A DNA stretch of 64,000 nucleotides from Pseudarthrobacter sp. Its GTDB lineage: Bacteria > Actinomycetota > Actinomycetes > Actinomycetales > Micrococcaceae. The stretch is taken from positions 62,001-126,000 of the forward strand of contig JAPSJV010000004.1 in NCBI GenBank assembly GCA_031178005.1, given 5' to 3'. Under the pieces are notes generated by a model. It saw only the letters and a program-made list of their open reading frames with translations. It was not told where the DNA came from and did not search any database. This document shows, in pieces, positions 1-64,000 of the stretch (position 1 is the stretch's first letter; every line of letters begins with the position of its first letter). The translations under genes were made by a program, and so were the position numbers.

Positions 1-747
1 CGGGCTTTGCGTCAGGATCAGCGGGAACAGGAACCCGTTCCACACGTGCAGCGCGTTGTAGATGCCCACGGTGATGACCGCGGGCTTGGTCATTGGCAGG
101 GCCAGCCGCCACATCATGGCCCAATCGGAGCAGCCGTCCAGCCGCATGGATTCGAACAGCTCATTGGGGACGTCCCGCATGAAGTTGGACAGGATCAGCA
201 CCGAGATCGGGATGGCGAAGGCGATGGACGGCAGGATCAGCGCCAGCAGGGTGTCATACAGATGGGCCCGGGTGATCATCCAATAGATCGGGATGATGGT
301 GGCATGCAGCGGGATGGCCAGCCCCAGCAGGAACAGGTTGTTGGTCCAGCTCAGGAACCGGCCCTTGCCCCGGACAATCGCGTAGGCGGCCATAAACGCC
401 ACGAACAGGCCAGGGATCACACTGCCCACGGTCACGATGAAGCTGTTCAGGAAGTACCTGGCGAAGTCGTTTTCCAGGACCAGCTTGTAGTTGTCCAGGG
501 TTGGTTCGGTGGGCGGCAGCATCGGGTTCGACGTGAAGAAGCCGGCCTGGTTCTTCAGGCTGGTGATCACCACGTAGTAGACCGGGATGATGATGACGGC
601 CAGCCACGCCCAGCCGCCCAGGCCGCCCAGGAAGTTGGGCCGCTGCCGTGCGGATTTCGCGCGGGGGTGCTTTTTCGGACTGCTGCCGGGTCCGGAAGGA
701 CGTTCGACGGCGGCAGGAGGCTTTGGGAGCTGAATCTCGGTAGCCAT
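1..747 (-). CDS. carbohydrate ABC transporter permease, MalG-type (partial, runs off the left edge)
   Basis: Minus-strand translation from ATG at 747: MATEIQLPKPPAAVERPSG...VIIIPVYYVVITSLKNQAGFF...RLDGCSDWAMMWRLALPMTKPAVIT; EAA-loop-like signature; start overlaps the stop of the next permease. Confidence 0.85.
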   Translation of the reverse strand, partial: MATEIQLPKPPAAVERPSGPGSSPKKHPRAKSARQRPNFLGGLGGWAWLAVIIIPVYYVVITSLKNQAGFFTSNPMLPPTEPTLDNYKLVLENDFARYFLNSFIVTVGSVIPGLFVAFMAAYAIVRGKGRFLSWTNNLFLLGLAIPLHATIIPIYWMITRAHLYDTLLALILPSIAFAIPISVLILSNFMRDVPNELFESMRLDGCSDWAMMWRLALPMTKPAVITVGIYNALHVWNGFLFPLILTQSP

Positions 748-1646
748 CAGGCACCTTCCAGTTGGCTGTCGTTGCGGTTCTTCCCGCCAAGGCGCTGCAG
801 GACCAGGGCCAGGGCCAGGCCGATCACCACCAGGATCACGCCCAGGGCGCTCGCGGCACCCATGTCGTTGGCCTTGAACCCGGTCAGGTACATGTGCAAC
901 GGCAGCAGGCGGGTGGCGTAGCCGGGGCCGCCTGCCGTCAGCACGAAGATGAGGTCGAAGTAGGCCAGCGAGCCCACCACCATCAGCGTCGAGGAGGTGA
1001 TGATGGTGTATTTCAGCTGCGGGAGGGTGATGCTGAAGAACTGCTGCATACGGCCCGCGCCGTCGATCTGCGCTGCCTCATACAGCGAGGTAGGAATCTG
1101 CCGGACGCCGCCCTGGTAGATCAGAGTGTGGAACGGGACAAACTGCCAGGCGATCACGAAGACGACGACGAACAGCACCAGATCCGAATTTCCCAGCCAG
1201 TCCTGGGCGAGGAACGGCAGCCCCAAGCCCGGACCCAGCCCGAAGTTGGGGTCCAGCAATGCCTTGAACGCGATCGCCACCGCGGCCGAGGAGAGCAGCA
1301 GCGGGACGAAGTACAGGACGGCCAGGGCGGCCCGGTACTTCTGCCCGCCGGCGGTGAAGACGCCCAGCAACAGGCTGATGGGTGCCTGGACGATGAAGGA
1401 GAAGAACATGATCTTCGCCGTCACCAGCATGGCATTGCCGGTAATGGGATCGGTCAGGACCGTGGTCCAGCTGGAGAACCCGTCAAGCGTGATTTCGCCC
1501 AGCCCGTTCCACTTGGTGAAGCTGAGGAAAAGCACGCCGAACAGCGGGACGATCGCGAAGAGAAGGAAGAAGATGAGGGCTGGTGCGGCCAGCCACCCCG
1601 ACGGGCCCTTTTCCAGGGCCCGTCGGGAACCGGTGGAGACTGACAC
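747..1646 (-). CDS. carbohydrate ABC transporter permease, MalF-type
   Basis: ORF MSVSTGSRRALEKGPSGWLAAPALIFFLLFAIVPLFGVLFLSFTKWNG...YEAAQIDGAGRMQQFFSITLPQLK. Confidence 0.9.
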   Translation of the reverse strand: MSVSTGSRRALEKGPSGWLAAPALIFFLLFAIVPLFGVLFLSFTKWNGLGEITLDGFSSWTTVLTDPITGNAMLVTAKIMFFSFIVQAPISLLLGVFTAGGQKYRAALAVLYFVPLLLSSAAVAIAFKALLDPNFGLGPGLGLPFLAQDWLGNSDLVLFVVVFVIAWQFVPFHTLIYQGGVRQIPTSLYEAAQIDGAGRMQQFFSITLPQLKYTIITSSTLMVVGSLAYFDLIFVLTAGGPGYATRLLPLHMYLTGFKANDMGAASALGVILVVIGLALALVLQRLGGKNRNDSQLEGA

Positions 1647-1648
1647 GG

Positions 1649-2962
1649 CTACTTCCCGATCGTTGCGTTCATCGTGGTGACGAACTGCTCGGGGGTGATC
1701 TTGTTCAGGAAGATCTGGTCCAGGTTGGAAAGCATCGCATCACCCTGTGCCGGGGTCAGTGCCTGGTCCCAGGAGAGCTGGAAGTTCGGGGCATCCTTGG
1801 CCATGTCGTAGACGAAGGTCAGGAAGTCCTTGTCCGGGGAGGCTTCAAGCATGCTTTCGATTCCGTTGACAGGGGGGACTCCACCGGAATCCACCAGGGT
1901 CTGGCTTTGCTGCTCGGTGTACATCCCGTCCTTGATGTAGTTCAGGGCAGCGTTCTTCTGGCCCTCAGTGGCCTTCGAGGAGACGGACCAGAAATTGGAC
2001 GGGTTGCCCACAATGTTGGCGGGATCGCCCTTGCCGCCTTCAACGGTGGGGAAGGTGGTGAAACCCAGCTTGCCGTTGTTGGTGAAGTCCGGGGCGTCCT
2101 TCTTCATGCCCTGGTAGATCCAGCCGCCGTGCAGCACCATGGCTGCCTTGCCCGTGTAGAGCAGTGCCTGGTCCGCGTTGGAGTCGGCAGCAATGGAGGA
2201 GAACCCGTTGATGAAGCCGCCGGCATTCACCAGGTCCTGGATCTTGGTCAGGGCCTCAACCACGGCAGGGTCGGACCAGGCATCGGGCTTGTTCGCGGCG
2301 ATGTTGTTGAAGACTTCAGGCCCGCCAATACGGTCAACCAGGTATTCCAGCCACATCAGGTCTGGCCACTTTGACTGGCCGCCCAAGGAGAAGGGCGCCA
2401 CACCGGCTTCCTTGAATTTCGGCACCAGGGCCATCAGCTCATCCCAGGTCTTGGGCGGCTGAGCGCCTACCTTCTCGAAGAGCTCCTTGTTGTAGTACAG
2501 GACAATCGGCTGGATGGTGGTGTTGGGAATGGCATACGTCTTGCCATCAATTTCGCCGCTCTTGAGCACCGATTGCAGGTAGCGGTCCTTGACTTCGGGG
2601 TTCTCCGCCAGGAATCCGGTCAGGTCTTCGATCTGTCCGGCATCCACGTAGGACTCCAGCACGCCGCCACCCCATCCGTAGATGAAGGTAGGGCCTTCTC
2701 CGGCGCCGACGGCGGTACGCACCTTGGTCTTGTAGGCATCGTTGGCGAAGAAATCGACTTTGATGGACTGGTCCGCGTGGGCCTCGTTCCACGAATCGAC
2801 TGAGGCCTGGGTGTTGGACTGGTTGGCGCCGGTCAGGGTCCACATGGAAGGTGAATCGGCGCTGACGTTTGCGGGGCCACTGGAACCGCAGGCGGCCAGG
2901 GAGAGCGTTAACACGGTGGCTGCAGCCGTCAGGGCTGTGGAGCGCAGCTTTCGATTGAACAT
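1649..2962 (-). CDS. sugar ABC transporter substrate-binding lipoprotein
   Basis: Lipobox MFNRKLRSTALTAAATVLTLSLAACGSS, family-1 SBP body; the ORF extends upstream to 3133 but the signal peptide fixes the start near 2962. Confidence 0.85.
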   Translation of the reverse strand: MFNRKLRSTALTAAATVLTLSLAACGSSGPANVSADSPSMWTLTGANQSNTQASVDSWNEAHADQSIKVDFFANDAYKTKVRTAVGAGEGPTFIYGWGGGVLESYVDAGQIEDLTGFLAENPEVKDRYLQSVLKSGEIDGKTYAIPNTTIQPIVLYYNKELFEKVGAQPPKTWDELMALVPKFKEAGVAPFSLGGQSKWPDLMWLEYLVDRIGGPEVFNNIAANKPDAWSDPAVVEALTKIQDLVNAGGFINGFSSIAADSNADQALLYTGKAAMVLHGGWIYQGMKKDAPDFTNNGKLGFTTFPTVEGGKGDPANIVGNPSNFWSVSSKATEGQKNAALNYIKDGMYTEQQSQTLVDSGGVPPVNGIESMLEASPDKDFLTFVYDMAKDAPNFQLSWDQALTPAQGDAMLSNLDQIFLNKITPEQFVTTMNATIGK

Positions 2963-3077
2963 ATGGTTTCCGTCCATCCTTCGGGCGTCGTCACTGAGCG
3001 CCCGGTATGAGTTTCGGCAAATCCAGCCCTCGGATGCGAGGCAGTACTGCCATGGAGTTGAATTCACTTGCAAAGCG

Positions 3078-3093
3078 ATCGAAATATTTCGAT
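3078..3093. promoter_or_regulatory. LacI-type operator ATCGAAATATTTCGAT
   Basis: Perfect 16-bp palindrome in the divergent promoter region between the SBP and LacI genes. Confidence 0.7.
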
Positions 3094-3211
3094 AATGCTT
3101 TCGGTTGAGTGACACAAAGGTAACGGACCTCACATGCGAGCGTCAAGGGTTTTCTCCGGTCAAATCCGCTGGCCTATTGACGATAGCGGCGGGAAGCTGC
3201 AAAACTGGCGG

Positions 3212-3227
3212 ATCGAAATGTTTCGAA
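3212..3227. promoter_or_regulatory. second LacI-type operator ATCGAAATGTTTCGAA
   Basis: Same TCGAAA-NN-TTTCGA core as 3078-3093, just upstream of the LacI gene. Confidence 0.65.
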
Positions 3228-3243
3228 ACCGAGGAGCCAGCAG

Positions 3244-4281
3244 ATGACCACCGTGGAGCAGCAGGGCAAACTTACCCTGGCGGCAATTGCCCAGGAGGCC
3301 GGCGTCTCTGTGCCCACGGTCTCCAAGGTCATCAACGGCCGTGACGACGTGGCAGCGGAGACCCGGTCGCGGGTCATGGCGGTCCTGGCGCGCACCGGCT
3401 ACAAGTCGCCGGTCCAGCAGCGGCGGAATCTGACCGGCCGGCAGGCGGTGGAGGTGGTTTACGACTCCCTGGATTCGGCCTACTCCATTGAAGTGCTGAA
3501 CGGGATCCTTGAAGCCGCCGGCGCCGCGGACATTGAGGTGGTGCTGAGTGTCACCAAGCGGGTCCCGTCCCGGCTGACACCTGAGCAGCGTGCCCGCCGG
3601 ATTGTGGACGAGGGCCGCTGCGGCATGATCATGGTGACCTCCGCCTTCAGCGAGGCCCAGCTGGACGCCTTCCATCGCCGCGGAGTTCCCACGGTGGTGA
3701 TTGATCCGTTGAATCCGCCCTCCGGGAAGGCGGTCAGTATCGGGGCCACCAACTGGGCCGGTGGGAAGGATGCCACGTCCCACCTGCTGGATCTGGGCCA
3801 CCGGAAGATTGCCTACCTGGGAGGACCGGAGGGCGTCGAATGCAACCAGGCGCGTCTCCACGGCTACCTTGCCGCGCTCAGGGCCGGGAACGTCGCGGTT
3901 GACGACCGGTACATCCTCCAGGGCAGTTTCAAGTCCGAATCCGGAGTAGAGGGAATGAAAAAGCTGCTGCAGCTGAAGGACAGGCCCACAGCCGTATTTG
4001 CGGCCAACGACAACGTGGCACTCGGGGCGCTCGCAGAGGCCCGGCGGCAGAACATCCTGGTCCCGGAGGAGCTCAGTGTGGTCGGCTTTGACGGGACTTA
4101 CCAGTCCGAGGAATCCGTGCCGGCCTTGACCACGGTGGCCCAACCGTTGCAGGAAATGGGCCGGGCCGCGCTGCGGTTCATCCTGCGCCAGATGCGCGGC
4201 GAACTGCTCGACTCGCGCCGGGTTGAGCTGGCCACGCAGCTGGTGGTCCGGGAATCCACGGCCCCGCCGCCGGGCCCCTAG
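3244..4281 (+). CDS. LacI family transcriptional regulator
   Basis: N-terminal HTH KLTLAAIAQEAGVSVPTVSKVINGRDDVAAETRSRV; periplasmic-binding-like C-terminus. Confidence 0.92.
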   Translation: MTTVEQQGKLTLAAIAQEAGVSVPTVSKVINGRDDVAAETRSRVMAVLARTGYKSPVQQRRNLTGRQAVEVVYDSLDSAYSIEVLNGILEAAGAADIEVVLSVTKRVPSRLTPEQRARRIVDEGRCGMIMVTSAFSEAQLDAFHRRGVPTVVIDPLNPPSGKAVSIGATNWAGGKDATSHLLDLGHRKIAYLGGPEGVECNQARLHGYLAALRAGNVAVDDRYILQGSFKSESGVEGMKKLLQLKDRPTAVFAANDNVALGALAEARRQNILVPEELSVVGFDGTYQSEESVPALTTVAQPLQEMGRAALRFILRQMRGELLDSRRVELATQLVVRESTAPPPGP

Positions 4282-4320
4282 CCCACCCCTGCGCGCCGGG
4301 TTTCCCCCACCCCTGCGCAC

Positions 4321-4377
4321 CGAGTGGCAAGATAATGCCGCTTAGGTTCGGCCTAAGCGGCATTATCTCGCCACTCG
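4321..4377. repeat. long near-perfect inverted repeat (26-bp arms, loop TTCGG)
   Basis: cgagtggcaagataatgccgcttagg-ttcgg-cctaagcggcattatctcgccactcg; 25/26 arm positions pair; intergenic. Confidence 0.85.
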
Positions 4378-4629
4378 ACAGCAACTCGACGGGGGATGGA
4401 CGGGGGTCGATGGAGGGTGGGTGGCGCTTGGATGGGGTGGCCCATTCTGCCGACCCGTAGACCTGCCATTGACTCCCTGCCTAGACTGGCCGGACCGCCA
4501 ACTCCAGGTACCTGCTTGCGTGCTGTAGGCGCGGCGGGGCACCTGCCCTTGGAGGCGTACATCAGAAATTGCTTCATGATTCATCCGGTCCTCAATGTTG
4601 TGGGCCGGCAGGAGACGAAGGAGAACAAG

Positions 4630-5841
4630 ATGGCAGGGAATAAAGCGGTCGCTTACAAGGCGCCCGGCAAAGTTGAACTGATCGACATCGACTATCCCAC
4701 GTTTGAACTTCAGGACGGCCCGGGCGTCAACCCGGCGAACGTTGGCCGGAAGGTCCAGCACGGCGCGATCATCAAAACAGTGGCCACCAATATCTGCGGT
4801 TCGGACCAGCACATGGTCCGCGGCCGCACCACCGCCCCGCCGGACCTGGTGCTGGGGCACGAAATCACTGGCGAAGTGGTTGAGGTGGGGTCCGACGTCG
4901 AATTCATCAAGGTGGGGGATCTTTGCTCGGTTCCCTTCAACATCGCCTGTGGCCGGTGCCGGAACTGTAAGGAGCGGAAGACCGGCATCTGCCTCAACGT
5001 AAATCCGGACCGGCCAGGCAGCGCTTACGGTTATGTGGATATGGGCGGTTGGGTAGGTGGCCAGGCCAACTACGTCCTGGTGCCATATGCGGACTGGAAT
5101 CTGCTGAAGTTCCCGGACAAGGACCGCGCCATGGAGAAGATCCTTGACCTGGCGATGCTCTCGGACATTTTCCCCACCGGGTTCCACGGGGCTGTCACCG
5201 CCGGTGTTGGCGTCGGCTCCACGGTGTACGTCGCCGGCGCCGGACCTGTTGGCCTCGCAGCGGCCACCAGCGCACATTTGCTGGGTGCCGCCGTCGTGAT
5301 TGTTGGAGACCTGAATGAGGACCGGCTGAACCAGGCACGCAGTTTCGGTTGTGAAACCGTGGACCTCACCAAGGGCGGGCCGGCGGAGCAGATCGAGCAG
5401 ATCCTGGGCGTTCCGGAGGTGGATTGCGGCGTTGACGCTGTGGGTTTCGAGGCGAAGGGCCACGGCCATGATGCGCAGGAGGCGCCCGCCACGGTGCTGA
5501 ATTCGCTGATGGAGATCACGGCGGCCGGCGGCGCGTTGGGCATTCCGGGGTTGTATGTCACCGGCGATCCGGGTGGCATTGACGATGCCGCCAAGAAGGG
5601 TGCGCTCAGCCTCAGCCTTGGCACCGGCTGGGCCAAGTCGTTGAGCTTCACCACGGGCCAGTGTCCGGTGATGAAGTACAACCGGCAGCTGATGATGGCC
5701 ATCCTGAATGACCGGGTGAACATCGCCAGGAACGTGAATGCGAAGGCGATCACGCTGGAGGAGGCGCCGCAGGGGTATGCGGAGTTCGACGCCGGCGCGG
5801 CCACCAAGTACGTTCTGAATCCGAACGGATACCTCAGCTGA
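4630..5841 (+). CDS. fdhA: glutathione-independent formaldehyde dehydrogenase, zinc-dependent alcohol dehydrogenase family
   Basis: MAGNKAVAYKAPGKVELIDIDYPTFE...NICGSDQHMVRGRT...GHEITGEV; CGRCRNCKERKTGIC structural zinc site; VAGAGPVGLAAA. Confidence 0.88.
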   Translation: MAGNKAVAYKAPGKVELIDIDYPTFELQDGPGVNPANVGRKVQHGAIIKTVATNICGSDQHMVRGRTTAPPDLVLGHEITGEVVEVGSDVEFIKVGDLCSVPFNIACGRCRNCKERKTGICLNVNPDRPGSAYGYVDMGGWVGGQANYVLVPYADWNLLKFPDKDRAMEKILDLAMLSDIFPTGFHGAVTAGVGVGSTVYVAGAGPVGLAAATSAHLLGAAVVIVGDLNEDRLNQARSFGCETVDLTKGGPAEQIEQILGVPEVDCGVDAVGFEAKGHGHDAQEAPATVLNSLMEITAAGGALGIPGLYVTGDPGGIDDAAKKGALSLSLGTGWAKSLSFTTGQCPVMKYNRQLMMAILNDRVNIARNVNAKAITLEEAPQGYAEFDAGAATKYVLNPNGYLS

Positions 5842-5935
5842 GCCGTGGTCACCTTGTGAGGGGGCGCTGCCTGGCCGGGTAAGTGTGCCCGGCCAGGCGG
5901 TCGCGTTGGGATGCGGCTTGCTTGAATCTCTCGAT

Positions 5936-5964
5936 TATCGATACAATCTCATTGTTAATCGATA
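5936..5964. promoter_or_regulatory. putative HTH operator upstream of the DUF2975/XRE pair
   Basis: tatcgatacaat-ctc-attgttaatcgata: paired ATCGATA boxes with inner ACAAT/ATTGT symmetry directly before the gene. Confidence 0.5.
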
Positions 5965-5980
5965 CTTGAAGGAGACCCTC

Positions 5981-6472
5981 ATGGGAAAGCTCACCATCCT
6001 CGCGTTGCGTATTGTGCTCGCACTGGTCCTGGCCGGCTCGCTGTTTGTGCAGGTGTGGATGGTTCCGTTGCTGTCCATCGACCTTGAGGAGGCGGGTGCG
6101 CCAACCGAGTTGCGGATCCCTTTCCTGGCGATCGTGGTCCTGGGCATCTTGACCGTGCAGGTCAGTGCCGTCTGCGTGTGGCGGCTGCTCACCATGGTCC
6201 GGCGCGGCACGGTGTTCTCGCACGCCGCGTTCCGGTACGTGGACATCATTTTCGGGGCCGTGGCTGCCGCCTCGGTGCTGGTGTTCGGGCTGGCGGTGCT
6301 GCTTGCGCCGGGCGACGTGGCGCCGGGTATCGTGGGTCTGATCTGCGGCGCGTCCCTGATGATCGCCGGGGTGGCGCTCCTGGTGCTGGTGCTGCGGACG
6401 CTGCTGGCCCAGGCGGTAGCCGTCGACGCCGAGGCGCAGCACCTCCGTACCGAGCTCGGCGAGGTGATCTGA
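5981..6472 (+). CDS. DUF2975-like integral membrane protein
   Basis: MGKLTILALRIVLALVLAGSLFVQVWMVPLL..., four hydrophobic segments, coupled to a small XRE regulator; RBS gaagga. Confidence 0.7.
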   Translation: MGKLTILALRIVLALVLAGSLFVQVWMVPLLSIDLEEAGAPTELRIPFLAIVVLGILTVQVSAVCVWRLLTMVRRGTVFSHAAFRYVDIIFGAVAAASVLVFGLAVLLAPGDVAPGIVGLICGASLMIAGVALLVLVLRTLLAQAVAVDAEAQHLRTELGEVI

Positions 6473-6724
6473 GTGCCCATCATCGTGGACATCGACGTCC
6501 TGCTGGCCAAGCGCAAGATGCCCGTCGGCGTGCTCGCGGAGCGCGTCGGAATTACGCCCGCCAACCTCGCGGTGCTCAAGAACGGCCGGGCCAAGGCGGT
6601 CCGGTTCACCACGCTCGAGGCATTGTGCGAGGTCCTGGAATGCCAGCCGGGGGACCTGTTGCGCTGGGTGCCGGAAGACGCGGAGGCGTCGGAGTACGAC
6701 GCCGGCCTGCCGCCTGAGCGCTAG
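6473..6724 (+). CDS. small XRE/HTH regulator (YozG-like)
   Basis: GTG start adjoining the preceding stop; PIIVDIDVLLAKRKMPVGVLAERVGITPANLAVLKNGRAKAVRFTTLEALCEVLECQPGDLL. Confidence 0.8.
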   Translation: MPIIVDIDVLLAKRKMPVGVLAERVGITPANLAVLKNGRAKAVRFTTLEALCEVLECQPGDLLRWVPEDAEASEYDAGLPPER

Positions 6725-6862
6725 GGAGCCCGCCGTCGGGGGTTATGCGCTGGTGAACACAACTCCCGCCCGGTGTGGCTGGAGTCCGGCCCGGCAGTCC
6801 GGATGATTGCAGGGCGGAACGGGGAGCAGCGTCCGCCGTCCCGCCCTGCGCGTCACCTGGAC

Positions 6863-8377
6863 TTATGGGATGGCAGAGGCGCTTTTGGCATATGTTGATT
6901 CGTCGAGACCGCTCATCGACGGGTCGTAGCTGACATCGCCCACGTCGTACATGGATGTCATCCAGTGGTAAAAGTTGTCTCCGCGCTCCCGCAGAAGAAA
7001 ATAAAGCCGGCGCATCATTGATGACAGAATTTCTGACATTTCCGGGTGGTTGTAGACATTTTGCAATTCATCTGGATCGCGTTCAAGGTCATAGAGTTCG
7101 TTGACGGACTCCGGGTTGACGATCAATTTGTACCGTCGCGTCCTGAGCATTCTCTGTGGGTAGGGGAAATGGTGCCCGTGGAATTCCGCGACGAGGTCCT
7201 CCTGCCACGGGACCTTTTTACCGGCCGTTAGCGGCAGGAGGCTTCGCGAATCCGGCGCGGGACAAGAACCAATGTTTGCCAGGTCCAGAATCGTTGCCGC
7301 GCAATCCAGCAGGCTGACGAATTCATCGCATACGACGCCGGCGGGGGCGCCTGGAACCCGCAGGATCCCAGCCGTGCGGTAGATGTCCTCATACATGGCA
7401 GGGCCCTTGTCATGAAGTCGATGCGCTCCGGTGAACTCGCCATGGTCGGACGTGAAGAACACTGCGGTTTCATCTACCAGTTCCAGCCGCTTCATGGCGT
7501 CGAGGACGCGGCCGATTTGCTCATCAATGAGGGCAACATAGCCCCAATAGACGGCGATCAGCTTACGGGTGGTTTCGATCGGCATGGTGTCAAAAGTCCA
7601 GTGTGCACTATAGTTCTTTTGCACTGTTGGCTTTCCCTCGAACGTTTCACTGATCGATTTGGGCAATTCAACGCCAGCCGGATCGATCAAGTCGAAATAC
7701 TGGTCCGGCACAATGTACGGCAGATGAGGTCCGAAGAAGTGTAGCGCGAGGAAGAAGGGTTTCCCGGATTTCTTGTAATCGTCGGCATACCGTTCGAGCC
7801 ATTCGATGGTCCGTGTGGCGAGGTAGTACTCAAAGGTTGCCTCCACTGGTTGGTGGAGACGTGCTGCCAGCAGGTTTCCCGGCCCCCCGTTGGGTAGCGT
7901 GCCCCGGATTCGGTCGCTGATTTCATAAGGCGGCAAACCGTTGGTGTTGAGGTATTCAAGGTAGTCTTCGTGGTCCACTGGATTGTGCCAGCCAGGGAGG
8001 TCTGGGCCATCGAAGCCGAAGTCGGCAGCGTTTTTCTTGTTTCCGGCGTGCCACTTGCCGACGAGCCCGGTGTTGTAGCCCCCTTGGCGGAGCGCCTGGG
8101 AGAAAGAAAATTGGTCGTCGGGAAGGTCTTCGATGTAGCCCACGTTGCGCTCGTGGTTAGCGAGGACCTTGTGCCGAAACGGTGCTTCGCCGGTGAGGAG
8201 ACTGGCACGCGCCGGGGTACAGATGGCGGTCGGTGTGTACCATCGATCGAACCTGGTCCCGGTTGCGGCCAACTCGTCCAATACCGGCGTCTGTGCCAGC
8301 GGATTTCCGTAGCAGCCCAGGGTGTCCACCCGCTGCTGGTCCGTCAGGAGAAAAAGGATGTTGCGTGGCCCGGTCAT
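6863..8377 (-). CDS. Cys-type sulfatase
   Basis: NILFLLTDQQRVDTLGCYGN; TAICTPARASLLTGE (C-x-P-x-R formylglycine core); FFTSDHGEFTGAH. Confidence 0.92.
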   Translation of the reverse strand: MTGPRNILFLLTDQQRVDTLGCYGNPLAQTPVLDELAATGTRFDRWYTPTAICTPARASLLTGEAPFRHKVLANHERNVGYIEDLPDDQFSFSQALRQGGYNTGLVGKWHAGNKKNAADFGFDGPDLPGWHNPVDHEDYLEYLNTNGLPPYEISDRIRGTLPNGGPGNLLAARLHQPVEATFEYYLATRTIEWLERYADDYKKSGKPFFLALHFFGPHLPYIVPDQYFDLIDPAGVELPKSISETFEGKPTVQKNYSAHWTFDTMPIETTRKLIAVYWGYVALIDEQIGRVLDAMKRLELVDETAVFFTSDHGEFTGAHRLHDKGPAMYEDIYRTAGILRVPGAPAGVVCDEFVSLLDCAATILDLANIGSCPAPDSRSLLPLTAGKKVPWQEDLVAEFHGHHFPYPQRMLRTRRYKLIVNPESVNELYDLERDPDELQNVYNHPEMSEILSSMMRRLYFLLRERGDNFYHWMTSMYDVGDVSYDPSMSGLDESTYAKSASAIP

Positions 8378-9660
8378 TTTCCAGCCTTAAGGTTGTGGTC
8401 GGCAGCGGTATCGGTCACATTCCGCCGTAGGTAGTCGTTGGAGAATTTTCCTTCTGGATCGAGTTCATGGATCAGCTCGTGGAAATCTGCGATTCGCCTG
8501 AACAGCGGCGCGATGACGGAATAGTCCATGGTGTGGGCCTTGCCCCAATGGGGGCGTGCCCGGAAGGGTGATAACGCTTCTTCGATCCGGGGAAGGAGTA
8601 ACTGCACGTCCGTTGGGATCTTCCGCCACGTGAAATGGATGCCAATAACGTCTTCCTGGTAAGCCGGGCTCAGCCAGAGTTCATCAGCGGCAATTGACCT
8701 TATTTCGCTGCCAATGAGGAGAGGATCGATTGCCTTTCCCAACTCACGAAGGGCTTTGAGAGCGGGTACAACGTCGGTGCGGGCGACAAAATACTCGCTT
8801 TGGATCTCTTCACCGTGGCTTGGTGCCAGGCCCATCTTGAAGTGCGGTAGTTGGTCATTCCACGGACCTGCCACACCATCATCCAAGGTATGGTTTTCTG
8901 CCAGTGCATCGGTGGGCGCGAGCGCTCGGGTGCCCCCGAAATACTCGTCAGGGAGGTGGCGGGGGACTCCGTCCCGCAGCCGTGATTTGAGGACCACACG
9001 ATTGATGGAATCCGTGCTCCACCGCGTGAAGATATTGACTGAGTACGCCCCGGACATTATCTCGTCGAAGTTTTCAAGAAGAACAGACCAGGAGATCGAC
9101 GAGTACCGGTTCTGTTGAATCTCATACGTCGGTTCGATGCGGAGTTCGAGTCTGCTGACGATCCCCAGGGCTCCGAGGGCCAACACCATTCCGTGGAACT
9201 TCTCACCATGTTCCACGGCCGAAAACCTGCGCAGCGCTCCATCGGCGCAGATCATTTCCATGGCTGTCACAGCTGTGGCCAGGTTGCCGTTGCCGTCACC
9301 GGAACCGTGAGTGCCGGTGGCACATGCTCCGCCAATCGAAATGTGCGGGAGGGAACCTAGGTTATGGAGCGCGTATCCGTGCGTTTGAAGGTATTGAGCC
9401 AGAATGCCGTACGGGACGGCCGAGCTTGCGCTCACACTGGAGCCATCCGGCGCTATCCGCAGATCGTAATCGAGGTCCCTCAGGCTCAATAAGGTGCCCT
9501 CGGTGTCCGCGATTCCATTGAAGGAATGCCGGGTGCCCAATGCCCGGACTTTGGATGACCCGGCTACGAACGCCGAAGCCTCGGTTATGGTCCGGGGGTA
9601 GGCGATACGTTCGGCTTCGAACCGGTAGTTGCCGGCCCAGTTGTACTTGTCTTCGTGCAT
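8374..9660 (-). CDS. FAD-linked alditol / sugar-lactone oxidase-like protein
   Basis: NWAGNYRFEAERIAYPRTITEASAFVAGSSKVRALGTRHSFNGIADTEGTLLSLRDL; C-terminal HWGKAHTM motif; overlaps the sulfatase start. Confidence 0.8.
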   Translation of the reverse strand: MHEDKYNWAGNYRFEAERIAYPRTITEASAFVAGSSKVRALGTRHSFNGIADTEGTLLSLRDLDYDLRIAPDGSSVSASSAVPYGILAQYLQTHGYALHNLGSLPHISIGGACATGTHGSGDGNGNLATAVTAMEMICADGALRRFSAVEHGEKFHGMVLALGALGIVSRLELRIEPTYEIQQNRYSSISWSVLLENFDEIMSGAYSVNIFTRWSTDSINRVVLKSRLRDGVPRHLPDEYFGGTRALAPTDALAENHTLDDGVAGPWNDQLPHFKMGLAPSHGEEIQSEYFVARTDVVPALKALRELGKAIDPLLIGSEIRSIAADELWLSPAYQEDVIGIHFTWRKIPTDVQLLLPRIEEALSPFRARPHWGKAHTMDYSVIAPLFRRIADFHELIHELDPEGKFSNDYLRRNVTDTAADHNLKAGK

Positions 9661-9728
9661 GACAATCTAGATCTTTCTACTCATACAGGGCGCGGAGTTT
9701 GTCCCGCGAAGCGATACCACCGGCCGTA

Positions 9729-10571
9729 CTACTTGACGGCGCCGCCTGTCAGCCCGCGGACCAGCCATTTCTGCGCGGCGACGGCAAGGATGAGGGCTGG
9801 AAGGGAGATGAGCGTGCTGGCCGCCATAAGACCCCCATAGTCGCTTTGCCCCTCGCCGATAAAACTGAAGGCAATGGCAGGGAGCGGGATTGTGTCCGAA
9901 TTGGCTAGGGCGAGCGCAAACAGGAAATAGTTCCAGGAGAAGATAAAGGACAGGATCACGGAGACTGCCAGGCCCGGCGCAACCAGTGGCAACGCGATCT
10001 GCCGGAAGCGCCGTAGAACGTTGGCGCCGTCCACCATTGCTGATTCTTCGATACTCTCCGGAACCGCCTCAAAGTAAGGAACAAGAAGCCAGACGCATAG
10101 CGGGAGAGTCACGATCACGTGGGCCAAAATCAGCAACGCATAGTTCAGGGCTGTGTTGCTGGGAGCCCCCAGAGACACAGACAGGACGAAGATTGGCAGG
10201 AGGAACATGATGCCAGGAGCCATGCGCGCCACCAGCATAAAAAATGCCAGGCTTCGCCATTTCCGGCGGACCACCACGTAGGCAGCAGGTGCCCCAATCA
10301 CGAGGCCGATCAGGGTGGACGCTCCGGCAATCAGCAGGCTATTGATGGTGTAGCGGAGGAAATTGAACTCGCTGAAGACCTTCTCAAAGTTATCCAGCGA
10401 CAACCCGGATCCCAGGTTGAACGGCGAACTGGAAATATCGATACTGTCCCGGAAAGCGGACCAGACCATAAAGACTATCGGCGAGAAAAAGACAAGAAGC
10501 GCGACGGCGTACCCCAGGTAAACGGGGACCAGACGCTTGCCTGTCATGACGCGGGCTGAATCAGTACTCAA
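9729..10571 (-). CDS. ABC transporter permease (carbohydrate type)
   Basis: MSTDSARVMTGKRLVPVYLGYAVALLVFFSPIVFMVWSAFRDS...EESAMVDGANVLRRFRQIALPLVAPG. Confidence 0.88.
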   Translation of the reverse strand: MSTDSARVMTGKRLVPVYLGYAVALLVFFSPIVFMVWSAFRDSIDISSSPFNLGSGLSLDNFEKVFSEFNFLRYTINSLLIAGASTLIGLVIGAPAAYVVVRRKWRSLAFFMLVARMAPGIMFLLPIFVLSVSLGAPSNTALNYALLILAHVIVTLPLCVWLLVPYFEAVPESIEESAMVDGANVLRRFRQIALPLVAPGLAVSVILSFIFSWNYFLFALALANSDTIPLPAIAFSFIGEGQSDYGGLMAASTLISLPALILAVAAQKWLVRGLTGGAVK

Positions 10572-11487
10572 TGGTGAACCTCCGGCGCGCAGCGGTGAAC
10601 AGTGCTGCCACGATGATCACAATGGCAAACAAGGTGATTTGAAGCGTGGCCGCATACCCTGGGTCCTGGTCGATGAACGCGGCGCGATATCCATAGACGT
10701 TCAGGGTGTTGGTGGAGTTGACGGGACCTCCCTGCGTCATCACGTAGACCGTGTCAAAGAAGCGGATCAGGTCCACTGTGCGCAGGAGCATGGCGACCGT
10801 CAGGACCGGCGCGAGCAAGGGGAGTCCGACGAAGATCGCCTTGCGCCAGCCCGTGGCGCCGTCGATGGCCGCGGCTTCGAAAGGCTCAGCAGGCAGTGAC
10901 CGAATCCCGGCGCCGATGATCAGTGCCATAAAGGGGGTCCACTGCCAGATATCGACAATGACGATGGCCCACGGGGCGATCTTCGGATCACCCAGCCACA
11001 CAACTGGATCAATGCCAATCGTGCCCAAAAGTGCATTGGCGATGCCCAAGCTGGGATCGAAAATCAGGAGCCACAACAGTCCAACTGCTACTGAGGCGAC
11101 AATCGCCGGCACGAGCATGGCAGCCTGAAAAATCTTCCTGCCCGGGACGTCGAGGCTCAGGAGATAACCCAGGCCCAATCCGAGAATGGTTTCCACGATG
11201 AGGCAGACCACGAAGAAAAACATGGTGATTCGCAAGGAATCCCAGAACAAGGCGTCGGAGAACAACTTCTCGAAGTTGGCGAGGCCGATGAAACCTCCGT
11301 TGGGCCTGCTGCTGGATCCGGCCAGGATGAAAGTCCAGATGATCGGGAGAGCCACCAGGACCAGTGAGATGACAATTGCGGGCAAAGCCAGGGGCCAGAC
11401 GCCTCTCGAAACGAATGGCATGGCTGATGATCGAACCGGCGGCGGCACCTTTGCAGGTGTCAGCCGGTTCTTGACGTCGGTGCTCAC
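10561..11487 (-). CDS. ABC transporter permease (carbohydrate type)
   Basis: LPAEPFEAAAIDGATGWRKAIFVGLPLLAPV EAA loop; six TM-like segments. Confidence 0.88.
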   Translation of the reverse strand: MSTDVKNRLTPAKVPPPVRSSAMPFVSRGVWPLALPAIVISLVLVALPIIWTFILAGSSSRPNGGFIGLANFEKLFSDALFWDSLRITMFFFVVCLIVETILGLGLGYLLSLDVPGRKIFQAAMLVPAIVASVAVGLLWLLIFDPSLGIANALLGTIGIDPVVWLGDPKIAPWAIVIVDIWQWTPFMALIIGAGIRSLPAEPFEAAAIDGATGWRKAIFVGLPLLAPVLTVAMLLRTVDLIRFFDTVYVMTQGGPVNSTNTLNVYGYRAAFIDQDPGYAATLQITLFAIVIIVAALFTAARRRFTIEY

Positions 11488-12779
11488 TTAGGTTCCACCA
11501 GCAACGGTTCCAGTCCGCTCTGGATAGCCTGCGCGGCCTCTTCAGGAGTGGATTGGCCGAGGATGGCTTGATCGACGCCGTCGCCAATGACCTTGCGCAT
11601 GGCCGGTGCCTTTGAACCTACCGGACCCACCTCAGTCTCGCCGTTTTCCAGGATGTACATAAGGGCGGCGCGCCAATCCGTCTGTGCCTTGGAGCGCAGC
11701 TTGGCTACGTAGTCGGCGTTTTCGAAGACAGAGGTACGCGGTGGTGCGATTCCGGCCAGTGCCATTTCAAGTTGGTGCTCCGGGTTGGTGACCCATTCGA
11801 CGAAGTCCCAAGCAGCATCGGTGTCCTTGGAGAACGGTGACACCGCCAAGCCCCAGGAAAGGATGGTTGGGGTGGAGCCTTCGGAACCGCCGGGAATGTT
11901 TGCTACTCCTACGTTCTCCGCAACTTTGGACTTCGCCGGGTCAGTGAGGACACTCAGCTCGCCCGTGGCTTCGAGTTCAATGGCGGCCGAACCGGCCGTG
12001 AACAGATTGTCCGATTCGTTGAAGGAGTAGTTGACGATCCCTGGCGGGCCGTAGTCCGCAGCGAGCGTGGCATATTGCTCAATCGCCTTTACGGCGCGGG
12101 GATCATCGAAGTTTGCTTTGCCATCTGATGTCCAGTCCAGGCCATCAGCGTGGAAGAAGGGACCAAAAGTGTATGCCAAGACGTCGGGGGCGCCGCGCAT
12201 GGTGATAGGGGTGACGTCAGGGTGATCTGTCTTCAGGGTCTTGACCGCGTCCATGAGTTCATCGATGGTTTCAGGAACCTGGAGGCCGCTCTGCTCGAAG
12301 AGATCTGTCCGGTAGTACATCACTGGGCCTTCGACGTTCAGCGGGATGGCTGTCGTTTCACCGTCGACTTTCATTCCGGCTATCGCTGCCGGCGCGAAAC
12401 CTTCCGCGTCATAGGAGGCATCAGCCCCGGCCAAGTGGGTATCGAGGGGTTCGTAGTAGCCGGACTGGCTGAACATGGCGCCCTCGCGCGATGGGATGGT
12501 CATGAAGACGTCCATGGCGTTGCTCTTGGACTGCAGGTTGAGCTGGATTTTATCCCGCATCTGCTGCTCGGAAAGGACTTGGATTGTCACGTCGGCCCCG
12601 GTAGCGGCCTCGTACTTGTTGGCGATTGCCTCCAGCGCTTTGCCCGTGGGGTTGGAATTCAGGATGACGTTTACAGTAGCCGGGCCGGACGGTTCGGTAC
12701 TGCTGCAACCAGCGATGGCGCCGGTACCTGCCAAGGAGAAAATTAGTGCGCCTGCAAGCAAATGACTTCGTTGTCTCAT
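11484..12779 (-). CDS. extracellular solute-binding lipoprotein
   Basis: MRQRSHLLAGALIFSLAGTGAIAGCSSTEPSG lipobox; family-1 SBP body. Confidence 0.88.
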   Translation of the reverse strand: MRQRSHLLAGALIFSLAGTGAIAGCSSTEPSGPATVNVILNSNPTGKALEAIANKYEAATGADVTIQVLSEQQMRDKIQLNLQSKSNAMDVFMTIPSREGAMFSQSGYYEPLDTHLAGADASYDAEGFAPAAIAGMKVDGETTAIPLNVEGPVMYYRTDLFEQSGLQVPETIDELMDAVKTLKTDHPDVTPITMRGAPDVLAYTFGPFFHADGLDWTSDGKANFDDPRAVKAIEQYATLAADYGPPGIVNYSFNESDNLFTAGSAAIELEATGELSVLTDPAKSKVAENVGVANIPGGSEGSTPTILSWGLAVSPFSKDTDAAWDFVEWVTNPEHQLEMALAGIAPPRTSVFENADYVAKLRSKAQTDWRAALMYILENGETEVGPVGSKAPAMRKVIGDGVDQAILGQSTPEEAAQAIQSGLEPLLVEPK

Positions 12780-12846
12780 AGATGGCTCCTGCTAGGGCCG
12801 GCAACGTGTGGTGTTTCAGCTTGCCGGGCAACTTTTTGTATTTATG

Positions 12847-12877
12847 CTCATTTGAGATTATATAAAACTCATATGAG
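12847..12877. promoter_or_regulatory. tandem operator CTCATTTGAG-N11-CTCATATGAG
   Basis: Two 10-bp near-identical palindromes, start-to-start spacing 21 bp, upstream of the SBP and downstream of the SorC-type gene. Confidence 0.65.
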
Positions 12878-12989
12878 CTAATTAAGTTTCGCGCAGCACT
12901 GAGATGAAGTCAAGGGTTGGTGACAAGGCATGGGGAAGCGAAGTTTGTCATGCCGTGTTGGATGGGGTGTAGAGCTTGTGTCTGCCGAC

Positions 12990-13979
12990 TCAGACTTGAT
13001 TAAGGATGGCGAGAGCCAAGGATTCGTCGGCCACCAGGGAGGTGAAGAGCCCTTCGCGTGCGGCGACAATTGTTTGCGAAGCCCGGTTGGTACCGAACGA
13101 CGTTGCCACTATCTCCGGAACTGCCCGGAGCTGATCAAGATCAATGCCGATGACGCGATCGTCAATGACATTGGGAATGATGTTCCCGTCTTTGCCGAAG
13201 AGCCGTCCGCTGATTTCACCTATGACGCCGGAGTCTGTGGCCAGCGCTTGTAGTTCAGGGCTGAGTGAATCGAAGACCAGCGATCCGCCGGCCCGCCACG
13301 CGCCTACGGACACCACCGCAACATCCAGCCGCTTGTACTGGTGGAGGACGGCAGCAATATCCGGCTGGAGCCGGAGCGACTGGGCTGTGCGGGCGTCAGG
13401 GACAACCAAGGGCGCGTATAGGACAAAGGCTTCGCCGTGGGAGATCTCGGCAACTCGACGAACAAGTTCGACGTTTCCTGATCCCGAGACCGCTCGGGCC
13501 AGGTGCCCTGACAGCTGGATCCAGGTACACGGCTGTAAGTGCTCAACTTGCTCAGCCATGGCCAACAGGGCTTGGCTCCAGGTGAGACCCACAGTGTTGC
13601 CGGGCCGAAGGAGGCTTTCGAGCAGGCGGGCAAGGGCGCTGCCGATGGCTTTGACGGTGTTTCCAGGGGCTGGCGAAACGACCACAACATTGCGCAGGTT
13701 GAGGGCTGCGCGCAGTTCTTCAGCCAGTTCAACATTGAGTCCGGCTGGGTCGACGACTTCGATGCGGACCAAGCCTGCTGATCTCGCCAAAGTGAGGAGC
13801 CGGGCAACCTGAAACCGACTGATCTCAAGGTCATTGGCAATGTGGACTTTTGATTGGTCGTCAAGAAAATACGCACGCGCCACTTTGGCGGCCAGTGCGA
13901 GCTCCGCCTCTTTTGACAGTGGTTCCGAGGCTTCGGAGTCCGCGCCCGGAGCGCGGGGGGGACGGCCGCGTCTCACCAT
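12990..13979 (-). CDS. SorC/DeoR-type sugar-responsive transcriptional regulator
   Basis: MVRRGRPPRAPG...ARAYFLDDQSKVHIANDLEISRFQVARLLTLARSAGLVRIEV; sugar-binding C-terminal domain. Confidence 0.85.
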   Translation of the reverse strand: MVRRGRPPRAPGADSEASEPLSKEAELALAAKVARAYFLDDQSKVHIANDLEISRFQVARLLTLARSAGLVRIEVVDPAGLNVELAEELRAALNLRNVVVVSPAPGNTVKAIGSALARLLESLLRPGNTVGLTWSQALLAMAEQVEHLQPCTWIQLSGHLARAVSGSGNVELVRRVAEISHGEAFVLYAPLVVPDARTAQSLRLQPDIAAVLHQYKRLDVAVVSVGAWRAGGSLVFDSLSPELQALATDSGVIGEISGRLFGKDGNIIPNVIDDRVIGIDLDQLRAVPEIVATSFGTNRASQTIVAAREGLFTSLVADESLALAILNQV

Positions 13980-14166
13980 GCCCAGACCCCTTTCGGACGT
14001 TCGATCTTCGGCCTCCAACGTTACATTAAGAGCTTGATACCCCTGCGCCCCGACCTGCGAGAACTGTTGCCAAAGTGACGCAAGAGGTCCACTCTGAAAG
14101 TGATCACGCCGTGGCCGGGGAGCCTGGGCACGGTTCCCCAGGTAACCGTGAGCTGTGGAGGTCAAG

Positions 14167-15657
14167 ATGAGTGCTACGTCTGATCAGGTCTTCGACGTCA
14201 CCCCCGACAAAAATCATGAACCCGCCCTGAAACGGGTCCTCGGCCCCAAGCTCCTGCTGCTGTTTATTGTGGGCGATATCCTGGGCGCCGGCGTGTATGC
14301 AGTCACAGGAACCATGGCCGGCACGGTGGGCGGCATCGTCTGGCTCCCGTTCCTGCTGGCGTTTGTGGTGGCAACGCTGACGGCGTTCTCCTACCTCGAG
14401 CTGGTGACCCAGTATCCGCAGGCGGCCGGAGCGGCACTGTATACGCACAAGGCCTTCGGCATCCACTTCGTCACGTTCCTGGTGGCGTTCGCCGTCGTCT
14501 GTTCAGGTATTACCAGCGCCTCCACCTCGGCGAACGTCCTGGCGCAGAACTTCTTCGGCGGACTCGAGATCAACGGCTGGATGGGGGAGGTGCAGCCTGG
14601 GGTGATTACCGCCGTCGCCATGGGATTTATGATCCTGCTGGCCGTGATCAACCTTCGCGGCGTAGGGGAGAGCGTGAAGTTCAACGTGGTCCTCACCATG
14701 GTGGAGGTGGTGGCGCTGTGCATCGTGATCGGCGTCGGGTTCTTTGTGATGGCACAAGGCACCGGCAACCCCGGTGAAATCTTCGTTTTCAACGACTCCC
14801 AGGACAAGGGCTTGTTCCTGGCCGTCACGGCCGCCACGTCCATCGCGTTCTTTGCCATGGTGGGCTTCGAGGATTCCGTGAACATGGTGGAGGAGACGAA
14901 GAATCCGGAGAAAATCTTCCCGCGGACCATGCTGACCGGCCTGGGAATCGCGGTGATCCTGTACATGCTGGTGGCCGTTTCGGTGGTGAGTGTCCTGTCG
15001 CCCACGGAGCTGGAGAACATCCGCGAGGCCGAAGGCGCGGCGCTCCTGGAAGTGGTGCATAAGGGCTCGCCGGACTTCCCGATCGACAGAATTTTCCCGT
15101 TCCTGGCCGTCTTCGCAGTGGCCAACACCGCGCTGATCAACATGCTGATGGCCAGCCGGCTGATTTACGGCATGGCCCGCCAGCACGTCCTGCCAACGGC
15201 GCTGGGAAAAGTCCTGCCAACCAGGCGCACGCCATGGGCCGGCATCCTGTTTTCCACCGTTCTGGCGCTGGGACTCATCTGGTACGTCAGCACCGACCCG
15301 AAGAGCAACATCGTCGCCAACCTGTCCGGCACCACGGCGTTCCTGCTCCTCTGTGTATTCACGGTGGTCAACGTGGCGTGTGTGGTCCTCCGGCGCAAGC
15401 GCGACCCCAACCGGAAAGTCTTCTTCACCTCGCCGGGCCAACTGCCGCTGCTGGCCGCCTTGCTCTGTGCTTTCCTTGCCGGCCCTTGGGTGGGACGCAA
15501 CCCGATCCAATACCAGGTGGCCGGCGGACTGATGGCCATCGGCGTGGTGCTCTGGTTCATCACCTGGCTGATCACCCGGCGCAATGCGGTTCCGGCCGAA
15601 CCCGTTGTTGAGCAGGACGCCGGCCGCGATGAGGACGTTCCGCCGCCGCCCCGCTGA
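14167..15657 (+). CDS. APC family amino acid permease
   Basis: KRVLGPKLLLLFIVGDILGAGVYAVTGTMAG...ATSIAFFAMVGFEDSVNMVEETKNPEKIFPR. Confidence 0.9.
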   Translation: MSATSDQVFDVTPDKNHEPALKRVLGPKLLLLFIVGDILGAGVYAVTGTMAGTVGGIVWLPFLLAFVVATLTAFSYLELVTQYPQAAGAALYTHKAFGIHFVTFLVAFAVVCSGITSASTSANVLAQNFFGGLEINGWMGEVQPGVITAVAMGFMILLAVINLRGVGESVKFNVVLTMVEVVALCIVIGVGFFVMAQGTGNPGEIFVFNDSQDKGLFLAVTAATSIAFFAMVGFEDSVNMVEETKNPEKIFPRTMLTGLGIAVILYMLVAVSVVSVLSPTELENIREAEGAALLEVVHKGSPDFPIDRIFPFLAVFAVANTALINMLMASRLIYGMARQHVLPTALGKVLPTRRTPWAGILFSTVLALGLIWYVSTDPKSNIVANLSGTTAFLLLCVFTVVNVACVVLRRKRDPNRKVFFTSPGQLPLLAALLCAFLAGPWVGRNPIQYQVAGGLMAIGVVLWFITWLITRRNAVPAEPVVEQDAGRDEDVPPPPR

Positions 15658-15776
15658 CGTTCCGCCGTCGCGCCCCCTGAGGCCGCCCCGGGCGCCGACC
15701 TGACCCAACGCACGACGGCGGTGCTGCCGCCGCCGGAGTGCGGACGGCCGGCGTCGTACGCTGATACCGTCAGGGC

Positions 15777-16577
15777 ATGCACTCGGTAACGCACGGCGAA
15801 GGCACGCCCCTGCTGATGATTCACGGATTCTGCGTCGACCACCGGCTTCTGCTCAGTCTTGAACCGGTCTTCGCTGCCAACGGGGGCTGGCAGCGGGTTT
15901 ACGTGGATCTGCCGGGGATGGGGCAGACGCCTGCGGGGCCGGATATTGACGGTTCCGAAGCTGTGGTGGCCGGGATCTCCGCCTTTATCAAAGAGACGTT
16001 CGGAACGCGGCCCTTCGCTGTTCTCGGCAACTCGTTTGGCGGCCTCCTGGCCCGCCGGGTGGTGAGTGACTTTGGTGAACAGGTCCTTGGGCTGGCCCTG
16101 ATTTGCCCAGTGGTATTTCCCAACCACGCAGACCGGGACGTGCCGGTGCGGACGGTGCTTCGCCGGGACCCGGCTGTCACCGAGTCCCTGGACCCGGAAG
16201 ACGCCAAGGACTACGGCGACATGGCCGTGGTTGAGTCACAGGAGAACTGGGAACTGTTCCGGGACCATGCGCTTCCCGGGTTGAGGGCTTTCGACCGCCG
16301 GGCAATCGGACGGATTGCCGCCCGCTATGCGTTGGACAGCCAGCCGGAATCAACGGAGTACCCGGGACCAACGCTCATCATTGCCGGCCGGCAGGATCAT
16401 GTGGTTGGCTACCAGGACACTTTCAAGCTCCTTGGGTATTACCCTCGCGCCACCATTTCCGTTCTGGACAGAGCAGGCCACAACGTTCACCTGGACCAGC
16501 CCGAGGTTGTGCGTTCCCTGTTGGACGACTGGCTGGACCGTATGTCCATGTCCCGGATCAGCGAGCTCAGCAGCTGA
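15777..16577 (+). CDS. alpha/beta hydrolase
   Basis: LLMIHGFCVDHR...FAVLGNSFGGLLARRVV; C-terminal DRAGHNVHLDQP. Confidence 0.88.
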   Translation: MHSVTHGEGTPLLMIHGFCVDHRLLLSLEPVFAANGGWQRVYVDLPGMGQTPAGPDIDGSEAVVAGISAFIKETFGTRPFAVLGNSFGGLLARRVVSDFGEQVLGLALICPVVFPNHADRDVPVRTVLRRDPAVTESLDPEDAKDYGDMAVVESQENWELFRDHALPGLRAFDRRAIGRIAARYALDSQPESTEYPGPTLIIAGRQDHVVGYQDTFKLLGYYPRATISVLDRAGHNVHLDQPEVVRSLLDDWLDRMSMSRISELSS

Positions 16578-16604
16578 CCTAAAGCTGCCGACGCGCGGCG
16601 AGGA

Positions 16605-16772
16605 ATGAAGCCGCGCGATTTCCGGTCCATCCCAGTCCACCATCGCGGCCGCTGCACCGGGGTTCAGAGCGGCGGTGGCCTCAGCCATTGCTTCGAGCGA
16701 AGGCAACGCCGCCGCGGTGCCTTCGGCAACAATGCGCTCCGCCGTGCGGCTGAGTACTTCGTTCAGTTCCAT
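16605..16772 (-). pseudogene. 5' fragment of a short ORF that loses its own stop and runs into antisense of the hydrolase
   Basis: AGGAG RBS before MELNEVLSRTAERIVAEGTAAALPSLEAMAEATAALNPGAAAAMVDWDGPEIARL, then frame stays open antisense to the hydrolase down to 16350. Confidence 0.35.
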
Positions 16773-16997
16773 GTCATTCTCCTGTTCGGTTCCGTACCTG
16801 AAGACTGCGCGGCAACCGTGTGAACCAGCGTGTGATGGAAACCGGAAAGTTCGACGGCGGCACCCGGGAATGTGCCGGGGGCACCTTTGGGAGCGGCCGG
16901 CCAGCAGAAGGATCGCGTCCCGCGGCGGTGGCAGCAACGGTGCTAGCATCTGAAGCTCTTGGCGGCAGCAAGCTGCACAGACGACTGGGGGACAAAG

Positions 16998-17156
16998 GTG
17001 TTTGAATTTGGAATCTTGGCAATTCTCTACTTTTTGGTGATGGCGGCCCTGGTGGGGCTCGCCGTTTACGCAGTGGTGCTGCTGATCATCTTCCTGCGGC
17101 TCCGCATCAAGGAGCTGAAGGCGGCCCAGCCACCTGCTCCGAACAACAGGGGGTAG
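16998..17156 (+). CDS. small single-pass membrane protein
   Basis: GTG start; VFEFGILAILYFLVMAALVGLAVYAVVLLIIFLRLRIKELKAAQPPAPNNRG. Confidence 0.6.
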   Translation: MFEFGILAILYFLVMAALVGLAVYAVVLLIIFLRLRIKELKAAQPPAPNNRG

Positions 17157-17329
17157 CGTCCCGGAGGTTCGCCGCTGCTGCCGGATATTCCGCTCGACAG
17201 CTGCAGTTGCTCCGGGAATACACTGGCGGAATGGGTTCCATTGACGATTCCATAGCCGCCATGCCACGCGCAGATCCTGGTGAAGGCGGGAAAATCGTTG
17301 GAAGCATAAATCCTGAGGAAGGTGGCTCG

Positions 17330-17833
17330 ATGAAAACCAAAGAACTGTTGCTGGATGCGTTTGGCAGGATCCGCGAAACTGTGGCCGAAACACTGGATGG
17401 GGTGGACAACCAGCTGCTGGCCCACCGGCCGTCCGGTACCGGCAACTCAATTGCCTGGTTGATCTGGCATTTGGGCCGGGTGGAGGACGTCCAGGTGGCT
17501 GAGGTAGCCGGGCTGGAACAGGCCTGGACATTGCACGAATTTGCGGGACGGTTTGCCTTGCCGCTGCCCGCCGAGGACACCGGCTACGGGCATTCATCTG
17601 CCGAGGTGGATGCTGTTCAGGCCCGGCCGGACCTGCTTTTGGAGTATTACGATGCCGTGCACCGGCAGACTGTGGAGTTCCTGCAGGGCATCGGCGAAGA
17701 AGACCTGGACCGGATCGTGGACACTGACTGGGATCCGCCGGTGACGTTGGGCGTGCGTCTGGTCAGTACGCTTGCCGACTGCCTGCAGCATGTGGGACAG
17801 GCCGCGTACGTAAAGGGGCTGGGGGCCGAATGA
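17330..17833 (+). CDS. DinB/DUF664-like protein
   Basis: MKTKELLLDAFGRIRETVAETLDGVDNQLLAHRPSGTGNSIAWLIWHLGRVEDVQ; four-helix DinB pattern with His motifs. Confidence 0.8.
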   Translation: MKTKELLLDAFGRIRETVAETLDGVDNQLLAHRPSGTGNSIAWLIWHLGRVEDVQVAEVAGLEQAWTLHEFAGRFALPLPAEDTGYGHSSAEVDAVQARPDLLLEYYDAVHRQTVEFLQGIGEEDLDRIVDTDWDPPVTLGVRLVSTLADCLQHVGQAAYVKGLGAE

Positions 17834-17870
17834 GAATGCCATCTGCAGGGAGCCACCTTGGGCGCATGTC

Positions 17871-18560
17871 TTGAGCGGGATGCCCGCCGTCGAATACGGG
17901 GCTGAAGGGACCGTCGAATCGGCCTACTCGAACCGGGCCCAGGAATACATCAGCGCCCTGGGTTCCATTGAGGCGATGGATCCTGCGGACCGGGAACACA
18001 TTGCCGGGTGGGCCCGGCCCATTCAGGGGCGGGTGATCGACGCCGGGTGCGGTCCTGGGCACTGGACGAAACATCTGGTTGACCACGGAGACGAGGCGGA
18101 AGGAATCGACCTCGTCCCGGCATTCATTGATCAGGCGATGAACCGGTTTCCTGGGGTTCCCTTCCAGGTAGGATCCTTCTCCCGGCTCAGCGTGCCAGAG
18201 GGTTATGCATCGGGCGTCCTTGCCTGGTACTCCCTGATCCACATCCAACCGGACCAAATCCCGCCCATCCTTTTAGAACTGCGGCGTGTGCTGGCGCCGG
18301 GTGGAACCCTTCTCCTTGGATTCTTTGAAAGCGCCCAGTTCCAGGAGTTCGCGCATGCTGTTACACCTGCTTACTCATGGCCCGTAGAGGAGATTTCCGG
18401 TCTGCTAACCGAGGCTGGTTTTGAAGTACTGGCGCATGAAAAACGAACGAGCGCCGGGCACCGGCCACATGCTTCGATCACTGCGCGGCGGACATTTGAC
18501 GCCATCGCTCTGAATGTCTCCGGGGCAGGGAATCTGCGCCCCGTAATCGGTGGCCCATGA
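17871..18560 (+). CDS. class I SAM-dependent methyltransferase
   Basis: GRVIDAGCGPGHWTKHLVDHGDEAEGIDLVPAFIDQA. Confidence 0.88.
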   Translation: MSGMPAVEYGAEGTVESAYSNRAQEYISALGSIEAMDPADREHIAGWARPIQGRVIDAGCGPGHWTKHLVDHGDEAEGIDLVPAFIDQAMNRFPGVPFQVGSFSRLSVPEGYASGVLAWYSLIHIQPDQIPPILLELRRVLAPGGTLLLGFFESAQFQEFAHAVTPAYSWPVEEISGLLTEAGFEVLAHEKRTSAGHRPHASITARRTFDAIALNVSGAGNLRPVIGGP

Positions 18561-18599
18561 GCGTCGTTTTCATTACAGGCAACATCGCACGGGCGGGCA

Positions 18600-19001
18600 C
18601 TACCCTCGAACGTTGAATCCGCCCAAGTCCGGCACAACCCAGCGGCCGGCCTCCTTTTCGAGGGGGATCAGTCCGGCAATCACCGGCTCCTCCATGGGCA
18701 GGACACCCATGATCCGCGGCACCTCACCGAAGCGGCCAGAGGGATGGGCGGACGTCTCCCAGCGGACCTCGACGCCGGCCTCCGCCAAGGCGTCTTCGTC
18801 GATGACGGCGAGCAGCAGCGGCAGATCCAGATCGGCGTAAACCAGGTCCAGTACCAGTTGGAGCTGGGACGCCGTTGACGCGTGGATGTAGCCGGCCTCG
18901 TCCAACGTGAGTTGCCGCGTGGACACCTCGTACTCGCCGAACCGTGCGCACGCCTCCCAATCGTCTTCGATGCTCACGTGCACCAACCGTTGTCCGCCCA
19001 T
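18600..19001 (-). CDS. DUF952-like protein
   Basis: LVHVSIEDDWEA...YIHASTASQLQLVLDLVYADLDLPLLLAVIDEDAL. Confidence 0.7.
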   Translation of the reverse strand: MGGQRLVHVSIEDDWEACARFGEYEVSTRQLTLDEAGYIHASTASQLQLVLDLVYADLDLPLLLAVIDEDALAEAGVEVRWETSAHPSGRFGEVPRIMGVLPMEEPVIAGLIPLEKEAGRWVVPDLGGFNVRG

Positions 19002-19072
19002 GCTGTCCTCCTGTGCTAAATGAAACTCTAACGTAGCATTACACTGGGGATGCGAGTCAACGAGGGAGAGAA

Positions 19073-19663
19073 GTGGAAGTTCAGAAGGCCAACAAGCGCG
19101 GCAGGCCCAGTGCCGCGGAGCAGCGTCAGCGCCGGGACGCCATCCTTGACGTCGCGGTGGGGCTGTTCGCGGAGTCCGGGTTTACAGGCACCACCATCGA
19201 GTCCATCGCGGCCGGCGCCGGCGTCGCGAAGCGGACCGTCTACACCTACTTCGAGGACAAAGAGGGAATGTTCCACGCCGCAATCGAGCGCCTCCACTGT
19301 TACCGGGAGAACCTCGCTGACGCGGCCGACCTTGAGGAGGTCGCCACCCGCATCGTCTTCGCTGTGCACTCGGACCAGGCGGTGGCGCTGCACCGGCTGG
19401 TGGTCGCGGAAGCCCTCAGGTTCCCGCAGATCGCGGAGACTTTCTACGGCGTGGGTCCGGGGGAGACCATCACGTTCCTTGCTGAGTGGTTCAGTAAGAA
19501 CGGGTACGACGGCGGCACTCGCCTCCGGGCGGAGCTGTTCTTTTCGCTGCTGCTGGGTGAGCCGCACCGCCGTCGGCTGCTTGGCCTGGCTCCGGCGCCC
19601 ACCCAAAAGCAGGCAAGGACCCACGCGCTCACGGTCCTGGCGGAGCTTCCGTGGGCGGCATGA
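19073..19663 (+). CDS. TetR/AcrR family regulator
   Basis: GTG start; RDAILDVAVGLFAESGFTGTTIESIAAGAGVAKRTVYTYFEDKEGMF. Confidence 0.92.
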   Translation: MEVQKANKRGRPSAAEQRQRRDAILDVAVGLFAESGFTGTTIESIAAGAGVAKRTVYTYFEDKEGMFHAAIERLHCYRENLADAADLEEVATRIVFAVHSDQAVALHRLVVAEALRFPQIAETFYGVGPGETITFLAEWFSKNGYDGGTRLRAELFFSLLLGEPHRRRLLGLAPAPTQKQARTHALTVLAELPWAA

Positions 19664-20270
19664 CCCTGGCAGTCCTACGGGACAGCCGGCGGAAAACAAA
19701 GGCGACGGGAATGATCAGGAACCACGTATAGGGGGTATAGCCCGCAAGGAAAAAGGCCGCAGGAATGCTCAGCAGAAACACCGTGGGTGCTGCCATCCGT
19801 CCCCAGAAGACCTGCCAGTGTGCGGCCGTATCCACGGTGTCGTCCGTGAGTCCCTTTCGCCAGGCGTACGTCCACATCCCGGTGAGTGCCAGGTAGACGC
19901 CGGAGATGGTGGCGGCGTAGATGATGCTGGGCCAGGGGTTGTTGTGGCCGCCGTAGTCGCTGAGGACCGCCGTGCTGGCGGGCAGCATCACTATGAAGAA
20001 CAACAGCAGCATGTTCAGCCAGGCCAGCCGGATGTTGAACTCCCGGATCCGGAAGAAATCGTTGTGGTGGGAGAACCACACGCGGGCGATGATCGCGAAG
20101 GACAGGGCGAACGCGATCAGTTCCGGGAGGCCGTCAAGAAGCTCTGCATTGAGACGTTCCGGCGGTATCCCGATAGGCAGCTTGAGGTCCAGGGCCAGCA
20201 GCGTCAGGGCGATGGCAAAAACCGCGTCGCTGAAGAACACCATGCGTTCGAGCAAGACTGACTTGTCCAA
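19629..20270 (-). CDS. TMEM175/DUF1211 family channel-like membrane protein
   Basis: MDKSVLLERMVFFSDAVFAIALTLLALDLKLP (RxxxFSD motif). Confidence 0.85.
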   Translation of the reverse strand: MDKSVLLERMVFFSDAVFAIALTLLALDLKLPIGIPPERLNAELLDGLPELIAFALSFAIIARVWFSHHNDFFRIREFNIRLAWLNMLLLFFIVMLPASTAVLSDYGGHNNPWPSIIYAATISGVYLALTGMWTYAWRKGLTDDTVDTAAHWQVFWGRMAAPTVFLLSIPAAFFLAGYTPYTWFLIIPVAFVFRRLSRRTARVMPPTEAPPGP

Positions 20271-20287
20271 CCCGGATTCCTTGCCCC

Positions 20288-21655
20288 TCAGCCGATCCCG
20301 TGGCCGTACCTGAACGTGTTCGATGGATCGTAGGTGGTTTTCGCAGCCTTCAGCCGATCGAAAGTCTCCGGGTCCCAGGCGCGTGCCCGATCGATGGCAT
20401 CCCCTGGCCTGCCGTGGAAATTGACCATGGTGAAGCCGGTCAGATGCGGCTGAAGGGCCTGGAAAAGTGCACGGATGTGGCTCGGAACGAGGGCCGCCAC
20501 CTCGGGGGCCAGCAACCCGATGGTGAGCAGCGAGAATTTTGCGCCCCGGCCGTTGATCGAATCCACAAGCTCCGGGCGGCGGGCCAGCGCCCCGCCCAAA
20601 ACCCGCACCTCAATAAGGAGCAGCGGTGAATCAATGCCTGGTCCGGCAATATCCAGAAGCGCTGCTTGGGTTTCCTCGTTGAAATCGTGCAAGAGCCCGC
20701 CCGCCTCTTCGTAAGGCAGGGGATCCTGGGGATCCATGTGCACCAGGTCGATCTCCGGATAGGTCATGGGCCGGGCCAGATCCATGACGGGAGTGGACAC
20801 TGCCCTCATCGGCTCGAGGAGCCGCGCGCCTTCTTCTGCCGAGCCGAGGAAGGCGAACCGAAGATGCACCATGAGTTGTCCGCGGAGCGGTTCGGGTACG
20901 AACTCGACGTCGGGCAACCTCAGCAGCGCAATGGACAGGGACGCGTCATCCGGCACGGTCGGAACCCACTCGCGGAATGCGGTGAGCACTTGATCCGCGT
21001 CTTTGCCCGGATACATGATGCCACCGCCGTAAAACTCCCTCGACTCGTGGAGGCCGAAAGTCATCGACGTGACAACCGCGAAGTTTCCCTTGCCGCCTTT
21101 CAACAGGGAGAACAGCTCAGGCTCCGAGCCGGCATCCACGTGGCGATGCGCTCCGTCGGAACCAACCACCTGGAAGCTTCGCACGTGATCCGCCGCGAAG
21201 CCGAGGGCCCGTCCGAACACGGGAAACCCGCCGCCGAGGGTGTAGCCGACTATGCCTACGTCGCTGGACGAGCCGTTCAGGCCCATGAGGCCATGCGGGG
21301 TTGCCGCCTCGATCAGCGTTTTCCATTTGACTCCGGCACCGACCGTCGCCGTGCGGGCCGCGACGTCCACCTCGAGGTCCTGCATACGGCGGGTGGAGAT
21401 CATGAGGCCGCCAATGATGGCCTCGGTCGCCCCGTGGCCGGTGGCTTGAACGGACACGCCGGTTCCCTGGGCGACTGCCCATTTCACGGCTGCCGCAACG
21501 TCGTTCGCGTTCACAGCTCCGACGACGATGTCAGGCTGGTGCACTGTTGCAACATTGAAGGCGAAGACTTCGTCGGCGAAGCCGTCATCGTCGGGGCCGA
21601 AGACAGGGCCCTCAACAAGTTGCTTCAGTTCGAGAAGGGCAGCAGGTTCGGGCAT
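20288..21655 (-). CDS. FAD-binding (BBE) oxidoreductase
   Basis: GTGVSVQATGHGATEAIIGGLMISTRRMQDLEVDVAARTATVGAGVKWKTLIEAATPHGL; C-terminal YDPSNTFRYGHGI. Confidence 0.88.
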   Translation of the reverse strand: MPEPAALLELKQLVEGPVFGPDDDGFADEVFAFNVATVHQPDIVVGAVNANDVAAAVKWAVAQGTGVSVQATGHGATEAIIGGLMISTRRMQDLEVDVAARTATVGAGVKWKTLIEAATPHGLMGLNGSSSDVGIVGYTLGGGFPVFGRALGFAADHVRSFQVVGSDGAHRHVDAGSEPELFSLLKGGKGNFAVVTSMTFGLHESREFYGGGIMYPGKDADQVLTAFREWVPTVPDDASLSIALLRLPDVEFVPEPLRGQLMVHLRFAFLGSAEEGARLLEPMRAVSTPVMDLARPMTYPEIDLVHMDPQDPLPYEEAGGLLHDFNEETQAALLDIAGPGIDSPLLLIEVRVLGGALARRPELVDSINGRGAKFSLLTIGLLAPEVAALVPSHIRALFQALQPHLTGFTMVNFHGRPGDAIDRARAWDPETFDRLKAAKTTYDPSNTFRYGHGIG

Positions 21656-21735
21656 GAGGACTCCTAGGTTGGGTGTGTTCTCGAAGGATAGGACTCTTCA
21701 CCCAAATGCAACAGAGAAAACTCTAAGCCGTCCTG

Positions 21736-22983
21736 CTATGCCTGCTTGGTGGGCGCGGGAGCCTCCGGCCGCAGCTCGCCGGGTCCCGCAGGATAGGCCG
21801 CTTTACGTCCGGCCAGGACAATGACCAGGGACACGATGACCGGGATGGCGGCGGCCGCGGGCACCAGCAGCGGACCGGCCAGAACCAGGGACGCCGAGCC
21901 GTACAGCGCACCGATGGTGATGCCCAGCTGGATGGTGAGGACCGTCAGCCCGTTGGCCGCGTCCTTGTTTTCCCGGCCGGCGCGGAGAATCGCCGACTGG
22001 TTGTAGATGCCGATCGCTCCCATCCCGGCACCCCAGACCGTCATCAGCACCAGCGCCAGGACCAGGCCGCCACCTACAAACGGCAACAGCAGCATCGACG
22101 CGGCGATTGCCGCCGTCGAAATCATCAGTGAACGGCGCGGGTGCGAATCCACGGTGAGGCCCGCGATCCAGATGCCCACCAGGCCGGCGACGCCCAGGAC
22201 GGTGAGCGAGAGGCTGATGGCGTAGTCGGGCAGACCGGCCTCGCGGATGTAGGGGGCGATGTAGGTGAACAGGGCGAAGTGGGCCAGGATCAGCAGCGGC
22301 CAGGCGATGGCAATGGGCTTCACGCCGGGCTGGCCGATGGGGGTGCGCATCGAGGGCCGGAACTCGCCGGCGGCGCGCCGGACGGACGGCAGGAGGAAGA
22401 ATCCCAGGACTGCCAACAGGAGGCTGAAGCCGGCCAGGAACAGGAACGCTGCCCGCCACCCGAGGAGGGTGCCCAGCGCAGTGCCCACCGGCGCACCGAT
22501 CGCCATGCCCAGGCTGTTGCCGCTGAACACGATGGCCAGGGCCTTGCCCACCTTGGCCGCCGGCACCACCCGCGCAACGTACGGGGCCATGGTGGTCCAG
22601 AGCAGTCCATGGGCCAACCCGCCCACCAGCCGCGCGATCATGGCGGCCGTAAAGTCCGGTGCCAGGCCCACCATCGCGTTGCTGAGCGCGAACGTCACCA
22701 CCAGCGCCACCAGCAAGGGCCGTCGCGGAATGTTCGCCAGCAGCCGCGCGGCCGGCACCACGGTGACCACAATGACGGCGGCATACGCGGCGGCCAGATA
22801 ACCGGCAACGGGCTCGGAGACGTTGAGGCCTTCGCTCATCTGGGGGAGCAGGCCGGAGGGCAGCAGTTCCGTGGTGATGGCGGTAAAGGCGATGGTGGCC
22901 AGGACTATCATGGCGGCCAGCGGGATGCGCTGGGCCGGCGGCGCGGACGTGGCTTTGGCGGAGGACATGGGGAAGTGGTCCAT
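21736..22983 (-). CDS. MFS transporter
   Basis: 12 TM-like segments; ELLPSGLLPQMSEGLNVSEPVAGYLAAAYAAVIV...RRPLLVALV. Confidence 0.88.
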   Translation of the reverse strand: MDHFPMSSAKATSAPPAQRIPLAAMIVLATIAFTAITTELLPSGLLPQMSEGLNVSEPVAGYLAAAYAAVIVVTVVPAARLLANIPRRPLLVALVVTFALSNAMVGLAPDFTAAMIARLVGGLAHGLLWTTMAPYVARVVPAAKVGKALAIVFSGNSLGMAIGAPVGTALGTLLGWRAAFLFLAGFSLLLAVLGFFLLPSVRRAAGEFRPSMRTPIGQPGVKPIAIAWPLLILAHFALFTYIAPYIREAGLPDYAISLSLTVLGVAGLVGIWIAGLTVDSHPRRSLMISTAAIAASMLLLPFVGGGLVLALVLMTVWGAGMGAIGIYNQSAILRAGRENKDAANGLTVLTIQLGITIGALYGSASLVLAGPLLVPAAAAIPVIVSLVIVLAGRKAAYPAGPGELRPEAPAPTKQA

Positions 22984-23097
22984 TCAAGGAGGAGGGGATG
23001 GAACCCGGCGCTCATTGCCGAACAATTCCTCACTAAACCTACCGGATAGAGCCGGGAAAAAGGAGTACGACGGCGGCACTCATCCGGGTGCGGCGCT

Positions 23098-24822
23098 TCA
23101 GTTGTGCCGGGCCCAAAGCTGGAGCCAGAGCAGCAGCCGGGTATCCGGATCGTCAAGGGAAATCCCGAAGAGGCCGCTCACCCGGGACAGCCGGTAGCGG
23201 ACCGTGTTGACGTGGAGTCCCAGCCGTTGGGAGGCGGTCATCGCGTTGCCGCCGCAGTCCAGGTACACCCGGAGCGTTTCCTCGAACTGCTTGTTGCCGT
23301 CGGCGTCCAGCTCGGCAATCTTCGTTCCCAGCTCGCCGGGCAACTGGCCGGAGGCGGTCAGGGCCGCCACAATCTGCCGCAGGTAGGGCCTCGAGCCCAG
23401 GGACTCGTTGTCTGCAACATGGTCGTCCGAACCGGGTTGGATCCTGCCCTCGTCCGCGTTGCGAAGGAGTTCGCCCAGGACCGCTTCGGCGTCTGTCCGT
23501 GAGTCGGCCAGCCTGCCGATGGGGCAGGTGCTGCCCAGCCCGGCCAGGACCGGGCGGCCCATCTGCCGCGATGCGTTCTGAGCAATACGCCGGATGGCAC
23601 CCAGCTGAAACTCCCGGGTGGCGGTGGGCGCCTGCGGCAGGACGACGTACACAACGTTGTCCGCCTGCCCGCACACAGCGGAGGGGATACGGACTGCGCA
23701 GGCGGTGCGCACCATGTCGAACAGCCGCAGCCTGGCCTCAAGCGAGTCCGGTGCACTGGCCTCCGGCGGCCAGGTGCTCACCGCGGCAACCCGCACTTCT
23801 GCTGCGGAGATGCCCAGCCTGATCGCGGTGAGTTCGGCCTGCGCCGGCTCGAACAGCAGGGGACCCACCAGGTCAATCTGCCGGGAGAGGTTGGAAGCGT
23901 AACTGGTCCGGCGGTGCAGGATGTGCAGCGCTGCAACGTTGGCGGCGTCGCGGAGAACGCCCTCCACATCCACGGCACTTTTCTCCGTGGATTTCAGCAG
24001 CCACAGCGACCCCAGGACGGTGTGGCCGGCCCGGATGGCAATGGCTGAGCGGGTCAGGGTCCGTCCAGGTGCGCCCACATCCACCACTCCGGACGCTGCA
24101 TGCACGCGGCGGTAGTCGGCGTCGTTCTCCTCCGTATGCGGAACCTGGAGGTGCAGGATGGACGTCCGCCGGGTCTCGTCGATCGGCTGGTCCGGCAACG
24201 TGGAATAGGCCAGGACCACCTGGGCGGGATCGGCGATGGCCACCGCACCACCGGCCTGGGCGGCAACGGTATTCGCCAGGTCAAAAAGGTCTCCCGGGCG
24301 GATGTCCACCAGCGTGCGGCCGGCCTGGAGATGCATGCCGATCGCCGCGTCCATGATCTCGCTCAGGTGGTTCCACGGCACCGAATCGGCCGCCTGGAAC
24401 AGGGCCAGGCCCAGCGATCCCGCGGCCTCCCGCAGGGCCTCATCCGGGGCTCCGTTGGTCTTGTACACCAGGCCCACGTAACCGGCATCCTTCAGTTCGG
24501 CCAGGCGGGTGGCCAGCCTTTTCCCGGTAAGGGACAGCCCGATCGCCAGCGCCACGGCATTGGGAAAAGCCGTGGGCGTGGCGGTGGAATCGTAGAGCAC
24601 CGAGCCCGCCACGATCTGCCCGTCGTCAGCCGGCATGTGCACCACCGTCACCAGCTCGGAGGCTACCGCAGAGGCCAGTGCCGCGAGGGTGGGGAGCGCA
24701 TGGCCGGCTCCCGGCCCGGCGGCCAGGCCCGCGGCGCTTTGGTAGTTGCTCCCAATCACGGTGTCCTCAATTCGTCGGATTATCCATAGCTGGGACACCT
24801 GCTTCTTCCTACGCTGAACCAT
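23098..24822 (-). CDS. PucR family transcriptional regulator
   Basis: C-terminal TLRVYLDCGGNAMTASQRLGLHVNTVRYRLSRVSGLFGISLDDPDTRLLLWLQL. Confidence 0.88.
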   Translation of the reverse strand: MVQRRKKQVSQLWIIRRIEDTVIGSNYQSAAGLAAGPGAGHALPTLAALASAVASELVTVVHMPADDGQIVAGSVLYDSTATPTAFPNAVALAIGLSLTGKRLATRLAELKDAGYVGLVYKTNGAPDEALREAAGSLGLALFQAADSVPWNHLSEIMDAAIGMHLQAGRTLVDIRPGDLFDLANTVAAQAGGAVAIADPAQVVLAYSTLPDQPIDETRRTSILHLQVPHTEENDADYRRVHAASGVVDVGAPGRTLTRSAIAIRAGHTVLGSLWLLKSTEKSAVDVEGVLRDAANVAALHILHRRTSYASNLSRQIDLVGPLLFEPAQAELTAIRLGISAAEVRVAAVSTWPPEASAPDSLEARLRLFDMVRTACAVRIPSAVCGQADNVVYVVLPQAPTATREFQLGAIRRIAQNASRQMGRPVLAGLGSTCPIGRLADSRTDAEAVLGELLRNADEGRIQPGSDDHVADNESLGSRPYLRQIVAALTASGQLPGELGTKIAELDADGNKQFEETLRVYLDCGGNAMTASQRLGLHVNTVRYRLSRVSGLFGISLDDPDTRLLLWLQLWARHN

Positions 24823-24853
24823 AGCGCAAGCCCGTCAAACCGAAAGGCGCCCC

Positions 24854-26113
24854 TTGAAATTCAGCGATGCCAGGCAGCTCGTCCAGATGAGGACGCCGGT
24901 GTTCTCACGCAAGCGCCGGGTACTCGCCAATGCCTTCAACGTGGAGGAGTACCGGCAGGCCGCACGCCAGGTCCTTCCCGCCGGGATCTTCGACTACCTG
25001 GACGGCGGATCCGAGGACGAGGTGACGCTGCGCCGCAACCGGACGGCCTTTGACTCCTGGGGCCTGATGCCCAGCTGGGGTCCGGTGACCGGGCCGGATA
25101 CTGCCACCACCGTGCTGGGCAGGCCAAGCGCACTGCCTTTGACCCTCACGCCCACCGGCGCTACCCGGCTTTTCCACCCGGAAGGGGAACACGCCGTCGC
25201 ACGGGCTGCCGAAGGCGCCGGCATTCCCTATGGATTGGCCGGCCTGAGCACCGTGCCCATGGAAACCATCGCGGCGGACTTTCCGCGGCTGGACCGCTGG
25301 TTCAACATGGGGCTGGCGCCGGATTCTCCTGCCCGCCGGAACAAGCTGGACCGCTGCCTTGCGGCCGGCTACCAAACGCTGATTGTGGGAGTGGATACCC
25401 GCGCCCTTGGCTCCAGGGAACGGGATCTGCGCAACGGCTTCACGGCGCCGCCGGCCCTGACGCTGTCCACAGTGGCGGACATTGCGCGCCGCCCGGCCTG
25501 GTGGGCCAACTTCCTCCGGGCGGACGGCATCAGCTTTCCCAACCTGGATCCAGCCGGTCAGTCCTCGTCCATGGTGACGCCGTCCATGTGGCAGCAGATC
25601 CTGGGCCATTCGGATGCCAGCAGCGGCTGGGATGAGCTCGAAAGCCTGCGGGCAGCCTGGCCAGGCAAGATCGTCCTCAAGGGCTGCGTTAATCCGGACG
25701 ACGTGGCAAGGGCAGCCCTGATCGGGCTGGACGCGGTGCAGCTGAGCAATCACGGCGGACGCCAGCTGGACCACATGCTCAGCCCCATGGACGTGCTCCA
25801 GGAATCGCGGCAGCGCGTGGGCGACGGGATCGAAATCATCGTGGATTCGGGCATCCGCCGCGGCAGCGATGTGGTGAAGGCGCTGGCTCTGGGGGCGGAC
25901 GCGTGCTCCATCGGCCGGCCGTATCTTTATGGCCTCGTGGCGGCCGGATCTGCGGGGGTCAGCCGCATCCTGGAAATCTTCGGCGACGAACTGAGGCGTA
26001 CCATGACGCTGGTAGGCGTATCCACTATCTCCGAGTTGAAGGCCAGAGGCCCGGAAGTCATCCGCGATGTGCGGAATGCAGCCCGCTCAACAGGCGCCGT
26101 TATGAATTCCTGA
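24854..26113 (+). CDS. FMN-dependent alpha-hydroxy-acid oxidizing protein (lactate 2-monooxygenase-like)
   Basis: IFDYLDGGSEDEVTLRRN; VLKGCVNPDDVARAALIGLDAVQLSNHGGRQLD; DSGIRRGSDVVKALALGADACSIGRPYLYGL. Confidence 0.88.
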   Translation: MKFSDARQLVQMRTPVFSRKRRVLANAFNVEEYRQAARQVLPAGIFDYLDGGSEDEVTLRRNRTAFDSWGLMPSWGPVTGPDTATTVLGRPSALPLTLTPTGATRLFHPEGEHAVARAAEGAGIPYGLAGLSTVPMETIAADFPRLDRWFNMGLAPDSPARRNKLDRCLAAGYQTLIVGVDTRALGSRERDLRNGFTAPPALTLSTVADIARRPAWWANFLRADGISFPNLDPAGQSSSMVTPSMWQQILGHSDASSGWDELESLRAAWPGKIVLKGCVNPDDVARAALIGLDAVQLSNHGGRQLDHMLSPMDVLQESRQRVGDGIEIIVDSGIRRGSDVVKALALGADACSIGRPYLYGLVAAGSAGVSRILEIFGDELRRTMTLVGVSTISELKARGPEVIRDVRNAARSTGAVMNS

Positions 26114-26215
26114 CAGATTTGCCAGAGGTACGCACCCTGAGCTTCCCGGCCTTAGCCGGGTTCCCCAGCCATTTCCGGTGCCGCACCTACATCTTCCTAC
26201 CAACCTAAGGATCCA

Positions 26216-27118
26216 ATGCGCACCAGATACATCCTCCCTGCCCTTACCGCGGCAACAGCCCTGATGCTCTCCGGCTGCGTGGACAACAGTGCCCCTGCCG
26301 GTGCAGGCGGCACCTCCTCCGCTGCGGACACCGCCGTCCCCAAGAACGAGGAAATCGCCGCCCTGCTGCCGGAGAAAATGAAGTCCGCCGGCGTCCTCAA
26401 TGTGGGAATGGCCAACAACTACCCGCCCAACGAGTTCAAGGACGGCAACGGCGCCCCGGCCGGCTGGGCCGTGGACCTCACCCAGGCCCTGGGCGACTCG
26501 CTGGGACTGAAGGTCAACTTCGACATCGGCACGTTCGACAACATCCTGCCGTCGGTCAAGGCCGGCAAGGACGACATGGGCGTCTCCTCCTTCACGGACA
26601 CCCTGGAACGCGAGAAGCAGGTGGACTTCGTCAACTACTACTCGGCGGGCATCCAGTGGGCCGCTCCCAAGGGCAAGACCGTTGATCCGGACAACGCCTG
26701 CGGGCTCAAGGTTGCCGTCCAGGCCACCACGTATGAGGACACCCATGAGGTGCCGGCCAAGTCCAAGGCCTGCACCGATGCCGGCAAGCCTGCCATCGAG
26801 ATGTTCCGGTATGACGCCCAGGACCAGGCCACCAACGCCCTGGTGGTAGGCCAGGTTGACGCGATGAGCGCCGATTCGCCCGTCACGCTTTACGCGATCT
26901 CCAAGACGAAGGACAAGATCCAGACCGCCGGGGACGCCTTCGAGGTTGCTCCGTACGGCATGCCGGTGGACAAGGGAAGCGAGTTCACCCCGGTCCTGCA
27001 GAAGGCACTGCAGGCACTGATCGACGACGGCACCTACAACCGCATCCTGTCCAAGTGGGGCGTGGAAAGCGGCGGTGTGAAGACGGCGGAACTCAACGTG
27101 GCGTCGAAGAACGGGTAA
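26216..27118 (+). CDS. amino-acid ABC transporter substrate-binding lipoprotein
   Basis: LMLSGCVDNSAPAG lipobox; SBP_bac_3 pattern. Confidence 0.88.
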   Translation: MRTRYILPALTAATALMLSGCVDNSAPAGAGGTSSAADTAVPKNEEIAALLPEKMKSAGVLNVGMANNYPPNEFKDGNGAPAGWAVDLTQALGDSLGLKVNFDIGTFDNILPSVKAGKDDMGVSSFTDTLEREKQVDFVNYYSAGIQWAAPKGKTVDPDNACGLKVAVQATTYEDTHEVPAKSKACTDAGKPAIEMFRYDAQDQATNALVVGQVDAMSADSPVTLYAISKTKDKIQTAGDAFEVAPYGMPVDKGSEFTPVLQKALQALIDDGTYNRILSKWGVESGGVKTAELNVASKNG

Positions 27119-27122
27119 TCAG

Positions 27123-28093
27123 GTGACTGTTTCCAAACCGGTAGCGGACGTCCAGCCTGCCGCGAACGAACAGGCGCAGGGGGAGGCCATTGTGGCCGTT
27201 CCCCTGCGCCACCCGTGGCGGATCTCGATTGCCGTGGTGCTGGTGCTCATGCTGGCGCTCTTCGTCGTCGATGCCGCGCAACGGCCGGACTACGGCTGGG
27301 CGGACGTGGGCAAGTACCTGTTCGACCGCCGGATCAGCCAGGCGGCCTGGGTGACGCTTTCACTCACCATCTATGCGATGGTCGGCGCGATTGTCCTTGG
27401 CCTGCTCCTGGCCATCATGCGGCTCTCGCCCAACCCCGTGGTCAAGAGCATTGCCTGGCTGTACCTGTGGATTTTCCGCGGCACGCCTGTGTATGTGCAG
27501 CTGGTGTTCTGGGGGATCGTGGCGCTGATCTACCCGGTGTTCACCATCGGGATTCCGTTTATGGATCCCTGGGTCAGCATCCCCAATGACGTGTTCACCA
27601 ACCTGTACATCACGGCCGTGATCGGGCTGGCACTGAACGAGGCCGCGTATATGTCCGAGATCGTCCGCGCCGGGCTGTTGTCCGTGGACGAGGGGCAGGA
27701 GGAAGCGTCGACGGCGCTGGCCATGTCCTGGGGCCAGACCATGCGGTATGTGGTGGTGCCGCAGGCCATGAAGATCATCATCCCGCCCACGGGCAACGAG
27801 GTGATTTCCATGCTGAAGACCACCTCGCTGGTGGCGGCCATTCCGCTCAGCATCGACCTGTACGGGGTGTCACGCGGAATCTCCGCGGTGACGTTTACGC
27901 CGGTTCCGCTGCTGATTGTGGCGTCCATCTGGTACCTGCTGTTTACCTCCGTCCTGATGGTGGGCCAGCACTTCATCGAGAAGCGCTTCTCCCGCGGTAC
28001 CGGACGGCGGCAGGCGGGTCCGGCGTCGGACATTGATCCTTCGGTGGCAAAGGTCACCGAGGTGCCGCTCGGCAATGAAGTGGGAGGCAAGGG

Positions 28094-28097
<4 letters not shown>
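27123..28097 (+). CDS. amino-acid ABC transporter permease
   Basis: [29 protein letters not shown]...[36 protein letters not shown]. Confidence 0.9.
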
Positions 28098-28861
<764 letters not shown>

Positions 28862-28912
28862 GAGGGTTTCCTCAGGCAGCGGATCGGGTGGCGTTCAGTA
28901 CGACGGCGGCGC

Positions 28913-29707
28913 TCATCCGGGTGCGTTCTGCGTCAGTCCCATGAACATGGTGCTGTGCAGGATGTCCACATGTTTCCGGGCCACCTCCACTGCCTCGTTG
29001 CTGTCCCTGGCGCGGAATGCCTCCACCAAGGCGATGTGGTCGCAGTTGGAGGCATGCAGCCGCTCGATGGGGTAGGGGATGAAGTAGGCGTACAGCTCGG
29101 CCAGCGTCTGGTGGTAGGCAGCGACGGCGGTACCCAGGCCGGAAGCCGTGCCCACCAGTTGGTGGAATAGCTCGTCCGCCTGGTGGTATCCGGACCAGTC
29201 GGTGGACTGGGCCATGTCCCGGGTCAGCCGCTCCAGTTCGTCCAGCTGGCCGTCGGTCGCGTTCACCGAGGCGTAGTGGGTTACGGCGCATTCGAACAGC
29301 AGCCTGCGGTCCACCAGCTGGCTGACGGCCCGGGACTCCGCGGGCGAGGCCGCCAATTCGGCAAGCACTGACTGCGGCGGGTTGTCGGCCACGAATGTCC
29401 CGCCGGAGCGGCCGCGGCGGCGGACCACAACGCCCTGTTCCGCGAGGCTGGCCAGCGCCCTGCGGGCCGTAATGGGGCTGACCGACAGGCCCAGCGCCAC
29501 GTCGTCCTGGTCCGGCAGCCGTTCGCCGGGACGCAGCAGCCCCAGGGAAATGGCCATGCCGATCCGCAACCGGACCGCATCGATGGCGCTCCGGCGCTCC
29601 ATGCCGCCCAGTGTGCCTTCACCCAGTGTGCCCTCACCGATAGGTGATGGGCCTGGCGTGTCCTCCATCTGTTGGGTCATATCCGTTACCTTACGGGCCA
29701 TTTCCAC
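28913..29707 (-). CDS. GntR family regulator (FCD-type)
   Basis: LPDQDDVALGLSVSPITARRALASLAEQGVVVRRRGRSGGTFV; FCD-like C-terminus. Confidence 0.88.
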   Translation of the reverse strand: MEMARKVTDMTQQMEDTPGPSPIGEGTLGEGTLGGMERRSAIDAVRLRIGMAISLGLLRPGERLPDQDDVALGLSVSPITARRALASLAEQGVVVRRRGRSGGTFVADNPPQSVLAELAASPAESRAVSQLVDRRLLFECAVTHYASVNATDGQLDELERLTRDMAQSTDWSGYHQADELFHQLVGTASGLGTAVAAYHQTLAELYAYFIPYPIERLHASNCDHIALVEAFRARDSNEAVEVARKHVDILHSTMFMGLTQNAPG

Positions 29708-29718
29708 GTCTTCCGCTA

Positions 29719-29739
29719 ATTAGTTCATTATGATCTAAT
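29719..29739. promoter_or_regulatory. GntR-type operator ATTAGTTCAT-T-ATGATCTAAT
   Basis: 21-bp inverted repeat (9/10 arm match) in the divergent GntR / amidohydrolase promoter. Confidence 0.7.
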
Positions 29740-29773
29740 ATAGTCCAGATCACATCCCCAACGTGGAGACGCC

Positions 29774-30652
29774 ATGCAACGCATCCTTCCCCTTATTGCA
29801 GCCCAAGCCCGGCCCAGGCTCATCGGCGAACCCATCGAGGCGTTCGCCGACGAGGTCCGCACGGCGCTCGCCGCCCAGCCGGACAGCAGGTTGGTGGTGT
29901 TCCCTGAGCTGCACCTGTTCGGCGACTCGGACCCGGACCGGCAACGCGCGGAAAAGCTCCACGAGGCCGCGGAGCCGCTCGACGGTCCGCGGGTCAGGGC
30001 ACTCCGGGCCCTGGCGGCGGACCTGGGCATCTGGCTGGTCCCCGGCAGTGTGTGCGAACGCGGCCCCGAAGGCCAGCTGTTCAACACCCAGCTGGTCCTC
30101 TCTCCGGAAGGGGACCTGGCCGGGTACTACCGGAAGGTGTTCCCCTGGCGGCCGTATGAGCCCTACGATCCGGGTGACCGCTTTGCCACCGTGGACCTGG
30201 CTGGAGTCGGCAGGGTGGGACTGAACATCTGCTACGACGCCTGGTTCCCCGAAGTGTCCCGCCACCTCGCCTGGATGGGCGCCGAGGTGATCATCAACGT
30301 CGTTAAGACCACCACGCCGGACCGGAAGCAGGAACTGGTGCTGGCCAAGGCCAACGCGATCGTCAACCAGGTATTCGTTGTCAGCGTCAACTGTGCCGGC
30401 CCCACCGGAATGGGCCGGAGCATCATTGTGGATCCGGAGGGCAACACCATTGCCGAGGCCCCGGATGCGGAACCCGTCCTGCTGGCCGCAGAGATGGACC
30501 TGTCCGCCGTCGAACATGTCCGGACGCATGGCACGGAGAACGCCAGCCGCCCCTGGTCCCAGTTCCAGGAGGGCGATGCTGCCCTGGAGCTGCCCCTCTA
30601 CCAAGGCCGGATCAATCCTGGCGCCTGGTCACCCCAGTCTTTCAATTCCTAA
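29774..30652 (+). CDS. carbon-nitrogen hydrolase (nitrilase superfamily)
   Basis: Catalytic E/K/C contexts FPELHLFG, YYRKVFPW, NICYDAWFPE. Confidence 0.9.
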   Translation: MQRILPLIAAQARPRLIGEPIEAFADEVRTALAAQPDSRLVVFPELHLFGDSDPDRQRAEKLHEAAEPLDGPRVRALRALAADLGIWLVPGSVCERGPEGQLFNTQLVLSPEGDLAGYYRKVFPWRPYEPYDPGDRFATVDLAGVGRVGLNICYDAWFPEVSRHLAWMGAEVIINVVKTTTPDRKQELVLAKANAIVNQVFVVSVNCAGPTGMGRSIIVDPEGNTIAEAPDAEPVLLAAEMDLSAVEHVRTHGTENASRPWSQFQEGDAALELPLYQGRINPGAWSPQSFNS

Positions 30653-30661
30653 GGAAACCCC

Positions 30662-32011
30662 GTGACTACAACACTGACCCGCACGCTGAAGCTGCCCTCC
30701 CTGGTGCTGTTCGGCCTGGCCTACCTGACCCCGCTGATCGTGCTGGGGATCTTCGGCATCATTGCCGAGTCCACCGGTGGTGCGGCGCCGGCAGCGTACC
30801 TGATGGCGATGGTGGCCATGCTGTTCACGGCCCACAGCTACGGCCGGATGGCCGTGGCCTTTCCCGTGGCCGGTTCCGCCTACACCTACGTCCACAGGTC
30901 CATTGATTCGCGCGTCGGGTTCCTGGTGGGCTGGGCCATCCTGCTGGACTACCTGTTCCTGCCCATGGTGATCTGGCTGATCGGCGGTTCCTACCTGACC
31001 GCGCAGTTCCCGGCCATTCCCATCGCCGTGTGGATCATCGGCTTCGTTGTGATCACCACGCTGCTGAATATCCTTGGCATCAAGGTGGCGGACAAGGCCA
31101 ACTACATCCTGATGGCATTCCAGCTGCTGGTCATCGTGTTCTTCGTGGCACTGTCCATCGGCAACGTGGTGACCACCTCGGGCGCCGGCGGACTGGCCAG
31201 CACGGAACCCTTCTTCAATGACACGTCAGGGTTTGCCACCATCTCTGCCGGTGCCGCGATCGCCGCGTATTCGTTCCTGGGATTCGACGCCGTCACCACC
31301 CTGACGGAGGAAACGGTGGACCCGCGCAAAACAGTTCCGCGGGCCATCATGCTGGTGGCCCTGATCGGCGGCGGCATCTTCGTGGTGGTCTCCTATGTGA
31401 CCCAGCTGGTGCACCCCGGCGGCGTGTTCGAGGATGCTGCCTCGGCGGCCAGTTCCATTGCCCTGCAGATCGGCGGGCAGCTGTTTGGTGCCATATTCCT
31501 GGCGGGCCTGGTGGTGGCGCAGTTCGCGTCCGGCCTGGCCGCACAGGCCAGCGCCTCCCGCCTGCTGTATGCGATGGGAAGGGACTCGGTGCTGCCCCAG
31601 GCCTTCTTTGGCCGGCTGAGCGAGAAGTACCACACCCCGGTGATCAACCTGGTCGCCACCGGTGCTGTAGGCCTGATCGCTGTGTTCCTGGATGTGGCCA
31701 CCTCGACGTCGTTCATCAACTTTGGTGCCTTCACCGCCTTTACGTTGGTGAACGTCGCCGTGGTGTTCCACTATGTGCGCCAGCGCCGGGAGGGCAATCA
31801 GCTGAACCCCCTTTCCTACGTGGTGGTGCCGGTGATCGGCGCCGTCATCTGTGCGTACCTGCTCTCCCGGCTGGACAGCAACGCCATTACGCTGGGTGTG
31901 TCCTGGCTGGTGTTGGGCGTGGTGGTCCTGGCCCTGATCACGAAGGGCTTCAGGACCGCTCCGCCGGAGATGACGTCCACGGAAAAGGCCACCATCGAAG
32001 CGGCCGCCTGA
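30662..32011 (+). CDS. APC family amino acid/amine permease
   Basis: LVLFGLAYLTPLIVLGIFGIIAESTGGAAPAAYLMAMVAMLFTAHSYGRMA...AAYSFLGFDAVTTLTEETVDPRKTVPR. Confidence 0.9.
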   Translation: MTTTLTRTLKLPSLVLFGLAYLTPLIVLGIFGIIAESTGGAAPAAYLMAMVAMLFTAHSYGRMAVAFPVAGSAYTYVHRSIDSRVGFLVGWAILLDYLFLPMVIWLIGGSYLTAQFPAIPIAVWIIGFVVITTLLNILGIKVADKANYILMAFQLLVIVFFVALSIGNVVTTSGAGGLASTEPFFNDTSGFATISAGAAIAAYSFLGFDAVTTLTEETVDPRKTVPRAIMLVALIGGGIFVVVSYVTQLVHPGGVFEDAASAASSIALQIGGQLFGAIFLAGLVVAQFASGLAAQASASRLLYAMGRDSVLPQAFFGRLSEKYHTPVINLVATGAVGLIAVFLDVATSTSFINFGAFTAFTLVNVAVVFHYVRQRREGNQLNPLSYVVVPVIGAVICAYLLSRLDSNAITLGVSWLVLGVVVLALITKGFRTAPPEMTSTEKATIEAAA

Positions 32012-32025
32012 ACTAAGGAGCATCG

Positions 32026-32805
32026 GTGAGGATAGCGCTGGGGCAGTTGCAGTCCGGCACGGATGCCCGGGCCAACCTGGCTGTGATGGACAGGTTCGCC
32101 GCCCAGGCAGCGCAGGATGGCGCGGCCCTGGTCGCCTTCCCGGAGTACGCCACTTATGAGAAGAAGATGGTGGATGCGACCTTCCCGGAGGTTGCCGAGC
32201 CGCTGGACGGGCCCGTCTGCCAGGAACTGGCCGGCATTGCCCGCCGGCACGGCATCGCGCTGGTGGCCGGTGTGGTGGAGTCCGCGCCGCACCCCGGCAA
32301 GGCGTACAACACCCTGGTGGCCTTCGGATCTGACGGCGCCCTGCTGGCTTCGTACCGGAAGATCCACCTTTTTGATGCCCAGGGCTTCGGGGAATCGCAG
32401 TACATCGCGCCCGGCCCTTCAACAGAGCCTGTGGTGTTTGCCGCCGGGGGAGTCCGCTTCGGCCTGATGACGTGTTACGACCTGCGGTTCCCGGAGCTGG
32501 CCAGATCGTTGTCCGACGCCGGCGCGCAGGTGCTGTTGGTCTGCTCCGCCTGGGTGCCCGGTGTCCACAAGACCGCCCAGTGGCTGGCGTTGAACACGGC
32601 CCGGGCCATTGAAAACAGTGTGTACGTGGCCGCGGTCTGCCAGGCTCCGCCCGTCTCAGTCGGCCGGAGCGTGCTGGTGGATCCGATGGGCGCGGTGGAA
32701 CTGGACCTGGGCACGGACCCCGGCGTCCGGACGCTTGAGGTTTCTCCGGGCACAGTGGCCAGCGTCCGGGAGGCGTTCCCGATGTTCCGGCAGCGGCGGC
32801 TGTAG
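32026..32805 (+). CDS. carbon-nitrogen hydrolase (nitrilase superfamily)
   Basis: FPEYATYEKK, YRKIHLFDAQGFGES, MTCYDLRFPEL. Confidence 0.92.
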   Translation: MRIALGQLQSGTDARANLAVMDRFAAQAAQDGAALVAFPEYATYEKKMVDATFPEVAEPLDGPVCQELAGIARRHGIALVAGVVESAPHPGKAYNTLVAFGSDGALLASYRKIHLFDAQGFGESQYIAPGPSTEPVVFAAGGVRFGLMTCYDLRFPELARSLSDAGAQVLLVCSAWVPGVHKTAQWLALNTARAIENSVYVAAVCQAPPVSVGRSVLVDPMGAVELDLGTDPGVRTLEVSPGTVASVREAFPMFRQRRL

Positions 32806-32867
32806 TTGCTGCCGCCCAGGGTGGGACGCCTTTGCCGCGTGGATGTGACCCGTGCCAGACTCGTCCG

Positions 32868-33791
32868 GTGATTACCGTGAGCCTGCCCAGCCAGGAACTG
32901 CTGGATGCGATGGAGCCGGCTGCCGGCGTCGAATACCACCTCTGGAACCTGACCGGGCCGGCGCCCGCAGAACGCTTTGACCTTCTGGTGCCGCCGTACA
33001 TGGGCGGCGCGGGGGTGCTGTCGGCGCTGAACGGCGTGGACGTACGGTTGGTGCAGAGCCAGTCGATCGGGTACGACGGCGTCTCTGACGTTCTGCCTCG
33101 AGGTTGCGTTTTCGCTAACGCGGCAGGGGTCCATGAAACGTCGACGGCGGAACTCGCCTTGGGCATGATGATCTCCAGCCAACGCGGACTGGCCGATTCT
33201 GCCCGGAACCAGGCAACCGGCACCTGGGGCCACGTCCAGCGGCCCAGCCTGGCCGACCGGCGCGTGCTGCTGGTGGGTTACGGGGGAGTGGGCAAGGCGG
33301 TTGAGGCGCGCCTGCTGCCGTTCGAAACCCACGTCACCCGGATGGCCAGCCGTGCGCGCGACGGCCAGCACGGTCCCATCCTGGGCATCGACTCACTGTA
33401 TGAGCAGCTTCCGCTGCATGACATTGTGGTGGTCAGCGTGCCGCTCAGCGAGCACACCCGCCACTTGGTTGATGCCAAGTTCCTGGCCGCGATGCCGGAC
33501 GGCGCGCTGCTGGTGAATGTGGCCCGCGGGCAGGTTGCCGACACCGAGGCACTGCTGAAGGAGACCTCCTCCGGACGTCTGCGCGCGGCGCTGGACGTCA
33601 CCGATCCGGAGCCGCTGCCGGCGGACCACCCGCTCTGGACAGTGCCTGGTGTCCTGATCACCCCGCACGTGGGCGGCGCCAGCTCGGCCATGTTCCCGAG
33701 GATGGTCCGGCTGGTCAAAAAACAGATCGGGCTCCTGCTGGAGGGCAAGGAGCCCGTGAACGTGGTGCTGGGCGGCAGCCGCTCGTCGTAA
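32868..33791 (+). CDS. D-isomer-specific 2-hydroxyacid dehydrogenase
   Basis: VLLVGYGGVGKAVEARLLPFETHVTRM; PDGALLVNVARGQVADTEALL; TPHVGGASSAM. Confidence 0.9.
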   Translation: MITVSLPSQELLDAMEPAAGVEYHLWNLTGPAPAERFDLLVPPYMGGAGVLSALNGVDVRLVQSQSIGYDGVSDVLPRGCVFANAAGVHETSTAELALGMMISSQRGLADSARNQATGTWGHVQRPSLADRRVLLVGYGGVGKAVEARLLPFETHVTRMASRARDGQHGPILGIDSLYEQLPLHDIVVVSVPLSEHTRHLVDAKFLAAMPDGALLVNVARGQVADTEALLKETSSGRLRAALDVTDPEPLPADHPLWTVPGVLITPHVGGASSAMFPRMVRLVKKQIGLLLEGKEPVNVVLGGSRSS

Positions 33792-33909
33792 AAGACCCGC
33801 CGCTCGGCGCAGAACCGACGCACCGGCAAGCGGCATGCACTATGTTTGCGGCAGGCATTGGCGCAGTGACAACGACGTCTTCAACTGCAGGAAAGCAAGA
33901 GGAATACTT

Positions 33910-35304
33910 ATGGGCTGGCTGGACCGAGAACGAACCATTGCACCGCCGGGCTTCAACCGCTGGCTGGTACCGCCTGCGGCGCTCGCCGTTCACCTTTGCA
34001 TAGGCCAGGCCTATGCAACCAGCGTTTACAAGACCGCGCTGGTTAAACACTTCGACGCCAGCCTCACGGAAATCGGGATTATCTTCTCCATTGCCATCGT
34101 GATGCTTGGCCTCTCCGCGGCCGTCATGGGGACCTGGGTGGATGCCAACGGCCCACGCAAGGCCATGTTCACGTCGGCCATGTTCTGGGTCAGCGGCTTC
34201 CTGATCGGCTCGCTGGGCATCTTCACCAACCAGCTGTGGCTGGTCTACCTCGGGTACGGCTTCGTTGGCGGCATCGGCCTGGGAATCGGCTACATTTCGC
34301 CGGTGTCCACGCTGATCAAGTGGTTCCCGGACCGCCCGGGCCTCGCCACCGGGATGGCCATCATGGGCTTCGGCGGCGGCGCGCTGATCGCCAGCCCGGT
34401 GTCTTCGGCGTTGCTTAGAATGTACGATCCCGGTTCAAATGGCGCGGACTGGGTGGCCAGCGGCGATGCCGTGGGCAAGCTATTCCTGACTCTCGGCGTC
34501 GTCTATCTCGTCTACATGCTCTTTGGTGCCTTCACCATCAAGGTCCCGGCCGAAGGCTGGCGCCCGGCTGGGTTCGACCCCGCCAAGGTCAAGAAGGCGG
34601 CGCTGGTCACCATGGAGAACGTCTCCGCCCGGAACGCCGTCAAGACCAAACAGTTCTGGCTCGTGTGGATCGCGCTTTTCTGCAATGTCACCGCGGGGAT
34701 CGGCATCCTGGAGCAGGCCGCCCCCATGATCCAGGACTTCTTCCGCCAGTCCGACGGCGTGTCCCTGGTCAGTGCCGCGGTGGCGTCCGGTTTTGTGGGG
34801 CTGCTTTCCATCGGCAACATGGCCGGCCGTTTCGGCTGGTCCGCCACCTCGGACATCACCGGGCGGAAGCGGATCTACATGGTGTACCTGGGCGTCGGTG
34901 CCGTGTTGTACACGGTCCTTGCCCTGGCCGGATCGTCCAGTACGTTCCTTTACGTGGTGCTGGCCTTTGTCATCATTTCCTTCTACGGCGGCGGCTTCGC
35001 AACGGTTCCGGCATACCTCCGGGACCTGTTCGGGACGTTCCAGGTGGGCGCCATCCACGGCCGCCTGCTGACGGCCTGGTCTGCCGCGGGCGTCGCAGGT
35101 CCATTGATCGTCAACGCTTTCCTGGATGCCCAGGGGAAGCCCGGGCAGCTGACCGCCGCGTCCTACCAGCCGGCCCTGCTGACCATGGTGGGGCTGCTGG
35201 TTATCGGGTTCCTGGCCAACCTGATGGTCAAACCCGTTGACGAACGGTTCCACGAACCCCGCCCCGGCCGCGCCCGGTCGCACGAACCCGCCATGGAGGC
35301 CTGA
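33910..35304 (+). CDS. OFA (oxalate/formate antiporter) family MFS transporter
   Basis: MGWLDRERTIAPPGFNRWLVPPAALAVHLCIGQAYATSVYKTAL...MGFGGGALIASPVSSALL. Confidence 0.88.
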   Translation: MGWLDRERTIAPPGFNRWLVPPAALAVHLCIGQAYATSVYKTALVKHFDASLTEIGIIFSIAIVMLGLSAAVMGTWVDANGPRKAMFTSAMFWVSGFLIGSLGIFTNQLWLVYLGYGFVGGIGLGIGYISPVSTLIKWFPDRPGLATGMAIMGFGGGALIASPVSSALLRMYDPGSNGADWVASGDAVGKLFLTLGVVYLVYMLFGAFTIKVPAEGWRPAGFDPAKVKKAALVTMENVSARNAVKTKQFWLVWIALFCNVTAGIGILEQAAPMIQDFFRQSDGVSLVSAAVASGFVGLLSIGNMAGRFGWSATSDITGRKRIYMVYLGVGAVLYTVLALAGSSSTFLYVVLAFVIISFYGGGFATVPAYLRDLFGTFQVGAIHGRLLTAWSAAGVAGPLIVNAFLDAQGKPGQLTAASYQPALLTMVGLLVIGFLANLMVKPVDERFHEPRPGRARSHEPAMEA

Positions 35305-35305
35305 G

Positions 35306-35449
35306 ATGAGCACAGCACACACGTCAGAAGCGGATACTCCCGTCCAAGCCTCCACCGGCAAGCTGGCCGTGGGTTGGGCACTCGTCGGGGTGCCGCTGGC
35401 CTACGGGATCTACCAGACGCTAACACGGGTGGCGGCGCTGTTCGGCTGA
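35306..35449 (+). CDS. MFS transporter small subunit-like single-TM protein
   Basis: MSTAHTSEADTPVQASTGKLAVGWALVGVPLAYGIYQTLTRVAALFG, immediately after the OFA gene. Confidence 0.75.
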   Translation: MSTAHTSEADTPVQASTGKLAVGWALVGVPLAYGIYQTLTRVAALFG

Positions 35450-35548
35450 CGGCGGCTGGCCTGCGTACAGCTCCTCCAAACCAGGCGAGTGCTTTCAGCC
35501 GGAGCCGGGCCGGACTAGGATGGCGCGAAAACGAGCGGAGGACTGCAG

Positions 35549-36385
35549 ATGCCCAGGCAAGCGGAAACAAACCCGGAAACAGGTTATGCGTCAGTCAACG
35601 GACTTCAGATGTACTACGAGGTGCATGGCTCGGGTGGAACGCCGTTGTTGCTCCTGCACGGCGGCCTGTTCGACATTGAGCAGCAGTTCGGCGCCCTGAT
35701 CCCGGCATTGTCGGAAGGACGCAGGGTCATCGCCGCGGACTTCCAGGGCCACGGCAGAACCAACGACATTGATCGCCCGCTGAACACGCCCGACCTGGCC
35801 TCGGACGTGGTTGGCCTGCTGGCGCATCTGGACGTGGGCGAGGCTGATGTCTTCGGATTCAGCGTTGGAGGGGCAGTCGCCCTGCACCTGGCAATCAAGC
35901 ATCCCGGCCTGGTCCGCAAGGTCATCGTCTCCTCGGTATCCTTCCGCCCTGAGGGTGATCGTGGCGGAAACGCCGAGGCAGTCTCTGCCATGACAGTTGA
36001 CATGATCGCCGGCACGCCGATGGAACAGCGCTATCTGGCGGTCTCGCCGCATCCGGACCACGGTCATTTGCAGGGCCTGCTGGACAAGCTGGGCGGCTAC
36101 GATGCGGGCTCCAGCGGCTGGACCGATGACGAGATCCGCGGCATCGCTGCGCCCACCCTGATCACCGTGGGCGATTGCGACATGGTGAAGCTGGAGCACG
36201 CCGTGCGTTTCCTGCAGCTGCGCGGTGGCGACGTCAACGGTGATTTTGACGGCGTGCCCGCCTCGCAACTCGCGGTGTTCCCGGGCACCACCCACTTCTT
36301 CGGCCTCTCCAGGACCAACCTTGTGCAGGACGTTGTGACTACCTTCCTGGATGCACCTTCGGCAGGTGGCCGGCCGGACCAGTGA
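35549..36385 (+). CDS. alpha/beta hydrolase
   Basis: LLLLHGGLFDIEQQFGALIPAL...DVFGFSVGGAVALHLAIKHPGLV. Confidence 0.88.
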   Translation: MPRQAETNPETGYASVNGLQMYYEVHGSGGTPLLLLHGGLFDIEQQFGALIPALSEGRRVIAADFQGHGRTNDIDRPLNTPDLASDVVGLLAHLDVGEADVFGFSVGGAVALHLAIKHPGLVRKVIVSSVSFRPEGDRGGNAEAVSAMTVDMIAGTPMEQRYLAVSPHPDHGHLQGLLDKLGGYDAGSSGWTDDEIRGIAAPTLITVGDCDMVKLEHAVRFLQLRGGDVNGDFDGVPASQLAVFPGTTHFFGLSRTNLVQDVVTTFLDAPSAGGRPDQ

Positions 36386-36530
36386 TGACGGAAGCGTTGG
36401 GCCGTCCTACTGCATTGGCTCCAGGCTCTTGTTGGCCGCCGATGGAAGAGCACGGCCTTGCCACTGCGGTGCCGACGATTGTTTTGACACGCGCAGCAGT
36501 CTCTGGGGCATCCGCCGGGAAGGTGAACGC

Positions 36531-36860
36531 ATGGGGCGGCAACCCAATGCCGCCCTGGATGCTGATTCTGACCTCATTGCCGACGCCGCATGGCACCCGG
36601 GGATGGGCATGGCGAAAACAGCCAAGGTCCTGGGTCCCGAGCAGGTGGTGGTTGCGTTCGCCCCCGAGGCCAATGTTGGAGGATTTGCCGATCTCAGCAG
36701 GGATGCTTTCCAGGGCCAATATCGGCATTCCAACACTCCGCCTCCGTTGTTGATCAACACCGTTGTGGATCACGGGGCCGTGGCCAGGGGCGCTGCTTGC
36801 TCGGTTCTGGCAAGCTTGTTCTCGGCACGACAATTACAACCCGATGCCGAGTCGGCGTAA
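36531..36860 (+). CDS. hypothetical protein, doubtful
   Basis: Open frame MGRQPNAALDADSDLIADAAWHPGMGMAKTAKVLGPEQVVVAFAPEANVGG...; no recognised motif, competing frames on both strands. Confidence 0.25.
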   Translation: MGRQPNAALDADSDLIADAAWHPGMGMAKTAKVLGPEQVVVAFAPEANVGGFADLSRDAFQGQYRHSNTPPPLLINTVVDHGAVARGAACSVLASLFSARQLQPDAESA

Positions 36861-36891
36861 AAGGACTACGCCGTTTCGGTGCCCGGCAACC

Positions 36892-37920
36892 ATGAAAGAC
36901 AGGAAATTGGACAGCTGCTGTACCCCTAACGCGGGTTCCTCCCGGTCGGATGGCAAGCCCGTCCTGAACCTGCTCGCGGTTCCCGCGGCGCTCCATTCCC
37001 CTCATGCCGAGCCCTCCGGGTCCGCAACGGCCGGTCCCAGCCTTCCGTCCGACGTCGAAATCCCCGCTGGGACCTTCGCCATGGGTGACCCTTTCAATGA
37101 GGGTTACGACGGCGATGGCGAGTCGCCGGTGCACGAAGTGCGGATCTCCGCATTCCGGATCAGCGCCACCACGGTCACCAACCAGGAGTTCGCCGCGTTT
37201 GTGGACGCCACCGGGTACCGGACAGAGTCCGAAACCTACGGAACATCGGCCGTGTTCCACCTGGCGGTCCAAGCAGACCAGCGCGATATCCTCAACCGCG
37301 TCAACGATGTCCCGTGGTGGCTCAACGTTCGCGGAGCCGGTTGGGCACACCCCGCCGGGCCTCTTTCGCACTGGTCGGACATCCCGGACCACCCTGTCAC
37401 CCACGTCTCCCACAACGATGCCCTGGCATACTGCGCCTGGGCCGGACGCCGGCTGCCCACGGAGGCCGAATGGGAATATGCCGCCCGTGGCGGCCAAGCA
37501 GGGCAGCGGTATCCGTGGGGCGACGATCTGCACAACGAGGACGCTGCCGGCCCCGCCGAACGCCACAGATGCAACATCTGGCAGGGCGAATTCCCGGCCC
37601 GCAACGATGTTGAAGACGGCTACCTCACCACCGCGCCCGCAGTGTCATTCAGTCCCAACGGCTACGGGCTCTACCAAACCAGCGGAAACGTGTGGGAATG
37701 GTGCAGCGACTGGTTCCTGCCCAAGTACTACAAGACGTGCCTGGGCGCCGGAACCGTGGAGGATCCGCAGGGGCCCACCATCGGGCGCGGGCGGGTGATG
37801 CGCGGTGGCTCCTATCTCTGCCACGACTCATACTGCAACCGGTACCGCCTGGCAGCGCGGAGCTCCAACACCCCCGATTCGGCCAGCGGCAACCTGGGCT
37901 TCAGGACGGTAGCGCTCTAG
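36892..37920 (+). CDS. formylglycine-generating enzyme (SUMF1/FGE-type)
   Basis: IPAGTFAMGDPFNEGYDGDGESPVHEV...RLPTEAEWEYAARGG...SGNVWEWCSDW...VMRGGSYLCHDSYCNRYRLAAR (active-site C-x4-C). Confidence 0.92.
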   Translation: MKDRKLDSCCTPNAGSSRSDGKPVLNLLAVPAALHSPHAEPSGSATAGPSLPSDVEIPAGTFAMGDPFNEGYDGDGESPVHEVRISAFRISATTVTNQEFAAFVDATGYRTESETYGTSAVFHLAVQADQRDILNRVNDVPWWLNVRGAGWAHPAGPLSHWSDIPDHPVTHVSHNDALAYCAWAGRRLPTEAEWEYAARGGQAGQRYPWGDDLHNEDAAGPAERHRCNIWQGEFPARNDVEDGYLTTAPAVSFSPNGYGLYQTSGNVWEWCSDWFLPKYYKTCLGAGTVEDPQGPTIGRGRVMRGGSYLCHDSYCNRYRLAARSSNTPDSASGNLGFRTVAL

Positions 37921-37934
37921 GTCCTGGTCCCGGC

Positions 37935-39368
37935 CTACAGGCCGTCGGTGTCTTGTCCGGGTGGCAGGATGTTGTGGTTGCGGCTGAAGAGGTTGCCGGG
38001 ATCGTACTGCCGCTTCAGGTCAATAAGCCGCTGGTACTTGTCCTGCCCGTAGGTTTGGCGCGCTGCCTCCGGGTCCTGCCGGGTTTCGCCGCCCAGGAAG
38101 TTCAGGTACTCGCCCTGTTCGGAGAACGGCTGCATGCTAGCGTGCGCCTCGCGGGCGAACGCGGTCAGGCGCACGTCATCCTCGGCGTCAGCCCAGAACC
38201 CGTAGATGTTCAGCAGGTAGCGTGAGGCCCGGCTGGGGTAGGCCGTTGCCTCCTCGGCCGTCCTGCCAAAGGCCCCCTCCAGGTGGTGGACGTCTATTCC
38301 CGTGCCGCGCCATTGCACCCGGGACGCGAAGCCCGCGAGGACGTCGATGACTTGCTCATCCAGGCGGGAAAAGGAGACGTTCTTCCAATACCCGCGCGCT
38401 CCCGTGGGAAACAGGCTGTCCATGGCGCTCTGCCACTCAGGCCAGGCAACCGGGCCAACCTCTTCCTGGTCCGGGGGAGCGTGGTGCCGCAGTTGGTTGA
38501 TGAGGTCCAAACCGGGCTGGTGGTCGGCGCCCGCCCAGGCGCAGCCGATGATCAGCCACGGCGCCTCACCCATCTCAAACTCCGGTGGAAGGACCAGGAT
38601 GCTGAGGATCGGGTTCATCTGGTCAGGCAGGTCCCGGGTCCACTTCTCATACCCGGCCAGTGCCTGTTTCCAGTGCTCGGGGAGGTAGAAGAGATTTGCG
38701 CCCAGGACGGGGTGGGGGAGCGGGCGTGCCCGGAAGGTGAAAGAAGATACGACGCCGAAATTTCCGCCGCCGCCGCGGAGGCCCCAGAACAGTTTCGGGT
38801 TCTCTTCCTCGCTGGCCCGCAGGTGCCCGCCGTCGGCCGTGACGACTTCAGCTGAGACCAGGTTGTCCAGCGTCAGTCCGTTGCTCCGGGTCAGCCAGCC
38901 CACGCCGCCGCCCAGGGTCAGTCCGGCCACCCCGGTGGCACTGATGACGCCCAGGGGAACGGCCAGCCCGTGTTCGGCGGTGGCCCTGTCGACGTCGGCA
39001 AGCGTTGCGCCGGGTTCCACGGTTACCAGGAGGGTGTCCGGGTCCACGGTGACACCGCGCAGCGCGCTCAGGTCCAGTACCAGCCCGCCTTCCACGCTGC
39101 CGTGGCCGGCCACATTGTGCCCTCCGCCGCGGACGGCCAGCACCAGACCGGTGTCCGCTGCCGCGCTCAGGACGGGATCGATGTCGGCCACCGAGCCCGC
39201 GCGCGCGATGGCCCGGGGATGCAGGTCATGCATGCCGTTCCAAATTCGCCGGGCTTCGTCATAACCGGTGTCACCCGGTTCCAGCAGGCTTCCGGACAGC
39301 TGTTTCCGCAGGCGGTCCAGCTTCTGGGTGAGCTGTTCTTTTGAAACGCCGTCTTCCGAAATATCCAT
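37935..39368 (-). CDS. FAD-binding (BBE) oxidoreductase
   Basis: VLAVRGGGHNVAGHGSVEGGLVLDLSALRGVTVDPDTLLVTVEPGATLADVDRATAEHGLAVPLG; C-terminal YDPGNLFSRNHNI. Confidence 0.92.
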   Translation of the reverse strand: MDISEDGVSKEQLTQKLDRLRKQLSGSLLEPGDTGYDEARRIWNGMHDLHPRAIARAGSVADIDPVLSAAADTGLVLAVRGGGHNVAGHGSVEGGLVLDLSALRGVTVDPDTLLVTVEPGATLADVDRATAEHGLAVPLGVISATGVAGLTLGGGVGWLTRSNGLTLDNLVSAEVVTADGGHLRASEEENPKLFWGLRGGGGNFGVVSSFTFRARPLPHPVLGANLFYLPEHWKQALAGYEKWTRDLPDQMNPILSILVLPPEFEMGEAPWLIIGCAWAGADHQPGLDLINQLRHHAPPDQEEVGPVAWPEWQSAMDSLFPTGARGYWKNVSFSRLDEQVIDVLAGFASRVQWRGTGIDVHHLEGAFGRTAEEATAYPSRASRYLLNIYGFWADAEDDVRLTAFAREAHASMQPFSEQGEYLNFLGGETRQDPEAARQTYGQDKYQRLIDLKRQYDPGNLFSRNHNILPPGQDTDGL

Positions 39369-39535
39369 CGATCCAGTCCTCGCCAGTCAGGGGTGGCGGG
39401 ACGTTGTGGGCCCACCGGTTTCACTGTTGTCGACAACGCGAAAAGGGGCACTGCTGGCAGCGGCAATCCAAGTATCTGGCCGCGCCACCCGGCGGTCAAG
39501 AGGCTGCGCTGAGCGGCCGGCGGCGGCAGCGTGCC

Positions 39536-40540
39536 CTACTCCGCGACCGCCGTCGGCACCGCTTCACCGGTGCGGGCAGCAGGGGTGCTGCGACGGCGCC
39601 AGTACGCGGCCAGGACGGCCCCGGAAACGTTGTGCCAGACGGAGAAGATGGCACCCGGGAGTGCTGCTTCCGGCGTCAGGTACTGGCGGGCCAGGCCTGC
39701 CGCGAGGCCGGAGTTCTGCATGCCAACCTCAACCGCCGTGGTGCGGCGCGACGGGATCGGCAGGCGGAACAGCCGGGCGGCGGTGTAGCCGAGGGCGTAG
39801 CCCAGCCCGTTGTGCAGGATGACTGCTGCCAAAACCAGCAGGCCGGCGGAGAAGATGGCCTTGGCGCTTCCGGCCACTACCGCAACCACCACAATGGTGA
39901 TGGCCACGACGGAGACCCAGGGCAGGGCGGGAAGGGCCTTGGTCACCAGGCCGGGCAGGAACGTCCGGATCACCAGGCCCAGGAGCACGGGGAACAGCAC
40001 AATCTGGACGATGGACCAGGCCATGGAACCGGCGTCCACCGGCATGTACTGGCCGGCCAGCCACAGTGCCAGCAGCGGGGTGAACAGCGGGGCGAGGAGC
40101 GTGGAGACGGTGGTCATCGACACGGACAGGGCAACGTCGCCCCGGGCCAGGTAGGACACCACGTTGGACGCGGTTCCGCCCGGGCAGCAGCCCACCAGGA
40201 TCACACCGGCGGCCAGTGCGGGCGGGAGTCCCAGCATGGCAGCGATCAGCCAGCCCAGGAGCGGCATGATGGCGTACTGCGCCACCACGCCGATCACCAC
40301 CGGAACTGGCCGCTTGGCAATGACGGCGAAGTCCGGCGCCGTGAGCGTCAGCCCCATGCCGAACATGATGACGCCCAGGAGCGGATTGATCCACGGAGCC
40401 AGCCCGGTGAAGCTGGTGGGCGTGGCAAGCGCAATGGCGCCACCGGCCAGGATCAACAGGGGAAACAGGGTGACGGCGACGCGGGCGCTGCGTTCTTCGG
40501 CGGCGGAGGCCGTCGCGGGAGAACCGGATGAAGAAGTCAT
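39536..40540 (-). CDS. bile acid:sodium symporter (BASS) family transporter
   Basis: INPLLGVIMFGMGLTLTAPDF; GVILVGCCPGGTASNVVSYLARGDVALSVSMTTVSTLLAPL. Confidence 0.9.
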   Translation of the reverse strand: MTSSSGSPATASAAEERSARVAVTLFPLLILAGGAIALATPTSFTGLAPWINPLLGVIMFGMGLTLTAPDFAVIAKRPVPVVIGVVAQYAIMPLLGWLIAAMLGLPPALAAGVILVGCCPGGTASNVVSYLARGDVALSVSMTTVSTLLAPLFTPLLALWLAGQYMPVDAGSMAWSIVQIVLFPVLLGLVIRTFLPGLVTKALPALPWVSVVAITIVVVAVVAGSAKAIFSAGLLVLAAVILHNGLGYALGYTAARLFRLPIPSRRTTAVEVGMQNSGLAAGLARQYLTPEAALPGAIFSVWHNVSGAVLAAYWRRRSTPAARTGEAVPTAVAE

Positions 40541-40608
40541 ACTTACCGGACTATCACATTGCGTGCCACGTTCCGGAGTTACGTCGGGTTGATGACGCGG
40601 GGAAGAGC

Positions 40609-40662
40609 GTTCGACGGCGGGTGGCTGGGCTTAGTGCAGGCGCTGCGGTTCGGCTTGAGTCA
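40609..40662 (+). repeat. left copy of 54-bp islet-flanking direct repeat
   Basis: gttcgacggcgggtggctgggcttagtgcaggcgctgcggttcggcttgagtca; 44/54 identical to 43234-43287; 9-bp inverted arms aagagcgtt (40603-40611) / aacgctctt (40662-40670). Confidence 0.85.
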
Positions 40663-40956
40663 ACGCTCTTGGAGGGGGGCATCGAGTAAGAATCCATGCT
40701 CACCAGGGGGAACGGGTGCGGCAATGGCTGAGGCGGGTGCACGATTGTTCGGGCCACCCACTCCGCACGCCATTCTTTAGGGACCGGCCCGGCCACTTCG
40801 GTCAGGTCCCTCCCGGAGGGTCTTGACCGGTTGCCGGTTGTAAGAGTGCGACGCGCCGTAAGCAGCGATTGAAGCGTTTACGCGCGAATCGCGTGCGATA
40901 CTAAAGTTCGCAGTCCTCGCCGAATTCGCGGCTCCGGACGCGGATTCAGGAGGTCC

Positions 40957-41652
40957 ATGATGATTTCAGACTCACCCGCCGACGCGCTCGGCGCTCACGC
41001 ATCCGGGATTCGCGAACTGCTCGTCCAGGTCGTGCGATCCAGGCACGGTCGGTCAGCAGATGCTCACGAGGCCTCGGGGTCACGATATGCGATGGGATTT
41101 GGCAGCCAGTGGCGTGATTTGCTGGATGACACCCACGATGAGGTGACAAAGCACGGTTTCCAGTCGCATAAGCTCGCTCCCGGTGGACATAAGGTCCCGG
41201 TCGTCAATGGTTGCTTGCTGTACGTCTGGCGCGTTCCGGACAACCCGGATGCGGTCAGCAACTTCGCGGCGAGCCCGACGCGTCTGGCTGGCTTCCTCGC
41301 AACGCCGCCACAGGCGATGCTGTTCGAGCCCACGTTCAGCAAGACGAGCGAACCGGTTGAGGATGCCCCTGACACGGCCGAGATTGCTAGCATGCTTGGG
41401 GCGCTTCACGACACCATGCCGCTCGTACTCGTCATGGTCTGGTCGACTCCTCGACAGCTGCAGTCCATTGAGTGGGCTGTTGCCGTGCTGGATGACGCTG
41501 GCAAAGTCCAATTGCGCGGGCAGGAGTGCATCTGGGAACCGGAACTCGTCGATGCCGCTGTCGTATCTGATGTCGAGTCTTTCGACAGTGGTATCCCCGT
41601 AACTCCAACCGTCGAACTGCAGAAGCAGGAGGAGACGCGGCCGGATGCGTGA
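40957..41652 (+). CDS. hypothetical protein paired with XRE/ImmA-IrrE gene
   Basis: RBS aggagg; MMISDSPADALGAHASGIRELLVQVVRSRHGRSADAHEASGSRYAMGFGSQWRDLLDD...; 3' end overlaps the next start. Confidence 0.75.
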   Translation: MMISDSPADALGAHASGIRELLVQVVRSRHGRSADAHEASGSRYAMGFGSQWRDLLDDTHDEVTKHGFQSHKLAPGGHKVPVVNGCLLYVWRVPDNPDAVSNFAASPTRLAGFLATPPQAMLFEPTFSKTSEPVEDAPDTAEIASMLGALHDTMPLVLVMVWSTPRQLQSIEWAVAVLDDAGKVQLRGQECIWEPELVDAAVVSDVESFDSGIPVTPTVELQKQEETRPDA

Positions 41653-42766
41653 TAACAGCCCGAGCCTGTTCGACCTGCTGGGGTCTGGACAGGCTCACGG
41701 CCGGTTCGAGCCTGCACGACTCACCCAGGCCCGCGTCCGTAGCTCTCTGACTAAGACCGAGCTGGCCGCCGAGGTGGGCGTATCTCCTGCCGCCATCGGC
41801 CAGTACGAGGCCGGTGTAAACTCGCCCCGGGCCGACGTGCTCGAGCGTTTGGCCAGGGTCCTGGACGTCCGCCCGGGCTTCTTCGGCGTTGGACGTCCTC
41901 TCGCTCGCATCGACACCGTGAACGCTCATTTTCGGAGTCTCAGGTCGGCGCGGGTAAGCGACCGCCAAAAAGCGCTGGCCACTGCGACTCTCGTGTGGGA
42001 GCTGACGTTCGCCCTTGAGCGGTTCGTCAAGCTCCCTGAGACCAACCTCCCCAAGGTTGGAGCGGACAGCTCGCCCGCCGATGCTGCGGCCCTCTTGCGC
42101 AGGCATTGGAGCTTGCCCGACGGCCCGATTAAGCACCTGGTTGCCACAGCAGAGTCCCACGGCGTCGTCGTCGCCGTGCGACCGCTCGCCGAGATCGAGG
42201 CCGTGGACGCCTTCTCCGTCGTCATCGTCGATCGTCCGATCATCATCACCTCCCCACGCCGGACTGAGAATGTGTTCAAGCACCGGTTTTCGATCGCGCA
42301 CGAGATCGGCCACTTGCTCCTTCACGTCGACTCTGGAGAGCATAGTGCGGCTATAGAGAAGGAAGCAGACGAATTCGCCGCCGCATTCCTTACCCCAGCC
42401 GCGTCAATGGAAACAGCCCTCCCGAACCGGCTCGACCTGGCAGCGTTGCACCGGATTGGCCGAACCTGGGGCGTCTCGCCTACGTCCCTTGTCCGCCGGA
42501 TGGTGGAACGTGGCCGCACCACTGAGTCGTCGGCGCGCCGGGCATACCAGCGTCTGTCGACGGTATACGACGACAAGGCCGACCCAACCAACGCGTACCC
42601 GGGCGAGGTGCCCACCCTGCTGAGGAAAGCCGCGGAGCTTGCCGGCGATCATGGTGCACCGGTGTCCGTGCTCGCCGAGGCGCTGAAGATCAGCGCCTGG
42701 CAGGTCCGTGATCTGCTGGGCGAAGTTGATCTGCGCCCAGTACTCCGTCTCGTCGGCAGCGAGTGA
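41645..42766 (+). CDS. XRE-family HTH / ImmA-IrrE metallopeptidase fusion
   Basis: LTQARVRSSLTKTELAAEVGVSPAAIGQYEAGVNSPRADVLERLARVLDV; zinc motif RFSIAHEIGHLLLHVD; DEFAAAFLTP. Confidence 0.92.
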   Translation: MRDNSPSLFDLLGSGQAHGRFEPARLTQARVRSSLTKTELAAEVGVSPAAIGQYEAGVNSPRADVLERLARVLDVRPGFFGVGRPLARIDTVNAHFRSLRSARVSDRQKALATATLVWELTFALERFVKLPETNLPKVGADSSPADAAALLRRHWSLPDGPIKHLVATAESHGVVVAVRPLAEIEAVDAFSVVIVDRPIIITSPRRTENVFKHRFSIAHEIGHLLLHVDSGEHSAAIEKEADEFAAAFLTPAASMETALPNRLDLAALHRIGRTWGVSPTSLVRRMVERGRTTESSARRAYQRLSTVYDDKADPTNAYPGEVPTLLRKAAELAGDHGAPVSVLAEALKISAWQVRDLLGEVDLRPVLRLVGSE

Positions 42767-42811
42767 AGACTTCGCTCCGACCAGGACGGCGGCAAGTAGC
42801 AGCATTCCTGG

Positions 42812-43219
42812 GTGCGCCGCTCATCGTTGACCAAACAGATGGAACCTGACCGATGGCTGATGTCGCCCCTCGCGCTCAACCTTGCTCATCTCGGCCCCCC
42901 GTGGAACCTCAACCTCGGTCGCCTCGCTGGGCTAACCGTGCTCCCGGTTTCCTGGCCCGAGCACGCTTTTCCGAGTTCGGCGAACGGCCCCTGTCCATCC
43001 TCGACCGTCGAGAAAGCCGACCTCGCCGTCGCTCTCTTTCACGATCGACTGGGGACGCCGACTGGCGAGGCCGAGTCAAGGACGGCTGAGGAGATCAAGG
43101 TGCTCGTCGACGCTAGGAAGTCTGTGGCCGTTCTGGTGAACGCAGGACCGCGCACACCTCTTAGTGGGCGGGCTTTGAACGAGCGGCAGCGACATCAGAT
43201 CCAATCGTCTGAAAAATGA
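42812..43219 (+). pseudogene. degraded fragment of a DUF4062-like effector
   Basis: GRLAGLTVLPVSWPEHAFPSSANG...VEKADLAVALFHDRLGTPTGEAESRTAEEIKVLVDARKSVAVLVN; expected N-terminus and C-terminal effector part absent. Confidence 0.45.
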
Positions 43220-43233
43220 CTTTCCGTGCCAAA

Positions 43234-43287
43234 GTACGACGGCGGATGGCTGGGCTTGATGCGGGCCCTGCGGTTCCGCGTCGGTCA
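43234..43287 (+). repeat. right copy of 54-bp islet-flanking direct repeat
   Basis: gtacgacggcggatggctgggcttgatgcgggccctgcggttccgcgtcggtca; last 3 bp form the stop codon of the minus-strand VOC gene. Confidence 0.85.
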
Positions 43288-43716
43288 CCCGAAAGCGACC
43301 GCGCCGTCGTCGTCGATGCGCCAGCCCGGGTTGTGGGCGATTTCCCAGATGATGCCGTTGGGGTCCTTGACGTGGCCGTGGAAGATCCCGCCGAACGCGC
43401 CGGCCTGTGCGGGTTTCAGGACAGTGCCGCCGGCCGCTGCCAGCTGCTCGATGGTGCTGGCCACTTCCTCCGGGCTGCCCACGTTGTGCGAGAGGGTCAC
43501 GCCGCTCACGCCCCTAACTGCCTCGGAGCTGTTGAGGTCCTGCTGGAACTTCGCGGCGTCGAACAGGCCAAGGACCGTCCCGGGCGCCACCTGGTAGAAG
43601 ATGATCTCGCCCGGGACGTCCATCAGCGGGGTCCAGCCCAGCCCGGCGGTGTAGAAGTCGCGGGCCTTGTCCAGGTCCGCCGTGGCAATGGTCATGAAAT
43701 GTACTTGCTGGTCCAT
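43285..43716 (-). CDS. VOC/glyoxalase-like protein
   Basis: [53 protein letters not shown]...[24 protein letters not shown]. Confidence 0.9.
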
Positions 43717-43748
43717 AGGGGAATGGTATCGGGCATCGCCGAGGGAGG

Positions 43749-44414
43749 TCAGTCCCGCCTGGCGGCCCCCTCGAACACCAGTTTCACGGCCGCCCGCACC
43801 CGGGCCCGCGTGGCATCGCGCCCAGCGGACCCGGAAGGACCGGAAACACCGGACCCACCTGACGGCGCCCGCACCACCAGCTGGTAGTAATACATGCCGT
43901 TGATCAGGTCGATCATGGCCTCCACATCCACGTCCGCGGAGATTTCACCCGTGGCCATGCCGCGCCGGATCTCAGCTGCGATCGGTCCACGCCGCCCGGA
44001 TACGTGCCGCTCCCAGGACAGCGCCCGGAGCTTCTCGTTCTCCAGGCCCAGGGCAACCCGCTTCTTGATCAGCGCGCCTACCCGGCCGTCCACCACAACC
44101 GAAGCCTGTTCATACGCGGCCAGGATGGTGTCCAGGCAGCTTCCCGCGGGGGTGATCTCCACCCCGCTGCGCACGCTGTCCAACGCGGCGGCCAGCAGTT
44201 CGTCGCGGCTGGCCCAGCGGCGGTAGATGGCCGCCCGGCTCACCCCACAGCGCTCGGTGATGGCGGAGATGGTGACGTCCCGGGTGTCGCGCTCCAGGAG
44301 CAGGTCCACGGTGGCGGCCAGGACCGAGGACTCCAGGGTGGCATCCCGCGGCCGGCCCGGAGTCCGGAGGGCAGGGGCTTCGGGGGCCAGCGTGTCGGCC
44401 AGCGACTCAGGCAT
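43749..44414 (-). CDS. TetR/AcrR family regulator
   Basis: [53 protein letters not shown]. Confidence 0.9.
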
Positions 44415-45165
44415 CGGCCACCAGCTTCCGGCGCAGCTGGTCGATCACGGCGTCGCCCAGTCCTGCCCGCACCACCGGTTCGTGGACGCTGCCGTGCCGC
44501 TCAACCAGGATCCGCTGCATCTCATCCATCGACGCTGCCTCGGCGCCCATCATGGCACCCAGCCGCGCTCCGTCGGCCGGGGTTACGCCGGGCAGCAGCC
44601 CGCCCATGATCGCCTGCAGCCGCGGGAACAACTGCGGCAAGCGGGCGGCGGTGGCGGCGTAGTCGGCGGAGATGGTTTCGGTCGACGCACCCAGGGCGGA
44701 AAGCACGACGGCGGCAAACACGCCCGTGCGGTCCTTGCCGGCGGCGCAGTGGAACACTGTGGCGCCCTCGCTGAAGGCCACCACGGTCAGGCCCAGCGCG
44801 AGCTGGCGGGCCTGCGTTTCCACCAGGCCCGCGTACCAGGCGCCCACCTGCTGGGCCGTGCTGGTGGCGGACATAAGCTCCCGGCTGATGTCTTCCGGCA
44901 TGGAGACGGAAGCGGTCAGCGCCAGGTGGTGGTAGTTGACGCCGGGCAGGGTCAGCGGCCCGCGGCCCGTGAAGAGTGCCTCCTCAGGTGAGCGGAGGTC
45001 GATCACTGAGGTCACGCCGTCGTCCACCATCTGGCGGGCAAACTCAAGCGGGAGGACGGACACGTCGTCGCTGCGCAGCAGCACGCCGTTGCGGGTGACG
45101 CCGCCGGCGACGGGCAGGCCGCCCAGGTCGCGGAGGTTCACGGGGGCAAGATCAAGCGTTTCCAA
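44407..45165 (-). CDS. tyrosine-protein phosphatase-like protein
   Basis: NLRDLGGLPVAGGVTRNGVLLRSDDVSVL; P-loop VFHCAAGKDRTG. Confidence 0.9.
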   Translation of the reverse strand: METLDLAPVNLRDLGGLPVAGGVTRNGVLLRSDDVSVLPLEFARQMVDDGVTSVIDLRSPEEALFTGRGPLTLPGVNYHHLALTASVSMPEDISRELMSATSTAQQVGAWYAGLVETQARQLALGLTVVAFSEGATVFHCAAGKDRTGVFAAVVLSALGASTETISADYAATAARLPQLFPRLQAIMGGLLPGVTPADGARLGAMMGAEAASMDEMQRILVERHGSVHEPVVRAGLGDAVIDQLRRKLVADA

Positions 45166-45174
45166 GGAGGGGTC

Positions 45175-46086
45175 CTAACTGAGCTTGGCGCGGATGAAGG
45201 CGCTGGCGCGGTCGATGAGGGTGACCAGCACGATGATGCTGATGATGATGGCGCAGAGGTGGCCGTAGTCGTACATGCGCATGGCGGTGGTGAGCTCCAG
45301 GCCGATGCCGCCGGCACCCACCAGGCCCAGGATGGTGGCGCCGCGGACGTTGCCTTCGAACAGCAGGAGCGTGTAGCTGACCAGGAGGGGAGCGGCCTGC
45401 GGGAGGACCGCGTAGCTGATGATCTGCCGTTTGTTGGCCCCTACGGCGGTGAGTGCCTCGACGGGGCCGGGCTGCACGGATTCCATGGCCTCTGCGTAGA
45501 CCTTGCCGATCGAGCCGATCGAACCCAGCACAATCGCCAGGATGCCGGCGAACGGTCCCAGGCCTACGGCGGAGACGAACATCAGCGCGAAGATGAGTTC
45601 CGGGATGGAACGCAGCACGTTCAGGATCCAGCGGCAGCTGAGGTAGATCCAGCGCGGGGCGATGTTGGTGGCCGCGCCGAAGCTGAGCAGCAGCGAGGCC
45701 AGGGCGCCCAGCACTGTGCCCACCACTGCCATCTGCAGGGTTTCGATCAGGAGCTTGGCGATGATGGGGAACTTGTCGAACGTAGGCGGGAACAGCCGGG
45801 AGAGGAAGTTGCCCATGTTGGGGATGCCGGTGAGCAGTTTCTCCGGGTTGAACCCGGCGCCCACTCCGGCCCAGACCAGCACGCCGGCGATGATGACCCA
45901 GAGCAGGGTGCCGCGGGGAGTCGGGATGCCGAAAGGCCGGGAGAGGCGGAGGCGTTCGGCCTCGGGAAGGGCGGTATCAACGGTCCGCCCGTGGGGAGCG
46001 GAAGCGGCGGTGGCGGCAGCCCCGGCGTCGGACGTTTCAGTTTGCTGTGTTGAATCAGTTTTCAAGGAGCTCAGTGTCGGTGCCAT
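45175..46086 (-). CDS. phnE: phosphonate-type ABC transporter permease
   Basis: TLQMAVVGTVLGALASLLLSFGAATNIAPRWIYLSCRWILNVLRSIPELIFALMFVSAVGLGPFAGILAI. Confidence 0.88.
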   Translation of the reverse strand: MAPTLSSLKTDSTQQTETSDAGAAATAASAPHGRTVDTALPEAERLRLSRPFGIPTPRGTLLWVIIAGVLVWAGVGAGFNPEKLLTGIPNMGNFLSRLFPPTFDKFPIIAKLLIETLQMAVVGTVLGALASLLLSFGAATNIAPRWIYLSCRWILNVLRSIPELIFALMFVSAVGLGPFAGILAIVLGSIGSIGKVYAEAMESVQPGPVEALTAVGANKRQIISYAVLPQAAPLLVSYTLLLFEGNVRGATILGLVGAGGIGLELTTAMRMYDYGHLCAIIISIIVLVTLIDRASAFIRAKLS

Positions 46087-46927
46087 AGATCTGGTGCACC
46101 TCCTTCTCGGTGAGGTTGGCGGCGGGGCCGGCGAAGACCAGCTCCCCGGAATGCAGGCCCAGGACGCGGTCCGCGTAGCGGCGGGCCAGGCCCACCACGT
46201 GCAGGCTGACGATCACGGGGATTTGTTCCTCGCGGGCGATGTCCCGCAGCAGGCCCAGGATGTTCCCGGCCAGCCGCGGGTCCAAGGATGCGACGGGTTC
46301 GTCGGCCAGGATGAGGCGGGGTTGCTGCATCAGGGCGCGGGCGATCGCGACGCGCTGCTGCTCGCCGCCGCTGAGGTCCCGGCAGCGCTGCCGGGACTTG
46401 TGGGCCAGGCCCACACGGTCCAGGAGGTCCAGGGCCTGGGTGCGCTGGGCGCGGCTGAACGTGCCAAGGATGTTGACCGGACCGGCCGAATGCAGGCCGC
46501 CGGTGAGCACGTTGGTGAGGGCGCTCAGCCGGGGCACCAGGTTGAAGTGCTGGAAGACATAGCCGACGTCGGACCGCAGCCCGCGCAGGCCGGCCGGGTT
46601 CTGCTTCGCCACCTCGCGGCCCGCCACCGTCAGTGTGTCCGCGGTGAACGGCGCGATGCCGGTGAGCGTCTTCATCAGCGTGGACTTGCCGGAACCGGAG
46701 TGGCCCAGCAGCGCCACCACCTCGCCGGGATGGACGTCCAGGTCCACGTTGCCCAGGGCCACCTGCTCGCCGTACACAACGCGCAGGTTCCGCGCCCGCA
46801 CCACGGCGGGTGCCGTCGTCGTGGTTTCGCTTGCTGTTACTGAATGTTCGACGGCGGTGCGCTCGCCGGAGTGGGCGGCAGACGCGGCTTCGGTGCCGGC
46901 CGGGCGCGTCATGGCGGGCGTGCTCAT
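46055..46927 (-). CDS. phnC: phosphonate-type ABC transporter ATP-binding protein
   Basis: [60 protein letters not shown]. Confidence 0.92.
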   Translation of the reverse strand: MSTPAMTRPAGTEAASAAHSGERTAVEHSVTASETTTTAPAVVRARNLRVVYGEQVALGNVDLDVHPGEVVALLGHSGSGKSTLMKTLTGIAPFTADTLTVAGREVAKQNPAGLRGLRSDVGYVFQHFNLVPRLSALTNVLTGGLHSAGPVNILGTFSRAQRTQALDLLDRVGLAHKSRQRCRDLSGGEQQRVAIARALMQQPRLILADEPVASLDPRLAGNILGLLRDIAREEQIPVIVSLHVVGLARRYADRVLGLHSGELVFAGPAANLTEKEVHQIYGTDTELLEN

Positions 46928-47832
46928 CGGAGGTCCTGCAGGTTCACGCCGATGGATTCGGCGACGTCCACCAGGGGAGTGTAGGTGCTGAACTCTGGGT
47001 CCACGGCGGGTTCGCCCTTGAGGCCCAGGGTCTTGGAGATCTTTTCGTCGCCCAGCATAAGGGCGGGGAGCTTGGCCTTGAGGGCGTCACGGGTTTCGGC
47101 GTCCAGGTCCTTGCGGACCACCACGGAAATGCCCACGGGGATGGGATCGGTTTTGCCGATGATGGTGATGTCGCTTTCCTTCAGGATGCCCTTCTCGAGG
47201 AAGGTGGGGTAGAGCTGGCGGGCGGTGCAGGCCACATCCACGCTGCCGTTGGCCAGGGCAAGCACGGCGGAGTCGTGGGAGCCGGCGAAGATGCTCTTGT
47301 AGTCGGTGCCGTCCGTGAGGCCGGCCTTCTTGAAGAAGGACTTGGGCATGAAGTAGCCGGTGGTGGAGCCGGGATCGACGAACGCGACCTGGTGGCCCTT
47401 GAGGTCTGCGGGGCTCTGGACGTCGCCGTCCTTGCGGGCCAGGCAGAAGGCGGCCGGTTCGGTGCTGGCGCCCCAAACCAGGAGCGGGTCCACGCTCTCC
47501 GTCTTGTAGGCCAGCGCGGCGGAGAACTGGCTGAGCACCGCCACGTCAACGGAGCCGTTGCGGACAGCTTCGACGACGCCCAGGTAGTCGGCGGGCTGCA
47601 GGTTCTTGACCGGCTGGCCCGTGGCCTCGCCCACCATGCTGGAGAGGCTCTCCATGATGGACTGCTCCTCCGGATCGTCCGTGCCCGGGGGAGTGGCGAA
47701 GACCAGTTCCTTGGCTTTGGATCCGTCTGCGGCTGTGGCGCCGGCGTTGGCGCTCCCAGAGCAGCCTGCCAGGGCGCCGGTGAGGACGAGCCCGATGAGT
47801 GAAGTGGCGATGATGCCTGCACGAGCGTGCAT
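46924..47832 (-). CDS. phnD: phosphonate-type ABC transporter substrate-binding lipoprotein
   Basis: LIGLVLTGALAGCSGSANAG lipobox; ELVFATPPGTDDPEEQSIMESLSSMVGEATGQPVKNLQPADYLGVVEAVRNGSVDVAVLSQF. Confidence 0.9.
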   Translation of the reverse strand: MHARAGIIATSLIGLVLTGALAGCSGSANAGATAADGSKAKELVFATPPGTDDPEEQSIMESLSSMVGEATGQPVKNLQPADYLGVVEAVRNGSVDVAVLSQFSAALAYKTESVDPLLVWGASTEPAAFCLARKDGDVQSPADLKGHQVAFVDPGSTTGYFMPKSFFKKAGLTDGTDYKSIFAGSHDSAVLALANGSVDVACTARQLYPTFLEKGILKESDITIIGKTDPIPVGISVVVRKDLDAETRDALKAKLPALMLGDEKISKTLGLKGEPAVDPEFSTYTPLVDVAESIGVNLQDLR

Positions 47833-47956
47833 GGTGATGCCTTCCGTCAATGTTGGGGGTGACGGAATTACGAAACCAGCAGTATCTGAATTGAAATTAC
47901 GAGACTGGCAGTCTTTGGATGGCTGGAAGGTTAATCGTTGGTGGCGGGGGCTTTTG

Positions 47957-48760
47957 TCAGGTGAGGGGCCCCAGCGCGGTGAGGAACGCCGTCGTATCTT
48001 CCGCCACCTGCTCCGGGCACTCCCACAGCACCAGGTGGCCCACATCCGGGTAGATCTTCAGCACCGAATCCTGGATGCTCTCCGCCATGGCTTCCTGGTC
48101 CCGCCAGGGCAGCAGGCGGTCCTTCGCGCCCCAGAGGACCAGTGTTGGCGCCTGGATGGTGCCCGACTCGGTGGGAGGTGTTGCCTCGAAAAGCCCGTAG
48201 AGGATTCGCTTCCAGGCATGGGCCGGCATCGCGACGCCGTCGCGCACGCGGTCTTCGATGTACCAGTGCGGAACGTCGTGCTCCAGGGGATACCAGGCCA
48301 GCGAGTCGCGTATCCAGGCTTCGTCGATGGGGTCGGTGAGGGTGTCCACCTCGTCGGCGAACGGCGGCCGTCGGTGCAGGGTCAGGGGTGCGCCCACCAG
48401 GACCAGCGCCGCCACCTTTTCGGGATGTACGACGGCGAGCTGCTGGGCAACGTAGCCACCGCTGGAGGAGCCAAGCACGTAGGCCCGCGGCACGTTGAGT
48501 GCCTCCAGGATGGCCGCGGCGTCCTCGGCCTGTTGGGCCAGCGAATAGCCGTCCTCCGGTTTGTCCGCCAGGCCCTGGCCGCGGAGGTCCGGCGCGTACA
48601 CCGTGAAGCCGGCCAGTTCCGGAATCAGCCGGTCGAAGATACCGCTGGATTCTCCCCAGGCGTGCAGCAGCAGAACGGGCTCCTTGCCCGCGTCGCCGTG
48701 GATGAAGCACGGCACGGTGATGCCGGTGCGGAGGTTGAGATAGCGGACTTCGGCATCCAT
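47957..48760 (-). CDS. alpha/beta hydrolase
   Basis: VLLLHAWGESSGIFDRLIPELAGFTVYAPDLRGQGLADKP...AYVLGSSSGGYVAQQLAVVHPEKV. Confidence 0.88.
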   Translation of the reverse strand: MDAEVRYLNLRTGITVPCFIHGDAGKEPVLLLHAWGESSGIFDRLIPELAGFTVYAPDLRGQGLADKPEDGYSLAQQAEDAAAILEALNVPRAYVLGSSSGGYVAQQLAVVHPEKVAALVLVGAPLTLHRRPPFADEVDTLTDPIDEAWIRDSLAWYPLEHDVPHWYIEDRVRDGVAMPAHAWKRILYGLFEATPPTESGTIQAPTLVLWGAKDRLLPWRDQEAMAESIQDSVLKIYPDVGHLVLWECPEQVAEDTTAFLTALGPLT

Positions 48761-48884
48761 AGGCTCAGGGTACGCCGGTGCCGCAACCGGCGGGTCAGCC
48801 GTACAACGGATGCCGCAGATGAGGAACAGGTGCAAGGGACCGGAACCCCTTGCGCCATTCAGGAACCGGGCGTAAGCAGGGCAT

Positions 48885-49298
48885 ATGAGTGCGTCGGAGC
48901 CAACGAATTCTGCTTTGGTGGTGCTTGCCACGTTGCTGTCCATCGCCGGGGCGGTGTTCCACAACGTGATGGAGTTCGGCTGGGCCATTGTGGCCGGCCC
49001 GGAAACCTATGCGAGCAACGGCGTGCTGGCAGTCCTGGTGCTGGCGTGGCTGGTCTTTCGACGGCGGTGGCTGCTGGTCACAGCGGGAGTGGTCGGGGCG
49101 GTGGTGCTCCTGGGAACAATACTCACGGTGCTTCCGCTGCCGGTCCTGCCGTTTTTGCCGGACCAGTCGGCCGGGCACTATCTGGTGCATGGAGTGACTG
49201 CGGTGTTGCAGGTGCCGCTGCCCCTGGTGGCTTGGCGGACGTACCGTTCGGCAGCCGCCGAAAAGGCGTCAGGACGCCGGGAGATCCGCGGATCCTGA
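48885..49298 (+). CDS. hypothetical integral membrane protein
   Basis: MSASEPTNSALVVLATLLSIAGAVFHNVMEFGWAIVAGPETYASNGVLAVLVLAWLVF... Confidence 0.65.
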   Translation: MSASEPTNSALVVLATLLSIAGAVFHNVMEFGWAIVAGPETYASNGVLAVLVLAWLVFRRRWLLVTAGVVGAVVLLGTILTVLPLPVLPFLPDQSAGHYLVHGVTAVLQVPLPLVAWRTYRSAAAEKASGRREIRGS

Positions 49299-50858
49299 CA
49301 CGGCGCGGAGCCGGGCGAGCAGCCAGATGGTCCTGGGGACCGGCCAGATAATCGCCAGCAGGAGCACGGGCACCAGCGAGATGCCGACGTCGGGAAACTG
49401 CCGGAGGATCACGAACAGGTGGGTGTCGAACTGTACCGGGGCGTAGATGAAGCACAGCCACAGCGCGAACCCGTCCAAGGCCAGGGCGACGGCGGCCCGC
49501 ACCAGGGGAGCACGCGGTTTCCGGCCCGTGACGCGTCGCCGCAGCAGGAACCGCAGCGCCAGTCCGAGGCTCAGGAGCTCCGCCACGAGGAGCGCCATCG
49601 CGACGGCCCAACTGTTGCGCTGCAGCCAGTCCTCGTGGATGACAGGCTCGATGGGGGACTGGCCGTGGAGGATACGCAGCAGGTTGGTGTCGATCGCCTT
49701 CAGCAGCGACGGGGCGGAGGTGTCGTTGGCGTTGATCACCAGGGCGAGGCCCAGCCCGGACTCCGGGACCATGGCCAGGTAGGTGTGGCTGTTGCCCCAT
49801 TCGCCCTGGTGCTCAACCAGTAGCGGCAGCTCATCCTCCGGCATCGAAGTTGCGGGGTCGGCTGACTCCACCAGCGGCCGGGTGAACCAGCCCATCGCGT
49901 ACCACTTGGATCCCTCCACCTGCACGGCTGGATCCAGCATCGCCGCCACGCTCTCCGGCTGGAGGATCCGCGCCCCGCGGTACGTGCCGCCGTCGAGCAT
50001 TGCCGTCAGTTCATGGCCCAGGTCCTCAGCCGAGGAGTAGAGGGTGGAGGACGGCATGCCGGTGGTGGGCGCGGGCACATCCGTCTGGCGCCAGAAGCGG
50101 CCGAACCACAGCGAGTGGCCGGCGGCCGCGTTGTCCGCACGCGCCTCTGCCCGGGTCGGGTGGCTGTGCGCCATGTCCAGCGGCCCGAAGACGTGCTGCT
50201 CCAGGTACTCGCCGAACGGCTGGCCGGAGACCGTCTGCACCAGCAGGCCCAGGACGTTGTAGTTGGCGCTGGCGTAGTGGAAGGCCCGGCCCGGTTCGCC
50301 GGCCAGCACGGCACCGGACAAATCGCGGACCCCTTGTTCCAGCGCTTCCGGGCCCTGCGCGTCCGACGCCTCGAAGGCAGTGTCCTTGGACGCCATGCCG
50401 CTGGCCTGATGGAGCAGGTGACGGACCGTGATGGCGGACGAGCGGCCGCCGTCCATGGTGAACCAGGGCAGGTAGGTCTGCACCGGCTCGTCCAGCCGCA
50501 GCCGCCCGGCCTCCACCTGCTGCATCACAGCGATAGCGGTGAGGGACTTGCTGGTGGACGCCAGCAGCACGGGGGTCTGGGCGGTCATGGGCCGGCCGGA
50601 TTCGTCCGCGCGGCCAAAGGCGGCGGAGTGCACCTTGGCGCCGTTATGGACGACGGCGACGGCGGCTCCCGGAATCCCGAGGTCTTCGATCTGCTCCCGG
50701 AGGAAGGTGTCCAGGGCTTGGTAGGTCTGTTCTGTTGCGGCCGGCGGCGTGGGCTGGGGTGGGTTGGCTTCCGGGGGCGGCGTTGCTGCGCCGCCCAGAA
50801 TGCCTGCGGCTATGAGGCAGACCGGGAGGCAGCGCGCTGACCAGGAAATAGTTCGCAT
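49269..50858 (-). CDS. serine hydrolase (class C beta-lactamase/PBP-like) with C-terminal TM region
   Basis: VLLASTSKSLTAIAVMQQVEAGRLRLDEPVQTYLPWF (SxSK); FHYASANYNVLGLLVQ (YxN). Confidence 0.9.
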   Translation of the reverse strand: MRTISWSARCLPVCLIAAGILGGAATPPPEANPPQPTPPAATEQTYQALDTFLREQIEDLGIPGAAVAVVHNGAKVHSAAFGRADESGRPMTAQTPVLLASTSKSLTAIAVMQQVEAGRLRLDEPVQTYLPWFTMDGGRSSAITVRHLLHQASGMASKDTAFEASDAQGPEALEQGVRDLSGAVLAGEPGRAFHYASANYNVLGLLVQTVSGQPFGEYLEQHVFGPLDMAHSHPTRAEARADNAAAGHSLWFGRFWRQTDVPAPTTGMPSSTLYSSAEDLGHELTAMLDGGTYRGARILQPESVAAMLDPAVQVEGSKWYAMGWFTRPLVESADPATSMPEDELPLLVEHQGEWGNSHTYLAMVPESGLGLALVINANDTSAPSLLKAIDTNLLRILHGQSPIEPVIHEDWLQRNSWAVAMALLVAELLSLGLALRFLLRRRVTGRKPRAPLVRAAVALALDGFALWLCFIYAPVQFDTHLFVILRQFPDVGISLVPVLLLAIIWPVPRTIWLLARLRAVSGSADLPAS

Positions 50859-51031
50859 GCCACCCCTGCTTCGGCCGACCGTTTATTCATGAGTAATTGA
50901 GGGTTCCCTGCCAATCCTCAGTCTAGAGTTCTTCAAAAGAGGAGTCAGGTGCTTTCAGCGCGATGTGCAGGGTATTCCGCTCCGCGAGTGATCAGAAGAC
51001 ACTGGACAGAGGCAACAGGGGAGGCGGATTT

Positions 51032-51395
51032 CGTGGACTATAACGACATCGAACTAATCGCCTTCTGCGTGCTGTCCATAGTCCCGGCTGTTCTCCTGAT
51101 CATTGTTGGGGTCGTTGCCCATGTCAGGTCGTTCAAAGAGTGGATCCCTGTCTACTTGGTCCTCGGAATTTTTGGCTGCTGCCTCTACGCACTTTTCATG
51201 GGTGCACTCATTCTTGAGCTGTTCCCACCGCCGAAGTCCCCAGTCATTTCAGGCGGTTGGGGACTGGACTTCCGGGGAATCGGAATTGTTATCGGGACGT
51301 GGATCGGTGCACTCGTGGGCATTGTTTCCGCACTGATTACTGCTGCAATCTCCTCACTGGTCCTGCGGATTCGTGCCCGACGTGCGCTTTCCTGA
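51032..51395 (+). CDS. hypothetical membrane protein (probable GTG start)
   Basis: VDYNDIELIAFCVLSIVPAVLLIIVGVVAHVRSFKEWIPVYLVLGIFGCCLYALFMGALILELF. Confidence 0.55.
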
Positions 51396-51442
51396 TGGAA
51401 AAGTGCCGCCGACCCGTCTGAGACCCCGGGCTGCCACGAGGC

Positions 51443-51754
51443 TCAGGCCTTGCGGTTGCGGGCCAGCTTGGCGAGCCGGAGGAAGCCGAGGACGAAGATT
51501 GCCTCGATCAATACCATCAGTGCGAGCAGCGGCCAGTGGCCTTGAATGGTGAAGATAATTGCGCCGGTGACCGTCAGCGCGCTGCCCAGGATCAATGTGT
51601 AGAGGGCGAACCCGAAGGCCACCCTGGCGCTGCGCACGCCGGTCCGGAAACCGAAGCCTTGCGGTTGGCCGCCGGGCAGGCCTGCGACGCGGTCCGGGGC
51701 TGCGGGCGTGAGGCTGTCGAACTCATCCCAGAGGTCCCGGTCCTGATTGGTCAT
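51443..51754 (-). CDS. hypothetical two-TM membrane protein
   Basis: MTNQDRDLWDEFDSLTPAAPDRVAGLPGGQPQGFGFRTGVRSARVAFGFALYTLILGSALTV... Confidence 0.65.
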   Translation of the reverse strand: MTNQDRDLWDEFDSLTPAAPDRVAGLPGGQPQGFGFRTGVRSARVAFGFALYTLILGSALTVTGAIIFTIQGHWPLLALMVLIEAIFVLGFLRLAKLARNRKA

Positions 51755-51919
51755 GGGTTAATTATCCCGCGGAATCGGGTGGGCTGCTGGCACCCTTTCT
51801 GGACGCGTAGCGATTGGCCGGGCGTGCATAGAAACTAGGCTGTTCACTGCTGGAAAGCCCAGGTACTGTTCGACTTATCGTGGGTAAGATCTCACGATGA
51901 CACGGGATAGGGGCTCCCC

Positions 51920-52750
51920 ATGACGTCTGGCTTTTCATCACAAGGAATTGCGGAAGGGCCGGACGGAATCCCTGCATGGGACTCTTTGAACCATCGTTTT
52001 GCGGGGCAGTCGGTGATTGAAAAGCTCCTGACTGACAGGAGGAACATTCCGAGTAGGCCGTTTCTGTCTCGTGTTTTTGGTGCTGGTCCATTACGCCCAG
52101 AAGATCTGTCGTGGTACAAGGGAGCCCTTGGAGAAATTGCCGTTGGTGAAATCCTCAAATTATTAGGACCCGAATGGACTGTTCTTCATGCCGTTCCGGT
52201 TGGCGCAGGTACATCGGATATCGATCACGTCTTGATAGGTCCAGCCGGCATTTTCACGATAAATACGAAAAACCACTCGGGCCAACCAATCTGGGTTGCG
52301 GGTCAGGTTCTGATGGTGGCGGGAAAGAAGCAGCGCCACATCTATAACGCCTCCTATGAGGCCACACGCGCCGGACAACTTCTTTCAAAAAGGTCCGGCC
52401 AAGTCGTGCGGGTTACGGGCGTCATAGTACTTGTAAGCCCAAAGCGGCTAAAGATTAAGCAGCGTCCGTCGAGTGTTGTTGTCATCGCTGACAGGCAACT
52501 CTTGCGATGGCTGTCACACTTACCGCAGGTGCTCTCTGCACGCGAGGTGGTGGCAGTCAGAGCAGCAGCGATCCTACCTGGAACGTGGCATCGAGGCCCC
52601 ATCTATGTGGGGGATCCAGCGGCTCTGGCGCTCGAATTTGCGGCGCTGCATGGCCAAGTAGTCAGCGCGCGGCGTCGACGCGTTGGATGGATCATGGTCC
52701 TCATAATTGGCGCGCCGGTTGTGCTGGCGACTCTTTCTACTTTTTTCTGA
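51920..52750 (+). CDS. NERD-domain (nuclease-related) protein with C-terminal TM
   Basis: GEIAVGEILKLLGPEWTVLHAVPVGAGTSDIDHVLIGPAGIFTINTKNHSGQPIWV; hydrophobic C-terminus. Confidence 0.85.
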   Translation: MTSGFSSQGIAEGPDGIPAWDSLNHRFAGQSVIEKLLTDRRNIPSRPFLSRVFGAGPLRPEDLSWYKGALGEIAVGEILKLLGPEWTVLHAVPVGAGTSDIDHVLIGPAGIFTINTKNHSGQPIWVAGQVLMVAGKKQRHIYNASYEATRAGQLLSKRSGQVVRVTGVIVLVSPKRLKIKQRPSSVVVIADRQLLRWLSHLPQVLSAREVVAVRAAAILPGTWHRGPIYVGDPAALALEFAALHGQVVSARRRRVGWIMVLIIGAPVVLATLSTFF

Positions 52751-52826
52751 ACGAGCGTTTTGTCGCCCGCCCGTTTATGTTGCCAGCTCCAGGAAACGAT
52801 GGAGAACTCCGGGTGGAGCCTCCGGT

Positions 52827-53603
52827 TTAGTCCGTGGCAGTTCGGCCTTCGGCCCGCTCCCAGTGCCTCCGCAGCGACCCGGCCAGCCGCTGTGGCTCTA
52901 TCCGGTGTGGCGGGTCGAAATGGTGACGTTCGGGAAACACTTCCAGCTGGAAATCCGGGAAAAACACCCGCGCCAGCCGTTCGGCAATCTCACCGTAGTC
53001 GTCCGGGTTGCTCCTGCCGCCGAGGGCGAAGAACACCGGTCGGGGAAACGCTGCCAAACGTGCCCTGTCCAGGTCATAGCTGCTGAAGTTCCGCAACAAC
53101 GCCCTGATGGCTGCGGGCCGCTTGGCCATCCACGGCGGCGGGGGACCCGGAGGCGGTGGCGGAAGCACGACGTCGGGCTTGACTCCCAGCCTCATGAAGG
53201 CGGGCATGAGCTGCTCGGGAGGCAGTGCTTCCATCTGCTGGTATTTCTTCCAGACTTCCGTATGGGCAGGGCTCCAGTCCCAACGCCCGGCCCAAGCGGG
53301 CTCCAGCAGCGCCAGGCTCAGCAGCCGTTCGGGATACCTGGCGGCGAACGCCAGCGCCGCCGCGCCGCCACCTGAATAACCCACCAGATGGAATGTCTGC
53401 CACCCCCGGGCGTCGGCTTCACGCAGCACGCCGTCGATCTCTGTGTCCAGGCTCCAGTCCGCCGGCGGCTCATCGTCCGCGTAGATTTCCAAGTCTTTGG
53501 CGACGGCGTCCACGTCCTGGCCTAAGGCTTCAACCAGGGCTTCGTAGGCCGGCTGGGCGGGAAGCACGATTCCGGGAAGAAGAATGGCCCGAATACGATC
53601 CAT
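52827..53603 (-). CDS. alpha/beta hydrolase with internal polyproline run
   Basis: MDRIRAILLPGIVLPAQPAYEALVEALGQDVD...FHLVGYSGGGAAALAFAARYPERLLSLALLEPAW; VVLPPPPPGPPPPWMAKRP. Confidence 0.85.
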   Translation of the reverse strand: MDRIRAILLPGIVLPAQPAYEALVEALGQDVDAVAKDLEIYADDEPPADWSLDTEIDGVLREADARGWQTFHLVGYSGGGAAALAFAARYPERLLSLALLEPAWAGRWDWSPAHTEVWKKYQQMEALPPEQLMPAFMRLGVKPDVVLPPPPPGPPPPWMAKRPAAIRALLRNFSSYDLDRARLAAFPRPVFFALGGRSNPDDYGEIAERLARVFFPDFQLEVFPERHHFDPPHRIEPQRLAGSLRRHWERAEGRTATD

Positions 53604-53699
53604 AAGCGAACCATACGCCTGGGATTCCCTACCGGCTACAGCCTCGCCCTGCAGCAAAGCCGCCGCCAGAGGCCGGCTGCGACCGTGAGTCTGCACACC

Positions 53700-53722
53700 T
53701 TATTATGAGTGGCTCACAATAA
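53700..53722. promoter_or_regulatory. inverted repeat TTATTATGAG-TGG-CTCACAATAA
   Basis: 10-bp arms with one mismatch, between the divergent hydrolase (starts 53603) and the repeat peptide (starts 53882). Confidence 0.55.
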
Positions 53723-53881
53723 GTCCGTAGACTGGTTACAGGCCGCCGAAGACCTTGAGTGCCGCACCGGGTGAACATCCCCCGGGCCAGCAGGGCCAGC
53801 GACAGAAAACCTGATCCTCCTGCATGGGTGGCACAACAACCGGAAAATGGCCCTCACATCCTGTACCCCTAGGAGAACCGC

Positions 53882-54136
53882 ATGACTTTGCTGATCGAAC
53901 GCCCCGTAACCCCAACCATCACCTCCGTGCCTGCCCCCGTCGCAATCCGGCGCGGCGGCAGCTACGTTACTGTTCCCGGTGGCCGCGTTTCTGCCGGCGC
54001 CGAGGGCGGTTTCGTCTCGGCTCCCGGCAACCGCGCACCCCGCACCCGTGGCAGCTATGTCACCGCGGCCGGTGCTCCTGTAGCTGATGCCGCGGCAAGC
54101 GAGGGCAGCTACATCACGCTCCTGGCCGCAGCTTAA
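53882..54136 (+). CDS. 84-aa peptide with GSYVT-type internal repeats
   Basis: RBS aggaga; MTLLIERPVTPTITSVPAPVAIRRGGSYVTVPGGRVSAGAEGGFVSAPGNRAPRTRGSYVTAAGAPVADAAASEGSYITLLAAA; followed by a strong hairpin. Confidence 0.75.
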   Translation: MTLLIERPVTPTITSVPAPVAIRRGGSYVTVPGGRVSAGAEGGFVSAPGNRAPRTRGSYVTAAGAPVADAAASEGSYITLLAAA

Positions 54137-54171
54137 GGCCGAGGGCTTTTAGTGCCCACTAGGGCGTAAGC

Positions 54172-54220
54172 AAAAGGAGGCCGACAGTGACACTCAGTGT
54201 CGCCGTCGGCCTCCCTTTTT
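54172..54220. terminator. bidirectional-looking intrinsic terminator
   Basis: aaaaggaggccgac-agtgacactcagtgtcgcc-gtcggcctccctttt(t), A-run and T-run flanked stem. Confidence 0.85.
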
Positions 54221-54256
54221 GGCGTCCCAGCCACCCCTGTATCCTGACTAGGCAGG

Positions 54257-55573
54257 TTGAACGGTTCCAGCACCCATCAACCAAGCCCGGTCGACGGCCG
54301 GATGACGGTCCGGATCCTTGGGCGCTCGCCTTCCACGCAGTGGAATCAACGCCGTCATCCATCGGCCCCCAAACTCTTTGAACGGATCTTCATCACTAAC
54401 GACGGACCAGCCCCAGACGGAATCCCGACGCCGGCCCCCAACCGCACAGCGCCGGTGGATGATGCTGCCGTGGCGACCTGGGCCGAGGCAGGCGAGAGCC
54501 GAACCGCACGGTGGCGCTCAGCGAACGGCAGGCCCGCGCCCACACGCGTAGAAGTAGTCGACGACTCCCTCACGGCCGATGATGCGAACCGGATGGCATC
54601 CCAGGGGATCGCGATGCTCTGGCACGGTGACTTCCACAACGCGCGGCAGATCCTCAACGCCCTGGACCGGCGGATCGGTACCGGTAAGAAGCTGACCGGA
54701 ACACCGGCAGACAGGTTCTACCGGCACCGCCAGTCCCGCTCGCACCGCGCCCGCATCCTCGGCCTGCTGCTGGTTCCGCTCGATCCCGGCCCGGTGGTGC
54801 CGCTGCGCCGGGCCCCGGATATCCGGGAGGCCGCCGTCGGAGCGTACGGGGACATCAGCAAACCCTCGGTGGTTTCCCTGCATGAGCTGGTGGGGGCGAT
54901 CGGCGCCCATGAGTGGCGGCGCAACGGCGTCTATGTTGATGCCCTGCAGGACCGCATCCACCCGCACTACGGCACGTTCTTCCCCACCCGCAGCGAGTAT
55001 GTGGATCTCGTCGCCTCAGCTGCGCTGCCCTCGGAAATGTTGGCGTTCGACGTCGGAACCGGCACCGGGGTGCTCGCCGCCGTCCTCGCCCGCCGCGGCG
55101 TCCAGCGGGTGGTGGCGACGGACAACGAACCGCGTGCCATCGCCTGCGCCGCCGAGAATTTCCGGAACCTCGGTGTCCAGGACCGTGCCGAGGCCGTCCT
55201 GACGGACATGTTCCCGCCCGGGCGCGCGCCGCTCATTGTGTGCAACCCGCCCTGGATTCCGGCTACGCCGCACTCCTCCCTGGACAGCGCCGTCTACGAT
55301 CCCGGCAGCAGGATGCTGTTCCGCTTCCTCAACGAACTCCCGGACCACCTGGAGCCGGGCGGTGAGGGTTGGCTTGTCCTTTCCGACCTGGCCGAGCACC
55401 TGGGCCTGCGGTCGCGTGAGGACCTACTCAAGGCCTTCGACGCGGCCGGGCTGAAGGTGACGGACCGGCTGGACACCAAGCCGACTCATCCGAAGGCAGC
55501 GGACCGCGACGATCCGCTGTTCGAGGCACGCGCGGCCGAGGTCACGTCCCTGTGGCGGCTTGTTCCCCAGTAG
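54257..55573 (+). CDS. class I SAM-dependent methyltransferase, N5-Gln/HemK-like (true start uncertain, may be near 54560)
   Basis: MLAFDVGTGTGVLAAVLARRGVQRVVATDNEPRAIACAAENFR; catalytic motif IVCNPPWIP. Confidence 0.8.
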   Translation: MNGSSTHQPSPVDGRMTVRILGRSPSTQWNQRRHPSAPKLFERIFITNDGPAPDGIPTPAPNRTAPVDDAAVATWAEAGESRTARWRSANGRPAPTRVEVVDDSLTADDANRMASQGIAMLWHGDFHNARQILNALDRRIGTGKKLTGTPADRFYRHRQSRSHRARILGLLLVPLDPGPVVPLRRAPDIREAAVGAYGDISKPSVVSLHELVGAIGAHEWRRNGVYVDALQDRIHPHYGTFFPTRSEYVDLVASAALPSEMLAFDVGTGTGVLAAVLARRGVQRVVATDNEPRAIACAAENFRNLGVQDRAEAVLTDMFPPGRAPLIVCNPPWIPATPHSSLDSAVYDPGSRMLFRFLNELPDHLEPGGEGWLVLSDLAEHLGLRSREDLLKAFDAAGLKVTDRLDTKPTHPKAADRDDPLFEARAAEVTSLWRLVPQ

Positions 55574-55800
55574 CCGCCGAAACGAGGCCCGCAGTATGTC
55601 CTCAGGTTTTTTGACTAGGATGCATAGGGGTTCAGCGGCTTGGCGTTGCCACCCGCATCGTAAGTATGCTTATCAGTATTGTTGCGCCTGAGGTGACTGA
55701 CACCAATCGTGTACGGAGCGGTTGTGGCGTTGCTAACCCGGAACATGCTTGGGTAAAAGTCGTCGCTGCAAGGCAGGACAGAACGAACAGGGGTTTTTGA

Positions 55801-56823
55801 TTGGCAGGGAATGCAACCTTCCGGCACAGCAACACCGCCCTGCTCTCGGTAAGCAGTATCGAGGCCCCGAGGATCGTGAGTTCTGCGGATTTCGACCGCA
55901 GGCTGGCTCCGACCTTGCATCGGCTGAACTTCCCGCCCCGGTTGCTTGAACGCGTTGCCGGCGTAACGCACCGCCGCTGGTGGGCGCCCGGAACCGCTTT
56001 TGATGATGCTGCCACCGAGGTCGGTGCCAAAGCCCTTGCCGAGGCCGGCGTTGAAGCGGCCAACGTCGGCCTGTTGATCAACACCTCGGTGACGCGGCGC
56101 AATCTTGAACCGTCCGTTGCGGTGAAGATTCATCACGGACTGAACCTGCCGTCGTCGGCCATGAACTTTGACCTGGCCAACGCCTGCCTGGGGTTCGTGA
56201 ACGGGATGACCCTGGCCGCCAGCATGATCGACTCCGGGCAGATCGAATATGCGGTGATCGTGAACGGCGAGGATGCCGAGGTCACGCAGGAGGCCACACT
56301 GGCCCGCCTCCTGAGGCCGGAGACCACGCGGGAAGACTTCAACCGGGAATTCGCCACGCTCACCCTGGGCTCCGGAGCTGCTGCCGCCGTCCTGGGCCCG
56401 GCAGACCAGCACCCCGGAGCGCACCGGATCGTCGGCGGTGTGATGCGCGCCGGCACCGAACACCATGAGTTGTGCGTGGGCGGCATCGACGGCATGACGA
56501 CGGACACTAAGGGCCTGCTCGACGGCGGCCTGAAGCTGGTGGTCGAGGCCTGGACTGAAGCCCGGGCCGAGTGGGATTGGTCCACCATGGACCGCTACGT
56601 CACCCACCAGGTGAGCAACGCCTATACGCAGGCCATCATCGACGCCATCGACCTGGACCCCGCGAAGGTGCCCATTACGTTCCCGCATTGGGGCAATGTG
56701 GGCCCGGCGTCCCTTCCCATGACCCTCGCGGCCGAGGCGCAGTCCCTGGAAGAGGGGGACCGGGTGCTGTGCATGGGGGTCGGCTCCGGGCTGAACACCG
56801 CCATGATGGAGATCATTTGGTAA
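55801..56823 (+). CDS. oleA: 3-oxoacyl-ACP synthase III-like head-to-head condensing enzyme
   Basis: TTG start; NFDLANACLGFVNGMTLAASMIDSG (active-site Cys); FPHWGNVGPASLPMTLA; downstream oleBC and oleD. Confidence 0.9.
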   Translation: MAGNATFRHSNTALLSVSSIEAPRIVSSADFDRRLAPTLHRLNFPPRLLERVAGVTHRRWWAPGTAFDDAATEVGAKALAEAGVEAANVGLLINTSVTRRNLEPSVAVKIHHGLNLPSSAMNFDLANACLGFVNGMTLAASMIDSGQIEYAVIVNGEDAEVTQEATLARLLRPETTREDFNREFATLTLGSGAAAAVLGPADQHPGAHRIVGGVMRAGTEHHELCVGGIDGMTTDTKGLLDGGLKLVVEAWTEARAEWDWSTMDRYVTHQVSNAYTQAIIDAIDLDPAKVPITFPHWGNVGPASLPMTLAAEAQSLEEGDRVLCMGVGSGLNTAMMEIIW

Positions 56824-59573
56824 CCGCCAACTGGCCTGGCGTGGACCCGGAGTGGTCGCGGGAAATCGACGTGAAGTCAACGTCCGACGCCGATCTGCCG
56901 GGGACAGTGCGCCGCTGGCACCTGCTGGACAACGGGGACCAGCTCGCCCGCCTGGGCCTGGCTCCCGCCGGAACCCTGCTGTGCGTTCACGGAAACCCCA
57001 CCTGGTCCTACCTGTGGCGGACGCTGCTGGCCGCCGGTTCGGATCCTGCCCATCCGTGGCGGGTTGTGGCGGTGGACCAGCTGGACATGGGCTATTCGGA
57101 GCGCACTGGAACCTTCCGGCGCCTGGCAGACCGCATCAACGACCTGGGTGACCTGACGGATGCGCTGGCCCTGGCCGGGCCCGTGGTGACCGTGGGCCAC
57201 GACTGGGGCGGCGCGATCAGCCTGGGCTGGGCGCTGGCGCACCCGCAGCACCTCGCCGCAGTGGTGTTGACCAACACAGCCGTCTCCCAGCCCGCAGATT
57301 CGGCCATTCCGCCGGCCCTGCGGCTGGCCCTGCATCCCGCCGTCCACGGCTGGGGAACCACCACGACGGACGCCTTCCTTCGGGTGACGCACTCGCTGGC
57401 CCACCCGGCGTTGCCCTCCGACGTCCGCGAGGCCTACCAGGCTCCGTACCGCGGGGCCTCCCGCCGCAGCGGGGTGGGAAACTTTGTCGCGGACATCCCT
57501 GTGGACGCCGCCCACCCCAGCTTTCCTGCGCTCACCGGCATGGCGGAGGGGCTGCGCGGCTTGAAGGTACCGGCGCTGATGCTCTGGGGCCCGCGGGACC
57601 CGATCTTCTCCGACCGGTACCTCAAGGACCTGATCAACCGGCTCCCGCACGCCGATGTGCACCGCTTCGAAGGCGCCGGCCACCTTGTGGCGGAGGACCG
57701 GGACATCGCCGCGCCGATTTTCCAATGGCTTGCCGGGAACGTGGGTGCCGGAATCAGTGGTGCGGGAAACTCTGCTGACGACGACGGCGGAACCGCCAGG
57801 GAGCTCGGTGCACCACCGGACGTCCAAGGGACGGGTGAAGCAGCCGCCCTCGAGTCAACGGTATTCCGCCCGCTCTGGGACGCACTTGAAAAGCAGGCGG
57901 CAGGGCTCGCGGGCGGGGATACCGCCGTCGCGGAAATGGCGCCGGACGGCACGGTGGCCCGCTCGCTCAGCTGGCAGCAGCTGGACCGGGACATCCGCAA
58001 CCTTGCGGCGGGGCTGAGGAACGCCGGCGTCGGATCCGGCAGCCGGGTGAGCCTGATGGTTCCGCCCGGCGTGGACCTGACCGTAGCCCTTTACGCCTGC
58101 CTTCGGCTCGGTGCCGTGGTGGTGGTGGCCGACGCCGGACTGGGAACCAAGGGCCTGAGCCGCGCCGTGAAAGGCGCCACCCCTGATTTCATTATCGGCA
58201 TCGACAAGGCGCTCGCGGCGGCCTCGGTGCTCGGCTGGCCCGGACGCCGGATCAGCGTGCGGGACCTCCCACCCGCCCGCCGTCGGGTACTCGGCGTCGA
58301 ACATTCCCTGGACGCCCTGGCGCGTTCCGCTGCCGGCCGCGGTGCTCTGCAGCCGGGGGACAACCTTGACCCGGATGCCCCGGCCGCCGTGCTTTTTACG
58401 TCCGGTTCCACCGGCCCCGCCAAGGGCGTGCTGTATACGCACCGGCAGCTGGCGGCGATGAGGGACACCGTAGCGGCTACCTTCGAGATCCGGCCCGGTA
58501 CCCGGCTGGTGGCAGGTTTCGCCCCGTTTGCCTTGCTGGGTCCGGCGCTCGGAACGGTGTCGGTGACGCCGGCCATGGACGTCACCGCGCCACGCACCCT
58601 GACGGCCGGTGCGCTGGCCGACGCCGCCGCAGCCGTCAACGCCACGGTGGTCTTCGCCTCGCCGGCCGCGCTGCGCAATGTCCTTGCCACCCGTGATGGG
58701 CTGAGCGCCGCCGGGCAGGAAGCGTTGGGGCGTATCGGGTTGCTGCTGTCCGCCGGTGCGCCCGTTCCCGAACCGCTCCTGGTCGAGGTGCAGCGGCTGC
58801 TGCCCAAGGCCTCGCTCCGTACCCCGTACGGGATGACCGAGGCGCTGCCCGTCACGGACATCAGCGTGGAACAGATTCAAGCCGCCGACGCCGATGCTGC
58901 CGCCGGCACTGAATCTTCCGGCACTGAACCTCCCGCCGGCAAGGCCGGAGCAGGCAACGGCGTGTGTGTGGGGTGGCCGGTGCATGGCGCCCGCGTGGCC
59001 GTGATTCCGCTGGCGGCCGACGGCACCGCACCCGGCTCGCAACCGGTGACGGAGCCCGGCGTGACGGGCGAGATCCTGGTCAGCGCCCCGCACGTCAAGG
59101 AAACGTATGACAGGCTCTGGCTGACCCAGCGGAAGAGCTCGAGCCTGCCCGGCTGGCACCGCACCGGCGACGTGGGGCACTTCGACGCCGCCGGCAGGCT
59201 CTGGGTGGAGGGACGCCTCGCCCATGTGGTCACGGCTCCGGGCGGTGTGGTGACGCCCGTCGGCGCCGAACAGGCCATCGAACGCCTGGACGGCGTCGGG
59301 CTGGCCGCGATCACCGGCGTCGGACCGGCTGGCACCCAGGCCGTGGTCGCCGTCGTCGAGACCGTTCCGCCCGCCCGGAAGGCGGGCCCCGCCACACCGC
59401 AGCTTGCCGGGAGAGTACGCCAGGCCGCCCTTGAAGCAGGCGTTCAGGTCTCCGCTGTGCTCGCAGTCCCCACCCAGCCCACGGATATCCGGCACAACGC
59501 CAAGATCGACAGGACCCGCCTGGCCCGCTGGGCTACACGGGTGCTGGCCGGCGGCAGGCCGGGCAAACCATGA
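56817..59573 (+). CDS. oleBC: OleB-OleC fusion: alpha/beta hydrolase (haloalkane dehalogenase-like) plus AMP-dependent ligase
   Basis: GHDWGGAISLGWALAHPQ then AMP-binding AVLFTSGSTGPAKGVLYTHRQ and LRTPYGMTEALPVTD; start overlaps the oleA stop (TTG 56817 or GTG 56841). Confidence 0.9.
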   Translation: MVTANWPGVDPEWSREIDVKSTSDADLPGTVRRWHLLDNGDQLARLGLAPAGTLLCVHGNPTWSYLWRTLLAAGSDPAHPWRVVAVDQLDMGYSERTGTFRRLADRINDLGDLTDALALAGPVVTVGHDWGGAISLGWALAHPQHLAAVVLTNTAVSQPADSAIPPALRLALHPAVHGWGTTTTDAFLRVTHSLAHPALPSDVREAYQAPYRGASRRSGVGNFVADIPVDAAHPSFPALTGMAEGLRGLKVPALMLWGPRDPIFSDRYLKDLINRLPHADVHRFEGAGHLVAEDRDIAAPIFQWLAGNVGAGISGAGNSADDDGGTARELGAPPDVQGTGEAAALESTVFRPLWDALEKQAAGLAGGDTAVAEMAPDGTVARSLSWQQLDRDIRNLAAGLRNAGVGSGSRVSLMVPPGVDLTVALYACLRLGAVVVVADAGLGTKGLSRAVKGATPDFIIGIDKALAAASVLGWPGRRISVRDLPPARRRVLGVEHSLDALARSAAGRGALQPGDNLDPDAPAAVLFTSGSTGPAKGVLYTHRQLAAMRDTVAATFEIRPGTRLVAGFAPFALLGPALGTVSVTPAMDVTAPRTLTAGALADAAAAVNATVVFASPAALRNVLATRDGLSAAGQEALGRIGLLLSAGAPVPEPLLVEVQRLLPKASLRTPYGMTEALPVTDISVEQIQAADADAAAGTESSGTEPPAGKAGAGNGVCVGWPVHGARVAVIPLAADGTAPGSQPVTEPGVTGEILVSAPHVKETYDRLWLTQRKSSSLPGWHRTGDVGHFDAAGRLWVEGRLAHVVTAPGGVVTPVGAEQAIERLDGVGLAAITGVGPAGTQAVVAVVETVPPARKAGPATPQLAGRVRQAALEAGVQVSAVLAVPTQPTDIRHNAKIDRTRLARWATRVLAGGRPGKP

Positions 59574-60541
59574 AGGTCCTGGTCACCGGGGCCAGCGGGC
59601 TGCTTGGGGGAGAAGTGGCCCGGCTGCTGGTGCGCCAAGGGCACGACGTGACCACCTTCCAGCGCCGTCCGTCGGGGGTCGACGGCGCCACGGATTTCCG
59701 CGGGTCCATCACGGATGAGAAAGCCCTTGCGGAAGCCGTCGACGGCGTCGAAGGCATCATCCACCTCGCCGCGAAGGTGTCCTTCACCGGGCGGGCCGCG
59801 GAGTTTGAGCAAGTGAACGTCGAGGGGACCCGTAACCTGCTTCGTTGCGCCCGCGCGGCCGGGGTGCGGGACGTGGTGTTCGTGTCCTCCCCGTCCGTGG
59901 CGAATTCCGGCGCCGCCATCTCGGGGTTGGGCGCGGAGCCGGCGGACCCGGAGCGTGCCCACGGCGACTATTCACGCACCAAGGGCGACGCCGAGCTGCT
60001 GGCCCTGGCCGCGGACGCGCCGGAGTTCCGGGTCGCGGCGGTGCGCCCGCACGTCGTCTGGGGTCCGGGCGACACCCAACTGGTGGAGCGGGTCCTGGAC
60101 CGGGCCAGCCGCGGCCGTCTGCCACTGCTCGACGCCGGGGCGGCCCTGATCGACACCACCTACGTGGACAACGCGGCCGCGGCTATCGTCGCCGCACTGC
60201 ACCGCATGGACCACATCCATGGCAGGGCCCTGGTGGTCACTAATGGCGAGCCGCGGCCGGTGGGCGAGTTGCTGGCAGGTATCTGCGCTGCGGGTGGCGT
60301 CGCCGCGCCGTCGTGGTCCGTGCCGGGTCCGGTGGCGCGGGCGGCGGGCGCAGTGGTGGAGAAGCTGTGGACTCTGGCCGGGCGCGAAGAGGAGCCGCCG
60401 ATGACCCGGTTCCTCGCCGAGCAGCTCTCCACAGCGCATTGGTTCGACCAGCGCGAGACCCGGCAACTCCTGGACTGGACCCCCGCCGTCTCCCTTGATG
60501 AGGGACTGGCCAGGCTTGCAGAGCACTACCGGTTAGGCTAA
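59570..60541 (+). CDS. oleD: NAD-dependent epimerase/dehydratase, olefin pathway reductase
   Basis: MKVLVTGASGLLGGEVARLLVRQGHDVTTFQRRPSG; overlaps the oleBC stop. Confidence 0.9.
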   Translation: MKVLVTGASGLLGGEVARLLVRQGHDVTTFQRRPSGVDGATDFRGSITDEKALAEAVDGVEGIIHLAAKVSFTGRAAEFEQVNVEGTRNLLRCARAAGVRDVVFVSSPSVANSGAAISGLGAEPADPERAHGDYSRTKGDAELLALAADAPEFRVAAVRPHVVWGPGDTQLVERVLDRASRGRLPLLDAGAALIDTTYVDNAAAAIVAALHRMDHIHGRALVVTNGEPRPVGELLAGICAAGGVAAPSWSVPGPVARAAGAVVEKLWTLAGREEEPPMTRFLAEQLSTAHWFDQRETRQLLDWTPAVSLDEGLARLAEHYRLG

Positions 60542-60543
60542 CC

Positions 60544-60687
60544 GGCCCTCAGACCTCCGGTGGTTGAGCTTGTCGAAACCCCTCGGCGCCCGGCCCTCAG
60601 ACCTCTGGTGGTTGAGCTTGTCGAAACCCCTCGGCGCCAGGCCCTCAGACCTCTGGTGGTTGAGCTTGTCGAAACCCCTCGGCGCCC
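60544..60687. repeat. 3 x 48-bp tandem repeat
   Basis: Unit ggccctcagacctctggtggttgagcttgtcgaaacccctcggcgcc(c/a), starts at 60544, 60592 and 60640. Confidence 0.95.
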
Positions 60688-60854
60688 GGCCCGTCGAACA
60701 ACGCACCGGTGCTGCTCTGCGGCACCACCACGTGGACGGCGTTGCGCTGGATGGTGAAGTCGGTGGTTGTGCTGGTGGCGATTTCGCCGTCGAGGTTTAC
60801 CGGCAGTGACTTTGCCTTCCGCGATAGTGGCACACGCCTCGGCAAGGTTGTTCG
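60678..60854 (-). pseudogene. decayed, internally deleted copy of the diacylglycerol kinase 3' region
   Basis: 60678-60808 matches 62490-62620 (128/131); 60809-60854 matches 63067-63112 (about 42/46); the intervening ~446 bp of the kinase is missing and the frame is broken. Confidence 0.88.
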
Positions 60855-61035
60855 CTTCCTGGGCCCTTGTCGATTTCTTTCCCGCGACTAATGGCAAGGA
60901 AATATCAGGGGCGCCAGCTCGATTATGCGTTCTATTGTCGGAGCTACAGTCTAGGTTTTATTTAGCAGGTGCCGAGGCCCGCATTTTGAGACCGACTCCG
61001 CGATCGGCGCCGCAAGAGGGGACAGGGAATAAAAA

Positions 61036-62382
61036 ATGGACGAAGTGCGCAAGCTTGCCTTGGAGGTAGCCCGCTGCGGCAATATCACCCATGCGCGCAA
61101 GGATGCGGCCCATCCCTGCCATGAGATTGTGTCGGTGCAGAAGCCGGATCCCGCGACGTTCCATGTCCCCGAGGCGTGGGCGGGAGCAATCGATACGGCC
61201 AGGGTTCTGTACATATCATCGAATCCGTCGATCGGTGACATTGCTGAGGGGCAGGATCCGGCAACCGAAGAGTTGTATCCGAAGGAATCCGACTCTGACG
61301 AGTTTATCCAGGACTTTATCGTTAACCGGTTTAATCCTGACTCGGGATATGCGGATCTCAACGGTTCTTACAGACAAGTCAGCGGACAGCCTTCTACCAA
61401 AAAGGTGAGCTTCTGGACAAACATGAGGAACCGAAGCATTGAACTCCTAGGTCATGATGCCCATCCAAATGAGTCCTACGCCATGACTGAAGTGGTGCAC
61501 TGCAAGTCGAAAAAGGACAGGATGGGCGTGAAAGCCGCACGATCGGCATGCTCTGACCTCTACTTGGACCGAATCATTGCACTTTCCCCTGCGCGTGTGC
61601 TGGTGGTGGTGGGAGTGCAGGCGGGGGATGCCCTTAAGACAAGGTGGGACCTTCCACAGCAGTTTGGAATCATGAAGAAGGAAGCTTCCGGTACCGCATC
61701 GATTGTTGCTTCCGAAGCGGATTCCATGGTGCTGCGCGAAATCGCCGGGCGGGAACGAACGGTCGTGTTCCTTCCCCACCCGAACAGCCAAGGAACTAGA
61801 AAGTTCTTTTCGGATAACTACCCGGAGAACATGCTGAACCTTCGCCGAGCTGCTGCCCCGGTGGCTGTAATTGGAACGGCGGCGGTCGTGGCGGCGACTG
61901 TTGCTTATGGAGAGTATTTGAGCCATGGGGCTTACGTTTGCCAGCCCAACAGGTACTTTCGTCCCAGTACCACCCACTTCGCGTTCTACTCTGACAGGCA
62001 GATTCAACCTCACGTCGCCGAAATCGAAGAAATCTTCAAAGACGTCGTGTTTACCTCGGAAGAAGCTGCGAGTTGGACAGCTTCTCAGGATAGGTCTGGG
62101 CAACGCCTAGGAGTGGTGATTGCCTCGTTCTTGGCGGCGGGGTTACGGGAGCATGGTGAACGGTACGACGTGATTTTGCTGAGTCAGGAAAACGAAGCCT
62201 CGACCCTTCAGCTGACTTCTCCCGTCATCAACGACCTCAAGAATTCCCAGGGCCGTGCCGTGGCCTTTACACAAGGTCAGCGCTATGTTGATTTGGAAGT
62301 TCTTACGGGTGGAATCAGCCTCACTTCAAAGATCGCCCGGCTCAGCGGCTGGAACGAGATGCATCCCGACGAGGATGCTTAA
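61036..62382 (+). CDS. uracil-DNA glycosylase superfamily-like N-terminal domain fused to an unknown C-terminal domain
   Basis: TARVLYISSNPSIGD; FWTNMRNRSIELLG; AMTEVVHCKSKKDRMGVKAARSACSDLYLDRIIALSPARVLVVVGVQAGDAL; VVFLPHPNSQGTRKFF; uninterrupted 448 aa. Confidence 0.6.
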   Translation: MDEVRKLALEVARCGNITHARKDAAHPCHEIVSVQKPDPATFHVPEAWAGAIDTARVLYISSNPSIGDIAEGQDPATEELYPKESDSDEFIQDFIVNRFNPDSGYADLNGSYRQVSGQPSTKKVSFWTNMRNRSIELLGHDAHPNESYAMTEVVHCKSKKDRMGVKAARSACSDLYLDRIIALSPARVLVVVGVQAGDALKTRWDLPQQFGIMKKEASGTASIVASEADSMVLREIAGRERTVVFLPHPNSQGTRKFFSDNYPENMLNLRRAAAPVAVIGTAAVVAATVAYGEYLSHGAYVCQPNRYFRPSTTHFAFYSDRQIQPHVAEIEEIFKDVVFTSEEAASWTASQDRSGQRLGVVIASFLAAGLREHGERYDVILLSQENEASTLQLTSPVINDLKNSQGRAVAFTQGQRYVDLEVLTGGISLTSKIARLSGWNEMHPDEDA

Positions 62383-62424
62383 GACGATGCCCTTGGACGG
62401 CAAAGCTCACGTCCCTGTGGCGAT

Positions 62425-62461
62425 GTTCCCTGCTGTTCGGTCAACAGCGGAACCAGGGAAC
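62425..62461. terminator. hairpin after the UDG-like gene
   Basis: gttccctg-ctgtt-cggtc-aacag-cggaac-cagggaac; perfect 8-bp outer arms; no strong T-run. Confidence 0.5.
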
Positions 62462-62471
62462 TAGCAGGCCC

Positions 62472-63437
62472 TCAAACGGGCGGCCAGTTCTCGGCGCCCG
62501 GCCCGTCGAACAACGCGCCGGTGCTGCTCTGCGGCACCACCACGTGGACGGCGTTGCGCTGGATGGTGAAGTCGGTGGCGGTGCTGGTGGCGATTTCGCC
62601 GTCGAGGTTTACCGGCAGTGGATTGTCGGTGACCAGCCGGACGCTGCGGCTGGTCAGGTGGTGCACGCGGTCGTGTTCAATGAAGCTTCCGTCCTTGAGC
62701 AGCCGGGCGATGTTCACGTGCTCGCGGAGCGGCCCGGCCAGGATCGCGTAGATGTCGAGGGTGTGGTCGTCGATCCCGGCGGTGGGGGAGACCGTGTTGC
62801 CGCCGCCGTAGTGCCGGCCGTTGCCCACGGCCACCTGCAGCAGGTCCTCGAGCTCCAGCGGCTGGTGGTCGCCGTCCGGGAACTCGAGCCGGGCCCGAAA
62901 CGGCTTGTGCTTGGCATACGCCCCAAGCGTGGCGATGCTGTAGGCCAGCGGCCCGATGTACCGCTTCAGGCGGGGGCTCAGGGCCTCGGTCACAGCGACG
63001 GACAGGCCCACGGATGCGACGTTGAGGAACGGCTCACCATTGGCCCGGCCCAGGTCGATGTCCACCACTTTGCCTTCCGCGACGGTGGCGCACGCCTCGG
63101 CAAGGTTGCTCGGGATCTCCAGCGTGCGGGCGAAGTCGTTGGCGGTTCCCAGCGGCAGGACGCCGAGCGTCACCTCCGTGCCGGCCAGGCGGCCGGCGGC
63201 GTAGGACATCGTCCCGTCGCCGCCGCCCACAACCAGCAGGTCGTGCCCGTCCGCAAACACCCGGTCAAGCGTCCCGGTGAGGTCCGCCCCGGAGTGCACG
63301 TGGTGCACGGCGGAGACAGGCACGCCTGCGTTGCGCATGGTGTCCACCGCAAGTTCGTGGGGCGCGCCGCGGCGTGAACCGGCGTTGATCACAACGGCGG
63401 CAGAGCGGGCGTTCCGGGCAGCTTTCATTTGAGCCAT
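62472..63437 (-). CDS. diacylglycerol kinase family lipid kinase (YegS-like)
   Basis: AVVINAGSRRGAPHELAVDTMRNAG...LLVVGGGDGTMSYAAGRLAGTEVTLGVLPLGTANDFARTLEIP; C-terminal PLPVNLDGEIATSTATDFTI. Confidence 0.92.
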   Translation of the reverse strand: MAQMKAARNARSAAVVINAGSRRGAPHELAVDTMRNAGVPVSAVHHVHSGADLTGTLDRVFADGHDLLVVGGGDGTMSYAAGRLAGTEVTLGVLPLGTANDFARTLEIPSNLAEACATVAEGKVVDIDLGRANGEPFLNVASVGLSVAVTEALSPRLKRYIGPLAYSIATLGAYAKHKPFRARLEFPDGDHQPLELEDLLQVAVGNGRHYGGGNTVSPTAGIDDHTLDIYAILAGPLREHVNIARLLKDGSFIEHDRVHHLTSRSVRLVTDNPLPVNLDGEIATSTATDFTIQRNAVHVVVPQSSTGALFDGPGAENWPPV

Positions 63438-63481
63438 GCTAGGCGGTGGACCTGTGCGTTTCCATGGCGGAGGCGTACGAC

Positions 63482-63523
63482 GGCGGCACATGGGTTCCAT
63501 CCGAAGGGAACCTCGGTGCCGCC
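63482..63523. terminator. hairpin between the SUKH-like gene and the lipid kinase gene
   Basis: ggcggcac-atgggttcc-atccgaa-gggaacctcg-gtgccgcc; paired ggcggcac/gtgccgcc and ggttcc/ggaacc. Confidence 0.55.
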
Positions 63524-63616
63524 AGGCCCAAGTGCTCGACGCCAGTCCGTGCCGTCGAGGAACCACGTCCTAACGTCCTGTGACCGTTGAGGACGTGAGC
63601 ATTCCCGCTTGAGATG

Positions 63617-64000
63617 CTACGTCCTGTACTGAGTCCACGCAGGAGCGTCAGGATTCAACATCTCAGCTAGTTCAAAAAATGCGTCATCGTCCGCCTCCAA
63701 GTACCCCTGGGGATCCAAGAAATAAATGGCCCGTCTGTATGCCTCGGCGAACGTCCCAAACATGGAGGAGACTGACGTGTACTCCACGAGGTGTTGGGCC
63801 TCACCCAGCATGAAGTTGGAGACCTGCCCGTAAGTGGCGGAGTTTCGAGCGCAATCCACAGCGTAAAAATCACCACCTCCGTTGGCCAGCAAAGGTAGCC
63901 AATCGGGACTCCATCTCGAGTTTTTCTTGAAGGTCCTGTAGTTGTTAAGCGTCTCGTCAAGGTTCGGAAAATGGAAGCCGGGCACGATTTGGATATCGTC
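63617..64000 (-). CDS. SMI1/KNR4 (SUKH) family protein, partial at right edge
   Basis: DDIQIVPGFHFPNLDETLNNYRTFKKNSRWSPDWLPLLANGGGDFYAVDCARNSATYGQVSNFM. Confidence 0.75.
   Translation of the reverse strand, partial: DDIQIVPGFHFPNLDETLNNYRTFKKNSRWSPDWLPLLANGGGDFYAVDCARNSATYGQVSNFMLGEAQHLVEYTSVSSMFGTFAEAYRRAIYFLDPQGYLEADDDAFFELAEMLNPDAPAWTQYRT

Follow-up and report, generated by a model that had tools for sequence, protein, structure and literature searches.

A foreign single-gene islet in Pseudarthrobacter encodes a UDG-fold domain fused to a module of suspected defence proteins, a probable anti-phage gene

Between the end of an ole cluster and a lipid kinase gene of Pseudarthrobacter sp., two copies of the kinase's own tail enclose a single gene, and the question is where this gene came from, what its product is made of and what it could do in the cell. 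In the window, that is the whole stretch of 64,000 nucleotides analysed here, the left border of the islet is an oleD-like NAD-dependent dehydrogenase gene at the end of the ole cluster (59570-60541, plus strand; an open reading frame matching Pfam Epimerase / 3Beta_HSD) and the right border is an intact diacylglycerol/YegS-type lipid kinase gene (62472-63437, minus strand; PF19279 2.3e-22, PF00781 1.4e-20). The first-pass annotation had described a 131-bp direct repeat at 60678-60808 and 62490-62620 and this holds, with 3 mismatches between the copies, the right one being the 3' end of the intact minus-strand kinase. As also described, the left copy runs straight into 46 bp (60809-60854) that match 63067-63112 with 4 mismatches, so that 446 bp of kinase (62621-63066) have been lost from it. 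The left copy is hence a decayed kinase remnant (60678-60854, minus strand) composed of 131 bp of the 3' end and 46 bp of the 5' third. Its 131-bp part is identical to the local kinase at 128 of 131 positions and shares at most 115 identical bases with the sampled relatives, while the 46-bp part matches the local kinase at 42 of 46 positions and the kinase of genome G057 at 43 of 46. Between the repeat copies there is one intact open reading frame of 448 aa (61036-62382, plus strand) and no transposase, as stated at first pass.

The repeat may have been produced by an assembly error, given an assembly of 3.09 Mb that is 69% complete and in 81 contigs; against this, the two copies differ and the left one carries an internal deletion. 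Directly after oleD, the 3 x 48-bp tandem array (60542-60692, 97% matches, GGTTTCGACAAGCTCAACCACC core) exists as first claimed but is not specific to the islet, its core being found in 47 copies in the assembly compared to 0 for the reversed control. The array has arisen by local expansion of a dispersed repeat and is therefore no marker of the islet, and its candidacy as an islet-specific recombination site was ruled out on this genome-wide dispersal. The dispersed unit is a 22-bp repeat, GGTTTCGACARGCTCAACCACC, which recurs across the assembly, 60542-60692 included, frequently as groups of 2-3 copies; a literature search did not find its exact A-form in print.

The composition of the islet was next compared with that of its borders. 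From 60855 to 62490 the GC content is 55.4% compared to about 70% in both border genes, and the tetranucleotide deviation of the islet is the highest of the 64-kb window, as none of 156 sliding windows reaches it. This bears out the foreign origin proposed for the 448-aa gene. Both halves of the gene are alike in GC by codon position (0.59/0.44/0.61-0.64), and for that reason they look co-arrived. Regarding a possible conservation and synteny of the gene across the genus, the full gene was found in 0 of 149 other sampled genus genomes, the front half alone in 5 of them and the back half alone in 1. Taken with the domains described below, the islet is probably a single-gene insert acquired horizontally, whose product would be an anti-phage protein joining a glycosylase of the Brig kind to a C-terminal module shared with at least two further kinds of suspected defence protein, Abi_2/HEPN-type RNases and a PD-(D/E)XK-like nuclease. 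No relatives of the gene were found in viral contigs or phages, and carriage by a mobile element or phage was rejected on that absence.

The front half of the protein (residues 1-277; 61036-61866, plus strand) was delimited as a glycosylase domain by alignment, predicted model, fold match and residue spacing. The 448-aa protein has no Pfam match and no PADLOC model. On TIGR00758 (UDG_fam4) it scores 15.1 bits for a cut-off of 125.3, outside family 4, and it stays below the PF03167 UDG cut-off, which its aligned homologues at L114, L123 and L125 exceed. A profile of 14 N-domain sequences searched against the PDB retrieves the family-4 UDG 4zbx/4zby of Sulfolobus tokodaii (E 4e-4). Furthermore, residues 1-270 of the predicted model mostly exceed a pLDDT of 90, the closest fold is that of 4zby (probability 1.00), and each of the top 33 PDB fold matches (E up to 0.001) is a uracil-DNA glycosylase. 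Judged by this predicted alpha/beta fold, residues 1-277 belong to the UDG superfamily. Compared with 4ZBY, the core fold and the central motif region are the same, whereas identity in the fold alignment is about 14% and the window protein's motif 1, SNPS, is unlike that of family 4.

The domain carries motif 1 SSNPSI (61-66), F126-W127, E152 and motif 2 HPNS (248-251), and N63, W127, E152 and H248 are invariant among the 14 aligned relatives. W127 and E152 are 25 residues apart, in the spacing [FY]W-(25)-E, and the F that replaces Y at 126 is a conservative substitution, frequent in the glycosylase family. The fifth residue after the motif-1 Asn is D68 here and D, E, A, V, R or F across relatives, a variation that would fit different target bases among them.

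The likeness to the known base-excision defence proteins Brig1 and Brig3 was judged by fold, residue spacing and gene neighbourhood. Brig1 is an alpha-glucosyl-hmC DNA glycosylase, a single-domain protein of 261 aa, with 4ZBY as best structural match and Y121A/E147A as double active-site mutant (PMC11078745). The window protein likewise has a UDG-superfamily domain of about 260 residues with 4ZBY as best fold match, and its F126-W127/E152 reproduce the spacing of Y121-W122/E147; the residues sought by analogy with the Brig active site (F126, W127, E152 and the motif-1 N63) are all in place. It differs from Brig1 by an extra module of 160 residues and by the F in place of Y121. A preprint on Brig3 has equated Brig1 Q81-W122-147 with Brig3 E55-W100-127, and Brig3 E55, five residues after its motif-1 Asn N50, recognises the hydroxymethyl group (PMC13160076). 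With the Brig3/BapA pair, a 5hmC glycosylase and a glucosyl hydrolase (PMC13160076), the window protein shares the motif-1 Asn (N63 here, N50 there) and the pair of W and acidic catalytic residue, and D68 stands at the +5 place of Brig3 E55. In contrast, Brig3 has a single domain and its ASCH-type helper BapA is a protein of its own, while here an extra module is fused.

Stand-alone homologues of residues 1-277 are encoded in five genus genomes at 33-39% identity, and the glycosylase family was found in 3 of about 394 other genomes of the class. A scan over 85,462 species started from an alignment; performed with two short patterns and hence non-exhaustive, it retrieved 15 loci, L114, L123 and L125 included, from Cellulomonas, Promicromonospora, Phycicoccus, Arthrobacter, Dietzia, Athalassotoga and uncharacterised MAGs. 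The single-protein scan of genome contigs gave no match, and the combined two-domain alignment offered no usable conserved stretch for a genome-wide scan.

The published neighbours of Brig1 and of a functional homologue are ADP-ribosylglycohydrolase and SIR2, and these recur beside the stand-alone relatives, which, as for Brig1, are mostly from Actinobacteria. Indeed, an ADP-ribosylglycohydrolase-like reading frame lies near the glycosylase gene in L055-L057, a SIR2_2-type protein in L055 and L056 (Pfam-tested in L055), and a NERD-domain helicase overlaps or abuts the glycosylase gene in L055-L057 (Pfam-tested in L056). A NERD helicase also follows the glycosylase-family gene in L113, where a second reading frame with a UDG-like motif, ATVGINPSDAEF, and no Pfam match is seen near both (L113:11644-12849). 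In L116 and L118, an Exo_endo_phos (AP-endonuclease-like) gene starts 3-4 bp downstream of the glycosylase gene; such an enzyme is of a kind that could cut abasic sites, and L116:7926-9541 and L118:7983-9515 may each represent a two-gene base-excision defence operon. In Athalassotoga saccharophila (L125:4389-15791) and in L124, a cas operon stands directly downstream of the glycosylase-family gene; Cas7 was confirmed in that of L125, in which a DarT gene is found upstream of the glycosylase gene. This wider family, spread over actinobacteria, Athalassotoga and uncharacterised MAGs, offers together with its operon partners, the AP-endonuclease-like gene included, a set of ready candidates.

The back half of the protein is a C-terminal module (residues 283-440; 61882-62355, plus strand) found both in Abi_2 proteins and in a PD-(D/E)XK-like protein. 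Within the genus and the family it aligns with the C-terminal region of Abi_2-type proteins at 26-38% identity, and on Rhodococcus plasmids it is carried by Abi_2-type proteins, one of them annotated as an Abi family protein. Several of these Abi_2 matches are under the Pfam cut-off and one Rhodococcus protein is above it (27.9 vs 25.6 bits), and one module-bearing Abi_2-type protein is matched by PADLOC to PD-T4-5. The AbiD-AbiF-type HEPN proteins of the Abi_2 group, PD-T4-5 among them, differ from the window protein by their HEPN-type front half and their lack of a glycosylase; Pfam finds no HEPN-type Abi_2 domain in the window protein, so that the C-terminal module alone is common to both. 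The closest match found, at about 44% identity, lies at the C-terminal end of a protein of 330 residues from other actinobacteria. The front half of that protein shows a D...E-x-K motif, the PD-(D/E)XK-like call being made from this motif alone; this partner has no match in the PDB or Pfam. The Halanaeroarchaeum and actinobacterial forms of the PD-(D/E)XK-like protein have the module in common with the window protein, but their front half is unrelated to the glycosylase. The Halanaeroarchaeum form was observed amid BREX-5 genes on plasmid pHSR2-01 (L129:4428-5423).

The module corresponds to no named family in the profile libraries searched, its best match to PDB sequences has an E of 0.024, which is not meaningful, and its model, computed from a single sequence, displays a pLDDT of 32. 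It is on 0 of roughly 20 other glycosylase relatives; therefore the fusion of a UDG domain with this module is unique within what was searched. Its distribution suggests that bacteria shuffle the module among unlike weapons suspected to act against viruses. Tentatively, and a little short of an even chance in our estimate, the module would be a general component of prokaryotic immunity that has escaped recognition, a domain for sensing infection or for targeting, plugged onto weapons as chemically unlike as RNase-type Abi_2 proteins, a PD-(D/E)XK-like nuclease and, here, a base-excising glycosylase. The 448-aa gene would then be, with the same reserve, a natural swap experiment that exposes the module. 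Phage defence by base excision was reported in 2024 for single-domain proteins; the fusion would carry it into multidomain systems and points to an unnamed defence module that Abi_2 proteins and a nuclease-like protein next to BREX genes also bear.

Observed here are the domains and their fold, the conservation of the putative catalytic residues, the foreign base composition, the fusion itself and the genes next to the relatives; the steps that we infer concern the catalysis, the base attacked, the defence role and the part played by the C-terminal module. By analogy with the Brig proteins, the UDG-fold domain most likely acts on invading phage DNA by base flipping; a modified or non-standard base would be turned out and then cut off, leaving abasic sites, and these would block the replication of the phage DNA. 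The module of about 160 residues most likely senses the infection, docks the protein on its target or restrains the enzyme.

Other explanations of the gene were weighed against this reading. An abortive-infection protein, in which the module senses the phage and the glycosylase hits host DNA or RNA so that the cell dies, would agree with a module common to Abi_2 proteins, one of them PD-T4-5-like by PADLOC, and PD-T4-5 works by abortive infection (PMC9519451); one sensor for three unlike attack domains would fit as well. However, Brig1 and Brig3 target phage DNA via a modified base, and the stand-alone glycosylase relatives do without the module, and we regard suicide as unlikely. The UDG-superfamily fold and motifs are equally those expected of an accessory repair glycosylase that removes uracil or a deaminated base, arrived on imported DNA, with its C-terminal part as a DNA- or partner-binding tail, and Brig1 and Brig3 themselves keep a residual uracil activity (PMC13160076). 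What makes repair a rather improbable role is the sparse and scattered occurrence of the family (in 5 of 149 further genomes of the genus and 3 of about 394 further ones of the class), together with the defence genes beside it and a module typical of Abi_2 proteins and PD-(D/E)XK-like ones. In addition, the residue at the place of the Brig3 contact with the modified group varies in relatives, as with changing substrates.

The islet could also be read as a decayed intermediate of a kinase duplication, in which the gene is a dying passenger devoid of function. Decay is evident in the left kinase copy, and duplicates or remnants of the kinase are seen repeatedly among relatives. Against this, the 448-aa frame is open throughout, its two halves share one kind of coding-type composition, and none of the putative catalytic residues is lost, which leaves this explanation highly improbable. 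The probable anti-phage glycosylase remains the reading that we prefer.

The site was then examined in relatives, since the first-pass annotation had envisaged a hot spot between oleD and the kinase exchanging cargo, especially defence genes. A close kinase is present in 80 of 150 genus genomes and a close oleD in 83 of 150, and the two lie near each other in 3 of about 80 kinase-bearing relatives: on the 3' side of the kinase at 3.6 kb in G122 and 10.4 kb in G126, and head-to-head in G125, an orientation unlike that of the window. With the same border pair in so few genomes, a genus-wide hot spot is not supported, and the idea that oleD and the kinase natively belong together was rejected as well. 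Over 44 distinct contexts, the first 1.4 kb on the 3' side of the kinase falls into 20 neighbour clusters, the largest of 10, and the first 1.4 kb on the 5' side into 16, the largest of 24. Where defence cargo had been expected, the corresponding place in relatives carries genes that, judging from their translations by eye, seem for the most part to be metabolic or regulatory. The commonest neighbour is a methyltransferase placed tail-to-tail with a gap of about 35 bp; it is intact beside the kinase in 8 of 45 distinct contexts, nearby in 2 further ones and reduced to a 3' fragment in 3 others. In the window, the ole cluster separates this SAM-dependent methyltransferase-like gene (54257-55573, plus strand) from the kinase.

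Moreover, kinase duplicates recur among relatives: G019 displays a tandem kinase-methyltransferase-kinase-methyltransferase arrangement (L046), G101 two full kinase copies 13 kb apart (L048), and G097 (L100) and G095 (L047) a partial second copy. Given the variable flanks and the recurrent duplicates, the ancestral tandem duplication proposed for the islet is plausible; the second kinase copy may have arisen ahead of the gene's arrival or have been brought along with the gene by a foreign donor. The surroundings of the kinase are a plastic region in which duplications leave remnants, and not a dedicated cargo slot between oleD and the kinase.

Just past the end of the window, at about 6 kb from the kinase, the genome carries a defence island that differs from the Brig1 neighbourhood (L066:3687-16812; about 129.7-142.8 kb of contig G000:C40). 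It comprises genes for an HNH effector-like protein, a C5 DNA methyltransferase, a sacsin-like ATPase, a second GHKL-type ATPase, a DUF4420 PD-(D/E)XK protein and a Z1-domain protein. This proximity supports, without proving, a defence role of the islet gene. A second low-GC insertion (63456-64339) separates the kinase from its 5' neighbour and carries a SUKH-1 (SMI1/KNR4) gene (63617-63985, minus strand; PF09346 1.1e-5; GC 54%); in G013, the kinase has as its immediate neighbour the gene found here from about 64339 onwards.

Follow-up and report, generated by a model that had tools for sequence, protein, structure and literature searches.

A candidate anti-phage protein, probably acquired horizontally, that joins a UDG-superfamily half to a C-terminal module shared with nuclease effectors

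The gene at 61036..62382 on the plus strand of the window (the whole stretch of 64,000 nucleotides that was analysed) is an ATG-started intact open frame for a 448-aa two-domain protein (P0001), which in our judgement is probably a horizontally acquired anti-phage protein, in which an Fe-S-type glycosylase excising a modified cytosine-like base would be combined with a mobile C-terminal module for sensing or targeting. According to this reading, the gene would have arrived by horizontal transfer, and its N-terminal half, a putative [4Fe-4S]-type UDG-superfamily DNA glycosylase with predicted catalysis, probably acts on a modified cytosine-like base of phage DNA, which it would flip out and excise. 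The excision would leave abasic sites at which replication stalls, by analogy with Brig1. The C-terminal half may be a mobile module by which infection is sensed or the effector is guided to its target; elsewhere, in bacteria and archaea, the same module carries HEPN RNases or PD-(D/E)XK nucleases. We infer the intact cluster, the catalysis, the modified-cytosine substrate, the sensing role and defence itself from the comparisons given below. A sequence-only reading had described the first half as UDG-superfamily-like with possible Fe-S cysteines and the second as unknown, and had suggested a link to defence. These elements hold, but the reading has to be amended insofar as the base-reading Asn is a Glu, the second half is shared with other proteins, and the proximal cysteines are spaced differently.

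Residues 1-277 (61036..61866, plus strand) belong to the UDG superfamily, an assignment that we regard as established on the basis of profile matches, an AlphaFold model and Foldseek. By itself, the full protein yields a weak family-4 UDG match (E 0.014). A scan of genome contigs, with one genome per species, retrieved 28 loci related to the UDG half, which span Actinomycetota, Chloroflexota, Acidobacteriota, Pseudomonadota, Thermotogota, Aquificota, and Vulcanimicrobiota as well as a euryarchaeal MAG. Conservation was counted over the 25 aligned UDG-half members (24 without the window protein). Within this set, Pfam UDG matches 12 homologues (best 3.9e-8), UDG_fam4 matches eight (best 2.8e-6), and antiviral_Brig1 (NF047634) weakly matches two (best E 0.0022). 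The PDB profile search returned the UDGs of S. tokodaii (4zbx, 2.3e-4) and Thermus (1ui0, 6.1e-4). The AlphaFold (AF2) model, computed with the homologue alignment, reaches a pLDDT of ~95 over residues 1-277, and Foldseek of this model places family-4 UDGs on top (4zbx, 2.1e-6), followed by UdgX, TDG, and SMUG1. The UDG-like first half proposed earlier is confirmed by these matches, which are independent of the reasoning that had led to it.

Two variations were noticed among the relatives. In L020, a second, different UDG-like protein (13644-14849; VGINPSDAEF, recognized by eye) is encoded close to the UDG-half gene, with few genes in between. In Phycicoccus (L022, 8621-10822, and L077), the UDG half is situated C-terminally in a 733-aa frame, after an unrelated region of ~450 aa, and this frame could be a genuine fusion or result from an overlooked start.

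All motifs and cysteines quoted in the sequence-only reading are present. Motif 1, SSNPS at residues 61-65 (61216..61230), includes Asn63 and is invariant in S62, N63, and P64 (25/25), most of TEVVHCKS at residues 151-158 is invariant in the 25 homologues, and in motif 2, HPN at residues 248-250 (61777..61785), His is found in 22/25 and Pro in 24/25. Glu152 (61489..61491), the predicted base-edge reader, is invariant in 25/25, as are the predicted cluster ligands 1 to 4, i.e., Cys14 (61075..61077), Cys28 of HPC (61117..61119), Cys156 of VVHC (61501..61503), and Cys172 of RSAC (61549..61551), all of these features lying on the plus strand. With the four Cys, the SNP of motif 1, and most of TEVVHCKS unchanged across 25 homologues of several phyla, the observation of motifs and cysteines goes beyond chance. 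C86 of 4zbx is the aligned counterpart of Cys156, and 15 residues separate Cys156 from Cys172, as is the case for C86 and C102 of the S. tokodaii UDG; in the 24 relatives the distance is 14. The gap between Cys14 and Cys28 amounts to 13 residues and ranges from 12 to 19 across the family. Of the earlier suggestion of Fe-S cysteines, the four invariant positions and the distal family-4 spacing stand, but the proximal pair is not C-x2-C, so that a [4Fe-4S]-type cluster on the four cysteines is likely rather than proven.

Glu152 aligns with N82 of the S. tokodaii UDG and with a Glu of the Brig1-family protein encoded at L058. In family-4 UDGs, N3/O4 of uracil is read by this Asn (N82 in S. tokodaii, N80 in Tth). 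In case of Brig1, E147 is predicted to bond the Watson-Crick face of the base, the exchanges E147A and E147Q affect T4 immunity, and E147 is needed for defence (PMC11078745). As far as the alignment goes, a Glu in place of the base-reading Asn, as in Brig1, points away from uracil, and the substrate of the UDG half would be a Brig-like modified cytosine-type base. The UDG half may work like an Fe-S relative of Brig1, with both the substrate and the cluster being predictions.

Judged by its sequence, the window protein falls outside family 4. The score to TIGR00758 (family-4 UDG) is 15.1 bits, far under the curated cut-off of 125.3 bits, motif 1 is SSNPS as compared to GE(A/G)PG in family-4 UDGs (PMC10359453) or GEQPG in the family-4 UDG/UdgX group, the base-reading position holds Glu152 instead of Asn (Tth N80), and the proximal Cys spacing is 12-19 in the window-protein family versus 2 in family 4. 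The fold, the distal Cys spacing, and the HP of motif 2 are common to the window protein and family-4 UDGs (1ui0, 4zbx) or UdgX. With Asn in an xxNPx motif 1, the protein is similar to TDG/MUG and SMUG1 (families 2 and 3), which are weaker structural matches of the UDG half in Foldseek. TDG/MUG and SMUG1 are not known to have the four-Cys cluster. These comparisons bear on ordinary repair, i.e., a divergent family-4-like glycosylase for uracil or another deaminated base with the C-terminal module as DNA-binding appendage. Family-4 UDGs are indeed the closest solved folds, the Cys pattern is near that of family 4, and some UDG-half homologues are located among ordinary genes. We nevertheless consider this explanation unlikely in view of the uracil-reading Asn replaced by Glu in 25/25 homologues, a motif 1 other than GE(A/G)PG, the patchy distribution, the foreign base composition, and the association with cas, McrBC, BREX, and CBASS genes.

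Either half was matched in 15 out of 396 genomes of the order, a patchy distribution that does not agree with a housekeeping role with universal conservation, which had been named earlier as one of the findings that would speak against a defence enzyme. Patchiness, foreign composition, and defence neighbours together argue against a housekeeping role. A phage or viral origin was considered as well and rejected, since neither 50,697 phage records nor IMG/VR contained a match.

In thermophiles, several type I-B-like CRISPR loci include a standalone UDG-half gene. In L038 (8345-13206), the gene is situated between cas5-like and cas3, on the same strand as the genes for Cas7, the Cas5-like protein, and Cas3, and in L033 (1165-8237), L036 (5219-13505), and L041 (9839-17791) it is located just upstream of cas8-cas7-cas5-cas3-like genes. 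The cas-linked UDG-half genes fall in two separate tree branches. Ordinary neighbours were observed at several UDG-half loci (L026, L029, L030, and L035). The UDG-half gene of L028 is flanked by NrtR, ARPP-1, ADP-ribosylglycohydrolase, and NERD helicase genes, and a NERD helicase was also recognized by eye beside the UDG-half gene of L024. Considering the gene content around L028, it could be speculated that the UDG half acts on bases that carry ADP-ribose or another toxin mark, and that this glycosylase serves as an antitoxin or in repair by removing the lesion that a DNA ADP-ribosyltransferase has set. This is quite improbable, as no ADP-ribosyltransferase was recognized by eye beside the gene in the window or in L028, and the L028 arrangement was not seen in most loci.

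For residues 281-434 (61876..62337, plus strand), searches against Pfam (also at E 10), NCBIfam, PADLOC, PHROGs, and PDB profiles were empty or gave chance-level results. On the sequence comparisons, this region is a conserved domain matching no described family, and HMMs also detect it at the C-terminal end of PD-(D/E)XK and Abi_2/HEPN proteins. An HMM of the module built without the window protein finds the window protein at E 3.1e-46, the best of 200 shuffles reaching E 110. The HMM from PD-(D/E)XK fusions only and that from Abi fusions only find it at 6.2e-48 and 3e-23, respectively, and the Abi-only and nuclease-only HMMs detect each other's proteins with values of at most 2.3e-15 (E 110 or worse for shuffled controls). 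The C-terminal module of Abi_2/HEPN proteins (AbiD, PD-T4-5) and of PD-(D/E)XK proteins is, with this shuffle control, homologous to residues 281-434. The second half was rightly described as belonging to no known family, but it is not unique, the module being common to several nuclease effectors. AF2 with the single sequence did not predict a fold for the module (pLDDT 36.6). An hhalign comparison with one protein recognized by eye as EVE-like gave no match, so that a PUA/EVE-like fold is a guess and is not claimed here.

In all intact genes found, the module is located C-terminally, behind differing N-terminal domains. These are an Abi_2/HEPN domain with conserved R-N-R-x-x-A-H (RNRxAH) and an additional PADLOC match to PD-T4-5, a PD-(D/E)XK-like nuclease with conserved PD...ExK (read from the alignment), a NucS-like PD-(D/E)XK type in the frameshifted gene of L054 (by eye), and, in the window protein, the UDG half. 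While the Abi_2/HEPN and PD-(D/E)XK relatives carry an RNase or nuclease N-terminus, the window protein has a glycosylase-type UDG half, and Pfam gives no match to a HEPN or nuclease N-terminal domain in it. The fusion of UDG half and module was seen only in the window genome among all loci found. Since the partners mostly keep their nuclease active sites, the N-terminus can be regarded as the effector slot and the module as the constant input. The reverse arrangement, with the UDG half as a catalytically dead reader of bases or DNA (a sensor) and the module as effector or partner-binding part, would be in line with the Ser that replaces the motif-1 Gly/Glu and with the module as the constant part of every architecture. 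We hold it to be hardly probable, given the invariant N63 and E152, the nearly invariant H248, and the nuclease active sites kept by most other N-terminal partners.

Among the module proteins, those of L003, L082, L084, L085, and L086, all of one genus, have a nuclease-like N-terminus seemingly without the PD...ExK residues; in L003 the gene follows an SF1-type helicase gene. The Abi_2 and module gene of L012 (1-2298) is split by an inserted transposase and is situated near restriction-modification-like genes.

In case of the module genes, a PD-(D/E)XK fusion of L015 (2886-16414) lies inside a BREX-5 locus of a haloarchaeal plasmid, between brxB/large-protein genes and pglX. Further module genes occur with McrC (L071, 7.2e-53), adjoining a CBASS cyclase (L067, 7.4e-32, with a Cap5-type effector at 1.4e-119), near DISARM-type DrmB (L072, 1e-73), and near an OLD/Gaj-like nuclease (L068). 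The suspected link to defence is found in the surroundings of both halves, the module genes lying near BREX-5, McrBC, CBASS, DrmB, and OLD/Gaj-like genes and UDG-half genes near cas genes. These neighbours, recorded locus by locus, support a defence role but do not prove it, because several loci are ordinary. Neither a BREX survey nor a McrBC survey mentions glycosylases or UDGs. On the contig of the window gene itself, a Mza-like system (MzaC 2.7e-59, MzaB 3.5e-21) starts ~8 kb downstream. Beyond the window, this Mza-like region (L048, 8604-18813, contig C40) comprises a cytosine methyltransferase, two HATPase-type proteins, a further protein, and a Z1-type protein.

The GC content is 51-57% across the gene patch versus ~70% in the flanking DNA, and GC3 is 0.635 in the first and 0.605 in the second half of the gene, versus 0.85 in the oleD-like and diacylglycerol-kinase-like genes on either side. 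A 131-nt diacylglycerol-kinase-like piece is present on both sides of the gene (60678-60808 and 62490-62620) with 98% identity. Foreign GC and GC3 together with the flanking kinase repeat make the gene look acquired by horizontal transfer as one unit. An assembly chimera was judged unlikely, because GC3 is alike in both halves and the flanking copies differ, their identity being 98% rather than 100%. A purine-rich, Shine-Dalgarno-like GAGGGGACAGGG (61016..61027, plus strand), read from the sequence, is located 8-20 nt upstream of the ATG; a promoter scan gave no more than expected by chance. An accidental fusion or decaying cargo devoid of selected function is very improbable, for although the fusion was found once and broken relatives exist (L010, L012, L045, and L054), the frame is intact and preceded by the Shine-Dalgarno-like site, the halves are alike in GC3, and the key residues are all kept.

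Several features of the surrounding DNA were recorded in addition. The gene is bracketed by partial, near-identical diacylglycerol-kinase-like duplicates (60678-60854 and 62490-63112), possibly the trace of an insertion. Upstream, the stretch 55801-60541 looks by eye like an oleABCD olefin-biosynthesis cluster (a thiolase-like gene, an epimerase, and an alpha/beta hydrolase in one frame with an AMP-ligase), and just downstream of its oleD-like gene a 53-nt repeat containing GGTGGTTGAGCTTGTCGAAACCCC occurs three times at 48-nt spacing (60544-60692); a similar repeat translates in frames near 4 kb of L048. A second low-GC gene on the minus strand, reaching from 63617-64000 of the window to position 2208 of L048, encodes a protein of 196 aa that is SMI1/KNR4 (SUKH)-like by eye, possibly an immunity protein.

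Going beyond the probable anti-phage glycosylase, we put forward more tentatively, and with somewhat less than even confidence, that residues 281-434 constitute a hitherto undescribed module for targeting or for the sensing of infection, which is combined with chemically unrelated effectors (base excision, RNase, and two kinds of DNase), often in BREX, McrBC, CBASS, and DISARM-type loci, and that the UDG half is the founder of an Fe-S branch within the Brig-type glycosylases, in which some members would operate alongside type I-B CRISPR-Cas. In the open-access papers that were searched, no description of this UDG branch or of the module was found. If the proposal is true, a phylum-spanning Fe-S-type branch linked to CRISPR-Cas and ADP-ribose genes would widen the class of anti-phage glycosylases and supply new enzymes for modified bases. 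The module is absent from domain libraries and raises the question of which one signal can switch on or direct enzymes as different as a glycosylase, an RNase, and two DNases.

Few anti-phage DNA glycosylases have been described to date, namely Brig1-3. Brig1 is an anti-phage alpha-glucosyl-5hmC DNA glycosylase (NCBIfam NF047634) and, like the window protein, belongs to the UDG superfamily. By the NF047634 cut-off, the window protein falls outside the Brig1 family: it is not listed at E 0.1 and does not reach the curated 230 bits, as compared to 312 bits for L058. Both hhalign and an HMM comparison with this single Brig1-family protein were not significant, and L058 was undetected by the profile of the 24 other homologues. 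Unlike the window protein, Brig1 has no C-terminal module, and L058 lacks the four Fe-S-type cysteines. The parallel to Brig1, drawn earlier as an analogy, nevertheless extends to the level of motifs and to the weak profile match of two homologues given above. The multiple alignment registers E46, N63-P64, E152, and PEP(W/F)xG on L058, with SSNPS opposite GLNPG, so that the NP of motif 1 and the PEP(W/F)xG stretch are common to both proteins. An ADP-ribosylglycohydrolase gene is reported as a neighbour of brig1 and brig3 and is likewise found at the UDG-half locus L028, many members of both groups occur in Actinobacteria, and Brig1 and the window protein both have a Glu at the base-reading position.
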